64,000 nt of DNA, taken from assembly GCA_947452455.1 (NCBI GenBank), contig CANGBX010000008.1, positions 85,796 through 149,795 of the forward strand, read 5' to 3'. Made by a program: the position numbers and the translations under genes. Every line of letters begins with the position of its first letter. The stretch's first letter is position 1. The DNA comes from Beijerinckiaceae bacterium. GTDB taxonomy: Bacteria; Pseudomonadota; Alphaproteobacteria; Rhizobiales; Beijerinckiaceae. The notes under the pieces were generated by a model that was not told where the DNA came from, did no database searches, and worked only from the letters and a program-made list of their open reading frames with translations. Of the stretch, positions 1-64,000 are shown in pieces.

Positions 1-90
1 GTGGTCGATTTCGTCAGCCGCACGACGCCAACCGGCGGCACGGAATCAAGCTTCATCCGCAATGCGCTTACGGGCCTCTTGCGGTTCTGA
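1..90 (+). CDS. C-terminal fragment of a protein truncated by the window edge (…VVDFVSRTTPTGGTESSFIRNALTGLLRF*)
   Basis: Open frame from base 1 to TGA at 88-90, followed directly by a rho-independent terminator. Confidence 0.55.
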   Translation: MVDFVSRTTPTGGTESSFIRNALTGLLRF

Positions 91-112
91 TCCCCTGCTA
101 TAGCAAACATTC

Positions 113-145
113 AAAAAGCCGACCCTCACAGGTCGGCTTTTTTGT
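113..145 (+). terminator. Rho-independent terminator
   Basis: AAAAAGCCGACC-CTCACA-GGTCGGCTTTTTTG: perfect stem followed by T tract. Confidence 0.85.
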
Positions 146-222
146 TTGACCACGTTGCCCTTGCGGAATGAGGCGTCTACTTTTCAATCATTGCAGTTAT
201 TTATTTCGCCGGAGACGGCACA

Positions 223-612
223 ATGCCCTTTTCAAAACGTGCCAAAATTGGCACAATCTCCAAGATCACCAGGGCCAAGAAGCTCGTTGCGCGATTTTAT
301 GAGACCGCCGCGGGCCGCAAACCGGTCAGAGAGTGGATTCTAGAGCTAAGCCCGGCCGACAGGCTGACGATTGGCACGGATATCCAGAGGGTTGAATTCG
401 GCTGGCCACTTGGTCGCCCCGTCTGCGCGCCTTTGGGGACGGGGCTCTGGGAGGTGCGCAGTGATCTAGAAGGCAATCAGATCGCCCGCGTTATATTCTG
501 CATGGTTGGGAATGAGATGGTTTTGCTGCACGGCTTCATCAAGAAAACACAGCAAACCCCGAAAACGGATCTGGAGCTCGCTCGCAAGAGGATGAAAGAG
601 ATCACAACATGA
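223..612 (+). CDS. RelE/HigB-like (Gp49-like) toxin of a type II toxin-antitoxin pair
   Basis: 129 aa basic protein with the 'LGTGLWEVRSDLEGNQIARVIFCMVGNEMVLLHGFIKKTQQTP' pattern typical of HigB/Gp49 proteins; followed by an overlapping HTH ORF. Confidence 0.8.
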   Translation: MPFSKRAKIGTISKITRAKKLVARFYETAAGRKPVREWILELSPADRLTIGTDIQRVEFGWPLGRPVCAPLGTGLWEVRSDLEGNQIARVIFCMVGNEMVLLHGFIKKTQQTPKTDLELARKRMKEITT

Positions 613-899
613 CCAGCAAAAAGGGACGGATCAGCACCGAGACATTTGATGACTTTCTCGCGGAACAAGGCTTGCTCGCTGCTGCAGAAGAACGCGCGCT
701 CAAAGACATCATCGCCGAGCAAATTATCGAGGCGATGGAGACACAAAAGCTGACCAAAACTGCCATGGCTTTACGCATGAAGACGAGCCGCAGACAGCTT
801 GACCGCCTGCTCGACCCCAAGACGGATTCTGTCACGCTTGCGACATTGCAACGCGCGGCCCAAGCGGTTGGTCGTAGGCTACAGGTTTCACTCGCCTGA
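609..899 (+). CDS. XRE/HigA-like antitoxin (HTH)
   Basis: 96 aa, HTH-like 'KLTKTAMALRMKTSRRQLDRLLDPKTDSVTLATLQRAAQAVGRRLQVSL'; 4-bp overlap with the toxin gene. Confidence 0.8.
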   Translation: MTSKKGRISTETFDDFLAEQGLLAAAEERALKDIIAEQIIEAMETQKLTKTAMALRMKTSRRQLDRLLDPKTDSVTLATLQRAAQAVGRRLQVSLA

Positions 900-903
900 A
901 TAC

Positions 904-936
904 AAAAAAGGGCGGGGTTTCCCCCGCCCTTCTTGT
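904..936. terminator. Bidirectional-looking terminator between higBA-like pair and hppA
   Basis: AAGGGCGGGG-TTT-CCCCCGCCCTTCTTGTTT stem-loop. Confidence 0.75.
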
Positions 937-953
937 TTCCGATTTCGCTTTGC

Positions 954-3086
954 TTAATGCGCCAGAACGGCGAGCAGCAGCAGAGCGACAATGTTGGTGA
1001 TCTTGATCGCCGGATTCACAGCGGGGCCCGCCGTGTCCTTGTAGGGGTCGCCGACGGTATCGCCCGTCACCGATGCCTTATGCGCATCAGAACCCTTCAG
1101 ATGCTTCACGCCATCCTTGTCGATGAAGCCGTCTTCGAAGCTCTTCTTGGCATTGTCCCAAGCGCCGCCACCCGACGTCATCGAAATGGCCACGAAGAGA
1201 CCATTCACAATCACGCCCAAGAGCGAAGCGCCCAGTGCTGCGAAAGCATTGGCCTTCGAGCCGGAGATCGCCAGCACGCCGAAATAAGCGACGAGCGGAG
1301 CGAGCACAGGCAGCATGGACGGGATGATCATTTCCTTGATCGCCGCTTTGGTCAGCATGTCCACCGCGCGACCATAATCAGGGCGCTGTGTGCCCTGCAT
1401 GATGCCCGGCATTTCCTTGAACTGACGACGCACTTCTTCCACGACCGCACCCGCTGCACGACCGACTGCCGTCATGGCAATGCCGCCGAACAGATAAGGA
1501 ATGAGACCGCCGAAGATCAGGCCCGCAACCACATAGGGGTTCGACAGATCAAAGGAGATCTGACCAATGCCCTTGAAGTAGGGGCGGCCTTCCGCGATGA
1601 AGGCCTGCAAGTCATTCGTGTAGGCGGCGAAGAGCACGAGAGCGCCCAGACCCGCAGAACCGATCGCATAGCCCTTGGTGACAGCCTTCGTCGTATTGCC
1701 AACCGCATCGAGCGCGTCGGTTGAATGACGCACTTCCTTCGGCAGACCAGCCATTTCGGCAATGCCACCGGCATTGTCGGTGACCGGACCGAAAGCATCG
1801 AGCGCGACGATCATGCCAGCCAGACCAAGCATGGTCGTGACCGCAATCGCCGTGCCGAAGAGGCCCGCAAGCTGGTAGGTCGAGATGATGCCACCCACGA
1901 TCACCATGGCCGGCAGCGCTGTGGATTCCAGCGAGACTGCGAGGCCCTGAATGACGTTCGTGCCATGTCCTGTGACGGATGCTTGCGCAATCGACACAAC
2001 CGGACGCTTGCCCGTGCCCGTGTAATATTCGGTGATCCAGACAATGAGACCATTCACCACGAGGCCGATGAGGCCGCAGAAGAACAGGTTCGTGCCGGTG
2101 ATCGCCATGCCGGCGACTTCACCAAACTTGCCCCAACCAACGGTCAGGCTGGTGGCAGCACCAAGGCCGATGACCGAGAGAAGCGTCGTTGCCCACAGGC
2201 CCTTGTAGAGAGCGCCCATGATATTCTGGCTCGGACCCAACTTCACGAAGAACGTGCCGATGATCGAGGTGAGAATGCAGCTCGCGCAAATGGCCAGCGG
2301 ATACATCATCGTCGAAAGCAACACATCCTTGCCTGCGAAGAAGATCGCACCGAGCACCATGGTGGCGACAACCGTCACCGCATAAGTCTCGAACAAGTCA
2401 GCCGCCATGCCGGCGCAATCGCCGACGTTATCGCCGACGTTGTCAGCAATCGTGGCCGGATTGCGCGGATCATCTTCCGGAATGCCAGCTTCGACCTTGC
2501 CGACGAGGTCAGCGCCGACGTCCGCACCCTTGGTGAAGATACCGCCGCCCAGACGCGCGAAAATCGAAATCAACGAAGCGCCGAAGCCCAGCGCGACGAG
2601 CGCGTCAATGACGACACGATCCGAAGGCTTCATGCCCATCGGGCCCGTGAGGATGGCGAAATAAACGGCCACGCCCAAGAGCGCGAGACCGGCAACGAGC
2701 ATGCCCGTCACAGCGCCTGCCTTGAAGGCAACGTCGAGACCAGCAGCCAGCGACTTGGAAGCCGCCTGCGCAGTGCGCACATTGGCACGCACCGACACAT
2801 TCATGCCGATGAAGCCGGCAGCGCCCGAAAGCACCGCGCCGATCAGGAAGCCGATGGCCACTGTCCAGCCGAGCAGGAAGCCGATGATGACGAAGAGCGC
2901 CACACCGACATAAGAAATGGTGAGATATTGACGGCGCAGATAGGCTTGGGCGCCTTCAGCAATCGCCTGTGCGATCTCTTGCATGCGTGCATTGCCCGCA
3001 TCAGCTGCCATCAACTCTCTGATCGTATAGGCGCCGTAAACGACGGACAGCAGTCCGCCGATAATAATTAGCAACATCAAACTCAT
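954..3086 (-). CDS. hppA: Membrane-bound proton/sodium-translocating pyrophosphatase
   Basis: Long hydrophobic protein with [45 protein letters not shown] motif; start set at [11 protein letters not shown] rather than the longer ORF start. Confidence 0.97.
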
Positions 3087-3309
3087 TGAATCCGCCCTTT
3101 CTTCGAACCGTAAAATCGGCCCTTGGTGGTTCCTGCCCTTGGCCCCTCTCGGGGTCTTTTTGGGGGTGCGGCAGTCTAGGCCCCGACTCAACGAGGCTGC
3201 AATGGCTGGCGCACCATTTCGTGATTATAGTCCAGCACAGGCCCGCAGAACAATGCGGACAAGCCTTGAGCCCCTGTCAGAGACGCCCGAAAACGGCTAA
3301 AAGGGCTCT

Positions 3310-4146
3310 ATGGATCAGACCCACACAGATCGGGACGCCCTTGCCCGCGCCAGCGCAGCGCTTTTGGTGCAGATGCGCGCCGCCCGGCCGCTCGTTCAGG
3401 TCATCACCAATTTCGTCTCCATGGATATTGCAGCCAATGTGCTGCTGGCCGCGGGCGCTGCGCCCGCCATGGTCCACGCCCCGGAAGAAACACCCGATTT
3501 TGTCCGTAAGGTTGCGGCTCTCGTCATCAATACGGGCACGCTCTCCGCGCAGGCCGCGCAATCCATGGATGTTGCGACAGCCGCCGCGCGCACGCATGGC
3601 GTGCCCTGGGTGCTTGACCCCGTTGGTGCGGGCGGGACGCCCTTTCGCGATGCTACCATCGCCAATCTGTTGCGCCGCCGCCCGCAGGTGATCCGCGGCA
3701 ATGCCTCGGAGATTATGGCGGTTGCGCGCATTGCCGGCCTCACCCAAGCCGCTGGCGCACCACGTGGCCCGGAATCAACCCATGACACGGATGAGGTGGC
3801 GGAACTGGCCCAAAGACTGGCCCGTCACGCGCTCTGCACTGTGGCAGCCACCGGCGCGGTTGATTTCGTGACCGATGGACGCCGCCACCTGCGCCTCGCC
3901 AATGGCTCGCCTTTGATGACGCGCGTCACAGCTCTGGGCTGCGGTTTGACGGGGTTTATCGGGGCGATGCTGGGCACGGGCGCTGAGGCTTTTGCAGCCA
4001 CAAGCGCGGCGCTAGCAACTTATGCCATTGCCGGCGACCTTGCGGCGGAACAAGCCGATGCACCGGGCTCATTCCGCGTCGCCTTTATCGATGCGCTTTA
4101 TCGTCTTGACGAGACGCAAATTTTTGACCGCTTGCGCTGTCTTTAA
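3310..4146 (+). CDS. thiM: Hydroxyethylthiazole kinase
   Basis: VQVITNFVSMDIAANVLLAAGAAPAMVHAPEE, VLDPVGAGGTPFR, GNASEIMA motifs. Confidence 0.93.
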   Translation: MDQTHTDRDALARASAALLVQMRAARPLVQVITNFVSMDIAANVLLAAGAAPAMVHAPEETPDFVRKVAALVINTGTLSAQAAQSMDVATAAARTHGVPWVLDPVGAGGTPFRDATIANLLRRRPQVIRGNASEIMAVARIAGLTQAAGAPRGPESTHDTDEVAELAQRLARHALCTVAATGAVDFVTDGRRHLRLANGSPLMTRVTALGCGLTGFIGAMLGTGAEAFAATSAALATYAIAGDLAAEQADAPGSFRVAFIDALYRLDETQIFDRLRCL

Positions 4147-4754
4147 AATTTTCCGGGCGCTGCTTTTTTATGCGGCTCGTCTGGTTCAATGGCGAGTGCC
4201 TTCATGAACAGACCGCTCGCATAATAAGAGGTCGAATTATAGGCGATTTCGATGATCTCTTGCGGCGAGAAATAATCGGCCAACAGTTTGAATGTTGCTT
4301 CGCTCACCTGCCCTTTGTTGAGCGTCATCTCATCGACAAAGGCCAGAACAGCTTTTTGCTTGGCATCGAAGAGCTCGGGCTTGGCTTGCCATTGGCGCAG
4401 AGCATTGAATTGCGCTTGCGTCAGCCCCGCTTGCAAAGCCAGCGGATGATGATGGTGCAATTCATAATCACATTCGACATTGATCGCCGTGCGGCAAATG
4501 GCGAGCTCGCGATAAAGACGCGCCACATCGCAATCATTACGCAAAGCATAAGTGAAGGGCCGCTTGGCAGACGTCAGCTTGGGCGCATGGCCTGTGACTT
4601 TGTGCAAATTGAGAATGTGACCGCCACGCTTGCGCGTATTCTCGAATAATTCCGCGACAATGGGATCAAGCGGGCGCGGCAATGGCGGCAGACGCGAAAC
4701 CTTCACATGCGGATCGTCCGCCCCCACGCCGTGATCGGCATCGGACTTGGTCAT
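4143..4754 (-). CDS. Carboxymuconolactone decarboxylase / AhpD-like family protein
   Basis: AICRTAINVECDYELHHHHPLALQAGLTQAQFNALRQW and ALAFVDEMTLNKGQVSEATF patterns. Confidence 0.8.
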   Translation of the reverse strand: MTKSDADHGVGADDPHVKVSRLPPLPRPLDPIVAELFENTRKRGGHILNLHKVTGHAPKLTSAKRPFTYALRNDCDVARLYRELAICRTAINVECDYELHHHHPLALQAGLTQAQFNALRQWQAKPELFDAKQKAVLAFVDEMTLNKGQVSEATFKLLADYFSPQEIIEIAYNSTSYYASGLFMKALAIEPDEPHKKAAPGKF

Positions 4755-4926
4755 GAACTTCCTCCCCGGCGACGGCCTTATGGCTCTTTCGCTCTATCCC
4801 CAGCTTCTACTCTTCCGTTGGCGCAAGCAAGATGCAAAGATAGCCCCAACAGCGACTTTCCGCATCCGATCCTGTGCCCTTGATGGAGACCATGACCGGA
4901 CCGAGACGGAGGATAAAGTGTCGGCA

Positions 4927-5319
4927 ATGAGTTTGAGCCAATGTCTGGAATGGGCGCGGGGCCGTACAGACCCCGAAGGCGATGTGGCTGATGCGGTCAC
5001 GCGCCTGAAGCGCTTCGAGCGCGCCGCCACCTTGGTCTATGGCGATCACGCCCATGAAAAGCTGATCTCAGAAACCACGAATGTGGAAGACCCGGCGGCT
5101 TGGCTGCAGACATGGTCTTCTTCATGGATTGCTCGCGGCGCCGACCCGACCGATATTTTGGGCGAATTGCATTGGGTCGAGACGCTCTATGAGCGGATGG
5201 CGCGCCTGCCCTATGGCACGCCCGCTCATCTTAATGCCATGCGCTACGCCGACGCCCATCGCGCAAGCCTGTTTGACAAGCTCGGCCTGTCACCGATGGA
5301 ACGCACAGAGCAGGAGTGA
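4927..5319 (+). CDS. Hypothetical protein
   Basis: ORF 4747..5319 with likely internal start MSLSQCLEW; no recognised family. Confidence 0.5.
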   Translation: MSLSQCLEWARGRTDPEGDVADAVTRLKRFERAATLVYGDHAHEKLISETTNVEDPAAWLQTWSSSWIARGADPTDILGELHWVETLYERMARLPYGTPAHLNAMRYADAHRASLFDKLGLSPMERTEQE

Positions 5320-5323
5320 CGGC

Positions 5324-6004
5324 TTATTTTTTCATGCCGTTCAGATGCGCGATAACATCTTCGACATGCATGACGTCAGCATATTTGTGATGCAGATCGA
5401 ACAAATTGACTTTGTGGCTCAGCATCGAGCGATCATAGGTGCATTCTTCGACCAGCACGCTGTGGAAGCCGTAAGAATAAGCATCCACCGTTGACGCGCG
5501 CACGCAGCCTGATGTGCTTTCGCCGCAGATGATCAGGCTCTCGATGCCGCGCAGGCGCAGATGCGCGACCAGCGGTGTGCCGAAAAAGGCCGAGGCGCGT
5601 TCTTTGTAAATCACCAGCTCGCCATCATGGGGCGTGAACTCGTGATAGATGCCATATTGGTCTTCCGTTTCTTTGCGCATGGAGCGGAAGGTCGATTTCA
5701 CGCCCGCTGTATCGGCATGGCGCGTGGAATAGATGACCGGAACACCAGCCGCACGCGCTGCTGCAAAGAGTTGCTTGGTTGGCTCAATCGCCTTCCAGGC
5801 ATTTTCACCGCAAGAGCCCGCATGTTCGCGGTTGACCTCAAGCACGGGGCGGTTCCCGCCCTCATAGGCCTTATTATAGAGATCAATCGCAAGAATGGCG
5901 GGCTTGGGGCCGACGCGGAGCTGGCGGTGATAGGGCTCGTAGATTTCCAGAATCTCGGGGCTGACAATGTCTTTCCAGCAATGGTCTTCGAAATCGCGCG
6001 CCAT
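5324..6004 (-). CDS. Isochorismatase-family cysteine hydrolase
   Basis: AILAIDLYNKAYEGG, VIYSTRHAD and LIICGESTSGCVRASTVDAYSYGFHSVLVEECTYDRS motifs. Confidence 0.88.
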   Translation of the reverse strand: MARDFEDHCWKDIVSPEILEIYEPYHRQLRVGPKPAILAIDLYNKAYEGGNRPVLEVNREHAGSCGENAWKAIEPTKQLFAAARAAGVPVIYSTRHADTAGVKSTFRSMRKETEDQYGIYHEFTPHDGELVIYKERASAFFGTPLVAHLRLRGIESLIICGESTSGCVRASTVDAYSYGFHSVLVEECTYDRSMLSHKVNLFDLHHKYADVMHVEDVIAHLNGMKK

Positions 6005-6076
6005 AGGTGCCTCCCTTTTTTCTTCACGTTTCTTGATGCCCATCGTCGGCTGCAACGGGGCTTTTGTAAACCGGCT

Positions 6077-7036
6077 TCAGAAGTGGCTGTAAGAGCCACC
6101 CACGACATTCAAGGCGCGCCCACCGGTCAAGAGAAAGGTTGGCGCCTCTGTGCCAGCCCGGACCTCCCCGATCCGCGTCACGACCACGTCCAAAGCCACG
6201 GCGGCGGCCTCAAAGGCCTGCGCTTTCTGTGGCGGGATGCTGGCCAAAATCTCGTAATCGTCCCCACCGGTCATCGCGCGGGTGAACAAAGCCTCATCCA
6301 TGACTACGACAGACCGCGCACCAGCGGAAAGCGGCACATCAGCCAGCATCACTTCAGCTGTGACGCCACTCACCCGCATCATTTTGGTGAGATCTCCGAT
6401 CAGACCGTCTGAAATATCCATCGCCGCATGGGCATGTTCGAGCAATGCGGGGGCTAAAGCATTCCGCGGCACGGGCATGAGATAGCGCGACACCAGATGC
6501 GCCCCGCCCTGTCCGGCCGAGATCTGTCCCTGACGCTCCAAAAGCCCGAGCGCAGCATCGCCAATGGTTCCGGTGACATAAAGCGCATCACCCGCACGCG
6601 CGCCTGTGCGCGGCACCATGCGGCCCTGAGGGACCGTTCCGAAAGCGGTAACAGACACCATCAGGGGGCCCGGCGTTTTCACGGTGTCACCCCCCAAAAG
6701 CGGAAAAGCAAAAGCCTCGATGTCGCGTTTTAATCCAAGCGCGAAAGAGGCGAGCCAGAGATCGTTTTGCTGGGGCAAAGCAAGCGCCAGAACAAAGCCA
6801 CGTGGCGTTGCGCCTTTGGCTGCCAGATCGGAGAGATTGACGCGCAGAGCCTTGCTGGCAATGGAATCTGCCGGATCATTGGCAAAGAAATGAACGCCGG
6901 CCACCAGAGCATCACAGGTGATGACGAGATCATGGCCGGGGATGGAAGCTATGAGCGCAGCATCGTCGAGAAGACCCAAGCCGCCCTCGCCCGCGAGAGG
7001 AGCAAAGTGACGGGCGATCAGGTCATCTTCGCTCAT
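6077..7036 (-). CDS. thiL: Thiamine-monophosphate kinase
   Basis: LGLLDDAALI, VNLSDLAAKGATP, GGDTVKTPGPL, AMDISDGLIGDL motifs. Confidence 0.95.
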   Translation of the reverse strand: MSEDDLIARHFAPLAGEGGLGLLDDAALIASIPGHDLVITCDALVAGVHFFANDPADSIASKALRVNLSDLAAKGATPRGFVLALALPQQNDLWLASFALGLKRDIEAFAFPLLGGDTVKTPGPLMVSVTAFGTVPQGRMVPRTGARAGDALYVTGTIGDAALGLLERQGQISAGQGGAHLVSRYLMPVPRNALAPALLEHAHAAMDISDGLIGDLTKMMRVSGVTAEVMLADVPLSAGARSVVVMDEALFTRAMTGGDDYEILASIPPQKAQAFEAAAVALDVVVTRIGEVRAGTEAPTFLLTGGRALNVVGGSYSHF

Positions 7037-7045
7037 GTGATGCGA

Positions 7046-7225
7046 TTAGCCTTTTTCGGGCTTGCTCTGAGCCGGAGCTGTCTCGGCGGGATGGGCGTGA
7101 GCATCCCCACTGGCCTTGTGTGGCCTCACGCGCTGATGAACACGCACATCATGACGTGCCTTTTCGGCAGCGGCCATATCCTTGCGATTGCGGGTGAAGA
7201 CATTGTTCAGGATGATCGAAAGCAT
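7046..7225 (-). CDS. Small hypothetical protein
   Basis: Short ORF between thiL and nusB on the same strand; coding status uncertain. Confidence 0.3.
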   Translation of the reverse strand: MLSIILNNVFTRNRKDMAAAEKARHDVRVHQRVRPHKASGDAHAHPAETAPAQSKPEKG

Positions 7226-7282
7226 GGCGTTCTCCAACCCCTAAGGGCATTGCCATTATAAACGGTTCACCATCTCAATATA

Positions 7283-7744
7283 CTAGGAAGCGTTACTGAA
7301 TTCTTCCGCACGCAGCTCGCGGGCGACTTTATCCAAAACAGCATTGATCATGCCCGTCTCTTCCCTGCCCAAAAAGGCAGCTGCGACATCCACATATTCC
7401 GTTATCACAACACGGCCGGGAATATCCTTGCGCTTTTTGAGCTCATAGGTTGCCGCACGCAGGACCGCGCGCATGACAGCCTCCACCCGCGCCAAAGGCC
7501 AGCCCCGTGCAAGTGTTGCATCAATCAATTGGTCGATGGCGACCTGATCGCTCAAGACACCATTCAAAACATCGCGGAAAAACGCCAGCTCGGCAGGCTT
7601 ATATTGATCGCCTTCGATTTCACGCCCGATCCAATGTGTCTCGAACTCTGCCAGAATCTCGTTGAGGCCCTTGGCGGCAACTTCCATCTGGTAGAGCGCT
7701 TGCGTGGCATTGAGACGGGCGGCGGCGCGATGTTCGCGAGACAT
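7283..7744 (-). CDS. nusB: Transcription antitermination factor NusB
   Basis: AARLNATQALYQME and VVITEYVDVAAAFLGREETGMINAVLDKVARE motifs. Confidence 0.95.
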   Translation of the reverse strand: MSREHRAAARLNATQALYQMEVAAKGLNEILAEFETHWIGREIEGDQYKPAELAFFRDVLNGVLSDQVAIDQLIDATLARGWPLARVEAVMRAVLRAATYELKKRKDIPGRVVITEYVDVAAAFLGREETGMINAVLDKVARELRAEEFSNAS

Positions 7745-8229
7745 TATTTCGCTCCGCCTTTTTTCAAAGCGATCAGCGTCAGCGCGGCACGCAAAGCATC
7801 ACCACCCTTGTCGCCTTGCGCAGGATCAGCGCGCTCAATGGCCTGCGCCTCATTCTCGACAGTCAGAATGCCGTTGCCGAGCGGCAATGTACGCGCCACT
7901 GACATGTCCATCAAAGCGCGCGAGCTTTCGCCAGCGACGATTTCAAAATGATAGGTCTCGCCGCGAATGACACAGCCCAAAGCAACCGCGCCATCGTAAG
8001 GTGTGCCGCGCGCTGCAGCTGCATCACAAGCAATGGCAATGGCGGCTGGAATTTCGAGAGCGCCGGGCATGGTGAGAACATCGACCGAGACTTGATGCGC
8101 GTCAGCCGCACGTCGTGCGCCCGTCAGCAGCATGTCGCCAATGTCGTCATAGAAACGGGCTTCGACCACAAGCAGGCGAGAACCAGCCACGCCTAAGATC
8201 GGGGCAAGAGAGCGGCGCGCTTCGGCCAT
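7744..8229 (-). CDS. ribH: 6,7-dimethyl-8-ribityllumazine synthase
   Basis: [35 protein letters not shown] motifs. Confidence 0.95.
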
Positions 8230-8306
8230 GGGTGGTCACATCCTCAATATGAAACAGCGAGGTCTGACTAACGCGGAAGGCCGCCCAGAGCAAGTTTTGT
8301 GAGGGC

Positions 8307-8909
8307 CTATTTGGCCTCAATCAGCCGCGCCGCATAGCGCGCCATCAGATCGACCTCCAGATTGAGGTCATCGCCCGTTTTGCGCTCGCCCCAAGTGGTG
8401 ACCGCTAGCGTGTGCGGGATGAGCAGAATCGTGAAGCGATTCCCGCTGACCGAATTCACCGTCAGCGATGTGCCATCAAGACAGACCGAGCCCTTTTCAG
8501 CAATGAAGCGGGCGAGTTCGGGTGCGGCTTCAATGTCGAAATGCGCCATGCCGTCAAAGTCACGACGCTCGACAATTTTGCCCAAACCATCCACATGGCC
8601 GGTGACAATATGCCCGCCGAGTTCATCGCCGATTTTCATCGCACGTTCGAGATTGATATGCGTGCCGACTTTCCACTGTCCGACTGTTGTGCGCGCCAGA
8701 GTTTCGGCTGCAGCATCCACTTCGAAAAACGCTTGGCCCTTGTCAGAGCCCATTTCAACAGCTGTCAGACACGGGCCCGAGCAAGCGATGGATGCGCCCA
8801 GTGCGATGCTTTTTGGATCATAAGAACAAGCAATGCGGATGCGATGCAAATCGCCCTTCGGCGTGATCGACACAATGGTACCGACATCACTGACCAGACC
8901 CGTGAACAT
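8307..8909 (-). CDS. ribE: Riboflavin synthase, alpha subunit
   Basis: [13 protein letters not shown]-terminus and internal duplication (GGHIVTGHVDGLG). Confidence 0.95.
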   Translation of the reverse strand: MFTGLVSDVGTIVSITPKGDLHRIRIACSYDPKSIALGASIACSGPCLTAVEMGSDKGQAFFEVDAAAETLARTTVGQWKVGTHINLERAMKIGDELGGHIVTGHVDGLGKIVERRDFDGMAHFDIEAAPELARFIAEKGSVCLDGTSLTVNSVSGNRFTILLIPHTLAVTTWGERKTGDDLNLEVDLMARYAARLIEAK

Positions 8910-10027
8910 TAGAAAACCCTCTCATAGCGGATGAGGCAATCTGCCCCTGCTCTGCTTTCACTTACGCGCGAAAAGCGCGTCGGATTGTCCAATTGTTGTC
9001 GAGCAACTTCAGACAAGGCAGGCAGACCAGCGCCACCGAATGGTTTTTCACCACGGATCATGACGATCTCATCGGCAAGCCCCTGCCCGATGAGTGCCGC
9101 CGCCACATGCGGGCCGCCTTCGCTGAAGACGCGCGTGATGCCGCGCACGCCCAGCGCCTGCAAAGCCTGTGTGAGATCGACATGCCCATCCGCGTCACGC
9201 GCGACCGCCTCGACCCAAACGCCCTGCTCTTCAAGCTTTGCCCGCTTGTCAGGGGAAGCCCCCACACCCGCAATGACGAGAAGCGGCTTTTCTTTTGCTG
9301 TGGCGACAAGGCGCGAGCGCGTTGGCAGACGCAAATCGCTATCAATTACGACACGCAAAGGCGCGCGCTGCTCAAGACCCGGCATACGCACAGTCAGCAA
9401 AGGATCATCACCCAAAGCCGTGCCAATGCCGATCATGATCGCATCATGCATGGCGCGCATGACCTGCACGCGGTTATTGGCAATCTGCCCTGTGATCATC
9501 AAACGCGGATCATGCGGATTGACGGAGGCTGCAAAACCGTCCGCTGTTTCCGCCAATTTCAACGTGACCATCGGGCGGCCCTGCGTCACACGCAGAATAT
9601 GGCCGAGATTGGCGCGCGTCGCATCCTTCGACAAAACACCGACACGCACATCAATGCCAGCTTTGCGCAAAATCTCGTGCCCGCGGCCAGCCACACGCGG
9701 ATCAGGGTCTTCAACAGCAGAGATAACGCGCGCAAGACCAGCATCAACAATCGCATTGGCGCAAGGGCCCGTGACGCCGTGATGACTGCAAGGCTCCAAA
9801 GTCACATAGAGTGTTGCGCCGCGCGCGGCTGCGCCTGCATCGCCGATGGCGACCGTTTCCGCATGAGGGCGACCGCCCCTTTGCGTCGCACCGCGCCCGA
9901 CAATCACCCCGTCTTTGACAATGAGACAGCCCACCGCCGGATTGGGCGCGGTTTCCCCCAAGCCCCGCCGCGCGAAGGCAATGGCAGCTGCCATATAATC
10001 TTCGTCAGAAAAAAGCGCCGCGCTCAT
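8909..10027 (-). CDS. ribD: Bifunctional diaminohydroxyphosphoribosylaminopyrimidine deaminase / reductase
   Basis: [29 protein letters not shown] deaminase motifs; C-terminal reductase [13 protein letters not shown]. Confidence 0.95.
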
Positions 10028-10518
10028 TTTGGATCTTGCGCCGGATCGCTCGACTTATTGGGCGTGACCGGCTCGGCCAGCTCGTCAATGATGGTCGAAA
10101 AATCGCTCGCTTCGCGGAAGTTTTTATAGACGGAGGCAAAGCGCACATAGGCGATGGAGTCGAGCGCACGCAGGCCTTCCATCACCAATTCACCAATGTG
10201 ATCGCTCTGGATTTCGGAATCGCCCGAGCTTTCGAGCTGGCGCACAATGCCATTGACCATGCGCTCGACGCGCTCGGGATCCACAGGACGCTTGCGCAAA
10301 GCAATCGACAAAGATTGCATCAGTTTATCGCGGTCAAATGCCACGCGACGGCCCGACTTCTTCAACACCGTCAATTCGCGCAATTGCACGCGCTCGAATG
10401 TGGTGAAACGGCCCGCACAATCAGGGCAGACACGACGGCGGCGAATTGCGGACGAATCTTCGGTGGGACGCGAGTCCTTCACCTGTGTATCGAGACTTCC
10501 GCAATAAGGGCAGCGCAT
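10024..10518 (-). CDS. nrdR: Transcriptional repressor NrdR
   Basis: [18 protein letters not shown]…[23 protein letters not shown] Zn-ribbon plus ATP-cone. Confidence 0.97.
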
Positions 10519-10532
10519 CGTGTCTCAAGCCC

Positions 10533-11834
10533 TCAAGGATAGATCGGGAAGCGGCGTGTGAGTGCCGTCACTTCGTCGCGTACTTTGGCTTCAACCGCCG
10601 CATTGCCCTCTTCGCCATTTTTGGCAAGGCCATCGAGCGTTTCAATGATCAGCGCGCCGACCTTCTGGAATTCGGCCACGCCGAAACCACGCGATGTGGC
10701 AGCCGGTGTGCCAAGGCGAATGCCCGACGTCACAAACGGCTTTTCAGGGTCAAACGGAATACCGTTTTTGTTGCAGGTAATGTGTGCGCGACCAAGCGCT
10801 GCTTCCGAAATCTTGCCGTTCAATTTCTTGGGACGCAGGTCAACCAGCATCAGATGATTGTCGGTGCCGCCCGTCACAATATCAAAACCACCCGCACGCA
10901 GCGTTTCGGCCAGCGCTTTGGCGTTGGTGACAATCTGCTGGGCATAGATTTTGAATTCCGGGCGCAAGGCCTCACCGAAAGCCACAGCCTTGGCGGCGAT
11001 GACATGCATCAAGGGGCCCCCTTGCATGCCGGGGAAGACAGCCGAATTGATCTTCTTGGCAATGGCCTCGTCATTGGTGAGCACAATGCCGCCACGCGGG
11101 CCGCGCAAGGTCTTGTGCGTCGTCGATGTCACAACATGCGCATGCGGGAATGGCGAGGGATGTGCGCCACCGGCAACAAGGCCGGAGAAATGCGCCATAT
11201 CGACAAGGAAGAAAGCGCCGATCTCATCGGCAATGGCGCGGAAGCGCGCGAAATCCCAATGACGCGCATAGGCCGAGCCGCCTGCAATGATCAGCTTGGG
11301 CTTATGCTCATGCGCGAGCTTGGCAACCGTTTCCATATCGATGCATTGCGTGTCGGGCTGCACGCCGTAGCTGACAGCCTTGAACCATTTGCCCGACATG
11401 TTGACCGCTGAGCCATGCGTCAAATGTCCGCCCGCTGCCAGATCAAGACCCATGAATGTGTCGCCCGGCTGCAAGAGCGCCAAGAAGACCGCCTGATTGG
11501 CCTGCGATCCGGAATTGGGCTGCACATTGGCAAAGCCGCAATCAAACAATTTGGTGAGGCGTTCAATCGCGAGGTTCTCAGCGATATCGACGAACTGGCA
11601 ACCACCGTAATAGCGGCGGCCCGGATAGCCTTCCGCATATTTGTTGGTCATCACCGAGCCCTGTGCTTCGAGCACGGCACGCGAGACGATATTTTCGGAC
11701 GCGATCAATTCGATCTCATCGCGCTGGCGACCGAGTTCGAGATCGATCGAGCGCGCGATTTCGGGATCAGATTGAGCAAGGCTCGCCCCGAAGAAAGAAT
11801 TGGAGAGCTTGTAAGCGGTCTCAGCCATCGGCAT
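10533..11834 (-). CDS. glyA: Serine hydroxymethyltransferase
   Basis: [26 protein letters not shown] motifs. Confidence 0.97.
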
Positions 11835-12036
11835 CCGGCTCCTGATTGGCCGCCCAAGGCGGCACCAAAACCCTCCGGAATGGAACCTATGGGCGCTCCC
11901 GACAGGGGCACACGCTACATCTGGTTCCAGACCGGCCTTGAAAGATGCCCCCGCTTAGCACGGCCCGTCTGTGACCGAAAGGCGACAGAATGACCTTTAG
12001 AGGCAAAAAGAAGGGGTTGGCCACAGGGTGCGCACA

Positions 12037-12073
12037 AAGAAAAGGCCCGCCCCCTTGTCGGGTGGCGGGCCGG
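12037..12073 (-). terminator. Rho-independent terminator downstream of the L,D-transpeptidase
   Basis: Minus strand GGCCCGCC…GGCGGGCCTTTTCTTTG. Confidence 0.7.
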
Positions 12074-12098
12074 ATCAAAAGGCTCGAGCAGTGACCCT

Positions 12099-13433
12099 TT
12101 AGCGGCGGGGCACTTCGGTCAGGGCCATAGGCTCCAAAAGCCCTCCCTCGTATGCCTCGGACGAGGAGGACGCGGAAACGGAGACCGCGCCCGCACCAAA
12201 GCCATCGCGCTGATAAATGTCGTCGCGGAACTGGATTAGACCATCATTCGACCAAGCTGTGACATAGATCCAATAGACGGGCACGGGCTGGGTGATGCGC
12301 GCATCAACGCGTTCGCCCGAACGGATCACATCATCAATGCGGTCACGGTCCCAACCGGGGGAATCTTTCAACAACCACGCCACATAGTCGCGCACATTCT
12401 GCACGCGCACACAGCCCGATGAGACGAAGCGGAAATCATCGCCGAAAATACCCTTGGCTGGCGTGTCATGCATATAGACGCCATGCGGATTCGGGATGTT
12501 GATGCGCACGAAGCCGAGCGAATTCACATCACCGCCCGGATCCTGACGGAACTTATATTGCGTGGCTTCCATCGAATTCCAATTGATGGCATTGGGCGCC
12601 ACTTCAGTTCCGGCTGAATTGTAGACGCGGATCTTGTTATCCGAGAGATAATTCGAATCCTTCTGCATTTTCGGGATCAAATCCTTGCGGATGATCGAGG
12701 CCGGCACAGTCCAGAACGGGTTGAAATTGATCTCCACCGCTTTGGCTTGCATGACAGGCGATTGGCGGTCGATCTTACCAACACCGGCCTGGTGATGGGT
12801 GACAACCTGACCACCCTCAACCGTTTCAACGGAAGCACCAGGAATGTTCATTGTCACAAAGCGCCCGCCGAGATTGCCCGAAAAGGCACGCAGGCGAACA
12901 AGATTGATTTCAAGCTGACGAGCCCGCACTTGGGCTGGAACATTGAGCGCGGCAATCGTCTGCTGGGCAACAACGCCGGTCGCAGAAATGCCATGGCGCG
13001 CCTGAAAGCGCTTCACACCCGCTTCGACATAGGAATCGAAAACCGGGCTCGTGCCAGCCGTCTCATCGAGATCGCCGGTGATCATGAGGCGCTGACGCAA
13101 AGCCACAACGGCAGCACTCTTGGTACCGACTTTCATCGTCTGGTTGGGCACATTGTTCCAACTACCACGGGAAACGATATCCTGATAGAGCGTGATGGCC
13201 TGTTCTGTGGCGGCAATGGTTTGTCCAGAGAGAATGGGGGTTGTCGTGCGCGGCACGGTGAGGCGCGGATCGGCCTCATATTTCTGGACCCATTCGGCCT
13301 GCTCGCCAAAAAGGCTGCCATCGGCAGGCGCGGCGAAAGCCGGTGTGCCCAGAGCCACAAGGCCAAGGCCCAATCCACGGGCGAAGGCCCTGCGGGAAAT
13401 GGAATGGTCGAACTTACTCACCGATCGCTCCAA
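12099..13433 (-). CDS. Murein L,D-transpeptidase (YcbB/LdtP-like)
   Basis: PG-binding-like region plus catalytic YkuD motif HDTPAKGIFGDDFRFVSSGCVRVQNVRD. Confidence 0.92.
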   Translation of the reverse strand: MERSVSKFDHSISRRAFARGLGLGLVALGTPAFAAPADGSLFGEQAEWVQKYEADPRLTVPRTTTPILSGQTIAATEQAITLYQDIVSRGSWNNVPNQTMKVGTKSAAVVALRQRLMITGDLDETAGTSPVFDSYVEAGVKRFQARHGISATGVVAQQTIAALNVPAQVRARQLEINLVRLRAFSGNLGGRFVTMNIPGASVETVEGGQVVTHHQAGVGKIDRQSPVMQAKAVEINFNPFWTVPASIIRKDLIPKMQKDSNYLSDNKIRVYNSAGTEVAPNAINWNSMEATQYKFRQDPGGDVNSLGFVRINIPNPHGVYMHDTPAKGIFGDDFRFVSSGCVRVQNVRDYVAWLLKDSPGWDRDRIDDVIRSGERVDARITQPVPVYWIYVTAWSNDGLIQFRDDIYQRDGFGAGAVSVSASSSSEAYEGGLLEPMALTEVPRR

Positions 13434-13669
13434 TGCGTTCCAAACCTGGCTCGTCCCAACCGGGGCGGGCTTTGTCAGCCCAGCAACCCGCAGAAAACCC
13501 TCAACAGGCTCTCAGGAACCCGTCAGCGCTAACATGGACAAGGTTAAAAAAGAAGGAACAGCAAGGCCGAAGTAAGGCAGGCTTGGCCCCATTCGATAGA
13601 GGCCTGAGCATAAAGGCAAAAGAGCACCTCAAACAGATGCCCCTCCGGGTCGTTTGGGGCCGCCCGCGC

Positions 13670-14197
13670 CTAAAGTCGGTAGCGGATCTGGTCGGTCCAG
13701 AATCGCTCCAGACGCGCCAGCGCCAAATTCATCCGCGAAAACTCGTCCCCCGTGATGCCGCCGATCTGCTCCACGGTGAGCATATGCTTGGCATAAACAT
13801 CCGCCACGATTTGATGCACGACACGCCCGCGCTCGGTCAGGCTGATGCGCACCGAGCGGCGATCCATGCGTGAGCGCGCATGATGAAGGAAACCCATATC
13901 GACCAGTTTCTTCACATTATAGGAGACGTTGGAGCCCAGATAATAACCTTTGGTGCGCAATTCGCTCGCAGTCAGTTCCTTGTCGCCGATATTGTAGAGC
14001 AGCAAAGCTTGCACTGCATTGATGTCAACACGTTTGCGTCGATCGAATTCATCCTTGATCACATCCAGCAAACGCCGGTGCAAACGTTCCACCAAGGTCA
14101 AAGATTCCAAATAGGCCGGACGCAGATTTTCAAATACGTCGGTCTGAGCGCCAAACGCTTCACTCTTGATGACAAGTTCCATCACTATGCCTCGCAA
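13670..14197 (-). CDS. ldtR: MarR/winged-helix regulator, LdtR-like
   Basis: LLYNIGDKELTASELRTKGYYLGSNVSYNVKKLVDMGFLHHARSRMDRRSVRISLTERG; directly upstream of an L,D-transpeptidase. Confidence 0.82.
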   Translation of the reverse strand: MRGIVMELVIKSEAFGAQTDVFENLRPAYLESLTLVERLHRRLLDVIKDEFDRRKRVDINAVQALLLYNIGDKELTASELRTKGYYLGSNVSYNVKKLVDMGFLHHARSRMDRRSVRISLTERGRVVHQIVADVYAKHMLTVEQIGGITGDEFSRMNLALARLERFWTDQIRYRL

Positions 14198-14350
14198 TCA
14201 AATAAATCATATGCGAAACAGAATACGGGGTGCGCATGAAAGCGCCTCTAATAAACGAGATGAATCTGATGTTTAAGCATTGCGTGAATCGAAAGTGAAT
14301 CTCACAACGCATTAAGCTTGAGGAATGGTTGACTGACGCAACGGCAAGCT

Positions 14351-15974
<1,624 letters not shown>

Positions 15975-16036
15975 GCTGCCTGCCATTGCGGTCGGCCAAG
16001 CTTGACCTATAATCACCTCTGACCCCGGAGGATGAA

Positions 16037-16918
16037 ATGGTGTGGCGTTTCCTATTCGCCATTCTTGCGAGTTTGAGCCTGAGCGTACCGGCCTTGGCCA
16101 AAGGCCCGCTGCGGACGGTTTCGGTCGGCAATTGGTCGGGCGGCTCTTTCACCAATGATCGTACCGGTGATTTTTCTCATTGCGCGGCGTCCGCCACCTA
16201 TCGCCACGGCACCAATCTGCATGTTGCCGTGAACAATGATTATTCCTGGACCTTGGGCTTTTCCAATACCGGCTGGAACATGCCTGACGGCAATGATGTC
16301 ACCATCAATCTCTGGTTCGATGGCTCAGGACCCATTGCTGTCAAAGGAAAAGTGAATGGCAAGTCGTTGATCGTCGTGCCGATGCCCGACAATTCGGCTT
16401 TGATCCGCGCCTTCCGCGAAGCGAGCCAGATGCAAAGCGTGATTGGTGGCGTGCGGGTAAATTTTGCGCTCACCACAACGTCGCGCCTCATTCCGGAACT
16501 CGCCAATTGCGTACGCTGGTACAAAGAGCCCGTCGAGGCGCGCAGGGACGCAACCCCGCCGCCAGCCAAAAATGATGAAGTCGACAAAGAACGCACGCGC
16601 CTCATCAATGAAGCAGCCGAAGACCATCAGGCCTGCATGCGCAAGGTGATGCGCGACATCGTGCCCTATTCATCTGAAAATGCCGATACGCTGGCGCAAG
16701 TCATCATCACGCGCTGCCAGACGGAAGAGAAGAAATTCGTCAGCCTTGGCGTGGCGCTCTATGGCGCCTCGAAAGCCGATGTAGAGCGCATTGTCACGAC
16801 CCGCGTCGAACAGCAAAAGCGGGAAATGGTAGCCGATATCGTCACCTTCCGCGCCGAGCTGAACAAAGCGCTTATGTCGCAGCCAAAGCCTGACAATAAG
16901 GGCGAAAGCGGGATTTGA
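16037..16918 (+). CDS. Secreted protein of unknown function
   Basis: N-terminal signal peptide (MVWRFLFAILASLSLSVPALAKG) and a globular 'NWSGGSFTNDRTGDFSHCAASATY' domain; 293 aa. Confidence 0.65.
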   Translation: MVWRFLFAILASLSLSVPALAKGPLRTVSVGNWSGGSFTNDRTGDFSHCAASATYRHGTNLHVAVNNDYSWTLGFSNTGWNMPDGNDVTINLWFDGSGPIAVKGKVNGKSLIVVPMPDNSALIRAFREASQMQSVIGGVRVNFALTTTSRLIPELANCVRWYKEPVEARRDATPPPAKNDEVDKERTRLINEAAEDHQACMRKVMRDIVPYSSENADTLAQVIITRCQTEEKKFVSLGVALYGASKADVERIVTTRVEQQKREMVADIVTFRAELNKALMSQPKPDNKGESGI

Positions 16919-16991
16919 TCCGGCGCCGGGTTGCAGGTGGGCGCGCAGCACCCCACATTGGCGAAGACCTGACGGTTAAGGAGCGCAAAGA

Positions 16992-17465
16992 GTGACTGAA
17001 CGCGGACCCGAGACGGAAATACTCTGGCCAGCCCGCCTGCCCTATGCGGCACTGGCTGGCGTGCGCTCGCGGCGCACCGTCGCCTTGCTCTTTGATCTCC
17101 TGCTGATCTCGTTGATCTTCTGGGGCCTGTTCGTGGTCTTCGTTATTCTGGGCGTCGTGACCTTTGGCCTGTCGTGGTTCCTGATCCCGGCGCTCTATCC
17201 GGCCATTGCCATTATCTATAATGGTTTGAGCGTCTCTGGCCCACGCATGGCGACCCCCGGCATGGGGCTGATGGATCTGGAGATGCGCAGCCAAGACGGG
17301 CGGCCCGCGACCTTTCTGCAAGCTGCCGCCCATGTGATCCTGTTTTATCTCTCCTGGGGCGTAACCCTGCTGGCGCCGATCAATCTGCTCACCTCGCTCC
17401 TCAATAATGATAAGCGCTGCCTGCATGACATTGTGGCGGGCGTTGTCGTGACACGCCGCGCCTGA
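16992..17465 (+). CDS. RDD family membrane protein
   Basis: RRTVALLFDLLLISLIFW, TPGMGLMDLEM, NKDKRCLHDIVAG-type motifs. Confidence 0.88.
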   Translation: MTERGPETEILWPARLPYAALAGVRSRRTVALLFDLLLISLIFWGLFVVFVILGVVTFGLSWFLIPALYPAIAIIYNGLSVSGPRMATPGMGLMDLEMRSQDGRPATFLQAAAHVILFYLSWGVTLLAPINLLTSLLNNDKRCLHDIVAGVVVTRRA

Positions 17466-17508
17466 TGGGCCAATATGAGGCGACTCGTCCGGGACCTGAG
17501 GGGAATGA

Positions 17509-18255
17509 GTGAGCCGAGAGCCGCGTGATGCTCCGCAATTCTATCTGACTTCGCCCGCGCCCTGCCCCTATCTGCCAGGCCGCGATGAGCGGAAGGTTTT
17601 TACCCATCTCGTTGGCAAACGCGCCACCGCGCTCAATGACACGCTGACGCAATCTGGCTTTCGTCGCTCACAGACCATTGCCTATCGCCCCGCTTGCGAA
17701 GACTGCCGCGCTTGCGTCTCCGTGCGCGTGAAAGTGGATGATTTCCAACCCAGCCGGAACATGCGCCGCATTCTGGATGTGAATGCCGATCTGATCGGCC
17801 ATGCCACACAGCCCGAACCGAGCTCTGAACAATATTCGCTGTTTCGTGCCTATCTCGACACACGCCATTCCGATGGCGGCATGGCCGATATGAGTGTGCT
17901 CGACTATTCGATGATGATCGAGGACAGCCATGTCGAGACACGCGTCGTCGAATATCGCACGCGTGGCATTGATAGTTTTATCACTGGTCGCGGTGAGGGA
18001 CCGCTGATGGCGGTCTGCCTGACGGATGTTCTCTCGGACGGCCTGTCGATGGTTTATTCTTACTACGACATTGCACAGACTGACCGTTCACTCGGCACAT
18101 TCATGATTTTGGAACATATCGAACGCGCGCGCCGCATGGGCTTGCCCCATGTCTATCTCGGCTATTGGGTCGAGGGCTCACGCAAAATGGCCTATAAGGC
18201 GCGCTTCCTGCCGCAAGAACGGCTTGGCATGCAGGGGTGGGAACGCGTCGAGTAA
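17509..18255 (+). CDS. bpt: Arginyl/leucyl-tRNA--protein transferase
   Basis: [57 protein letters not shown] start. Confidence 0.93.
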
Positions 18256-18272
18256 GACACGCCCCTCTTGCA

Positions 18273-20519
18273 TCAACTGAAACGATTGTTCTTCGGGAAT
18301 CCCTTGGGCGGCAGGCGGCCGGCTTCAGCGCGATTGCCGATCCAGTCTTTCAGCTCTGCTCTGGGCAGAGTGAAATTGCGCCCCGCAGAATCAGTCCAGG
18401 TCAGGCCGTCTTTCATTTTGAAGACGCGCGCATCGACAATGCCGCCATCCTTGTATCGCTGCAAACGCACGCCCTTGCCGCGCGCCATATCCGGCACATC
18501 CGCAGCTTTGAAGATGAGCATTTTGCGGTTCTGCCCGATAGCCGCAATATAATCGCCATCGCCCTCGACCAGCACTTGTGCTTTGGACGGCGCATCGACC
18601 GACAAAACGCCACGACCCTTGCGTGTCGAGGACAACATTTCATCCTGATTGACGAAGAAACCGCGCCCGTCAGAGCCCGCAATCAACATACGCTGGCCTG
18701 CCGTGTAAGGCATGACGCAGACAATATCTTCGCCCTCTTCAATATCGGCATAGAGACGCACAGGCTCGCCAAAACCGCGCCCGCCCGGCAGCTTGCCGAC
18801 ATCGAGCGTGAAGACTTTGCCATTGGTCGCCAGCACCAAAACCTTGGATGTGGTTTCCGAGAAGAAAGCGGTCTTGAGCGTATCGTCGCCCTTGAATTGG
18901 AGCGACGACAAATCGGCCACATGGCCTTTGAGCGTACGGATCCAGCCCTTGTCGGAATAGACGACCGTGACGGGCTCGCGCTCGATCATCGCCTCTTCGA
19001 GTTCAAGCGCAGCACCTTCCGGCGGCGTCTCGAATTGTGTTCGACGGCGGCCCATTTTCGGATCGCCATTGAGCTTTTTCTTCGCCTCACGGATTTGCCA
19101 CGTAATGGTCTTCCATTGCTGGGGCTCGTCGGCAAGCAAGCCTTCGATCTCGGCCTTTTCCTTTTTCAGCTCGTCATGCTCAGTGCGCAGTTGCATTTCT
19201 TCCAGTCGGCGCAAAGAGCGCAGACGTGTGTCGAGAATATAATTGGCCTGCACATCGGAGAGTTTGAAGCGGGCTTTCAGCGCTTCTTTCGGCTCATCTT
19301 CTTCGCGGATGATGCGGATCACTTCATCCAGATGCAGGAAGACCAGCAGCATGCCCGCCAGCACTTCGAGGCGATGCTCGATTTCTGACAGACGATAGCG
19401 CGAGCGGCGCAAGAGAACCTCGCGACGATGATCGAGCCATTGGCGAAGCGCTTCGGCGAGCGAGACAACGCGCGGCACAACGCCATCCACCAGCACATTC
19501 ATATTCATCGGAAAGCGCGATTCCAGCTCGGTATTGCGGAACAGACTTTCCATCATGATCACGGGATCAACCGTGCGCGCCTTGGGCTCAAAAACAATGC
19601 GGACATCTTCGGCTGATTCATCGCGGATATCGCCCAGAAGCGGCAGCTTCTTGTCATTCAGAAGTTCGGCGATCTTTTCGATCAGACGCGACTTCTGCAC
19701 GCCATAGGGAATTTCCGTGACGACCGTCACCCAGACGCCGCGAGCGCCTTCTTCCTTTTCCCATTTCGCGCGCACACGGAACGAGCCGCGGCCTGTGCGA
19801 TAGGTCTCGGCAATGATCGCCGCCTGATCAACAATAATGCCGCCCGTTGGAAAATCGGGGCCCGGCACAAAGGTCAGCAATTGATCGGTCGAGGCTTTGG
19901 GATGAGCGACCAGATAAAGCGCGGCATCACAAAGTTCGCCAAGATTATGTGGCGGGATGGAGGTTGCCATGCCCACCGCAATGCCCTGCGCGCCATTGGC
20001 CAGCAGATTGGGGAAAGCAGCGGGAAGAACGATCGGCTCTTTCTGATCGCCCGAATAATTTTCACGAAAATCGATGGCATCTTCATTGATGCCTTCGAGC
20101 AGCATGCGCGCGGCATCGGTCATGCGCGCTTCGGTGTAGCGATAGGCGGCCGCACTATCGCCATCGATATTGCCGAAATTGCCCTGCCCCTCGATCATCG
20201 GATAGCGCGAGGAGAAATCCTGCGCGAGGCGCACCAGCGCATCATAAATCGCCTGGTCACCATGGGGATGGAACGAACCCATCACATCGCCGACGATCTT
20301 CGCGCATTTTTTGAAGGCCGTGCCCGGATCCAATTTCAGAATATGCATGCCGTAGAGAATGCGGCGATGCACGGGCTTCAAGCCGTCACGCGCATCCGGC
20401 AGAGCACGCCCCATAATGGTCGACAAAGCATAGGCGAGGTAACGCTCTTCGAGCGCCTCGCGCAGATTGATCGGATCGGGAGCGGCCGGCGGGGCCGGAG
20501 GAGTGTGAGCTTTAGCCAT
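18273..20519 (-). CDS. parC: DNA topoisomerase IV subunit A
   Basis: [47 protein letters not shown]. Confidence 0.96.
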
Positions 20520-20601
20520 GGGTCAGGGGGTTAGCCGATGCGGAGAGCGCTCGCAAGTTCCCTTTTTGTTTCCTTTTCGCCCGCCCCCAGAAAAGCCCCG
20601 C

Positions 20602-21318
20602 CTAGAGGCAGGCAATAAAGGCGGCGCGGGCGTCAGGCATGGACAGACCACGCGGCCCGAAAATATCGCGCTCCAAAAAATAACCTGTCATGCGGAAAGC
20701 CTCGCAAACGGCATCCCGCGCGACTTCCATCGTCACCAGCTCTTGCGTCAAAAAGTCGGGCAAAGGCAAAAGCCGCTCCGCATAAGGTGCGCCCGCCCCG
20801 CGCGAAACCGCACGCCCGGATTTGGGTGACACGTAAATCAACTCTTCACGCGTGCCCGTGGCTGCACATTCGGAGAGATCAAGCCCGAAGCCCAGCGCCA
20901 CCAGCAAAGCCAATTCAAAGCGCACGATCAGGGCGGGCACTGTGTCGCGCGCCTGCACATGCTCCATAATGAGCGAGGCCATTTCATAGAGATTTTCATG
21001 CGGTTCGCGTTCGGGCAAAAGCCGCAACAGCGCGCTGATGTGGCCAACGCCGTGCAAAGCGACTGAAGAGGCCATGAGCTCGGCGGTGCGTAAACGCGAA
21101 GGCTCGATCACATATTGGCCAAGATGCTCTTCAATGCGCGCGCGCCAATGGGCTTCAACATGATTTCCCGCTTGCAACACAGGCTGCATGGAGCGCGAGC
21201 GACCCGAGCGCACAAGGCCCATATGGCGCCCATGCGCACGCGTCATCAATTCGGCAATGACGCTGCTCTCGCCGTGCCGACGCACACCAATGACCAGTCC
21301 TTCGTCATGCCAATCCAT
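20602..21318 (-). CDS. recO: DNA repair protein RecO
   Basis: DEGLVIGVRRHGESSVIAELMTRAHGRHMGLVRSGRSR N-terminal OB region. Confidence 0.94.
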   Translation of the reverse strand: MDWHDEGLVIGVRRHGESSVIAELMTRAHGRHMGLVRSGRSRSMQPVLQAGNHVEAHWRARIEEHLGQYVIEPSRLRTAELMASSVALHGVGHISALLRLLPEREPHENLYEMASLIMEHVQARDTVPALIVRFELALLVALGFGLDLSECAATGTREELIYVSPKSGRAVSRGAGAPYAERLLPLPDFLTQELVTMEVARDAVCEAFRMTGYFLERDIFGPRGLSMPDARAAFIACL

Positions 21319-21330
21319 GCGTGCCGCGTT

Positions 21331-21582
21331 TCAAAGCTCGCCGAGCTTCACGTCGGGGGTATATTCGACACCCTCGACATCTTTGGTGATCGCCTGTCCG
21401 CAAATCACGCGGCCCTGCACCGGATCAAAGGTAAGGGTTGGCGGGCCATAGAGCGACCAGCCATTGTTGATGGCCTGCGTCACACGATGACAAAAAGACG
21501 CATCATCGGGGCCGGTGAGATAGCGATAGGCAGTAAAACGATTACGCAAATTCAGAGGCGAGGTCGCCATGCTTTGCTCCAT
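21331..21582 (-). CDS. DUF1737 domain protein
   Basis: YRYLTGPDDASFCHRVTQAINNGWSLYGPPTLTFD pattern. Confidence 0.8.
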   Translation of the reverse strand: MEQSMATSPLNLRNRFTAYRYLTGPDDASFCHRVTQAINNGWSLYGPPTLTFDPVQGRVICGQAITKDVEGVEYTPDVKLGEL

Positions 21583-22490
21583 CAGTTTTTGGGGAAGTCC
21601 AAACCCATATTGCGATAACGTTCGGGGTCATCGCCCCAATTCTCGCGCACTTTCACAAACAGGAAGAGGTGGATCTTGGTCTCCGCCGCTTCCATAATAT
21701 CTTTACGTGCAGCCGATCCGATCGATTTGATCGTGCGCCCGCCCTCGCCGATGACAATCTTCTTGTGGCCTTCACGCGTCACAAAAATCGTCTGCTCGAC
21801 ACGTGCCGAGCCATCGGGCTGCTCTTTCCAGAGTTCCGTCTCGACATGGGACTCGTAGGGCAATTCATCATGCAGCCGTTCGAATAATTTTTCGCGCGTG
21901 ATCTCGGCGGCCAGCGCACGCAGCGGTGCATCCGACACTTGATCTTCGGGATAAAGCCAAGGGCCGGGCTTCATCATCCCCGCAAGCTTGGTGCGCAGCA
22001 CATCAAGCCCTCTTTCCTTCAAGGCAGAGATCATAAAGGTCTCTTTGAAGGCAAGCTTTTCATTGAGATCAGCCGCCAGTTTCAAGAGGCGCGGCGGATC
22101 AATTGCATCCGTCTTATTCAGAATGAGCACTTTGGGCGCGCGTGCTTCCGGCAATTTGGCGAGAATAGCCTCGACCTCTTCCGTAATGCCTTTGCGCACA
22201 TCAACGAGTAGCGCGATGACATCAGCATCACCTGCCCCGCCCCAAGCCGATGTCACCATGGCACGATCCAGGCGGCGCTTGGGCGCAAAGATGCCGGGCG
22301 TATCGACAAAAATGATTTGCGTATCGCCTTCGAGAGCAATGCCGCGCACCAGTGCGCGCGTGGTCTGCACTTTGCGCGAGACAATCGTCACTTTCGCGCC
22401 CACCAGCGCATTCATCAGCGTCGACTTGCCCGCATTGGGCGCACCAATCAAAGCAACGAAGCCGCAGCGTGTTGTTTCACTCTCACTCAT
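21582..22490 (-). CDS. era: GTPase Era
   Basis: GAPNAGKSTLMNALVG, DTPGIF, NKTD, C-terminal KH IVIGEGGRTIKSIG. Confidence 0.97.
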   Translation of the reverse strand: MSESETTRCGFVALIGAPNAGKSTLMNALVGAKVTIVSRKVQTTRALVRGIALEGDTQIIFVDTPGIFAPKRRLDRAMVTSAWGGAGDADVIALLVDVRKGITEEVEAILAKLPEARAPKVLILNKTDAIDPPRLLKLAADLNEKLAFKETFMISALKERGLDVLRTKLAGMMKPGPWLYPEDQVSDAPLRALAAEITREKLFERLHDELPYESHVETELWKEQPDGSARVEQTIFVTREGHKKIVIGEGGRTIKSIGSAARKDIMEAAETKIHLFLFVKVRENWGDDPERYRNMGLDFPKN

Positions 22491-23200
22491 GCTTGAGCCT
22501 TTTGCCAGACGCCTTCACGCTCAAGAAAAACTTGCGCGGCCGATTGTTCTGCGATGCGTTTGGACGAGCCTGTGGCTTCGGCCGGTTCAAATTCTTCCAC
22601 ATCCACGGCAATCACAAAGACAGGCGCGTGCGGTGGGCCAGAACGCGAGACTTCACGATAGACGGGTGTTGGTTTGGCGCGTGCCTGCGCCCATTCCTGC
22701 AAAGCCGTTTTGGGATCACGCAAAGGGCGGCGGGGCGCATGCATGCGCGCCGTCCAGGCTTTTGTGACAATGCCACGGGCTTGTTCAAAACCTGCATCCA
22801 GAAAGACAGCGCCGATCAGTGCTTCGCAAACATCGCCCAGAATCGCGACTTTTTTGCGCCCGCCCGTTTGTGCTTCGCCATCGCCGAGCTTCAAATGCGG
22901 ACCAACGCCCCATTCGACCGCGACTTCAGCACAGCTCTCTTTGCGCACAAGATCTGCGAGACGACGCGACAGCTCGCCTTCAGCGGCCTCCGGAAACGCT
23001 GCGCAGAGCATGTCCGACACAGCCAGACCCAAAACACGGTCGCCTAAAAATTCGAGCCGCTGATAGGTTTCGCTGCGCGCCGCATCTGAGGCCACAGCAC
23101 TCACATGGGTCAGCGCGCGGCTCAAGAGATCACGATTTTGAAAGACATGACCCATTGCATTTTCAAGATCAGCAATGGGTGGTTTGACGAGACGGGCCAT
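22487..23200 (-). CDS. rnc: Ribonuclease III
   Basis: YQRLEFLGDRVLGLAVSDML, GDVCEALIGAVFLD; dsRBD at the C-terminus; start set at MARLVKPPI. Confidence 0.95.
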   Translation of the reverse strand: MARLVKPPIADLENAMGHVFQNRDLLSRALTHVSAVASDAARSETYQRLEFLGDRVLGLAVSDMLCAAFPEAAEGELSRRLADLVRKESCAEVAVEWGVGPHLKLGDGEAQTGGRKKVAILGDVCEALIGAVFLDAGFEQARGIVTKAWTARMHAPRRPLRDPKTALQEWAQARAKPTPVYREVSRSGPPHAPVFVIAVDVEEFEPAEATGSSKRIAEQSAAQVFLEREGVWQKAQA

Positions 23201-23205
23201 CAGCT

Positions 23206-24003
23206 CTAGCGCACCGGCTGGAAGAGACGGCTCCAGCGCACGCTCCATGGCCATTTCCAGAATTGCCAAGCCGCGTCGCCTTCTTCCACGGAGAAGAAAA
23301 TCACTTCCGCACGGCCGACAAAATTTTCAAGCGGCACAGGACCCACGCCACCCTCGTCTTTGCCCACGCGCGAGTCTGTCGAATTGTCGCGATTGTCACC
23401 CATCATGAAGTAATGACCGGCTGGCACAACATGCTCTTTTGTATTGTCGTAATAGCCGGTATCGCCATCGCGCTCGATGATGAGATGCGAGACACCACCG
23501 GGCAATGTTTCCTTATAGGTCGGCACTTCGACTTCGCGACCAAAAGCATCGCGCGTGCGAATTTTCTGCACGGGCTCGCGCGGCACGACCTGCCCGTTGA
23601 TGAGCAAGCGGCCTTGCACCATCTGCACCTTGTCGCCCGGCATGCCGATCACGCGCTTGATGTAATCGGTCGAGCCATCGCTGGGGAGTTTGAACACGGC
23701 AATATCACCGCGCTTGGGTTCGGACCCAAAAATGCGACCGGAGAAAACATCCGGGCTGAGGGGCAGCGAATGTTTGGAATAGCCGTAGCTATATTTGGAG
23801 ACGAACAGGTAATCGCCGATGAGCAGCGTGGGGATCAGCGAGCCTGAGGGAATGTTGAAAGGCTGGAAGAACAGCGTGCGCACAACGACGGCAATGAGGA
23901 GCGCCTGCACGATGACCTTGATGGTCTCGACGACGCCGCCCTCTTCCGTCTTGGCTTGACTGTCTTTCAACTGCGCCGGACCGCTCATGGATGTTCCCGT
24001 CAT
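23206..24003 (-). CDS. lepB: Signal peptidase I
   Basis: IPSGSLIPTLLIGDYLFVSKYSYG, IKRVIGMPGD, YFMMGDNRDNSTDSR. Confidence 0.96.
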   Translation of the reverse strand: MTGTSMSGPAQLKDSQAKTEEGGVVETIKVIVQALLIAVVVRTLFFQPFNIPSGSLIPTLLIGDYLFVSKYSYGYSKHSLPLSPDVFSGRIFGSEPKRGDIAVFKLPSDGSTDYIKRVIGMPGDKVQMVQGRLLINGQVVPREPVQKIRTRDAFGREVEVPTYKETLPGGVSHLIIERDGDTGYYDNTKEHVVPAGHYFMMGDNRDNSTDSRVGKDEGGVGPVPLENFVGRAEVIFFSVEEGDAAWQFWKWPWSVRWSRLFQPVR

Positions 24004-24145
24004 GGGCCCGAATCAAGGGGCCAAAGGCGCCCCGCGCCCAAAGAGAAGAGAGCTATAACGACTGCGCCCCCGCGCGCCAAGTCTTCCCCAAAAAGGGGCT
24101 GAAACAGGGCCGTTGCGCCCCATTGCCGCCCACAATCCTGAGGGC

Positions 24146-24919
24146 TCAGAGCTCCGGGGTCGTCCACCAGGGCGCTTTGGGTCGGCCTGCATCCATGGCC
24201 TTGCGCATCATGCGGATCGCCTTGGGCAGCCCCACAAACAGCGCCTCGCCCATCAGGAAATGACCAATGTTCAATTCTACGATTTGCGGCAGCCCCGCAA
24301 TGCGCTTGGCAGTTGCATAATCAAGCCCGTGGCCCGCGTGACACTCAAGCCCTAGCTCGGCAGCCTTGGCCGCGGCCACACGAATGCGCTCGAACTCATG
24401 CTCGGCTTTGGAAGAGCCTTCGCTCACCGCTTCACACCAAGAGCCCGTATGCAATTCCACCACAGGTGCGCCAATGGAAGCGGCCGCCTCCAACGCATCG
24501 ACTGACGGCTCGATGAAGAGCGAAACGCGGATACCCTCGGCTTTCAAACGTGCCGTCGCATCCTTCACATGATCATGACCACCGATCACATCGAGCCCAC
24601 CTTCGGTTGTGCGCTCGCTGCGCTTTTCCGGCACGAGGCAGGCGGCATGGGGCTTTGTCTTGATGGCAATGCCGATCATTTCTTCGGTCGTCGCCATTTC
24701 AAAATTCAGCGGCTTGGAAATGCTCGCCATGAGACGCACAATATCTTCATCGCGAATGTGACGACGATCTTCGCGCAAATGCGCGGTAATGCCATCGGCC
24801 CCTGCTTCAATGGCCAGCAAAGCGCCGCGCACCGGATCTGGCAAAGCACCACCGCGCGCATTGCGAACAGTGGCAATGTGATCGACATTCACGCCCAGAC
24901 GCAAACGCGGTGCGCTCAT
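24146..24919 (-). CDS. pdxJ: Pyridoxine 5'-phosphate synthase
   Basis: [46 protein letters not shown]. Confidence 0.97.
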
Positions 24920-24933
24920 CCCCAAACTCCGTT

Positions 24934-25527
24934 TCAGACTTTCAAGCCACGGCTGCCCGGCTTGATGGCGGGCATGGCGGCGAGTTCCGGCGGCAAAGCA
25001 TCTGCCGCATAGGTCGGAATATCCATCGTCGCGAGCGCGACAAGCGGTGCACCCACATCGGCCTTGCCGCCCGAGCGATCAATGAGGCAGGCAGCACTCA
25101 CAATCTTTGCGCCTTCCGTCAGGTGCTCTTGCAAGCTCTCAAGCGTTTCGCGCAGCGACAGGCCCGTGGTGATAATATCTTCGACAATGATCACCTTGGC
25201 GCCCGGATCAATCTGGAACCCGCGACGCAGAGCAAATTTGCCATTCTCGCGCTCGACGAAAATCGCTTTCGCACCCAGATGACGCGCTGTCTCATAGCCC
25301 GGCACAATGCCCCCGACCGCAGGCGAGACGACAATGTCGATCTTGCCGTAGATGGATTCAATTTTCTGGGCCAAAGCGCGACAGAGTTTTTCCGTGCGCT
25401 TCGGGTCCTGAAAGACGAACATTTTTTGCAAGAAGACTGGGCTACGCAGGCCCGATGTCAAAATGAAATGGCCCTGCAGCAGCGCACCCGCCGCGCGGAA
25501 TTCGTCCAAAACCTCATTCTCGGTCAT
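24934..25527 (-). CDS. pyrE: Orotate phosphoribosyltransferase
   Basis: [35 protein letters not shown]. Confidence 0.95.
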
Positions 25528-25595
25528 TTTGGCCCCTCAGTGTGTTGAGGGAGGTTTAGGGCGGCGCGGGCCTGTAGACAAGGGAAGCCCTGCCC

Positions 25596-27401
25596 TTACT
25601 CCGCAGCTTCTGCCAGAAAGCCACCGGATTGTGTCTCGACGAGGCGGCGATAGGCCCCGTTTTCGCGCGCCATCAGGCTGCGGTGGGTGCCGTCTTCGAC
25701 AATCCGGCCATGGTCGAAGACCAGAATGCGATCGAGCCGCTGAACGGTCGAGAGCCGATGCGCAATGACAATGGTTGTGCGCCCCTCCGACAAGCGATCC
25801 ATGGCTTCGCGGATATAGGTCTCCGACAGGCTGTCGAGCGAAGAGGTTGCTTCATCGAGAATGAGAATGGGCGTGGCCGCCAGAATAGCGCGCGCAATCG
25901 CGACGCGTTGGCGCTCACCGCCTGATAATTTGACGCCGCGCTCGCCCACCAAGGTCTCATAGCCTTTGGGGAGACCCTGCACGAATTCATCGACATGGGC
26001 GAGACGCGCAGCTTCGACAATCTCGTCATGGCTCGCCTCGGGGCGACCATAGGCAATATTTTCGGCAATGGAGCGATGAAAGAGCACCGGCTCTTGCGGC
26101 ACGAGACCGACTGCATTGCGCAGCGAGGCTTGCGTCACTTTCGCAATGTCTTGCCCATCGATGAGAATGGCGCCGCTGTTCAAATCATAAAGACGCTGGA
26201 TGAGTTTGACGAAAGTCGATTTGCCAGCACCCGATGCGCCGACCAAGCCGATTTTCTGACCTGCCGGAATCTGCAAAGAGAATTGCTCATAGAGCGGCTC
26301 GCGCGCGCTTTTATATTTAAACGTGACATGATCAAATTCAATCGCGCCCTGTGTCACCTGCAAAGGCTTGGCATCTGCTCGATCAGCCACTTGCACCTGC
26401 GCATTGCGAAATTCCAGCACATCATCCATGTCATTCACCGTGCGCTGCACGGAGCGCACATGCTGGGCAATGTCTCGCAAATAGCCGGTGATCAGAAATT
26501 GCGTGGCGATGAGGCTTGCAATATCGCCCGGTGTGGCGCGGCCTTGTGTCCATAGCCAAAGGCCTGTGCCAAGCATCCCCAATTGCAACACCAAGAGCAG
26601 CACGGCTTGCACAAGACCCGAGACTGCACTGCGATCCCATGAGCGAATGGCGCGCCATTGCCAACCATGTGCGACATCGGCAAAATGACGGTCTTCGCGC
26701 TCTTCGGCCGCAAAACTTTTCACTGCCGCATTGCCCGTGACGGAATCGGCGAGCATGCCCGCCATTTTCGAATCCCATTCACGCGCCGCAACATTGGCGG
26801 GGCGAATCCAGACGACAGAGAGCGTCACCACCACAGCGATAAAGGTGAAGACACAAAGGCCGGTGATGAGGCCAAGCAGAGGCCAGCGCCAAGCAAACAT
26901 GGCCGTCACGCCTGTGACGACAATGAAAGCAGGCACGAGGCCGAAGGCGAGCGTGTCGGTGAATGTATCAAAGGCCGTCATGCCGCGCGTGATTTTGCGC
27001 ACAGTGGCGCCCGCAAAAGAATTGGCATGCCAGTCGGACGAGAAACGCTGCACTTTGGCAAAAGCATCGCGGCCGATGGTGGTGATGGCACGCGCCGACA
27101 GACGATTGGCGATAAAGGTCACGCTTTGGCGCATGATGTGAAAGACCGCACCCAGCGCGACAAAGATCAGAAGAGCGTGAATGGCGGGGGTCGGATCATC
27201 CGCCTTGCCGGAGGCCACAGCATCCACAAGCCAGCCGGCAGCTACCGGCACACTGACATCGATCAAGGTGGAGACGACGCGCAGCGCCAGAAGCGAGAAG
27301 AAAAGCTTGGGGGCCACCATCCAGTAATGAGCCACGAAGCGCATCACGCGCCCGATTTTGGCCCCCGTCCCCGCACGGGTCTTATCTACTTTGCTGCTCA
27401 T
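25596..27401 (-). CDS. ABC exporter, fused TMD-NBD
   Basis: Walker A GASGAGKSTFVKL, signature LSGGERQRVAIARAIL, Walker B ILILDEATSSLD. Confidence 0.93.
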   Translation of the reverse strand: MSSKVDKTRAGTGAKIGRVMRFVAHYWMVAPKLFFSLLALRVVSTLIDVSVPVAAGWLVDAVASGKADDPTPAIHALLIFVALGAVFHIMRQSVTFIANRLSARAITTIGRDAFAKVQRFSSDWHANSFAGATVRKITRGMTAFDTFTDTLAFGLVPAFIVVTGVTAMFAWRWPLLGLITGLCVFTFIAVVVTLSVVWIRPANVAAREWDSKMAGMLADSVTGNAAVKSFAAEEREDRHFADVAHGWQWRAIRSWDRSAVSGLVQAVLLLVLQLGMLGTGLWLWTQGRATPGDIASLIATQFLITGYLRDIAQHVRSVQRTVNDMDDVLEFRNAQVQVADRADAKPLQVTQGAIEFDHVTFKYKSAREPLYEQFSLQIPAGQKIGLVGASGAGKSTFVKLIQRLYDLNSGAILIDGQDIAKVTQASLRNAVGLVPQEPVLFHRSIAENIAYGRPEASHDEIVEAARLAHVDEFVQGLPKGYETLVGERGVKLSGGERQRVAIARAILAATPILILDEATSSLDSLSETYIREAMDRLSEGRTTIVIAHRLSTVQRLDRILVFDHGRIVEDGTHRSLMARENGAYRRLVETQSGGFLAEAAE

Positions 27402-27528
27402 AGGGGCTTTATGGCGCGGGTGGGGGCTGGGGGCAAGCTGCAAGGCCCAGACGAGCGGATTGCGCCCCCATCTTTCCAAAGATATAGGAAACCAGCGCTA
27501 CCTATGGAAGCAGGAAATCCACAAAGCC

Positions 27529-28926
27529 ATGGTCGATTTTTCCAAACGCTATGATGTGCTGGTGATTGGCGGCGGCAATGCCGCGCTGTGTGCTGCTATC
27601 AGCGCCGCGCGTGAAGGAGCCTCCGTGCTGGTGCTCGAAGCCGCGCCCAAATTCTACCGCGGCGGTAATACGCGCCACACGCGCAACATGCGCTGCGCCC
27701 ATGATGCGGCGACCGACACATTGTCGGGCCCCTATTCGGAAGAAGAGTTTTTCGACGATCTGCTGCGCGTCACCGGTGGCAACACCAATGAAGACCTCGC
27801 GCGCATGATGATCCATGAGTCGAAAGACATGCTCGACTGGATTGTGCAGCAAGGCGTGCGCTTCCAGCCATCACTGGGTGGCACGCTGTCACTTGGTCGC
27901 ACCAATTCCTTCTTTCTGGGCGGTGGACGCGCCATGTTGAACGCGCTCTATCTCACCGCGGAAGATCTGGGCGTTGCCATTGCCTATGAAGCGGAAGTCA
28001 TCGGCCTTGATGTTGAAAACGGCATGTTCCTTGGCGCGAAAGTGAAGCGCCCTGAGGGCGAGACTTATGTGCGTGCAGGCGCTCTTGTTACAGCCTCTGG
28101 CGGTTTTGAAGCCAACAAAGAATGGCTCGAAGAAAGCTGGGGGCCGGCCGCCAAAAACTTTCTCATTCGCGGCACGCGATTCAATCGCGGCACGGTTTTG
28201 AAAATGCTCGGCGCAGCCGGTGTCGACCAGATTGGTGATCCGACGCAGTGCCATGCGGTTGCCATTGATGCGCGCGCGCCAGAATATGATGGCGGCATTA
28301 TCACGCGCCTCGATTGCGTTGTCTTTGGCGTGGTTGTGAACAAGCATTGCGAGCGCTTCTATGATGAGGGCGAGGATGTCTGGCCCAAGCGCTATGCCAT
28401 TTGGGGGCGCTTGGTTGCAGGCCAGCCGGACCAGATTGCCTACATCATCTTCGATGCGTCATCACTCGAACTCTTCATGCCCTCCTGCTTCCCGCCGATC
28501 AAAGCCGACAGCATCCGCGAACTCGCAGGCAAGCTGGAACTCGATGCGGATGCGCTGGAAAAAACGCTGGGTGAATTTAACGCAGCCGTGAAACCCGGAA
28601 CATTCGACCACACCCAGCTTGATGATTGCCGCACGCAGGGGCTCGCGATTGAAAAGACCCATTGGGCGCGCAAAATCGAAAAGGCGCCCTTCTATGCCTA
28701 TCCGGTGCGGCCGGGCATTACTTTCACTTATCTCGGCGTGCGCGTGAACCATCAATCGCGCATGATGATGGCGGATGGCAAACCCTCCGCCAATATGTTT
28801 GCAGCTGGTGAAATCATGGCCGGCAATGTTTTGGGCAAAGGCTATGCTGCGGGAATCGGCATGACCATCGGCAGCGTTTTCGGACGCATCGCAGGACGGG
28901 AGGCGGCCACCAATGCACGCAACTAA
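27529..28926 (+). CDS. tcuA: FAD-dependent tricarballylate dehydrogenase TcuA
   Basis: DVLVIGGGNAALCAAISAAREGASVLVLEAAP; fumarate-reductase-like; paired with TcuB. Confidence 0.87.
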   Translation: MVDFSKRYDVLVIGGGNAALCAAISAAREGASVLVLEAAPKFYRGGNTRHTRNMRCAHDAATDTLSGPYSEEEFFDDLLRVTGGNTNEDLARMMIHESKDMLDWIVQQGVRFQPSLGGTLSLGRTNSFFLGGGRAMLNALYLTAEDLGVAIAYEAEVIGLDVENGMFLGAKVKRPEGETYVRAGALVTASGGFEANKEWLEESWGPAAKNFLIRGTRFNRGTVLKMLGAAGVDQIGDPTQCHAVAIDARAPEYDGGIITRLDCVVFGVVVNKHCERFYDEGEDVWPKRYAIWGRLVAGQPDQIAYIIFDASSLELFMPSCFPPIKADSIRELAGKLELDADALEKTLGEFNAAVKPGTFDHTQLDDCRTQGLAIEKTHWARKIEKAPFYAYPVRPGITFTYLGVRVNHQSRMMMADGKPSANMFAAGEIMAGNVLGKGYAAGIGMTIGSVFGRIAGREAATNARN

Positions 28927-30028
28927 TACACTGGCTGAAGCCGATCGATTGATGACGCTGTGCAATAGCTGCCGCTATTGCGAGGGGCTCTGCGCGGTGT
29001 TTCCGGCTATGGAAATGCGCCGCGAGTTTCTGGATGGTGATCTGAACTATCTTGCCAATCTCTGCCATTCATGCGGCGCTTGCTATCATGATTGCCAATT
29101 TTCGCCCCCGCATGAATTCAACATGAATGTGCCGAAAGTCATGGCGCAGGTGCGGGCGGAATCTTATGCCGCTTACGCATGGCCGAGCGCTTTCGCGCCC
29201 ATGTTTGAAAAGAACGGATTGAAGATTTCACTTATTGCCGCTCTGAGCGTTGCGGTCTTCATTGCGGGCTTTGTGGCCTGGCATGATCCGGCTGCCCTGT
29301 TTGGCCAGCATGCGGGCAATTTTTATCGCCTCATGCCGCATAATACGATGGTGGTGATTTTCGGCGCAGCTTTCCTCTATGCCATCATCGCCATGATCAT
29401 GGGCATTCGCAATTTCTGGAAGAATATCGGCGAGCCTGCGTCAACTCTGACGCAAGGCGGCTCGCTCTGGCAGGCGATGAAAGATGCCTCCACTTTGCGC
29501 TATCTTGATGGCGGCGGTGTGGGCTGTATGAATGACAGCGAGCGCCCGACCGACAATCGCCGCCGCTACCATCATTTTACCTTCTACGGTTTCATGCTGT
29601 GCTTCGCCTCGACCAGCATTGCGACGCTCTATCATTATGTGCTGGGCAAACAGGCGCCTTATGCTTGGTATGATCTGCCTGTCTTGCTGGGCACGATCGG
29701 CGGTATTGGTCTGATCATCGGCCCGATTGGTCTTTTGATGGCCAAGCGCGAGCGTGACCCGATGCTGGTCGATGAAAGCCGCAAAGGCATGGATGTCGCC
29801 TTTCTGGTGATGCTGCTGGCGACCAGCGCAACGGGCTTGGCTTTGCTGGTGTTGCGCGACACATCGGCCATGGGGCTGCTTCTCAGCGCGCATCTGGGCG
29901 TTGTCTTCGCGCTCTTTGTCTCCATGCCCTATGGCAAATTCGTCCACGGCATTTACCGCTTCCTCGCACTGGTGCGCTATGCGAAGGAAAAGCGGATGAT
30001 TGAATCCGGCGAAGCGGGAACGGCCTAG
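28913..30028 (+). CDS. tcuB: Tricarballylate utilization protein TcuB (Fe-S / membrane)
   Basis: CNSCRYCEGLCAVFPAME, CHSCGACYHDCQFSPPHEF, multi-TM C-terminus. Confidence 0.88.
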   Translation: MHATNTLAEADRLMTLCNSCRYCEGLCAVFPAMEMRREFLDGDLNYLANLCHSCGACYHDCQFSPPHEFNMNVPKVMAQVRAESYAAYAWPSAFAPMFEKNGLKISLIAALSVAVFIAGFVAWHDPAALFGQHAGNFYRLMPHNTMVVIFGAAFLYAIIAMIMGIRNFWKNIGEPASTLTQGGSLWQAMKDASTLRYLDGGGVGCMNDSERPTDNRRRYHHFTFYGFMLCFASTSIATLYHYVLGKQAPYAWYDLPVLLGTIGGIGLIIGPIGLLMAKRERDPMLVDESRKGMDVAFLVMLLATSATGLALLVLRDTSAMGLLLSAHLGVVFALFVSMPYGKFVHGIYRFLALVRYAKEKRMIESGEAGTA

Positions 30029-32241
30029 CCGTTCGCGCGCTCGACTTTCGAGACGACGGTCTTGGCTTTCAGCTGCGTCATAATCGTATTGAGATGCGAC
30101 AGGTCGAGAACCTGCACGTCAATCACAATGTCGCGGAAATCTTGCGAGCGCGATACGAATTCGATGTGATCAATATTGGCGCCTGCATCGCCAATCACGG
30201 TTGAGATGACGCCAAGAGCGCCGGGCTCATTCAAAGCATTGACGATGAGGCGCGCGGGGAAAAAGTCTTTGCGCTCATCATCAATATCCCAACGCACATC
30301 AAGCCAGCGCTCTGGCTGATCATCGAAATCCATCAATGCAGGCGATTGAATGGGATAGATCGTAATCCCCTCGCCCGGCGTCAGAATGCCCACAATGCGG
30401 TCGCCCGGCACAGCGCCGCCGTTGGGCGCAAATCGCACAGGCAAATCGCCACCCAGTCCGCGAATAGGAATAGCCTGCGCATCGTCTTCGCCATCTGCGC
30501 CCGGTACTTTAAAGACAAGGCTTTCAGCCTTTTTCAAACCGAACCAGCCACGTTCGGTTTTGGGCGCCGCAATGCCGGCTTTGCGCTCTTCCTTAAAGTC
30601 GGGATAGACCGCTTTCACCACATCGCCCGAAAACATTTCACCGCGCCCGACCGCTGCCAACACATCATCAATGTTTTGGCGTGCCAAACGCGGCAAAGCG
30701 ACTTTCAGCTTTTCATCCGAATAGGCTTTTTTGGCGCGCTCAAAAGCACGCGTGACAATCTGTCGTCCAAGGCCTGCATATTGCGCACGCACAGCATCGC
30801 GCGAGGCGCGCCGAATAGCTGCGCGCGCCTTGCCTGTTACGACGAGACTTTCCCATGCCGCTGGCGGCACCTGATTTTCCGCAATGGCGATTTCAACTTC
30901 ATCGCCATTTTGCAATTCCGACAAAAGCGGCGCGATGCGACCATTGATCTTGGCGCCCACCGCATTATTGCCGACATCCGTATGCACGGAATAAGCAAAG
31001 TCGATCGGCGTAGCACCCCGCGGCAGAGCAATCAGGCGGCCTTTGGGTGTGAAGCAAAAGACCTGATCATGGAAGAGTTCGAGCTTGGTGTGCTCCAGAA
31101 ATTCTTCCGGTGAATCGCCCTCAGCCAGCATTTCAATCGTGCGTCGCAGCCAGCGATAAGCGCGGCTTTCGCGCGACAGGGCATCACTGTCATTGGCGCG
31201 CCCATCTTTATAGAGAGCATGGGCAGCAATGCCATATTCATTGATCTCATGCATCTGATGCGTGCGCACCTGCAATTCAACGCGCTGGCGGCCGGGGCCG
31301 ACCACGGTTGTATGGAGTGAGCGATAATCATTCTGCTTGGGCGTTGACAGATAATCTTTGAAACGGCCGGGCACGAAGGGCCATTTGGTGTGAATGATAC
31401 CGATGACGCGGTAACAATCTTCCATCGAATCTACCAAGACGCGGAAACCGAAAATATCCGACAATTGTTCAAAGGCGATGGATTTGCGCTCCATCTTGCG
31501 CCAAACGGAATATGGCGCTTTCTCGCGACCCTTTACATCGGCGTGGAAGCCACGTGCGGCCAGCGCCTCGCGCAATTCATCTTCAATCTTGGCAATGAGT
31601 GCGCCGTTTTTCGTGCGCAAATCGGAAAGCCGCGCTTCGATCATCGCACAGGCTTCCGGCATCAGATTTTTAAAGCAGAGATTTTCCAATTCGTCGCGCA
31701 TGTGCTGCATGCCCATGCGGCCTGCGAGCGGGGCATAAATATCAAGCGTTTCTTCGGCAATGCGCTTGCGCTTTTCGGGTGGAACAAAATGCAGCGTGCG
31801 CATATTGTGCAAACGGTCTGCAAGCTTCACCACCAGCACGCGCACATCATCGGCAATCGCGAGCAAAAGCTTGCGGAAATTCTCCGCCTGCTGGGCTTGC
31901 TTGGAAACCAGATCGAGTTTTTTGAGCTTGGTCAGACCATCGACCAGCGCACCAATCTCGTGACCAAAGAGCTGGTCAATTTCTTCGCGCGTCGAGCCCG
32001 TGTCTTCAATCGTGTCATGCAAAACGGCGGCAACAATGGTTGCATCGTCAAGCTTGAGGTCAGTCAGAATGGCGGCGACTTCGAGCGGATGCGAAAAATA
32101 GGGGTCGCCCGATGCACGCTTCTGCGCACCGTGGGCCTTCATGGCATAGACATAGGCGCGGTTCAAAAGCTCTTCATCGGCGTGCGGATTATACCGCCGC
32201 ACCCGATCAACAAGCTCATACTGCCGCATCATCTTATTCAT
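30025..32241 (-). CDS. rsh: Bifunctional (p)ppGpp synthetase/hydrolase
   Basis: HD domain (AAVLHDTIEDT), RelA/SpoT synthetase, TGS, ACT domains. Confidence 0.96.
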   Translation of the reverse strand: MNKMMRQYELVDRVRRYNPHADEELLNRAYVYAMKAHGAQKRASGDPYFSHPLEVAAILTDLKLDDATIVAAVLHDTIEDTGSTREEIDQLFGHEIGALVDGLTKLKKLDLVSKQAQQAENFRKLLLAIADDVRVLVVKLADRLHNMRTLHFVPPEKRKRIAEETLDIYAPLAGRMGMQHMRDELENLCFKNLMPEACAMIEARLSDLRTKNGALIAKIEDELREALAARGFHADVKGREKAPYSVWRKMERKSIAFEQLSDIFGFRVLVDSMEDCYRVIGIIHTKWPFVPGRFKDYLSTPKQNDYRSLHTTVVGPGRQRVELQVRTHQMHEINEYGIAAHALYKDGRANDSDALSRESRAYRWLRRTIEMLAEGDSPEEFLEHTKLELFHDQVFCFTPKGRLIALPRGATPIDFAYSVHTDVGNNAVGAKINGRIAPLLSELQNGDEVEIAIAENQVPPAAWESLVVTGKARAAIRRASRDAVRAQYAGLGRQIVTRAFERAKKAYSDEKLKVALPRLARQNIDDVLAAVGRGEMFSGDVVKAVYPDFKEERKAGIAAPKTERGWFGLKKAESLVFKVPGADGEDDAQAIPIRGLGGDLPVRFAPNGGAVPGDRIVGILTPGEGITIYPIQSPALMDFDDQPERWLDVRWDIDDERKDFFPARLIVNALNEPGALGVISTVIGDAGANIDHIEFVSRSQDFRDIVIDVQVLDLSHLNTIMTQLKAKTVVSKVERANG

Positions 32242-32329
32242 AAGACCAACTTAGACCCACAAAGCTGCATCGCAAATCACGCATTGCTACTATCGGGCAA
32301 AGCGGGCGCCAGTGACAACCCGCAAAAAG

Positions 32330-32362
32330 AAAAAGGCGCCGGAGATAGCCAGCGCCTTTTTA
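32330..32362 (-). terminator. Rho-independent terminator of rpoZ
   Basis: Minus strand AAAAGGCGC-TGGCTATCTCCG-GCGCCTTTTTCTTTTT. Confidence 0.8.
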
Positions 32363-32386
32363 AAAAAGAGATCGGATGGAGGAAGA

Positions 32387-32782
32387 TTACTCCCCGTCAT
32401 CCTCCGTCTCGGCCGGAGGCACGAGGCCTTCGAGGCCGCGCAGAAGATCTTCTTCCGTCATACGGTCAAACTGCAGATCGCCATCGACGCTGCCGCTCAT
32501 GTCAGCAGCCGCAGGCGTGAGCGCCGGCACAACTTCAGCTTCCGGCTCGTCGACTTCGACATGCTTCTGGAGCGAATGGATCAGATCTTCCTTGAGGTCT
32601 TCCGGCGCCAAGGTCTCGTCAGCGATTTCGCGCAAAGCCACGACAGGGTTCTTATCATTGTCGCGGTCGACAGTGATCTGCTGGCCCGAGGAGATCATGC
32701 GGGCGCGGTGGCTAGCGACAAGCACCAGCTCAAAACGGTTTTCGACCTTGTCGATGCAATCTTCGACGGTGACGCGTGCCAT
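32387..32782 (-). CDS. rpoZ: RNA polymerase omega subunit
   Basis: [33 protein letters not shown]. Confidence 0.97.
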
Positions 32783-33103
32783 GGGGCGACGTTCCCTAAA
32801 AAGGAGAGGAGGACGTGGATTGGCACCCTCCCTACACGAAAGCCCCCCCTGAGGCAACAAAAAGCGCCCGGTGCCCACAGACCCCGAAAAGCGCCACCCC
32901 GAGACCCGGTTAAGGCTAGGTAAGCGCCGCCTAAAGAATAGCCAAACCATTTAAATACAACAATTTTTTCTCATAATTACTTGACGCAGCGACCCCCGAG
33001 ACAGAATGTGTCGTCATTGCCCCGGGCGCTGAGTCTCTTGAAACAGCCTTTTTGCCCCGGCATGGGATTTTGCCAAACGGCGCGGCCGCCCTTTTGACGC
33101 GGC

Positions 33104-33125
33104 ATTTTGAGCGGATTTTGAGCGG
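33104..33125 (+). repeat. Tandem 11-bp direct repeat ATTTTGAGCGG x2 upstream of NYN-domain gene
   Basis: Perfect ATTTTGAGCGG ATTTTGAGCGG. Confidence 0.7.
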
Positions 33126-33164
33126 AATTCCTCCTTTAGATCATAGAAAGAAGAGTTTTTTAGC

Positions 33165-33746
33165 ATGGCTCATGAACGCATCGCTCTCTTTATCGATGGT
33201 GCCAATCTTTACGCCACCGCCAAGTCGCTCGGTTTTGATATCGACTACAAAAAGCTTTTGAAGGAATTCCACTCGCGTGGCCGTTTGGTCCGGGCGTTTT
33301 ATTACACGGCCCTGATCGAGGATCAGGAATATTCCTCCATCCGACCGCTGATCGACTGGCTCGACTACAATGGCTTCTCGGTGGTCACCAAGCCGACCAA
33401 GGAATTTGTCGATTCCATGGGCCGCCGCAAGGTCAAGGGCTCGATGGATATTGAGCTGGCTGTCGATGCCATGGAAATGGCCAATCACATCGACCACATG
33501 GTTCTCTTCTCGGGTGATGGCGACTTCCGTTCGCTCGTTGCCGCTGTCCAGCGCAAGGGCGTGCGCGTGTCGGTCGTCTCGACCATCACAACGCAGCCGC
33601 CGATGGTGGCCGATGAATTGCGCCGCCAGTGCGATGAATTCGTCGATCTTCTGCATCTCGCCAATAAGGTCGGCCGCGAATCCAATGAGCGCGCACCTGT
33701 GCGCGAGCGCCGCCCTGCAGGCAGCGACGAGATGCTCGACACCTGA
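33165..33746 (+). CDS. NYN/PIN-like (LabA/DUF88) domain protein
   Basis: IALFIDGANLYATAKSLGFDIDYKKLL, DMELAVDAMEMA-type and LFSGDGDFRSLV motifs. Confidence 0.93.
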   Translation: MAHERIALFIDGANLYATAKSLGFDIDYKKLLKEFHSRGRLVRAFYYTALIEDQEYSSIRPLIDWLDYNGFSVVTKPTKEFVDSMGRRKVKGSMDIELAVDAMEMANHIDHMVLFSGDGDFRSLVAAVQRKGVRVSVVSTITTQPPMVADELRRQCDEFVDLLHLANKVGRESNERAPVRERRPAGSDEMLDT

Positions 33747-33770
33747 GACTGAAGCATTAGTTTACGGGGC

Positions 33771-34418
33771 ATGGCCAAATCATCTGCAAAGCCCGCCCCT
33801 GGACGCGATTGTCCGCTTTGCCCGCGCCTCGTTGCCTTTCGCAATGAGGCGCGCGCCTCTTATCCGGATTGGCACAATGCGCCCGTCCCCTCTTTCGGGG
33901 ACACATCTGCGCGCCTCCTGATTGTGGGCCTTGCACCGGGCCTGCGCGGCGCCAATCGCACGGGTCGCCCGTTTACGGGCGATTGGGCGGGCGACCTTCT
34001 TTACGAAACATTGCTGGAGCTTGGCTTTGCTCAAGGCACTTATGATGAGCGGCCCGATGACGGGCTCAAACTGATCGATTGCCGCATCACCAATGCGGTG
34101 CGCTGCGTGCCGCCACAAAACAAACCGACGCCTGCAGAAATCAACACCTGCCGCGAATTTCTCATTGGCTCATGTGGAGAGATGAAAAATCTGCGCGCCA
34201 TTGTCGCTTTGGGGCGCATTGCACATGAAAGCGTGGTGCGCGCGCTGGGAGCAAAACTCTCCGCCATGCCGTTTGCTCACGGCGCCGTGCATGAAGCGGG
34301 ACAGTTTCGTCTCTACGACAGCTATCATTGCTCACGCTACAATACGAACACGGGTGTGCTGACACCCAAAATGTTCAGGGATGTTTTTAAACAGGTGAAA
34401 AAGGGACTGACGGCGTAA
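33771..34418 (+). CDS. Uracil-DNA glycosylase, family 5 (UdgB-like)
   Basis: CPLCPRL, LLIVGLAPGLRGANRTGRPFTGDWAGDLLYETL, ITNAVRCVPPQNKPTP, DSYHCSRYNTNTG. Confidence 0.9.
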   Translation: MAKSSAKPAPGRDCPLCPRLVAFRNEARASYPDWHNAPVPSFGDTSARLLIVGLAPGLRGANRTGRPFTGDWAGDLLYETLLELGFAQGTYDERPDDGLKLIDCRITNAVRCVPPQNKPTPAEINTCREFLIGSCGEMKNLRAIVALGRIAHESVVRALGAKLSAMPFAHGAVHEAGQFRLYDSYHCSRYNTNTGVLTPKMFRDVFKQVKKGLTA

Positions 34419-34515
34419 AAACGCCGTCATTGCGAGGAGCCGAAGGCGACGTGGCAATCCAGAAAGCCACACGTGTTACCTCTGGATTGCTTCGCTTTGC
34501 TCGCAATGACGGCGT
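34408..34515. repeat. REP/BIME-like palindromic intergenic element
   Basis: CGCCGTCATTGCGAG(GAGCCGAAGGCGACGTGGCAATCCAGA)…TCTGGATTGCTTCGCTTTGCTCGCAATGACGGCG inverted repeat plus flanking TGACGGCGT-AAAA-ACGCCGTCA hairpin. Confidence 0.85.
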
Positions 34516-34524
34516 AAACGTTAC

Positions 34525-35001
34525 TTACTCGCGGTGGCGCAGCAGGCGGCCCTGCTCTTTCTTCCAATCGCGGGCTTTTTCGCTCTGGCGCTTGTCGGCG
34601 ACATTCTTGCCGCGACCCAATGCGATTTCGATTTTCGCGCGGCCCTTTTCGTTGAAATACATTTTGAGCGGCACAATCGTCATGCCCTTGCGCTCGACCG
34701 CTTGTGAAAACTTGGCGGCTTCACGCAATTTAACCAGCAATTTGCGCGGGCGGCGCGCTTCGTGATTGAAGCGATTGGCCTGCAAATATTCAGGAATATT
34801 GGCATTGTAGAGGTAAAGCTCGCCCGCGCGATCAACACCGACATAGCTCTCTGCAATCGTCGCCTTGCCATTGCGCAGCGACTTCACTTCCGTGCCGGTG
34901 AGCATAATGCCCGCTTCCAGCGCATCGCCGATTTCATAGTCGAAGCGCGCGCGACGATTGTCGGCGACGATCTTGAAATCCGGCTGGTTCTTCGCGGCCA
35001 C
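34525..35001 (-). CDS. smpB: SsrA-binding protein
   Basis: [41 protein letters not shown]. Confidence 0.97.
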
Positions 35002-35029
35002 AATGTTTCTCCGGACCGACAGCTGAAAA

Positions 35030-35923
35030 TCAGCCGCCGATCACCCCCGCATGGACCATAGCAGAACGGATCACCGCACGCGTAGCCTCTGTGACAGGCA
35101 GAAGCGGCAGACGCACTTCATCCTTCACCTTGCTCAACAGCGAGAGGCCATATTTGGCCCCCGCCACGCCCGGCTCCTTGAAGATCGCATCATGCAGCGG
35201 CACGAGACGATCCTGAATGTCGAGCGCGCGCTTGTAATCGCCGGCAAGGGTCGCTTCCTGCATTTGCGCACAGAGCTTGGGCGCCACATTGGCGACCACC
35301 GAAATGCAACCCACACCGCCTGCCGAATTAAAAGCGACAGCCGTCATATCCTCGCCCGAGAGCTGGATGAACTCGCGGCCCATGGCTTGGCGCTGCTGCG
35401 ACACGCGCGCCAGATTGCCGGTCGCATCTTTCACGCCAACGATATTCTTCAGCTCGAAAAGGCGCTTCATCGTATCAACCGACATGTCGACCACGGAACG
35501 CGGCGGAATATTATAGATGAAGATCGGAATGCCGATCGCATCATTGATCGCCTTGAAATGCTGATACATGCCTTCTTGTGTTGGCTTGTTGTAATAAGGC
35601 GTCACCACCAGCACGGCATCCGCACCTGCCTTTTCGGCATGCATGGCCAGATCAATCGCTTCGGCTGTGTTGTTGGAGCCCGCGCCCGCAATGACCGCGG
35701 CGCGACCCTTGGCTTCCTGAATGCAGAGCTCCACGACGCGGTGATGCTCGGCATGGGAGAGGGTCGGGCTCTCGCCCGTTGTGCCAACCGGGATCAGCCC
35801 CTTGGTGCCTTCAGCGATCTGCCAGGAGACGAGCGCGCGAAAAGCCTCCTCGTCGATCCGGCCATCGCGGAACGGGGTCACAAGAGCGGTCATCGATCCC
35901 TGAAAGCGGGCGGAAGCGGACAT
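35030..35923 (-). CDS. dapA: 4-hydroxy-tetrahydrodipicolinate synthase
   Basis: [44 protein letters not shown]. Confidence 0.96.
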
Positions 35924-36109
35924 GAGCAGAAATCCTTGGAATTCAGCACGCCGTCATATCGACGCCGCACTTTATAGACCTGATGAAAGTCGGCCTCACA
36001 GATAGCCTCTGTGACAAGGCGAGAAAAGGGCCGACAGGCGCGATTTACACTTCATCAACCCTGTTCACGCAGGGTCCAAGGCGGCAAAGGGCCCGAAAAG
36101 GACAGGATC

Positions 36110-38209
36110 ATGCCAATGTTGCGCAAATCCCTCCTGATGGGTGTGGCGGTCGGAGGGCTCGCTCTCGCCTCCGCACAGCTTTGGCGCGCCCCCGCGCCCC
36201 CGGAGCCGCCGCCCGTGGCCGCCGCCCCAACGCAGCCCCAAGAAACGGCTCCCACACCACCCGTCCCGCCTCAGGCCCCACAAACTAACCTGCCCACACC
36301 TGCCCCGGAGCGAAAGCTTGCCATAGACGCGCCGGGACTTCGCGAGGCTTGGGCGGCCTATGCAGCCGGTGAGATGGACAAGGGCGACCAACTCGCGGCC
36401 CGTGTGGATGATCCCCTTGCCCGCCTCGCGCTCGATTGGTTCGCCCTGCAAAAGGACCGCGGCACACAATCACTACCGCGTCTCATGGCTTTTCTGTCCG
36501 CCAATCCCGATTGGCCGACGCGCGCTGCGCTGGAGCGGCGTGTCGAAGAGATTCTCTTCTGGGATAAGACGCGCACTTCCATGACAGGATCCATCTTTGC
36601 CGCGCGTGCGCCCCAAAGCGCGGCGGGACGTTTGGCACTGGCGCGCGTCGAACGCAGCTCCGGCAAAGAAGCCCAAGCACGCGCACGTGTGGCGCAAGTC
36701 TGGCGCAATGAGGATGTGTCGCAAGCGCTCGAGACACAAATCCTGAAAGAGTTTTCGGATTTTCTGACGCCCGCTGATCATCAAGCCCGCGCCATGCGTT
36801 TGGCTTATCCGGGAAAATCGGGCGCGCAGCGTGCCGCTGCTCTGGCAGGCGATGATGTGAATGCTTTGATCAAAGCGCGTCTGGCTGTCGTCAATGAAGA
36901 GGCTTCCGACAAATTGATGCAAGCCGTGCCAGAGGCTATGCGCAAGAATCCGCTTTATCTGTTGAGCGAAACACAACGCCTGCGCCGCAAAGGCGAGTTG
37001 GAAGCTGCCTTCAAACTGATCCAGAGCGCGCCGCGCGAACGCGCCGCCCTTGTCGATCCTGATGAATGGTGGACCGAGCGGCGCCTGCTTGCACGCAAAT
37101 TGCTCGATGAGAAAAAGCCAGAGCTTGCTTATGCGCTGGCTGCCGATCACAGCGCGCAAGGCCGCGAACAATATATTGAAGCTGAATTTCATGCGGGCTG
37201 GATCGCGCTGCGCTTTTTGAATGATGCCGCCAAAGCCATGCCCCATTTCACCCGCGCCGCACAACGGGCCGAGACCCCCATCTCGCGCGCACGCGCGGCC
37301 TATTGGCAGGGCCGCGTGGCACAAGCGCAAAACAAACGCGAGGAAGCCCGCCAATTTTACCTACGCGCAGCACAAGAGCCGACGGTCTATTATGGCCAAA
37401 TCGCGCGCGAAAAATTGGGGCTCTCCGCCGCTGGCTTGCGCAAGGCGAAAATGGCTAGCGTTGGCGATGAGCGACTGTCTGCGCTGCGCGTGGTCGAATT
37501 TCTCTATGCCTTCGGCGAAATGGAACAGGCTACAACTTTAGCCAGCGATGCGGGGCGCGCCATCAATGATGAAGCGCAATTGGCCGCACTCGCCCTGATC
37601 ACCCAGCGCAACAATGATGCGCGCGCAAGCTTGGCCCTTGGCAAGCAAGCGCTTCAAAGAGGCCTCCCGTTTGACGAGGCTGCCTTTCCCTTGAGCGGCA
37701 TTCCAAGCTTTGAACCCGCCACTCTCTCGGCACCCATGCCTGTGGTCCATGCCATTGCGCGACAAGAAAGCGCCTTTCATCCGCGCGCTTTGTCACCGGC
37801 TGGTGCAAAAGGGCTGATGCAGATGATTGATGCCACTGCGCAGCGCACGGCCAAACAAATCGGCGTACCCTTTGAAAAAAGCAAATTGCTGGATGAGCCC
37901 GCCTATAATGCACAATTGGGTGCGGCCCATCTGGGACAATTGCTGGCTGATTTCAAAGGCTCACATATTCTGACCTTTGTCGCCTATAATGCGGGGCCGC
38001 GCCGTGCGCGTGATTGGATTGCAGCCTATGGCGACCCGCGTGATCCCGCCATTGATCCGATTGATTGGGTGGAGCGCATTCCCTTCTCGGAGACGCGCAA
38101 TTATGTGCAAAGGGTCATGGAAAATCTGGATGTCTATGCGCGACTGATCGAAAAAGCCGATAGTGCCACTCTACGTGCGGAATTGCGCACCGATGACAGA
38201 CGGCTTTAA
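36110..38209 (+). CDS. Soluble lytic murein transglycosylase
   Basis: Alpha-superhelical N-terminal region and C-terminal SLT: AIARQESAFHPRALSPAGAKGLMQMIDATA, YNAGPRRARDW. Confidence 0.93.
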   Translation: MPMLRKSLLMGVAVGGLALASAQLWRAPAPPEPPPVAAAPTQPQETAPTPPVPPQAPQTNLPTPAPERKLAIDAPGLREAWAAYAAGEMDKGDQLAARVDDPLARLALDWFALQKDRGTQSLPRLMAFLSANPDWPTRAALERRVEEILFWDKTRTSMTGSIFAARAPQSAAGRLALARVERSSGKEAQARARVAQVWRNEDVSQALETQILKEFSDFLTPADHQARAMRLAYPGKSGAQRAAALAGDDVNALIKARLAVVNEEASDKLMQAVPEAMRKNPLYLLSETQRLRRKGELEAAFKLIQSAPRERAALVDPDEWWTERRLLARKLLDEKKPELAYALAADHSAQGREQYIEAEFHAGWIALRFLNDAAKAMPHFTRAAQRAETPISRARAAYWQGRVAQAQNKREEARQFYLRAAQEPTVYYGQIAREKLGLSAAGLRKAKMASVGDERLSALRVVEFLYAFGEMEQATTLASDAGRAINDEAQLAALALITQRNNDARASLALGKQALQRGLPFDEAAFPLSGIPSFEPATLSAPMPVVHAIARQESAFHPRALSPAGAKGLMQMIDATAQRTAKQIGVPFEKSKLLDEPAYNAQLGAAHLGQLLADFKGSHILTFVAYNAGPRRARDWIAAYGDPRDPAIDPIDWVERIPFSETRNYVQRVMENLDVYARLIEKADSATLRAELRTDDRRL

Positions 38210-38218
38210 ACTCATCCC

Positions 38219-39103
38219 ATGAGCGCAAACATCATCACCTCCCGCTTTCATACATCAGCTGATGGCCTTCGCTTGCATTTGCGCGATTATGTTGCGCAAG
38301 AAGCGAGCCACCTGCCCGTTGTCTGCCTGCCGGGACTGGCCCGCACCGCCGATGATTTTGATGCCGTCGCACGCGCCTTGGTAAGCGGCACTTATGGCGC
38401 CCCACGTCGCGTGGTGGCGATTGATTATCGCGGGCGTGGCCTGTCTGATCGCGATGCTGATCCGAAAAAATATGATCTGGCTGTCGAGAGTGCCGATATT
38501 CAATTGATGTTGGCGGCAGAGGGCATCACGCAGGCGATTTTTCTGGGCACGTCGCGCGGGGGCATCCACACGATGCTTTTTGCAGCTTTCAAGCCAGACC
38601 TTCTTGCAGGCGTTATTCTGAATGACATTGGCCCCGTGCTGGAGCCCGCAGGTCTCATCCGCATCAAAGGCTATGTCGGCAAATTACCGAGCCCGCAAAA
38701 TTGGGATGAGGCTGTTGCGCTGTTCAAAACAGTTTCGGGGGCGCAATTTCCGGCCTTAAGCGATGCGGATTGGCACGCCTATGCGCGCCTGACGCTGGAA
38801 GAGAAAGAAGGCAAGCTCGTTGCGCGCTATGATCCGGCACTGGCCCGTGCGCTCGATGCTTATGATCCCACACAACCCATGCCTGACCTCTGGGCGCAAT
38901 ATGAGGCGCTGAAGCCTTTTCCATTGCTGGCGATTCGCGGGGAAACATCTGACCTTCTGTCGCCTGCCATCTTCCAAGAGATGCTCGCCCGCCACCCGCA
39001 GGCGCAAGGCCTTACGGTGCCAGGCCAAGGCCATGCGCCATTGCTCCTAGATGTGCCCTCAATCGAGCGGATCTGCGCTTTCATCGGGACGATCAGCTCC
39101 TGA
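38219..39103 (+). CDS. Alpha/beta hydrolase
   Basis: VVCLPGLARTADDFDAVA, FLGTSRGGIHTMLFA, GQGHAPLLLD. Confidence 0.88.
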   Translation: MSANIITSRFHTSADGLRLHLRDYVAQEASHLPVVCLPGLARTADDFDAVARALVSGTYGAPRRVVAIDYRGRGLSDRDADPKKYDLAVESADIQLMLAAEGITQAIFLGTSRGGIHTMLFAAFKPDLLAGVILNDIGPVLEPAGLIRIKGYVGKLPSPQNWDEAVALFKTVSGAQFPALSDADWHAYARLTLEEKEGKLVARYDPALARALDAYDPTQPMPDLWAQYEALKPFPLLAIRGETSDLLSPAIFQEMLARHPQAQGLTVPGQGHAPLLLDVPSIERICAFIGTISS

Positions 39104-39169
39104 GGGGGCCAAAAGCTTGCCAATCCCGCCCGCCTCGGGCATAGAAACGCGCGGCCCCTCAGGGCCTGC

Positions 39170-39259
39170 GGAGACGTGGCCGAGAGGCTGAAGGCAACGG
39201 TTTGCTAAATCGTCATAGGGGAAACTCTATCGTGGGTTCGAATCCCACCGTCTCCGCCA
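39170..39259 (+). tRNA. tRNA-Ser (anticodon GCT), CCA encoded
   Basis: GGAGACG…TTTGCTAAA anticodon loop, long variable arm, GGGTTCGAATCCC T-arm, CGTCTCCGCCA. Confidence 0.95.
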
Positions 39260-39411
39260 GTTCACCTCAAAATCTACAATTAAATCAATAACTTAAAAAA
39301 TTACGCGTGGCTTTTCCCACCGCTGGGTCCCACATATTGTCTTTGAGTGCTGATCGGCCTCTGCTATTTCAAGTCAAAAGATAGAATGCAACCAGCGATT
39401 GAGGGTGGGTC

Positions 39412-39807
39412 ATGAATTTTTGGGAAGCTATCAATTCTGCTTTTAAAAATTATGCGACCTTCAAAGGTCGGGCCTGCAGATCGGAATTCTGGTACTTTTT
39501 TCTGTTCTGTATCTTGATCAGCTTGATTGCCCAGCAGATCGATTTCGCCTTGCACCAAAATGAAAGCGGCGCAATCTCAGGCATTGTCTCAATTATATTG
39601 TTGGTCCCGGGAATTGCGCTGCAGGTGCGCCGCCTTCACGACATTGGAAAATCCGGGTGGTGGTTTTTCTTGAACTTGATCCCCCTGCTGGGTCAGATCG
39701 CCCTCATTGTCTTCAGCTGCATGCGCGGACACGCAGAGACAAACCAATATGGCGATAATCCACTTGCCGAGATGATGACTGACGCCGGCATTTCCAGCCA
39801 GCAATAA
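39412..39807 (+). CDS. DUF805 membrane protein
   Basis: FKGRACRSEFWYFFLF…QVRRLHDIGKSGWWFFLNLIPLLG. Confidence 0.93.
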   Translation: MNFWEAINSAFKNYATFKGRACRSEFWYFFLFCILISLIAQQIDFALHQNESGAISGIVSIILLVPGIALQVRRLHDIGKSGWWFFLNLIPLLGQIALIVFSCMRGHAETNQYGDNPLAEMMTDAGISSQQ

Positions 39808-39855
39808 GATTTTGCGTCGTCAAGCGGCGGCCAAGCCAGTCCGAAGCGCACGGGG

Positions 39856-40824
39856 TCAATTAGAAGCTGGCACGTCCGAGGGATCGCGTTTCGATATTTT
39901 ATAAAAATGAGAAATGCTTCTGAAGACGACGACCACAAGATTATAGAGAACGATCATTCCAAACAGTGTGTCGACACACGTTGTATCCGAAGGGAAATCT
40001 TTGATGACGAGTTCTCGCGCACCGAATATGCCAAGGATAATCGCGCCGACATCGATGATCAATTCATTAAAGGGCCGTGTCGCCATCGTATAGACGGACA
40101 CCAGAACGATCATTAAGACAACCATCGTCACAATGATCTTCAAATGCATTGGTCGTTCAAATTTAGCAATGGCAGCAAACAAATAAGGTTCTGTAACATT
40201 TCGTGGCTTGTAGTCAGCACCATTGACTGCATTGAAGTTCTGCAGCTCCATACGTGCGACGCTCTCAGAAAATGACACTTCAAAACTGTCTTCTACATCT
40301 TTTGGTGTCAGACGTTTCGCAGGCTGACCTGTGTAAGTGCGTTCGATGTTGATCCCGACCCCGAATGTGTATTTATCAAACGGATACAAGAACAGACGCC
40401 CGGTGAATGGAAGCTTGATCTCGCTTGCAATTGGAACGTTCGCGTCTGGGATTGTGATGGAAGCATTTTTTGAATGTGAACGCTGATCTTTGGTCTGCTC
40501 ATTAATCCCAAAGAACGTTATTTTATCTTCAAAAGCACCGCAGGGTGCTACACAGCTTCTTTCACCCGAGATCTCGATCGTGACGACTTGCGTCATCTCA
40601 TCGACGTCCTTGAGGGAAATCTCGATATCGGTGAAATGTTGTCCGTGATCAGTGAGGTCTTTGGTCAAAAACTGCTGCTCGGGCACAAGGCCCCGAATGT
40701 CTTTCACGATGCTCTGAACAGCCATCGGAAGAAGAGCCAGAATGATAAGCGATGAAAAAGCTGCCGCGACCGAAATAATCAGGCTGAATCGGAAGGCCGA
40801 TATTTTCATGATTATTTTCTTCAT
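39856..40824 (-). CDS. DUF4436-like membrane protein
   Basis: N-terminal TM, soluble domain with LFLYPFDKYTFG, three C-terminal TM segments. Confidence 0.6.
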   Translation of the reverse strand: MKKIIMKISAFRFSLIISVAAAFSSLIILALLPMAVQSIVKDIRGLVPEQQFLTKDLTDHGQHFTDIEISLKDVDEMTQVVTIEISGERSCVAPCGAFEDKITFFGINEQTKDQRSHSKNASITIPDANVPIASEIKLPFTGRLFLYPFDKYTFGVGINIERTYTGQPAKRLTPKDVEDSFEVSFSESVARMELQNFNAVNGADYKPRNVTEPYLFAAIAKFERPMHLKIIVTMVVLMIVLVSVYTMATRPFNELIIDVGAIILGIFGARELVIKDFPSDTTCVDTLFGMIVLYNLVVVVFRSISHFYKISKRDPSDVPASN

Positions 40825-41297
40825 GGCGTCTTCTAACTTTTTCGATTAGCGCAGAAATCGAGACCGATTGGTTTAACGATTTTAATAAGGCCATACGCAA
40901 AATGTAAATTAGTATCCACGAATTACATGATTCAATATAAGTCTGCAATCAAGTGAAAATTCGGCATTTATGATGAGCTGGCTGATGCATCGCCTACACT
41001 TCAAACAGGCCTCAAAACTGAGGGCGAGTTTTGAGAGATAGATAGGCTTCACGACGTCGCATAGGCATACAAGGGATGATATTTATATCTCAGATTAAGA
41101 AACATAGCGTCTCGGCTTCGATATAAAATAAAAAAACCATCCGCAGTCCTGCTTATTGCAAGTTCAGCAAATAAGCGACAATCATGGGTGAGCGACCAAG
41201 TGACTTAATGAGTAACTCAGCTTTTGCTTCATCTAAAGAGGGATCAGTTTCATTCTGACCCCTCTTCTTGATGGCGCCTCCGCCACTCCGATCAGCC

Positions 41298-42125
41298 TCA
41301 AAAAGTTCCCGGCTTGTCAGGCACGATCTTGAAGCTGCGTTTGGCACCCGGAAACCATTTGGCGAAAATCTTGTCTGCCTCGCCTGAGGCTTCCAGCTCC
41401 ATCAACGTCGCATTGACGAATTCCTTGAAACGCGGCTCGCCTTTGGGGATGCCAAAGCCCGATGTGCGCGGGCCGATGTAATCGGGCACCAGCATGAAAT
41501 CATCGGGCTTGGCATCGCGCTGCGCCATGGACAGCAGCAGCACTTCATCGGCCAGAAACGACATTGCGCGTTTGTCTTTCACAGCCTGGAAGCACAATTC
41601 GTAATTGTCGTAATTGACGAGCTGAATCGTCGGCACTGCGGCTTTCAATTCTTCATCAACGCTTGCGCCCTTGTTCAGCGCCAAAGTCTTGCCCGCCAGC
41701 TGCTGCATGGAAGTAATGCCGGAGTCTTTGCGGATGATGATCTTGTGGGGCGAATCCAGATAGGCATAAGAAAAGTCGATTGACTTGGCGCGCTCCACCG
41801 TGCGGCTCATACCCACCGCCACCAATTGCGCCTTGCCCTCTTGCAGAAAGCTGATGCGGTCCTGATTGCGCAAAGTGACCTGCTGCACTTTCACACCCAG
41901 TTTTTCAGCCACGCGGCCCGCCAGATCAACGTCATAGCCGATCGAGAGGCTTTCACCAGTTGCACGCGAGCTGAAGGGTGGTGAGGAATCTGTCACACCA
42001 ACCAGCAGAACGCCATCGGCTTTGATCTTGTCGAGCAGATCAGCATGAGCGGGCGTCAGAGCGAGACAGGCCGCAAGACCAACAAGAAACGAAAAGGTAA
42101 GCCCTTGGTGACGCACAGCCATCAT
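41298..42125 (-). CDS. Family 3 periplasmic substrate-binding protein (amino-acid ABC type)
   Basis: Signal peptide; VLLVGVTDSSPPFSSRATGESLSIGYDVDLAGRVAEKLGVKVQ. Confidence 0.9.
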   Translation of the reverse strand: MMAVRHQGLTFSFLVGLAACLALTPAHADLLDKIKADGVLLVGVTDSSPPFSSRATGESLSIGYDVDLAGRVAEKLGVKVQQVTLRNQDRISFLQEGKAQLVAVGMSRTVERAKSIDFSYAYLDSPHKIIIRKDSGITSMQQLAGKTLALNKGASVDEELKAAVPTIQLVNYDNYELCFQAVKDKRAMSFLADEVLLLSMAQRDAKPDDFMLVPDYIGPRTSGFGIPKGEPRFKEFVNATLMELEASGEADKIFAKWFPGAKRSFKIVPDKPGTF

Positions 42126-42137
42126 CCCCTCCCAAAA

Positions 42138-43166
42138 TTATTTCTTCTTCTCAGCTTCCTGCATGGTGGTGCGCACCATGTCGATCGTCTTTTCATCAAA
42201 GCGATAGGCAGCTTCAAGCGTCTTCATCAGCTCATCAGGCGCGATGAGTGAAACATTCAAACCTTGGCGACCTGCATCTTCTTGTGTGGTGGCATCAAGC
42301 AGCGTGTCACGAAAGGCTTTGCGCAGAGCCGCCAAACGATCTGCTGGCACGCCGGGTGGGGCAACAAAGGGGCGGCCCATATCCGCGCGCAGCAAGAAAA
42401 ATTCGGCCGCTTTGCGTTCAGCCGGCGACAAATCAAGATCATTCAGACCCGGCACATCCTTGATGCGCGGATCAGCTGCGAGGCGCCCCTGCACCAGCAG
42501 ACGACGCGAACCGTCTTTGAGGCCCGGCTCACGCAATGCCGTATCATAAGAGATGAATGTGCCATGTGCTTCGCCGCGCTCCACGGCCAGATTCATATCG
42601 CGCGAGCCCGGATAGCCCTGCACAATGCGCAATTTCAAATGAAAGAGATCGCGCAACATCACCGGATAGGTGAGGCTATCAGCGCCCGAACCCGTCGCTG
42701 CAACAATCAATTCCTTGCTGCGCAATTCGGCAAGTTTTTGCACAGGGCCATCGGTGCGCACAAAGGCGACAATCGTATCGCGGTCTGGTGAGCCGATGTA
42801 GTTGAACTGGCGCGGATCAAATTGCGCCGACTTATTGCCAAGCAATGGCTCGAAAGGCACACCGCGATTGATGAGCGCCATAACGGTCCCATCCTTGGGC
42901 GCCGTTTTGAAAGCCTGATTGGCGGCCACGAGTGAGCCTGCACCGGGCACATTTTGCGGCACGACAATCGGATTGCCGGGCATGAAGCGGCTCATGTGGC
43001 GGCCCAGCAAGCGGGCCCACAGATCATCCGATCCACCCGCGCCGTAACCGATCATGATCGTAATGCTTTTGCCCTTGAAAAAATCCGCGACCGCATCGGC
43101 ACGCGCCGCATTAGCAGACGCAGCAAGCGCTGCACCGAACAAAATGACTTGGGCAAGCTTGCGCAT
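42138..43166 (-). CDS. Tripartite tricarboxylate transporter (Bug) substrate-binding protein
   Basis: FFKGKSITIMIGYGAGGSDDLWARLLGRHMSRFMPGNPIVVPQNVPGAGS. Confidence 0.9.
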   Translation of the reverse strand: MRKLAQVILFGAALAASANAARADAVADFFKGKSITIMIGYGAGGSDDLWARLLGRHMSRFMPGNPIVVPQNVPGAGSLVAANQAFKTAPKDGTVMALINRGVPFEPLLGNKSAQFDPRQFNYIGSPDRDTIVAFVRTDGPVQKLAELRSKELIVAATGSGADSLTYPVMLRDLFHLKLRIVQGYPGSRDMNLAVERGEAHGTFISYDTALREPGLKDGSRRLLVQGRLAADPRIKDVPGLNDLDLSPAERKAAEFFLLRADMGRPFVAPPGVPADRLAALRKAFRDTLLDATTQEDAGRQGLNVSLIAPDELMKTLEAAYRFDEKTIDMVRTTMQEAEKKK

Positions 43167-43196
43167 ATTCCCCTCCCCAACAGCCCTTCAAGGCCT

Positions 43197-43592
43197 TTAT
43201 TTCTGGAGGCTCATGGCCTCCATGGCTTTTTCATCCGGCTTCATCTCGCTCTCGCCTGCTGCATAGCCATTGCGTTGCAGAATATAGGTGAGAATGTCGG
43301 TGTAAGTTGTGTCGTTCAAACCACCGGGATTATCCGGCGGCATGGTTGTTTTCACATAAGAGAAAAGTGAGGCAACAGAGCCCGAACCCCAATGATCGCG
43401 AAACCATGAGCCGCGCAAAGGCGCACCGCCAAAGTCGCCATCATTCAGATTTTCACCGTGGCAAATACCGCAACGCTGGATGTAAGAATCTTTGCCGCGC
43501 GCCACTTGCTCAGAAGAAAACATCGGAGCCTGCGCCGCAGCCGTAGAGACGGCGGCGCAGAAAAGCGTGAATGTCAGCGCAACAAGTTTCAT
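43197..43592 (-). CDS. Periplasmic cytochrome c, probable electron acceptor of the PQQ dehydrogenase
   Basis: Signal peptide, CGICH haem motif, TTMPPDNPGGL axial Met region; overlaps the stop of the dehydrogenase gene. Confidence 0.9.
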   Translation of the reverse strand: MKLVALTFTLFCAAVSTAAAQAPMFSSEQVARGKDSYIQRCGICHGENLNDGDFGGAPLRGSWFRDHWGSGSVASLFSYVKTTMPPDNPGGLNDTTYTDILTYILQRNGYAAGESEMKPDEKAMEAMSLQK

Positions 43593-45337
43593 TGAACAGC
43601 AAAGACCCAGAGTGTCGCGCCGCCATCCGGATTTTTAATATCCGGCGTCAACGTGTTCAGCGAACGCACTTGTGAGGAACCGTTACCAACGGCAATCGCC
43701 ACATATTGCTTGCCATTCACCGCAAAGGAGATCGGCGGGGCATTCAGCGCATTGTTCAGGCGTGTTTCCCAAAGCACTTTGCCATTGGTGTCATCATAAG
43801 CGCGGAAATAGCGATCCAGCGTGCCGGCAAAGACAACGCCGCCAGCTGTCGGCATCACGCCGCTCGACATGGCTGCGCGCTGGCGCTGCACCCAGGCTGA
43901 TTTCTGATTGGTCAGATTGACAGCCTCAAGGCGACCAAACTTGCCATCGCTATTGGGGATCGGCACACGCGCATAAACAGCACGACCACCACCCGTATAT
44001 TTCTCACCAGCCTCCAGCGGCGTCGGAGTCGTGTTCGAGCAATATTCGGTCATGGGCATGTAGAGCATTTGCGTCTTGGGGCTATAGCCCGTGGACGGCC
44101 AGCCACGTGCACCGGGATCTGCCGGGCAATTGAAGGTCGTCTTGCCGATGTGCGGCATGGCCGCTTCATTGATGGTCTTGGCGCCAGTCTTCGGGTCAAT
44201 CGACTTCACGACATTCTGGAAGACGGTTTCTTTCGCCCAAAGGAATTGCCCGTTGGTGCGATCCAACACTTCAACAATGGCCAGCTTGCCTGCAGTCACC
44301 ACCGTCTTGCGGGTTTTGCCGGCAATGGGCAGATCCACAAGAATGCGCTCATAGGCGTAATCAAGATCGAGCGTGTCATTTTCCAGATGCTGGAAATGCC
44401 ATTTCATCTTGCCGCTCTTGGGCTCGATGGCGAGCGTGGCGTCTGTGTAGAGCGCGCTATTTTCTGCGCCCTCTTTTTTCGGTGTTGTGCCGCGCATTTC
44501 GGCAATCCACGGATAGGGCTGGCCAACACCGTGATAGATCGTGTCGGTCTCGGGATCATAAGAGCCTGCAATCCAGGCCGAGCCGCCGAAACGTTCGGCC
44601 TGAGGCAGGCCATTCCATGTCTTCGCATTCGGGTCGCCATCTTGGGCCACCGTATGCACGCGCCATTTTTCAGCACCGGTCTTGGGGTCATGTCCGGTAA
44701 TGAAGCAACCACCCGGCTGCGCGGCATTGCAGCCACTCATGGACGCAACGAGCACGCCATTGGCCATGAAGGGGCCGCTTGAATAGCGATAGCCCTTCTT
44801 CCAATCGGCTGTCTCATGATCAAACACGAGCTTGCCCGTGCGCGCATCAAGCGCGACGACATGGGCATCGGATGTGGTGATGTAGAGATTGTCGCCAAAC
44901 AGCGCCATATTGCGCTTGGCGAGAGAATTACCGCCCTGCTGGATCAGCTGGGGCGCGAGATCACGGCGATATTCCCAGATGAGATCGCCGGTCGCTGCGT
45001 TGAGTGCCTGAATCTTGTCGCCCGAATTGGTGACAAAGAGAATGCCGTCATGCACCAGCGGCTCGCTCTCGGTGACACCGGAATTCAGCGACCACGTCCA
45101 AGCGACGCGCAGATTTTTGACATTGCCCTTGTTGATCTGGCCGAGCGGGCTATAGCCCCAGCTGGCATAATTGCCGCGCCACATCAGCCAATCATTGGCT
45201 GAGGGCTTGCGAAGCATGTCTTCGGTGATCGTGCTCCACTTCGGCGCGGATGATGGGGCTGGCGATTGCGCCTGCGCCTGAGCCAAAACGAATGTGCTGG
45301 CAGCTAGTCCCAGCATGAGCCGATGGAAATTGCCCAT
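43589..45337 (-). CDS. PQQ-dependent (alcohol-type) dehydrogenase, atypical
   Basis: Eight-bladed quinoprotein repeats (VVALDARTGKLVFDHE, VLDRTNGQFLWAKE, GVMPTAGGVVFAGTLDRYFRAYD); signal peptide from MGNFHRLML. Confidence 0.9.
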   Translation of the reverse strand: MGNFHRLMLGLAASTFVLAQAQAQSPAPSSAPKWSTITEDMLRKPSANDWLMWRGNYASWGYSPLGQINKGNVKNLRVAWTWSLNSGVTESEPLVHDGILFVTNSGDKIQALNAATGDLIWEYRRDLAPQLIQQGGNSLAKRNMALFGDNLYITTSDAHVVALDARTGKLVFDHETADWKKGYRYSSGPFMANGVLVASMSGCNAAQPGGCFITGHDPKTGAEKWRVHTVAQDGDPNAKTWNGLPQAERFGGSAWIAGSYDPETDTIYHGVGQPYPWIAEMRGTTPKKEGAENSALYTDATLAIEPKSGKMKWHFQHLENDTLDLDYAYERILVDLPIAGKTRKTVVTAGKLAIVEVLDRTNGQFLWAKETVFQNVVKSIDPKTGAKTINEAAMPHIGKTTFNCPADPGARGWPSTGYSPKTQMLYMPMTEYCSNTTPTPLEAGEKYTGGGRAVYARVPIPNSDGKFGRLEAVNLTNQKSAWVQRQRAAMSSGVMPTAGGVVFAGTLDRYFRAYDDTNGKVLWETRLNNALNAPPISFAVNGKQYVAIAVGNGSSQVRSLNTLTPDIKNPDGGATLWVFAVQ

Positions 45338-45457
45338 TTGATCCCCTCCCTTGATGGCTGATCTCTGACGGATCAGCTCGTGGGCTGAGATTGGCAAGAG
45401 CTGCGACAATAAGCAACCGATCTTGCGAGGCCCCTGTGGAACTGGCATCCTGCCCCC

Positions 45458-46708
45458 ATGACTGAAACCGCCCGCCGCAGCCTCGCCCGGCTCCTTTCAG
45501 AGAGCGGCGCGCAAGGGCTTGACCCGGCGGCCGTGACATTTTCGGGCGCGGATGACCTTTATTCCGGCCCCTTCCAATCAGGTCACGCCACTGGCGTGGC
45601 CTTGGCAGCAGCGATTCTGGCTGCGCGTCCCGAGCGCGCCCTCGCGCTTGATCTCGACCATGCCGCCCTGATGAGCGAGAGCTATCGCCATGTTCTCTTG
45701 GATGGACAAAGCGTGGCGGCCCCGCGCGACCCGCTGACGGGCTTTTATGAGACAGGCGATGGGCGCCAGATTTTCCTGCATGTGAATTTCCCGCACCACC
45801 GTGCGCGCGCTTTGGCTCTTTTGCGGGCTGAGCCCACTCGCGACTCTCTGCAGCAAGCCATTGGCGCATGGAAAATGCCGATGCTCGATGCCGCCTTGAT
45901 GGCCTGTGGCGCTATTTCTGCGCCCGTGCTCATGCCGCAAGAATGGCGCGATCTCGCACCCGCTTTGCCTTTGGTCAGCATTGAAAAGATCGGCGACAGC
46001 GCGCCCCAACCCTCAGACAGTTTGCGCGTGGTGGATTTCACCCGCGTGCTGGCTGGCCCGACCTGCGGTCGTTTGCTGGCAGAACTCGGCGCGGATGTGA
46101 CGCGCATCGACAATCCGCTCTATCCCGATCTTGTTTCCTATCGGCTGGATGCCAATCGCAACAAAAGCGAAGTGACGCTTGATCTGCGCCAGCCTGAGCA
46201 ACGCGCCGACCTTTTGGCGCTGGTCAACAAAGCGGATGTTTTCTTGCAAGCCTATCGTCGGGGTGTGGCGGAAGCCCTCGGGCTTTCTGCCGAAACTCTT
46301 TGCGTAAAGCGGCCCGGCCTCATTCACGCGTCTCTCTCGGCCTATGATGAAGGCACTGTCTTCGCGGGGCGGCGCGGCTTTGACAGTGCTGTGCAAGCAG
46401 CCAGCGGCATGGCGCTTGTGCATGGCGAGGGGACAGCAAAACTCCTGCCGACCTCGCCGCTGGATTATGCAGCAGGCTTTCTGCTGGCTTTTGGCGTCAA
46501 TGAAGCTTTGCATCGCCGCGCCAACGAGGGCGGCTCCTACCGTGTGCACACATCCTTGGCGCGTGTGGCGAGCTGGCTACACACTCTGCGTCATGAGCAC
46601 ACGCCACCGGAAAATGCCGAGCGCATGGCCACGATGATTGCCACCTATTCGCAAGAGAGCATCACGCCCTTAGGCGTGATCCGCCATATTGCCTCGCCAA
46701 AATTCTAA
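45458..46708 (+). CDS. CaiB/BaiF family III CoA-transferase
   Basis: LRVVDFTRVLAGPTCGRLLAELGADVTRIDNP, GFDSAVQAASGMA, PLDYAAGFLLAFG. Confidence 0.87.
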   Translation: MTETARRSLARLLSESGAQGLDPAAVTFSGADDLYSGPFQSGHATGVALAAAILAARPERALALDLDHAALMSESYRHVLLDGQSVAAPRDPLTGFYETGDGRQIFLHVNFPHHRARALALLRAEPTRDSLQQAIGAWKMPMLDAALMACGAISAPVLMPQEWRDLAPALPLVSIEKIGDSAPQPSDSLRVVDFTRVLAGPTCGRLLAELGADVTRIDNPLYPDLVSYRLDANRNKSEVTLDLRQPEQRADLLALVNKADVFLQAYRRGVAEALGLSAETLCVKRPGLIHASLSAYDEGTVFAGRRGFDSAVQAASGMALVHGEGTAKLLPTSPLDYAAGFLLAFGVNEALHRRANEGGSYRVHTSLARVASWLHTLRHEHTPPENAERMATMIATYSQESITPLGVIRHIASPKF

Positions 46709-46709
46709 A

Positions 46710-47336
46710 TCAGAGACGGCGGTCGCGTGCTTCCTGCATCCAGGGCATGGACTTGCGGATTTTATCTTCAAAAGCGACGATTTCGCTTTCGTGTTTCATC
46801 GTCAGACCGACTTCATCGAGGCCTTCAATCAGGCGGGTCTTGTCGGAAGCCGAAATCTCGAAGGAAAATGTTTCGCCATTGGGCGCGCGCACGGTTTGCG
46901 CGGGCAGATCAACTGAAAAAGACTGCGCACCGTCGATCTCTGAAACCAGAGCTTGCAGGCGATCCATGGCTGCGCCGGATAATTCAATCGGCAGCAGACC
47001 ATTGAGCAGACAATTTTCGCGGAAAATATCGGCAATCGAGCGCGCAATCACGCAGCGGATGCCCACGCCCGTCAGACACCAGACCGCACTTTCGCGCGAG
47101 GAGCCGCAGCCGAAATTTTCATTCGCCACAAGAATAGCAGGCTTTTGATATTGCGGCTTGTTGAGGACATGCTCATTGTCCGAGCCATCCGCATTCATGC
47201 GCTGGCGCTTGAACAGCAATTGTCCCCAATCAGGCGACAGACCTTTCGCTAATTGCAAAGGCGCAATCTGATCGGTGTTGATATCATCTTCGATCATCGG
47301 CATGGCCGGACCAGACAGGGTGATGAAGGGCCGCAT
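46710..47336 (-). CDS. LeuD-like hydro-lyase small subunit
   Basis: DDINTDQIAPLQ, FGCGSSRESAVW, FRENCLLNGLLPI. Confidence 0.9.
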   Translation of the reverse strand: MRPFITLSGPAMPMIEDDINTDQIAPLQLAKGLSPDWGQLLFKRQRMNADGSDNEHVLNKPQYQKPAILVANENFGCGSSRESAVWCLTGVGIRCVIARSIADIFRENCLLNGLLPIELSGAAMDRLQALVSEIDGAQSFSVDLPAQTVRAPNGETFSFEISASDKTRLIEGLDEVGLTMKHESEIVAFEDKIRKSMPWMQEARDRRL

Positions 47337-47345
47337 GATGATCCC

Positions 47346-48749
47346 TTAAAGTTTGCGCACGTCGGTGATGCGACCCGCCACAGCAGCAGCGGCTGCCAAA
47401 GCGGGACCGACAAGATGCGTGCGCACGCCCCTGCCCTGACGATTTTCGAAATTGCGATTGGTGGTCGAGAGCACGCGCTCACCAGCTTGCCCCATATCGC
47501 CATTGGTGCCTGCGCACATGGAGCAACCGCTCTCGCCCCACATGAAGCCCGCCTCTTTGAAGATGCGATCAAGGCCACGCGCTTCAGCATCGCGTTTGAC
47601 TTGGCTGGAACCAGGCACAGCCCAAGCTGTCACGCCGGGCGCCACTTTGCGACCCTTCACAATATGGGCGGCAATCTCAAGATCGGGCAGACGCGAATTG
47701 GTGCAAGAGCCGATGAACACACGACCAACAGGCAGACCTTCAATCGGCGCGCCGGGCTCAAGACCCATGTAAGAAATGGCGCGCTCAACAGGTGCGCGCT
47801 TATCCGATTCCAATGTCGCGGGATCAGGCACGCGCCCATCAATGCCGATCACTTGGCTCGGCTCCGTGCCCCAGGTGATTTGCGGCGCCAAATGGCTGCA
47901 ATCGACATCCAGCTCTTTGTCGAAGATTGCATCCGCATCTGTAAAAAGTGTGCGCCAATAGGTGAGCGCCTGATCCCATTGTGCGCCATCGGGCGCAAAG
48001 GGACGACCCTTGATCCAGTTGAAGACCGCCTCATCGGGCGCGACAAAGCCTGAGCGCGAACCCATTTCAATGGTGAGATTGCAAAGCGTGAGGCGACCTT
48101 CGACCGGCAAAGCGCGCGCAACAGGGCCTGCAAATTCGATTGCAAAACCGCGCCCACCCGCCACACCAAGTTTGGCGATGACGGCAAGTGCCACATCCTT
48201 GCCCGCCACATCCGCACCGAGTGAGCCCAGAAGATTGACGCGCAAACGTTTGGGACGAAACAGCGTCACCACTTGCGTGGCCAGAATATGCTCAAGCTCG
48301 GTCGTACCGCAGCCAAAGGCCAGAGCGCCAAGACCACCAACCGTGCAAGCATGTGAATCGGGCACCGCATGTGTCGCACCCGGCAAGACAAGACCGAGTT
48401 CGGGTGCAACCACATGGCTAATGCCTTGATCAGGATCACCTAAATCAAACACACGCACATTGTTCTTGCGCGAGCCTTCACGCATGGCGCGCACAAAGGC
48501 CGCACCTTCTGCATAAGTGTCATCCGTGCGCCCCGGCTGCACCGAGACGGAATGATCCTGCATCGAAAATGTGAGGTCAGGGCGGCGCACTTGACGACCC
48601 GCTTGCGCGAGTTTGCCAAAAGCATGCGGCGCATGCAGATCATGCAGCACATGGCGGTCAATATAGATGAGCTCACGCCCATCGGACCGTCGACCCACCA
48701 GATGCTGTTCCCAGATCTTGTCGAAAAGAGTGCGGCCCTGCTGGCTCAT
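47346..48749 (-). CDS. LeuC-like hydro-lyase large subunit (divergent paralogue)
   Basis: YIDRHVLHDLHAPHAF, PDSHACTVGGLGALAFGCGTTELEHILAT, FIGSCTNSR, GCSMCAGTNGD, NRNFENRQG. Confidence 0.9.
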   Translation of the reverse strand: MSQQGRTLFDKIWEQHLVGRRSDGRELIYIDRHVLHDLHAPHAFGKLAQAGRQVRRPDLTFSMQDHSVSVQPGRTDDTYAEGAAFVRAMREGSRKNNVRVFDLGDPDQGISHVVAPELGLVLPGATHAVPDSHACTVGGLGALAFGCGTTELEHILATQVVTLFRPKRLRVNLLGSLGADVAGKDVALAVIAKLGVAGGRGFAIEFAGPVARALPVEGRLTLCNLTIEMGSRSGFVAPDEAVFNWIKGRPFAPDGAQWDQALTYWRTLFTDADAIFDKELDVDCSHLAPQITWGTEPSQVIGIDGRVPDPATLESDKRAPVERAISYMGLEPGAPIEGLPVGRVFIGSCTNSRLPDLEIAAHIVKGRKVAPGVTAWAVPGSSQVKRDAEARGLDRIFKEAGFMWGESGCSMCAGTNGDMGQAGERVLSTTNRNFENRQGRGVRTHLVGPALAAAAAVAGRITDVRKL

Positions 48750-49828
48750 TATTTCGCGCCCATCGCTTCCATACTGTCTTTCAGCGCGGAAATGATTTCA
48801 GGCGAAGCACCAGAGAGCGCCTTGAACACTTTGGTTGCTTCCTTGTCGTCCACATATTCAAAAGGCAGACCATTGCGCTGAACGGATTCTGCGATGAATT
48901 CCTTATCATTCATCGTGTCAGCAATCGCCTTGCGCAAGATTTTCAAAGCAGGCTCCGGCGTGCCGGGAGGGGCGAGCCCCACATAGGCAAGATCACCAAA
49001 TTGCTGGACGGTCCAATTGAACGCATTCCACAATGGGCCTTCCGGCAGCTTGCCATGGATCTCCTTATAGAGATCCTGAAAGGCTGGCATGTCAGTTACA
49101 TCGGTGCGGCGCGCATAGTCCCCCTTGTCGCTTGAGGCGACGAGGTAAGAGAAGCCCATGCCCTCACCCGATTGGATGAAACCCTTCGAGCGCGTCCGGA
49201 AAGTTGCAAGGCTGGTGTTATGGAAATTCACTTCGCCACGTTGCAGCGCCAAGAACACATCAGCGCCTCCGCGATAGCCCGACACCACCTTATGCGGCAC
49301 ACCCAGTGCCTTCAGCGAGAGATGTGCGAGAATGCCCGACAGATCGGTCGTGCCATAAGCGCCAACGATAATGTTTTTTGCCTTCATAATATCAGCAGGC
49401 TTTTTCGAGCCTTCCAGCGCATCAATGCGCATATAATTCACGCGCACATCAGAAATGCCCCCCAGATAGGGAAACTGATCATAGCGCGCACGCAATCCCT
49501 GATTGCCAAGCGCCTGCGCCAGCGGATCCCACAAAGAGAAGATGATCTGCGTGCCGTCTTTCGGCGCCTTTTCGTAGATGTAATTGAAAGCGAGCACGCC
49601 ACCCGCGCCCGGCATATTCTGCACGACAATCGAGGGATCGCCCGGAATATGCTTTTTCAGATGCGGCACGAAGAGTCGCACCAAAGTGTCAGCCGAACCA
49701 CCGGCCGCCAGACCCACCATCACGGTGAGCGTTTTGCCGGCATAGACATCCTGCGCCTGCACGGGACGAGCAATAAAAGCTGAGAGTGCGGTGGCGGCCA
49801 GCGCCAGACCTTTCATCCAAGACTTCAT
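48749..49828 (-). CDS. Tripartite tricarboxylate transporter (Bug) substrate-binding protein
   Basis: YAGKTLTVMVGLAAGGSADTLVRLFVPHLKKHIPGDPSIVVQNMPGAGG. Confidence 0.9.
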   Translation of the reverse strand: MKSWMKGLALAATALSAFIARPVQAQDVYAGKTLTVMVGLAAGGSADTLVRLFVPHLKKHIPGDPSIVVQNMPGAGGVLAFNYIYEKAPKDGTQIIFSLWDPLAQALGNQGLRARYDQFPYLGGISDVRVNYMRIDALEGSKKPADIMKAKNIIVGAYGTTDLSGILAHLSLKALGVPHKVVSGYRGGADVFLALQRGEVNFHNTSLATFRTRSKGFIQSGEGMGFSYLVASSDKGDYARRTDVTDMPAFQDLYKEIHGKLPEGPLWNAFNWTVQQFGDLAYVGLAPPGTPEPALKILRKAIADTMNDKEFIAESVQRNGLPFEYVDDKEATKVFKALSGASPEIISALKDSMEAMGAK

Positions 49829-49885
49829 TTTTCCTCCTTTGGCCGCTGCATGGGGAGGGAGCGGCCTTGTTTCAACTTACGCAGA

Positions 49886-50776
49886 TCAATCTTCGCCGGA
49901 TGCGGGCGGGGTGAATTTGGCTTCCCGCGCCTGCCAATCGGCCAGACGCAGAATATCCAGATAATCACTCATGGGTGCGGCCCCGACGCTGGCCTTGGCC
50001 ACATCGCCCGTCTCTTTCAAAACCCGCAGAAAATTCTGCATCGAGGGAAGCGCTGCGAGCAGCATGCAGACCGAGCAGGACAAAAGACGAAAGCCGATGC
50101 GCTCCAATGTCTTCACATCAAGCGGCGGCACGCTGCCGGTCGGCGTCACATTATAGAGAAGCGGGATATCAATCGCGCGGGCGATCTCTTCTGCCTCTCC
50201 GATGGTTTTTGGCCCTTCGATGAAGATCACATCCGCACCCGCCTTTTGATAGGCCTGCGCACGTTTGATCGCGGAAGCCAAACCTTCCACAGCACGTGCA
50301 TCGGTCCGGGCGCAAATGACAAAGTCATCATCAAGCCGTGCATCGACAGCGGCTTTGACTTTACCTTCCATTTCTGCGGAAGAAATGACGCGCTTGCCTT
50401 CCAGCATGCCGCAGCGTTTGGGGCTCACTTGATCTTCGATCATGATGGCGGCCACACCAGCACGCTCGAATTCCATAATGGTGCGGCGCACATTGAGTGC
50501 ATTACCATAGCCGGTATCCGCATCAGCAAAAACCGGCAGACCACTGGCCTGCGCCATCGCGCCTGCATTGGCGGCATTTTCAGCCAAAGTCATAATGCCC
50601 ACATCGGGCATGCCGAGCTTCATGGCGGATGAGGCATTGCCCGAACTCATGAGCGCTTCAAATCCTTCATGCGCGATGAGCCGCGCAGAAAAGGCATCGC
50701 CCACGGAAGGGATCATGGTGATTTGCTTGCGCGCGATGAGTTCGCGAAAGCGTGTCGTCGGCCGTTTCAACGCCAT
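49886..50776 (-). CDS. Isocitrate lyase / PEP mutase superfamily lyase
   Basis: PVFADADTGYGNALNVRRTI, IEDQVSPKRCGMLEGKRVIS, ICARTDARAVEGL. Confidence 0.9.
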   Translation of the reverse strand: MALKRPTTRFRELIARKQITMIPSVGDAFSARLIAHEGFEALMSSGNASSAMKLGMPDVGIMTLAENAANAGAMAQASGLPVFADADTGYGNALNVRRTIMEFERAGVAAIMIEDQVSPKRCGMLEGKRVISSAEMEGKVKAAVDARLDDDFVICARTDARAVEGLASAIKRAQAYQKAGADVIFIEGPKTIGEAEEIARAIDIPLLYNVTPTGSVPPLDVKTLERIGFRLLSCSVCMLLAALPSMQNFLRVLKETGDVAKASVGAAPMSDYLDILRLADWQAREAKFTPPASGED

Positions 50777-50913
50777 TCTGTTTCCTCGACCCTTGAGCTC
50801 TTGAAGCGATTGGCGCCCCCGATTCCGGAGCACCTCTCCTTTTTATTGGGATGAAGGCGCCTTTGCAAAAGCCCCGCCTTGCTGGGGCTGGACCCGCCCC
50901 TTACAAACTTCCC

Positions 50914-51900
50914 ATGTTGAACCGCCTCATTCCCGATCCTTTCCTCGTCGCCCTGATTGGCGTGGTCGCCTTGGCCGCCTTTCTGCCAGCCTCCGGCAAC
51001 GCCGCCGTGGCGGTGGACATCATCGCCAATATTGCCATTGGCCTGCTGTTCTTTTTGCAGGGCGCGCGGCTGGCGCGCGAGACCGTGATCGGCGGCATCA
51101 CCCATTGGCGCCTGCATGTGCTGGTGCTTGGCTGCACCTTTGTGCTCTTCCCGTTGCTTGGCATTGCACTGCACGCGCTGGCACCCAATCTCCTGTCGGA
51201 GACTTTGTGGGTCGGCATGCTGTTTCTCTGCGCCCTGCCCTCGACGGTGCAATCATCCATTGCTTTTACGTCCATCGGCAAAGGCAATGTGCCTGCCGCC
51301 ATTTGTGCTGCGACCGCCTCCAATCTGCTCGGCATTTTCATCACGCCGCTGCTGGTAGGGCTCTTGCTCTCAGCCAAAGGCGAGATGGGTTTTGATCTCA
51401 CAGCTATTGGCAAAATCGTGCTGCAATTGCTGGTGCCTTTCATCGCCGGTCAAATCTTGCGTCCCAAAATTGGCGGCTTCGTGCTGAAGCACAAGAAAAT
51501 CCTGTCGATGACAGATCGCAGCTCCATTCTGCTGGTCGTCTATTCGGCCTTCAGCGCCGCTGTGGTGAACGGCATTTGGCAGCGGCTGGCTGTGAATGAT
51601 CTGGTCACATTGCTGCTGCTTGATAGTTTGCTGCTCGGCGTGGTGCTGCTGATCACCACGATGGCTGCGCGCGCCTTCGGCTTCGACAAGCCCGATGAAG
51701 TCACCATCGTCTTTTGCGGTTCGAAAAAGACGCTGGCCAGCGGCGTGCCTATGGCCAATGTGCTGTTTCCAGGCGCCGCAGCAGGCATCGTCATTCTCCC
51801 CTTGATGATCTTCCACCAAATCCAGCTCATGGTCTGCGCCTGGATGGCGCAACGCTATGGCCGCTTGATTGAGGAAAAAGAACCGATCACGGGGCCGTGA
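50914..51900 (+). CDS. Bile acid:sodium symporter family protein (YfeH-type)
   Basis: Ten hydrophobic segments; FLQGARLARETVIGGITHWRLH, LPSTVQSSIAFTSIGKGNVPAAICAATASNLLGIFITPLL. Confidence 0.92.
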   Translation: MLNRLIPDPFLVALIGVVALAAFLPASGNAAVAVDIIANIAIGLLFFLQGARLARETVIGGITHWRLHVLVLGCTFVLFPLLGIALHALAPNLLSETLWVGMLFLCALPSTVQSSIAFTSIGKGNVPAAICAATASNLLGIFITPLLVGLLLSAKGEMGFDLTAIGKIVLQLLVPFIAGQILRPKIGGFVLKHKKILSMTDRSSILLVVYSAFSAAVVNGIWQRLAVNDLVTLLLLDSLLLGVVLLITTMAARAFGFDKPDEVTIVFCGSKKTLASGVPMANVLFPGAAAGIVILPLMIFHQIQLMVCAWMAQRYGRLIEEKEPITGP

Positions 51901-52047
51901 TGGGCCCCTCTCCTAGACTTGAGCGCGGCATTCTGGCATCGGAGGCTTGTTCAAAAATCACAATCACCTGATGGGAAACTGAGGGTTTCGCATTTGTAAT
52001 CGGTGCGGTTATTCTGCCAAGCAGAGCCTGTACAGGAAGAAACGAAA

Positions 52048-52743
52048 ATGAACGCTGAAGTCAGCACATTCATGATCCAGCTTTTGCAGATCATCTGGAT
52101 CAATATTCTGCTCTCCGGAGACAATGCCGTCGTGATCGCGCTGGCATGCCGCGGGCTGCCACCCAAGAGCCGCACCATCGGCATTGTTGCGGGCGCGGGC
52201 GTGGCCATTGTGTTGCGCATTATCTTCACTCTGCTTGTTGTCTCGCTGCTGGCTATTCCGTGGCTGCGTTTGGGCGGCTCGCTTTTGTTGCTCTGGATCG
52301 CGGTTAAACTACTGACCGATGAAACTGATGAGACCAATGTCGCGGAAGCAGGCAACATCTGGCAGGCGGTGCGCATTGTGGCGATTGCCGACATGGTCAT
52401 GTCGCTCGACAATGTTCTCGCCATTGCAGCGGTCGCCAAAGATTCCAATCTGCTTGTGATCATTGGCTTGGGCATTTCGATCCCGCTGATCGTCTTTGGT
52501 GCACAGCTCGTCATTACAATGATCGAGAAATTCCCGTGGCTCGTTTGGGTCGGCGGCGCCTTGCTCGGCTTTGTGGCGGGCGAACTCATCGCTTCCGAGC
52601 CAGCCATCCAGCCCTATATCGGCGGCATTTCCGAACATACGTTGGAACTGGCTCTGGGTGGCATCGGCGCGGTCTTTGTCGTCGTGCTGGGCTATCTGCT
52701 CAAGAAGCGCGGCGGCGGTGATGAGGCCGAAAATCCGGCCTGA
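52048..52743 (+). CDS. TerC family membrane protein (YjbE type)
   Basis: INILLSGDNAVVIALACRGLP and ADMVMSLDNVLAIAAVA motifs. Confidence 0.92.
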   Translation: MNAEVSTFMIQLLQIIWINILLSGDNAVVIALACRGLPPKSRTIGIVAGAGVAIVLRIIFTLLVVSLLAIPWLRLGGSLLLLWIAVKLLTDETDETNVAEAGNIWQAVRIVAIADMVMSLDNVLAIAAVAKDSNLLVIIGLGISIPLIVFGAQLVITMIEKFPWLVWVGGALLGFVAGELIASEPAIQPYIGGISEHTLELALGGIGAVFVVVLGYLLKKRGGGDEAENPA

Positions 52744-52769
52744 TCACCTCGCACAGAGCCAAAAATCCA

Positions 52770-52799
52770 AAGGCGCGGGCCAAAACCCGCGCCTTTTTG
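52770..52799 (+). terminator. Rho-independent terminator
   Basis: AGGCGCGGG-CCAAAA-CCCGCGCCTTTTTG. Confidence 0.85.
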
Positions 52800-52801
52800 C
52801 T

Positions 52802-52834
52802 GACCAAAGGGGATTTGCGCTTGCGCCTTTGGTC
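52802..52834. promoter_or_regulatory. Inverted repeat upstream of the Ni/Co uptake operon
   Basis: GACCAAAGG-N15-CCTTTGGTC with internal GCGC-TT-GCGC palindrome, about 50 bp upstream of the first ORF. Confidence 0.5.
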
Positions 52835-52881
52835 GATCTTTATGTAAAACTCTCCAAAATTTCATAACAAAGGGAGAGGTC

Positions 52882-53685
52882 ATGCAGTTTTCGAAGAAAC
52901 AGGCACTTGCGGCTGTTTTGACGGGCCTGCTGGCGATCCATGCCCTTCCCGCCGCCGCCCATTTTCAGGAAATCCTGCCCTCCGATGATGTGCTGCCTGA
53001 TGGCGGCAAGGTGAGCCTTGATCTCGTCTTCACCCATCCGATGGAGGGTGGGCCGGTGATGGAGATGAAAAAACCTAAGCGCGTGGGCGCGCTGATCGGC
53101 GGCAAGACGATTGATCTCTCGGCTTCTCTGAAGGCAGTGAAGAAGCAAGGTGCGGGTGCATGGTCTCTCACGCATGAGCTGAAAGAACCCGGCACGGCGA
53201 TTTTCTTTGTCGAGCCACAGCCCTACTGGGAGCCAGCGGAAAACAAATACATCGTCCATTACGCCAAGGTCGTGGTGGATGGCTTTGCGTCAGGCAAAGG
53301 CTGGGATGAAAAGATCGGCCTGCCTGTCGAGATTGAACCGCTCACGCGCCCAACAGGATTGTGGACCGGCAATCTCTTCCGCGGTGTCGTGCTGAAAGAC
53401 GGCAAGCCCGTGCCCTTCGCAGAAGTCGAAGTGGAATATGTGAATGATGGTGCAGTGAAAGCCCCAAATGATGCTTTCATCACGCAAGTCATCAAAGCCG
53501 ATGCCAATGGCACTTTTGCTTACGCCATGCCGCGCGCCGGATGGTGGGGCTTTGCTGCGCTGATCGAAGATGACAAGCCCGCCAAATCACCTGACGGAAA
53601 AGACGCCAAGACAGAACTCGGCGGTCTCATCTGGGTGAAAGCGACCGACATGACGGGCGCACGCCCCGCGGCGCGAGGCAAATAA
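52882..53685 (+). CDS. DUF4198 / NikK-CbiK-type periplasmic nickel/cobalt-associated protein
   Basis: Signal peptide then HFQEILPSDDVLPDGGKVSLDLVFTHPMEGG…; heads a CbiMLQO-type operon. Confidence 0.87.
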   Translation: MQFSKKQALAAVLTGLLAIHALPAAAHFQEILPSDDVLPDGGKVSLDLVFTHPMEGGPVMEMKKPKRVGALIGGKTIDLSASLKAVKKQGAGAWSLTHELKEPGTAIFFVEPQPYWEPAENKYIVHYAKVVVDGFASGKGWDEKIGLPVEIEPLTRPTGLWTGNLFRGVVLKDGKPVPFAEVEVEYVNDGAVKAPNDAFITQVIKADANGTFAYAMPRAGWWGFAALIEDDKPAKSPDGKDAKTELGGLIWVKATDMTGARPAARGK

Positions 53686-53686
53686 A

Positions 53687-54295
53687 TTGGCGCATATTCC
53701 TGACGGCGTTTTGTCTCTTCCTGTGCTGGTCGGCGGCGGCGTGATTGCTGTTGGCGCTGTCGCACTGGGTTTGAAGAAAATCGGCGACGAGGATATTCCG
53801 CGCACCGCCATTCTTGCCTCGGGATTTTTTGCGCTTTCGCTTTTCGCTCTGCCCGTTGGCCCATCAAGTATTCATCTGCTGCTTGGCGGATTGATGGGCA
53901 TTGTCTTGGGCACAGCGATTTTTCCGGCCGTCTGCGTAGCGCTGCTTTTGCAAGCGGTCATGTTCGGCTTTGGTGGCCTGACGACGTTGGGCGTGAACAT
54001 TGTCAACATTGCTTTGCCGGGGGCTGTGATTGGCGCCCTTGTTGCGCCCATGGTTCAGCGCGCGACACCGGCACGCGCAGCCTTGATCGCAGGAATTGCC
54101 AGCGCGCTGTGTGTGGGCCTAACAGGCCTGATGGTGGCGGCCTCTCTCGCACTCTCCTCTGCCGATTACATGCTGTCGGCACGCGTGATGATCGCCACTT
54201 ATCTGCCGCTCATGCTGGTTGAAGGTTTCGTCGGCGGTTTCTGCATTTCGTTCGTGAAACGCGTGAAGCCCGAATTGCTGGCGGGTGCTGCATGA
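53687..54295 (+). CDS. ECF-type Ni/Co transporter substrate-specific component NikM/CbiM
   Basis: MAHIPDGVLSLPVL, LPVGPSSIHLLLGGLMGIVLG; TTG start. Confidence 0.92.
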   Translation: MAHIPDGVLSLPVLVGGGVIAVGAVALGLKKIGDEDIPRTAILASGFFALSLFALPVGPSSIHLLLGGLMGIVLGTAIFPAVCVALLLQAVMFGFGGLTTLGVNIVNIALPGAVIGALVAPMVQRATPARAALIAGIASALCVGLTGLMVAASLALSSADYMLSARVMIATYLPLMLVEGFVGGFCISFVKRVKPELLAGAA

Positions 54296-54861
54296 AGGTC
54301 TGGCGCGCGCTTCTACCACTCTTGGCACTGTCGCTCATGATGAGCGGGGCTGAAGCGCATCGCCTGAAGCTTTTTGCCACGCTCGAAGACGGCACGATCT
54401 CCGGCTATGCGTTCTTTGTGGGCAGCAGCCGCGCGCAAGATGCGGATCTGCGCATCACGGATGCCAACGGCAAAGAAGTGGCTGCGCTGCGCACGGATGC
54501 AAAGGGCGCGTATAGCTGGAAAACCCCCAGCGTGCAGACCTATCGCCTTGTCGCCAATACGGGTGATGGCCACGTGGCGGATACGACCATTGATGCCAAA
54601 CGTTTCGCTGGGCTCTCTGCTGATGCAACGGATGCGGCCGACGATGATGAAAGTGCGCCTGCTGGCAGCATCAGCGCCGCACAAATCGAGCGCATTGTTG
54701 ATGCGGCTGTCGCGCGCCAGATGCGCCCGCTGATCGAAGCCTATGAGGCAGCTGAAGGACGCACGCGTTTCAATGATATTATGGGCGGCATCGGCATGAT
54801 CATCGGCCTCGCAGGCCTCTCGCTCTGGGCGCAAGCGCGCCGTCGGGAGAAAAAGCCGTGA
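54292..54861 (+). CDS. NikL/CbiL-type auxiliary component
   Basis: Signal peptide; AHRLKLFATLEDGTISGYAFFVG…; C-terminal TM; overlapping start/stop with neighbours. Confidence 0.85.
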   Translation: MKVWRALLPLLALSLMMSGAEAHRLKLFATLEDGTISGYAFFVGSSRAQDADLRITDANGKEVAALRTDAKGAYSWKTPSVQTYRLVANTGDGHVADTTIDAKRFAGLSADATDAADDDESAPAGSISAAQIERIVDAAVARQMRPLIEAYEAAEGRTRFNDIMGGIGMIIGLAGLSLWAQARRREKKP

Positions 54862-55613
54862 GCCTCGCACGCCTCACCGAAGCCCCGTCCCTCGTCATCA
54901 CGCGGCTTGATCCCCGCTCGCGCATCATCAGCGCTCTTGTCTGCGTGCTCACCGCTGTGTCGATGACGCGCACAACAGGCCAGATCGGCATGGTGCTGGC
55001 AGCCATTGCGCTCGCCATTCTGGCGGAGGTGAATTGGCGCGACATGCTGCATCGCTTGGCGCATGTCGAAGGCTTTATGGTCGTGCTTTTGATCCTGTTG
55101 CCATTGACGATGGAGGGCCGCACTCTCATCGCAATCGGCCCACTCGCGCTTTCAGAGACAGGCTTGATGCGCGCTCTTGCCATTGTGCTCAAGGTCAATG
55201 CGGCGGTCATTGCGACAATGGCTTTGCTTGCCACATTAGAGCCTGTGCGGTTGGGCCGTGGTTTGGCCTCGCTTGGTGTGCCTGCGCGCCTTGTCCATAT
55301 TCTGCTGTTTCTGGTGCGCTACCAAAGCCTGTTTCGGGAAGAAGGCGCGCGCCTCATGGAAGCCATGCGTGCGCGCGGCTTTGCGCCCCGTCTTGATCTG
55401 CGCACATGGCGTGCTTACGGCAATTTCACCGGCATGTTGCTGGTGCGCTCGATGGAGCGCGCCGAACGCGTGGAAGAAAGCATGCGCTGCCGAGGCTTTT
55501 CGGGCAAATTCCCGCTGCGCAGCACACGCGCGCTCGGCTTCGTTGATTTTGCTTTTCTCTTTGCGCTCGGCTGCGCCCTTGCAGCGCTTATCATTCTGGA
55601 TCGCTTTGCATGA
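54858..55613 (+). CDS. ECF transporter T component (CbiQ/NikQ)
   Basis: LDPRSRIISALV…; conserved MEAMRARGF and EESMRCRGFSG coupling motifs. Confidence 0.92.
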   Translation: MSLARLTEAPSLVITRLDPRSRIISALVCVLTAVSMTRTTGQIGMVLAAIALAILAEVNWRDMLHRLAHVEGFMVVLLILLPLTMEGRTLIAIGPLALSETGLMRALAIVLKVNAAVIATMALLATLEPVRLGRGLASLGVPARLVHILLFLVRYQSLFREEGARLMEAMRARGFAPRLDLRTWRAYGNFTGMLLVRSMERAERVEESMRCRGFSGKFPLRSTRALGFVDFAFLFALGCALAALIILDRFA

Positions 55614-56317
55614 CACATCTGATCGAAATGAAAAATGTCATTGTCGAGCGTGAAGGTGCGCGCGTGCTGGATGGCGTGTCCATGTATCTGGAACGCGGCG
55701 AGCGATTGGCCGTCATCGGCTCGAATGGGGCAGGCAAAACAACTTTTTTGCGCGCTCTGATCGGCCTGCAAAAACTCTCCGGCGGCAGCATTGAAGCATT
55801 TGGTCGCGCGCGCCAATCAGAAGATGATTTCCGCGAAGTGCGCCTGCGTGCTGCCTATCTCTTTCAGGATGCGGATGATCAGCTGTTCTGTCCAAGCGTG
55901 GTCGAAGATGTCGCCTTCGGTCCGCTCAACCAAGGTTTTTCAGAAGACGAAGCCATGGACAAGGCGCGCGCCACTTTGGCACGGCTTGGCCTCTCGGCTC
56001 TTGGGCCCCGCGTGACGCGCAAATTATCGGGCGGCGAAAAGCGCCTCGTCTGTCTAGCCGCGATTCTGGCGATGGACCCGGACGTTCTGCTGCTGGACGA
56101 GCCAACCAACTCGCTCGATGCGCATCATGTCGAGAAGCTCGTTGAAATTCTGAACTCTCTTGATGTGGGCATGATCATCGTTTCGCATGACCGCCCCGTG
56201 CTCGACCGTTTGGCGAGCCGCGCTTTGCTCATGAAAAACGGGCAACTCGAACCGGCTGTCTTGCATCGCCATCCGCATATGCACGAACATGTGCATATTC
56301 ATACAGACCATGCGTGA
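55610..56317 (+). CDS. ECF transporter ATPase (CbiO/NikO) with His-rich C-terminus
   Basis: GSNGAGKTTFLRALIG, LSGGEKRLVCLAAILAMDPDVLLLDEPTN; tail HRHPHMHEHVHIHTDHA. Confidence 0.93.
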   Translation: MTHLIEMKNVIVEREGARVLDGVSMYLERGERLAVIGSNGAGKTTFLRALIGLQKLSGGSIEAFGRARQSEDDFREVRLRAAYLFQDADDQLFCPSVVEDVAFGPLNQGFSEDEAMDKARATLARLGLSALGPRVTRKLSGGEKRLVCLAAILAMDPDVLLLDEPTNSLDAHHVEKLVEILNSLDVGMIIVSHDRPVLDRLASRALLMKNGQLEPAVLHRHPHMHEHVHIHTDHA

Positions 56318-56417
56318 ATAAGCGTTTGGCGCCGGCGACCCCGCTCTCCCTCCGCTCATTTGAGCAGAGAGAGAGGCGCGACCGCCTGGCGCCAAAGCCA
56401 AGCATCAACCGAGCTGT

Positions 56418-57002
56418 TTATTTCTTGCGGTAGACAAGCAGCGTTTCAAACATGCCGACCTTTTCGACGCTGCTTTCCTTTTCCCATTGCTGGATCACCG
56501 TGGACTCAGCCGTGTCGAAGGCAAAGGACTTGGTGTAGAAAAGGATATAGCCGCCCGAACGCGTCTTATGCGTGAGCATATCGGTCACTTCGCGGTCCGT
56601 GAGAGCGCCGTAGAGATCATTGCGCTCATTACGGAATTCACAGAGGTGGAACAGCGACACCACATCGAATTGCGGGAGCAGACGCTCTTCGAGCTGATAA
56701 ATATCACCGAAGAAAGCCTTATAAGTCTTTTCGACTTCCGGGCGATCAATGGCGAGTTTGACGAATGTATCATATTCGCCGGGGCTCGCTGTAATCCCAT
56801 AAACGCAATTGTTGCTGTGGTTCTCTGCCTGACGAATGCCGACAATGTGGTGGCTGCCTGTGCCGAAATGGAAAATCGACGCATCTGTGATGCCCTGCTT
56901 CTCAATCCAGTCACAGAAATGAACGTCACAGGGACAGGTCTCAACCTGCAAATCCCACACGGCGTCCCAAAAATGCAATTTACGATTCACATGCTCATTC
57001 AT
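56418..57002 (-). CDS. Hypothetical protein, possibly methyltransferase-fold
   Basis: 194 aa; ASIFHFGTGSHHIVG and LLPQFDVVSLFHLCEFRNE resemble SAM-MTase strands; overlaps upstream ABC gene start/stop. Confidence 0.5.
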   Translation of the reverse strand: MNEHVNRKLHFWDAVWDLQVETCPCDVHFCDWIEKQGITDASIFHFGTGSHHIVGIRQAENHSNNCVYGITASPGEYDTFVKLAIDRPEVEKTYKAFFGDIYQLEERLLPQFDVVSLFHLCEFRNERNDLYGALTDREVTDMLTHKTRSGGYILFYTKSFAFDTAESTVIQQWEKESSVEKVGMFETLLVYRKK

Positions 57003-58822
57003 TTGACGACCCCTATGACAGGCAAGCCTCCCCGAACGCCTTGAATATCGGCGCCGCGTTCGGTGAGTCGGACTTCGCCCGCATCGTCCCTTTCCAAGAC
57101 GAAACGGCGCGAATGGAGATCGGCAAGGCCTGCGGCCCCGCCGGTGGTGATGAGGATCGCTGCCGGCAAATATTGCGCGACGCGATCAAACAGATCGATT
57201 TGCTCGGCGGGGCCGAAACAAGAAAAAGCATCTTCCAGAATGACAATGCCCGGCCGGGTTACGATCAGACGCGCCAAAGCCACGCGCTGCTTCTCACTGG
57301 CCGAGAGCACATGCTCCCAGTGGTCGACTTCATCGAGCCGCTCAGCCAAATGGTCTGCACCGCAGATTTCGAGTGCTCGCAAACAGGCGGCCGTCGAGTA
57401 GGCCTCCAGCCCGCGCGGGAAGCAGATAATGTCGCTGAGCCGCCCCGCCTGCAAAAAGGGATTGGCGGCGACGTAAGACACTTGCTTGCCATGCGGCACG
57501 CGGATTTCGCCCTCGCCCCAGAGCCAAAGTCCGGCAAGCGAGCGCAGCAGACTTGATTTGCCAACACCGGCTGCGCCGCTGACAATGATCCGGTCCCCCG
57601 GTTCGAAACGCGCATGCGCGCGTTCAATGACGATTTCGCCGGACGGGCGCATCAAGCGCAATTCATGCAGCTCAACCGCATCCACCGCGACCTTCGGGCG
57701 CTTGATCAATGGGACGCCATCCTGCTCGCTACTGTCCGCATCGGCCATGGCTTCGTTCAATTCCACAATGCGGCGGGCTGAGGCCGACCATTCCGCCACG
57801 CGCGAATAATTATCGATCAGCCAGCCAATCGCGATTTGCACCTGCACGAAGGCTGAGGCGAGCTGCATGACTTCGCCCAGAGACAAGTCACCCGCCAAAT
57901 ATTTTGGCGCGGCCAGCACCAGCGGAAAGACAGGCACCATGGCGGCATTGCCATTGGTGAGCCAGGTGATGCGCGCATGTTGTCTCACCACCCGCATCCA
58001 TTTGGAGGCCAGCGCGCTATAAGTGCTCGACAGCTGGCGACGCGCATGGTCTTCGCCCTGCGTCAGCACAATGGCTTCGGCATTTTCGCGCATGGCCATC
58101 ATTTCGGCGCGGAACCGCGCCTCCGCCTCATTGCGGGACGCCACAGCGCCCGATAGCCCGCCGCCGACCAAGGGCATGAAGGCAGACACGACCACGCCAT
58201 AGACCAGCGCGCCAATCACCATGAATGCGGGGATATGAAATTCACGCCCGCCAAAGGCGATGTCCAAGCCGCCACCGACTGTCCAGAGGATCACCACGAA
58301 AGTGGAGGCCGTCAGCACCGCCGTCAGAAGACCGATGGCAAAATCGGTCAATGGCTCAGTCGCCATACGCACATCATCCGATATGCGATATTCGGGGTTG
58401 GGGAGCCCGTTGCGGGCAATGCGCATGCGGTAAAAGCGCTGCCCTGAGAGCCAGCGGGCAAGCAAGCGCGTGGTGCACCATTCACGCCAGCGCACCTGAA
58501 GCTTCTCGCGACAGATCAGAATACCAACGCCAACGGCCGCCACGCAGAAGACGAGCAGCGGAAAGGCAAAGGCGGCCAGCGCTGCCCCGCCCGTATCATG
58601 GCGCTCCAGCGCATCGAAGAACCAGCGGTTCCACCGGTTCATCCCGACATCGACAACAAGTTTGACGATCAGACAGCCGACGAGGCCCAAAGTGAGGAGC
58701 GAGGCCGCACGGGCCGTCGCGCCGCGCCAGTAGCCGCCTGCAAACTGGATGAAAGAACGCAAGAGATGCGATCGTTTCTCCTCAGCCATCTCAAGACGAT
58801 GCTCGGAAGGCGTCCCGGTCAT
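56999..58822 (-). CDS. SbmA/BacA/YddA-like ABC transporter (TMD plus NBD)
   Basis: ABC_membrane_2-like TMD (RWREWCTTRLLARWLSGQRFYRM…NPEYRISDDVR) plus Walker A SGAAGVGKSSLLRSLAGLW. Confidence 0.88.
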   Translation of the reverse strand: MTGTPSEHRLEMAEEKRSHLLRSFIQFAGGYWRGATARAASLLTLGLVGCLIVKLVVDVGMNRWNRWFFDALERHDTGGAALAAFAFPLLVFCVAAVGVGILICREKLQVRWREWCTTRLLARWLSGQRFYRMRIARNGLPNPEYRISDDVRMATEPLTDFAIGLLTAVLTASTFVVILWTVGGGLDIAFGGREFHIPAFMVIGALVYGVVVSAFMPLVGGGLSGAVASRNEAEARFRAEMMAMRENAEAIVLTQGEDHARRQLSSTYSALASKWMRVVRQHARITWLTNGNAAMVPVFPLVLAAPKYLAGDLSLGEVMQLASAFVQVQIAIGWLIDNYSRVAEWSASARRIVELNEAMADADSSEQDGVPLIKRPKVAVDAVELHELRLMRPSGEIVIERAHARFEPGDRIIVSGAAGVGKSSLLRSLAGLWLWGEGEIRVPHGKQVSYVAANPFLQAGRLSDIICFPRGLEAYSTAACLRALEICGADHLAERLDEVDHWEHVLSASEKQRVALARLIVTRPGIVILEDAFSCFGPAEQIDLFDRVAQYLPAAILITTGGAAGLADLHSRRFVLERDDAGEVRLTERGADIQGVRGGLPVIGVVK

Positions 58823-59224
58823 TCACTTCTTCCCTTGGCGCCCATTTAACGGGTCGAGCATGGGCTAAATGATAAGCAGGCCGTTGCTCGCTCTGGAAGT
58901 CGCGCGGGACGCTCCACGCGGCCTTTCGGGTCACGACCGCGTGAGACAGAGCCGGTTCTCACGCAACCTTGATCAACAGGCTAATGCGGTACGCTCATTG
59001 CCAAGGAGCATGCCTATTGCAGAAACGGGTACGAAGGACCGATCAGGTGATTGAAAACAAACCGTATCTGCGATCAGCGCGGAAAAATCATGTCAGGCAA
59101 TATATTCTGGCCAAACCGGTGCCTTGCCACTTGCACCAGCCTGTCCCTTACGCATCGTAAAACAATAAAACCTTTTTGCCAGCACTGATTTACATCTTTC
59201 AGCGAAAAGCTTGCTTGAGCTTTT

Positions 59225-60160
59225 CTAGAGCGGCTTTTCGTCCGGCTCGGTCTCTTCAATCGCCTCTGACACATCTTCCAAGCTCGCGCCTTGGCTGATG
59301 CGCCGGGAAATATCGCGCAGTCGCGTCAATTGCTGGACGATGGTGGGCACATGATCGAGCCCTTCCATCAAACGCCAGACATAAACGAGAATAGCGAAGA
59401 TATCGCCCGTCTCGCTTTCCGGTAGAACTGTCGAGCGCAAAAGGATGGCAATAAAGACTAAAATCGACAGAACTTCGATAATGGTCCAATTAAAGGCTGC
59501 TGCATCGGAGAGCTTCACGCGCCAATTGCGCACGGCTGTAAAATGCTCACGCACTTCTTCGCGCTTGTACCGCTCAATGAAGACCACTTCTTTTTCGAGC
59601 TGGTCATTGAGCTCCTGATTGAGCCGCGACGTGACGCGCACATAGACTTTATTGACCAGATAGACCGGTATGAAGAGAAGCGCCGCCAAAGCGCCAATCG
59701 TCATGTCGTACCAGAAGAGAATAATGGCTGAGCCAAAGATATGGATCAGCGAGGTGATGACGACGGGAACATCGATCTCGAAGAAGGTGACGAATTCGCG
59801 CGACATAGCCGAGCGCGCGGCCACAGAGGTGGCCTCAATCCCCGCCGTACGCTGACGGATGATCGTGTCTTCGACAATATCATTATAGACCTGCGTATAG
59901 ACGCGCGTGTCATACATCTGGCGGAAGCAGCCAATGGAGGCCCGAGCCGCCCAAGCGAAGACGATCGGCAGCGCATGATGAAAATCATGCGACATGAGCC
60001 CATCAATCGCCACGCCAGTTGCCCATGGATAAGAAAGCTCGAGCAAGTCTTCGATGAAGGTGAGCGCATAAGTCAGGCCTATGCGCCACTTATAGGGACG
60101 AACCGCATCCAAAGCTGTGCGCGTTTTCGGCTTCATCGCGTTCTTCTTCTGATCCAACAT
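59225..60160 (-). CDS. ABC-exporter-like six-TM domain protein lacking an NBD
   Basis: Six TM exporter-like topology (YALTFIEDLLELSYPWATGVAIDGL); ends without Walker motifs. Confidence 0.8.
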   Translation of the reverse strand: MLDQKKNAMKPKTRTALDAVRPYKWRIGLTYALTFIEDLLELSYPWATGVAIDGLMSHDFHHALPIVFAWAARASIGCFRQMYDTRVYTQVYNDIVEDTIIRQRTAGIEATSVAARSAMSREFVTFFEIDVPVVITSLIHIFGSAIILFWYDMTIGALAALLFIPVYLVNKVYVRVTSRLNQELNDQLEKEVVFIERYKREEVREHFTAVRNWRVKLSDAAAFNWTIIEVLSILVFIAILLRSTVLPESETGDIFAILVYVWRLMEGLDHVPTIVQQLTRLRDISRRISQGASLEDVSEAIEETEPDEKPL

Positions 60161-60383
60161 TTCTCATTCCGGGCGCAGCAGAGACAAAACAGGCAGATTT
60201 GCCCCCTTGTTGCCACAATTGCGGCCGACAAGGTCGCAACTGATTCACCAATAGGGCAAGTCGGAGGGGGCTGAAAAGGCCCCCCGCGTTTAATCGACTG
60301 AGGCAAGCCGTGTTGAGGCCTGCCACATGCCCCGGGGAAGTTGACGGCACTCCCGCCACCAGCTCGGCCCCCGAGGAGATTTA

Positions 60384-61235
60384 ATGGTCCGTTCCAAAGC
60401 TAAGACGCGCGCAGTGAGAGCTGCGGCCCTGATGCTTTCGATTCCAGTGATGGCTCAAGCCATGACTGCGATGGAACGCGTGCCCCTTCCTGTTCCACGC
60501 CCGACTTGGCTTGATGCGGCCCCGCTCGATGAAGTGGCTCAGAAGGTCGAGGCGACCCCTGCCCCCGTGCAAGTCGCTTCACTGCCTGATCCTGTGCCAT
60601 TGCCGATTGCGCGCCCCGCACGGCTTGGTCGTGTCACTGTTGATGTCGATGTTCTCAGTGATGCGTCTGCGAATGATGCGCCGCCTCTTTCGACAAAAGT
60701 CGCAATCATGCCTGCGCGTGTTCCGCTTCCTATTCCGCGTCCTGATTTTCTCGATGCACTTCCTGCTGATGATGAGCCGGCAGTCACAGTCACGCGCGTT
60801 CCACGTCGTGCACCTGCTGATGAGAGCGAACGCAATAGCACATCACCGCTGCACAGCATGATCGAAGATTATGCGCGCTACCATGGTGTGCCCTTGCGCC
60901 TCGCGCACCGCATCGTCCAGCAGGAGAGCCGCTACAATCCGACACTCAAGGCGAAAGCCCATTTCGGCTTGATGCAGGTCAGCCTGCCGACCGCCAAGTC
61001 GATGGGTTATGGTGGTGATATTCCGGGTCTGTTGGATGCCAAAACCAATCTGACCTATGCCATGCCCTATCTGGCTAATGCCTGGATCATCTCCGGTGGC
61101 AATGAAGAGAAGGCGCGTCGCCTCTATATGAGCGGCTATTACCCGGACGCGAAGCGCAAGGGCCTGCTGAAAGAGCTGCGCAAGGCCGACAGCCCTGCTG
61201 TGCCTGGCGCAATCGACGCCGCCGACGCGCGCTAA
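60384..61235 (+). CDS. Lytic transglycosylase with proline-rich repeat linker
   Basis: SLT domain RIVQQESRYNPTLKAKAHFGLMQVSLPTAKSMGY; three VPLP(V/I)(P/A)RP repeats. Confidence 0.9.
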   Translation: MVRSKAKTRAVRAAALMLSIPVMAQAMTAMERVPLPVPRPTWLDAAPLDEVAQKVEATPAPVQVASLPDPVPLPIARPARLGRVTVDVDVLSDASANDAPPLSTKVAIMPARVPLPIPRPDFLDALPADDEPAVTVTRVPRRAPADESERNSTSPLHSMIEDYARYHGVPLRLAHRIVQQESRYNPTLKAKAHFGLMQVSLPTAKSMGYGGDIPGLLDAKTNLTYAMPYLANAWIISGGNEEKARRLYMSGYYPDAKRKGLLKELRKADSPAVPGAIDAADAR

Positions 61236-61340
61236 AGCAAGCCGCGAGGCTCAAACCATCCATGAAGAGAGAAAAGGCCCGGCGCAGATAGAGCTCTGCC
61301 GCATGGGTTTATGGGCATTTTGCGGTGCCGTGCCGCCAAA

Positions 61341-61383
61341 ACGAAAACGCCTCTCCGATCCGCGATGGGACGAGAGAGGCGTC
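61341..61383 (-). terminator. Probable terminator downstream of the histone-like gene
   Basis: ACGCCTCTC…GAGAGGCGT stem; minus-strand TTTTCGTTTT tail. Confidence 0.6.
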
Positions 61384-61494
61384 TCGAATGAATGCAGAGT
61401 GAACTGCTGATCATCCTGCTGCTGACACGACCACCACAGAGGCGATCGTGTCTTACAGCTGTTCCTGACCCTGTCTTGCGACAGGCACCAAGAA

Positions 61495-61800
61495 TTAGGC
61501 AGCGGCCGGAGCGGCCTTCGCCTTGCGCACAGCGCGCTTCTTGGCAGGCTTACGAGCAGCCTTCTTAGCAGTCTTCTTGACGGCCTTCTTGGCAGTCTTC
61601 TTGACGGCCTTCTTAGCAGTCTTCTTGGCAGTCTTCTTGACGGCCTTCTTGGCAGTCTTCTTGACAGCCTTCTTGGCAGTCTTCTTAGCAGCCTTCTTGG
61701 CGGTCTTGCGAGCGCCCTTCTTGGCAGCGCCCTTACGGGCAGTCTTCTTGGCCGCGGTCTTCTTCGCAGCCGGCTTACGCTTCGTTGTTGCCTTAGCCAT
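61495..61800 (-). CDS. Histone H1-like lysine/alanine-rich DNA-binding protein
   Basis: MAKATTKRKPAAKKTAAKK… with repeated AVKKTAKK units, about 101 aa. Confidence 0.85.
   Translation of the reverse strand: MAKATTKRKPAAKKTAAKKTARKGAAKKGARKTAKKAAKKTAKKAVKKTAKKAVKKTAKKTAKKAVKKTAKKAVKKTAKKAARKPAKKRAVRKAKAAPAAA
61555..61735 (-). repeat. Degenerate tandem coding repeat (KKTAKKAVKKTAKKA units)
   Basis: Repeated GCAGTCTTCTTGACGGCCTTCTTG-like units. Confidence 0.85.
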
Positions 61801-62339
61801 CTGAGGTCCCCTCTGATTTTGTCCGCCGGCGAAAGAAAGTCAGTACCGGCATGAGGCGTGGATAAAGTAGCTCCGTTAACGAGTGGTGCAAGTGTCTGTT
61901 TGGCAAATGACTCGTTTTCGACCCACTCATGAGCGTGCAAGACCATCGCGATCCAAGCATTCGTGCAACTCGATTGAACGCTTCTTCCGACATGATTTTG
62001 TCGTTGCTGATCATCAAGCTCATGGCCCCGCACAAGCGACCAATGAGGTGCCCAATCAGGGCCGGCACAGACCCCACCACACCCCCATCCCGCTGAGGGC
62101 CCACGAAGAAATGCCCAATTTTAGGGGACTTTTTGTTTCGAACCGCCGTTAACCAAGAATAAACCATCCGATTCGGGGCTCGATTCTTGTCAAGCCCAAA
62201 AAGACCTCAGACTGGATTTTTATGTGTCCTCTCCACGGCTCATGAGGGCGCGCATGAGGCGGGCGCAAACATCCTTGCAAGAGACGTATGAGACCTCTAA
62301 TGAGCATCAAAAAAAAATTTTGCGAAATGCATTTTTTTT

Positions 62340-62373
62340 CAAAAAAAAAAGCGCCGCGGAGACCGCGGCGCGA
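62340..62373 (-). terminator. Rho-independent terminator of gatB
   Basis: Minus strand CGCGCCGCGG-TCT-CCGCGGCGC followed by 10 T. Confidence 0.85.
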
Positions 62374-62422
62374 TGCGAATCGCGCAAATCGAGAGAATCA
62401 CACCTCCCGATATGCGTCCGAT

Positions 62423-63892
62423 TCAGATCCCCAATTTCTGTTTGAGGAGGTCATTGACCGACTGCGGATTCGCTTTTCCGCCGGTCTGTTTCATCACCTG
62501 ACCAACAAACCAACCAAGCATTGTCGGCTTCGCTTTCGCCTGCTCAACCTTATCCGGATTGGCTGCGATGATCTCATCAACGGCTTTTTCAATCGCACCG
62601 GTGTCGGTCACCTGCTTCATGCCGCGCTGTTCGACGATGGTATTGGGGTCACCACCTTCGCTCCAGACAATCTCGAACAGATCTTTCGCGATCTTGCCGG
62701 AGATGGTGTTGGCAGAGATCAGATCGACAATCGCGCCGAGCTGTTTTGCGGAGATCGGCGAGGTCGCAATCGTCTTGCCTTCCTTGTTCAGACGACCGAA
62801 GAGCTCGTTGATCACCCAGTTCGCCGAGATCTTGGCATCGCGACCGCGAGCAACCTCTTCAAAGTAATCCGCGGACTCGCGCTCCATGACCAACACACCC
62901 GCATCATAGGGCGGCAGGCCATAGTCCTTGATGAAGCGCGCGCGCTTGTCGTCCGGCAATTCCGGCAAACCTGAAGCCAGCGCATCCACATAGGCCTGAT
63001 CGAATTCAAGCGGCAGCAGATCGGGATCGGGGAAGTAGCGATAGTCATGCGCTTCTTCCTTCGAGCGCATAGCGCGCGTCTCGCCCTTGCCGGGATCAAA
63101 CAGGCGGGTCTCCTGATCAATCTTGCCGCCATCTTCAAGGATGGCGATCTGACGGCGCGCCTCAACCTCGACAGCCTGACCAATGAAGCGGATCGAGTTG
63201 ACGTTCTTGATCTCGCAGCGTGTGCCGAGCGGACCACCGGGGCGACGCACGGACACGTTCACGTCAGCGCGCAGGCTGCCCTCTTCCATATTGCCATCGC
63301 AAGTGCCCAGATAACGCAGGATGGTGCGCAGCTTCGACACATAGGCACGCGCCTCTTCTGCCGAGCGGATGTCGGGCTTGGAGACAATCTCCATCAGAGC
63401 CACGCCTGAGCGGTTGAGATCGACGAAACTTTCATTGGGCGACTGGTCATGGAGCGACTTGCCCGCATCCTGCTCCAGATGCAGACGCTCAATGCCGACC
63501 TTGATCTGCTCTGTGGGCGTCACATCGACGATGACTTCGCCCTCGCCCACGATCGGATCTTTGAACTGGCTGATCTGATAGCCCTGCGGCAGATCCGGAT
63601 AGAAGTAATTCTTCCGGTCAAACACGGAGCGGTGATTGATCTGCGCGCGCAGGCCAAGGCCCGTGCGGATCGCCTGTTTGACACATTCCTCGTTGATGAC
63701 GGGCAACATGCCGGGCATGGCTGCATCGACGAGCGAGACATGGCTGTTCTGATCGCCACCGAAAGCGGTCGAGGCGCCGGAGAACAATTTGGAATGGGAT
63801 GTGACCTGCGCATGGATTTCCATGCCCACGACAATCTCCCACTCGCCAGTAGCGCCCTTGAGATATTTGGATGGTTTCGCGGTCGTATTCAT
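62423..63892 (-). CDS. gatB: Asp-tRNA(Asn)/Glu-tRNA(Gln) amidotransferase subunit B
   Basis: [42 protein letters not shown]. Confidence 0.97.
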
Positions 63893-63897
63893 CTGGC

Positions 63898-64000
63898 TCA
63901 CCACCAAGCTTTCGGCAGGGACATGCGGCCCGCCGCCTGTTCAATCACTTCAGCGACTGAGAAGAGCGTTTCTTCTTCAAACGGACGGCCGATCAATTGC
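63898..64000 (-). CDS. gatA: C-terminus of Asp/Glu-tRNA amidotransferase subunit A (truncated by window)
   Basis: Minus strand translates to …[33 protein letters not shown], immediately upstream of gatB. Confidence 0.9.

Follow-up and report, generated by a model that had tools for sequence, protein, structure and literature searches.

The window, i.e., the whole 64,000-nucleotide stretch of Beijerinckiaceae DNA analysed here, was found to harbour a four-gene core unit (lyase-Bug-LeuC-LeuD) which, with a probability of roughly 0.7, is a catabolic operon, meaning that a carboxylate is captured by the Bug protein, hydrated by LeuCD and cleaved by the lyase. Most likely, a branched or unsaturated dicarboxylic acid is broken down, and citraconate, dimethylmaleate, maleate and 2-alkylmalates fit as candidate substrates. 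The suggested reaction sequence assumes that the Bug protein captures the carboxylate in the periplasm, whereafter the cytoplasmic LeuCD-type [4Fe-4S] hydratase would add water to, or shift the hydroxyl group of, a dicarboxylate of the alkyl-maleate or alkyl-malate type, the expected substrate class being cis-unsaturated or 2-hydroxy dicarboxylates. The ICL-superfamily lyase would then split the C2-C3 bond of the malate derivative, yielding a short carboxylate and a 2-oxo acid, which may be pyruvate, glyoxylate or a larger one. As no enzyme of the respective LeuC clade with a measured activity was found in the databases or literature searched, we infer the reactions, catabolic direction and substrate class of the core.

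The core unit is encoded on the minus strand (50776-46710), and its first gene encodes an ICL/PEP-mutase-superfamily lyase (lyase A; 49886..50776; PF13714, 165 bits), the start of which was assigned to the ATG at 50776, with a GTG at 50833 as possible alternative. The subsequent genes encode a TctC/Bug periplasmic binding protein (48749..49828; PF03401, 26.7 bits, just below the cut-off of 27), the LeuC-type hydratase large subunit (47346..48749; NF009116, 652 bits) and the LeuD-type small subunit (46710..47336; NF002458, 208 bits). A second minus-strand unit (45448-41298) comprises a quinoprotein (PQQ-type) dehydrogenase (43589..45448, start possibly at 45340; PF01011, 216 bits), a small c-type cytochrome (43197..43592; PF13442, 31 bits), a second TctC/Bug binding protein (42138..43166; PF03401, again 26.7 bits and just below 27) and a family 3 solute-binding protein (SBP3; 41298..42125; SBP_bac_3 PF00497, 108 bits). 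Gene spacing is operon-like within each unit: in the core, leuC and bug overlap by 1 base, with gaps of 9 bases between leuD and leuC and 57 between bug and the lyase gene, while in the dehydrogenase unit the cytochrome and dehydrogenase genes overlap by 4 bases, with gaps of 30 between bug and cytochrome and 12 between SBP3 and bug. Between both units sits the plus-strand gene of a type III (CaiB/BaiF) CoA-transferase (45458..46708; PF02515, 157 bits), and as it runs towards leuD, ending 1 base from it, and away from the dehydrogenase gene, at least three transcription units are present in the span. The lyase gene is further flanked by a divergent plus-strand gene for an SBF-like (DUF4137) transporter (50851..51900; PF13593, 338 bits). 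No regulator gene was found within the cluster, and promoter and terminator scans returned nothing usable. ORF coordinates and profile matches thereby bear out the gene list of the earlier note with its strands, coordinates and families.

With 467 and 208 amino acids, LeuC and LeuD are of the long bacterial IPMI type, and the curated models for leucine biosynthesis accept both, LeuC passing TIGR00170 with 564.5 bits (cut-off 560) and LeuD passing TIGR00171 with 157.6 bits (cut-off 116). Motif alignment revealed that the [4Fe-4S] cysteines of LeuC are kept (GSCTN at 347, SGCSMC at 407). In LeuD, however, the leucine-type (isopropylmalate) specificity loop is lost, the aligned sequence reading LAKGLSPDWG, and SSRESA replaces SSREHA so that the histidine is gone; loop and histidine are also altered in the aligned clade members, with the exception of L070 and L071. 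A separate leuC...leuD...leuB region was identified on contig 3 of the same genome, and in a tree of LeuC sequences, L034, which is 96% identical to the window LeuC and stands for its type, falls into a clade of 42 rows (support 99) which does not include the leucine LeuC of this genome (L115). Because of the separate region and the lost loop and histidine, the window LeuCD pair serves something other than leucine synthesis. The earlier note had proposed precisely such a distinct hydratase-lyase pair and had named a LeuCD that complements a leuCD mutant and is the only copy in the genome as speaking against it; the only-copy objection does not hold, as the genome possesses its own leucine-type set.

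An ICL/PEP-mutase lyase gene on the same strand and at most 4 kb away was identified in 22 of 26 clade loci, as compared to 4 of 39 loci outside the clade, counting only loci with full flanks that had been retrieved by LeuC and not by the lyase; in the remaining four of the clade, LeuCD lacks a nearby lyase. A LeuCD-lyase unit of this clade is also carried by a cultivated relative, Microvirga antarctica (L057). This pairing suggests that hydratase and lyase form a conserved, probably catabolic unit, and since clade lyases are encoded before or after leuCD and belong to different subfamilies, the pairing is independent of one inherited gene order. The gene order around the core Bug is kept in L034-L042, and the neighbourhood comparison which the earlier note had called for showed conservation of the lyase-Bug-LeuC-LeuD core beyond chance. 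Sister operons add genes for IorAB (indolepyruvate-oxidoreductase-like), a thioesterase, an alpha/beta hydrolase, an enoyl-CoA hydratase or a cupin, all of which are catabolic in character; in those bearing IorAB, lyase A is 86-87% and Bug about 81% identical to the window proteins.

The AF2 model of the lyase (pLDDT 91.6) shows the ICL/PEP-mutase barrel, with TM-scores of about 0.9 to lyases and with methylisocitrate lyase, 4iqd, petal death protein and dimethylmalate lyase as best PDB folds. As the KRCG motif with the catalytic cysteine and the metal-site aspartates D58, D85 and D87 are kept as well, the protein is, judged from modelled fold and motifs, a predicted C-C lyase of this superfamily.

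Several alternative functions of the core were weighed. That LeuCD is a second leucine-pathway isomerase, placed near unrelated genes by chance, is in line with the TIGR00170 and TIGR00171 scores, but is rendered highly improbable by the separate leuC...leuD...leuB region, the different LeuC clade, the changed LeuD loop and the conserved lyase pairing; the leucine-synthesis reading was therefore rejected. A variant of the methylcitrate cycle, with the lyase acting as methylisocitrate lyase and LeuCD replacing the methylaconitate hydratase, would agree with methylisocitrate lyases being the closest solved relatives and with PrpF and PrpD family genes elsewhere in the genome. Nevertheless, it is disfavoured, and considered improbable, as the lyase scores 252 bits with the prpB model (cut-off 354), hence below equivalog level, as KRCGM and YNVTPTGSVP stand in place of the KRCGH and N-x-T-E-F-G common to the compared methylisocitrate lyases, and as neither a citrate-synthase-like gene nor one for PrpD is part of the core unit. 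Maleate hydratases resembling LeuCD occur in a gentisate pathway, and a role of LeuCD as maleate or citraconate hydratase in gentisate-type ring cleavage (D-malate/citramalate branch), the lyase cleaving its product, was judged rather unlikely: in the same genome, genes for two cupins, a GST and an alpha/beta hydrolase neighbour a paralogous LeuCD-lyase unit on contig 4, and both a Rieske dioxygenase and a cupin are encoded at L070, yet the window contains no ring-cleavage gene, none of the NCBIfam models for gentisate dioxygenase was matched by the contig 4 cupins at 1e-20, and the one cupin searched against solved structures gave no match, so that their assignment as gentisate dioxygenases was dropped. 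Finally, the pair might cleave 2-alkylmalates (e.g., 2-isopropylmalate, formed from the 3-isomer via LeuCD) to acetate and a larger 2-oxo acid, in favour of which stands the IorAB-like 2-oxo-acid oxidoreductase of sister operons carrying lyase A and Bug; the window unit has no IorAB and its LeuD has lost the isopropyl-type loop, which makes this quite unlikely.

With regard to the neighbouring genes, the earlier note had proposed a single cluster including the quinoprotein, a claim which was sustained in part. The dehydrogenase matches the alcohol dehydrogenases 9m2c and 4cvb over its full length as nearest PDB entries (E ~1e-96), while with TIGR03075 (methanol/ethanol family) it scores 400 bits against a cut-off of 480; the small cytochrome c is its probable electron acceptor. 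For the CoA-transferase, the recognisable catalytic half is C-terminal (184-377), PF02515 covering 189-377 only, and the SPLDYAAG motif is kept as SPLDY-C/A-AG in four relatives. Its nearest PDB entry is Rv3272, all equivalog models score far below cut-off, the N-terminal half alone gave no sequence match, and placing the first 183 residues behind the C-terminus as a check for circular permutation left the Pfam score at 157.4; its AlphaFold model is poor (pLDDT 64.7). One pathway spanning all of these genes, i.e., periplasmic alcohol oxidation by the quinoprotein, uptake of the acid by Bug, activation or shuttling by the CoA-transferase, hydration and cleavage, is a tentative possibility of some weight. 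L034, L035, L036 and L038 share the arrangement dehydrogenase-cytochrome-Bug, CoA-transferase, LeuDC-Bug-lyase, with the second Bug staying beside the cytochrome, but synteny is general among such near relatives, and only there do these genes keep their place by the core: L039-L041 have the core without dehydrogenase, cytochrome, second Bug and CoA-transferase alongside, and L165, L166 and L170 have the dehydrogenase-cytochrome pair without the core. A quinoprotein and a small cytochrome c also lie beside the clade LeuCD-lyase in L060 and L070, with different dehydrogenase subfamilies. Across 603 kb of loci from the clade, the pair was counted in three lineages, a small excess over the roughly 0.4 to 1.0 expected from a crude estimate, as compared to none in 893 kb around other LeuC genes; this recurrence in two other lineages weakly ties quinoprotein and cytochrome to the core. 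PqqE was found neither in this genome nor in 31 genus genomes, a family-wide search with PqqE present in 17 of 40 genomes serving as positive control; this weighs against the single pathway. Neither Bug protein has TctAB partners here, which, like the missing regulator gene and the four clade loci lacking a lyase, counts against the catabolic reading of the core. SBP3, which was found in no relative at the equivalent place (absent in L034-L038), probably stands outside the conserved unit, and the SBF-like transporter adjoins in L034-L038, a neighbour kept only in near relatives. Both the CoA-transferase and the unit of quinoprotein, cytochrome and Bug might conceivably feed or drain the core pathway, and an alcohol precursor might lie upstream of it. 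Doubtful appears the more specific proposal of an aerobic route not described before: a branched dicarboxylate, formed from an alcohol by the periplasmic quinoprotein with its cytochrome, would pass via Bug and LeuCD to a new lyase, in a genus seemingly without PQQ synthesis that would use PQQ of its neighbours or leave the quinoprotein empty.

In a literature search covering few subscription journals, no paper on this gene combination was found, and with the same scope nothing on dimethylmaleate hydratase together with dimethylmalate lyase. In this clade, which spans Hyphomicrobiales and some Burkholderiales, hydratases of seemingly catabolic function are paired with C-C lyases, although curated models assign their LeuC and LeuD to leucine biosynthesis; assignment of a single substrate would correct the annotation of the whole operon group and would explain the varied neighbouring lyases, oxidoreductases and binding proteins.

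Comparison with known systems places the window LeuCD in the overall family of isopropylmalate isomerase, with which it shares the iron-sulphur cysteines, while it differs in clade, LeuD loop and SSREHA motif and has no leuB nearby. Likewise, fold, KRCG catalytic loop and metal-site aspartates are common to the lyase and 2-methylisocitrate lyase PrpB, from which equivalog score and the two replaced motifs set it apart, and the dehydrogenase resembles the quinoprotein alcohol dehydrogenases of 4cvb/9m2c type but remains below the TIGR03075 cut-off and occurs in a genus without detectable PqqE. In nicotinate fermentation, dimethylmaleate hydratase (DmdAB) is followed by 2,3-dimethylmalate lyase, a system which the earlier note had drawn upon. 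Membership of the dimethylmaleate hydratase family was not borne out, as the window LeuD, being of the long IPMI type, reaches 66 bits with TIGR02087 (LeuD/DmdB; cut-off 109); moreover, structures other than the solved dimethylmalate lyase 3fa3 come closer to the window lyase, and the presence of Bug proteins, a quinoprotein and a cytochrome makes for a different genetic setting. What both systems have in common is their logic, a two-subunit hydratase of the aconitase superfamily followed by an ICL/PEP-mutase lyase, and in one relative (L164) the likeness extends to a PrpF-family isomerase gene adjoining the CoA-transferase-dehydrogenase unit.

The hydratase (LeuCD) and the ICL/PEP-mutase-family lyase of the window constitute a conserved unit, which is probably catabolic. 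The core (50776-46710, minus strand) consists of the genes for the lyase, a TctC-type periplasmic binding protein (Bug), LeuC and LeuD, spaced by 57, -1 and 9 bases, and a second operon-like run on the same strand (45448-41298) encodes a quinoprotein dehydrogenase, a cytochrome c, a further Bug protein and a family 3 binding protein (SBP3), with gaps of -4, 30 and 12 bases. The plus-strand CoA-transferase gene located between both runs converges with leuD and diverges from the dehydrogenase gene. Each of the ORFs and families named in the earlier note was found. The window is part of contig 8; the genome amounts to 3.05 Mb at 95.6% completeness, and Beijerinckiaceae metagenome-assembled genomes were identified as its closest named relatives. 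A cobalt/nickel-type uptake operon (DUF4198, CbiM, CbiQ and ABC ATPase genes; 52882-56317) adjoins the cluster.

Within the source genome, three LeuC genes and one aconitase-like match were identified. The contig 3 copy is accompanied by leuD and a LeuB-like gene, the latter assigned from the motif GDGIGPEV at the start of its product and not by a model, in a region holding ribosomal-protein and tRNA-modification genes, while the contig 4 copy is 67% identical to the window LeuC and likewise lyase-linked. In a LeuC tree of 114 rows, built by a quick method and with the window LeuC, omitted as a duplicate, represented by the 96% identical L034, the window type was placed in a 42-row clade (support 99) far from the contig 3 copy. 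The LeuC iron-sulphur cysteines are conserved, and the aligned clade LeuD proteins possess a different loop at the site of K-Q-Y/F-L-K and R-T/S-G-L/F-G of leucine LeuD, a loop which contributes to substrate choice in this family; SSREHA is changed to SSRE-S/A/G-A in the clade members aligned, with the histidine retained in L070 and L071. Considering the contig 3 set, the separate clade and the altered loop, leucine synthesis was rejected as the role of the window LeuCD.

As loci were gathered via LeuC similarity, lyase linkage was not a selection criterion, and among clade loci whose flanks both span at least about 2.7 kb, 22 of 26 possess a same-strand ICL/PEP-mutase-family lyase no more than 4 kb away, as compared to 4 of 39 outside the clade, which supports well the pairing assumed in the earlier note. 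The four loci without this linkage are L052, L119, L120 and L121; the latter three encode crotonase, alpha/beta hydrolase, a metallo-beta-lactamase-fold protein, an AbrB-family membrane protein and TctA. The lyase lies upstream in the window type and L039-L042, directly so in L070 and L071, and downstream in L045, L057, L114 and others, with the lyases of these groups being only 34-47% identical to that of the window. In L051, L055, L056 and L058, a single LeuCD is flanked by both lyase kinds. The operon further encodes a thioesterase and a second Bug, and each of the four loci has IorAB-like 2-oxo-acid oxidoreductase subunits. As the lyase (86-87% identity) and Bug (about 80%) of this operon are close relatives of the window proteins, this lyase-Bug pair has become associated with LeuCD of two different types. 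The second LeuCD-lyase unit of the source genome (L114; contig 4, 34000-53000) neighbours two unclassified cupins, alpha/beta hydrolase, crotonase, GST, an arylmalonate-decarboxylase-like protein and several Bug proteins. Another organic-acid island (contig 2, 121000-140000) encodes a PEP-mutase-family lyase, an HbpS-like protein, PrpF isomerase, TctC, and TctA-like and PrpD-like proteins.

That the whole span serves one pathway, as proposed earlier, is possible, though weakly supported. Dehydrogenase, cytochrome, Bug and CoA-transferase keep their position in L034, L035, L036 and L038, each of them a near relative, but L039, L040 and L041 (LeuC 78-85% identical) possess the core without these flanking genes, and L165, L166 and L170 the dehydrogenase-cytochrome pair without the core. 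In L164, a PrpF-family isomerase occupies the position expected for leuD next to CoA-transferase and dehydrogenase; a 70% identical PrpF is encoded on contig 7 of the source genome. A quinoprotein with small cytochrome c also adjoins clade LeuCD and lyase in L060 and L070, the dehydrogenases of these and of the window type being only 28-34% identical to each other. Three such lineages were observed in 603 kb of clade loci. The expected number is about 0.4 if source genome density is assumed (2 per 3.05 Mb) and rises to about 1.0 if the density is taken from a rich relative, with 7 per 4.1 Mb, an estimate which ignores relatedness and choice of flanks; none occurred in 893 kb of non-clade LeuC loci. 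This recurrence would speak against simple coincidence, but is no more than suggestive.

The CoA-transferase (45458-46708) resembles type III enzymes only in residues about 184-377, the C-terminal half and catalytic part. Its N-terminal 182 residues, searched alone, gave no sequence match, and moving them behind the C-terminal part did not raise the score. The architecture is common to the four relatives aligned, and annotated proteins resembling it are known. SBP3 (41298-42125), previously counted among the cluster members, has no ABC permease neighbours and is absent from the corresponding place in all relatives checked; it probably lies outside the conserved unit. The dehydrogenase (43589-45448) aligns along its entire length with 9m2c and 4cvb but scores under the methanol/ethanol-family cut-off. 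PQQ synthesis was judged from PqqE only, which was detected neither in the source genome (best 39.7 bits versus a cut-off of 381) nor in any of 31 genomes of the genus, 17 of them high quality; 17 of 40 family genomes possess it. Either PQQ is imported, or it is made via another route, or the dehydrogenase functions without it. Quinoprotein dehydrogenases are common across the genus, in genomes without detected PqqE.

For the window lyase, PrpB was the nearest NCBIfam model, with a score 100 bits under the cut-off. Its AlphaFold model is of good quality (pLDDT 91.6) and matches methylisocitrate lyase, 4iqd, petal death protein, oxaloacetate acetylhydrolase and dimethylmalate lyase, all at a TM of about 0.9, hence the fold cannot discriminate between their substrates. 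The lyase retains the KRCG loop together with the metal-site aspartates. Where the methylisocitrate lyases compared carry KRCGH and N-x-T-E-F-G, the window lyase carries KRCGM and, like its orthologues, N-V/I-T-P-T-G, sequence differences which indicate that these proteins form a distinct specificity group.
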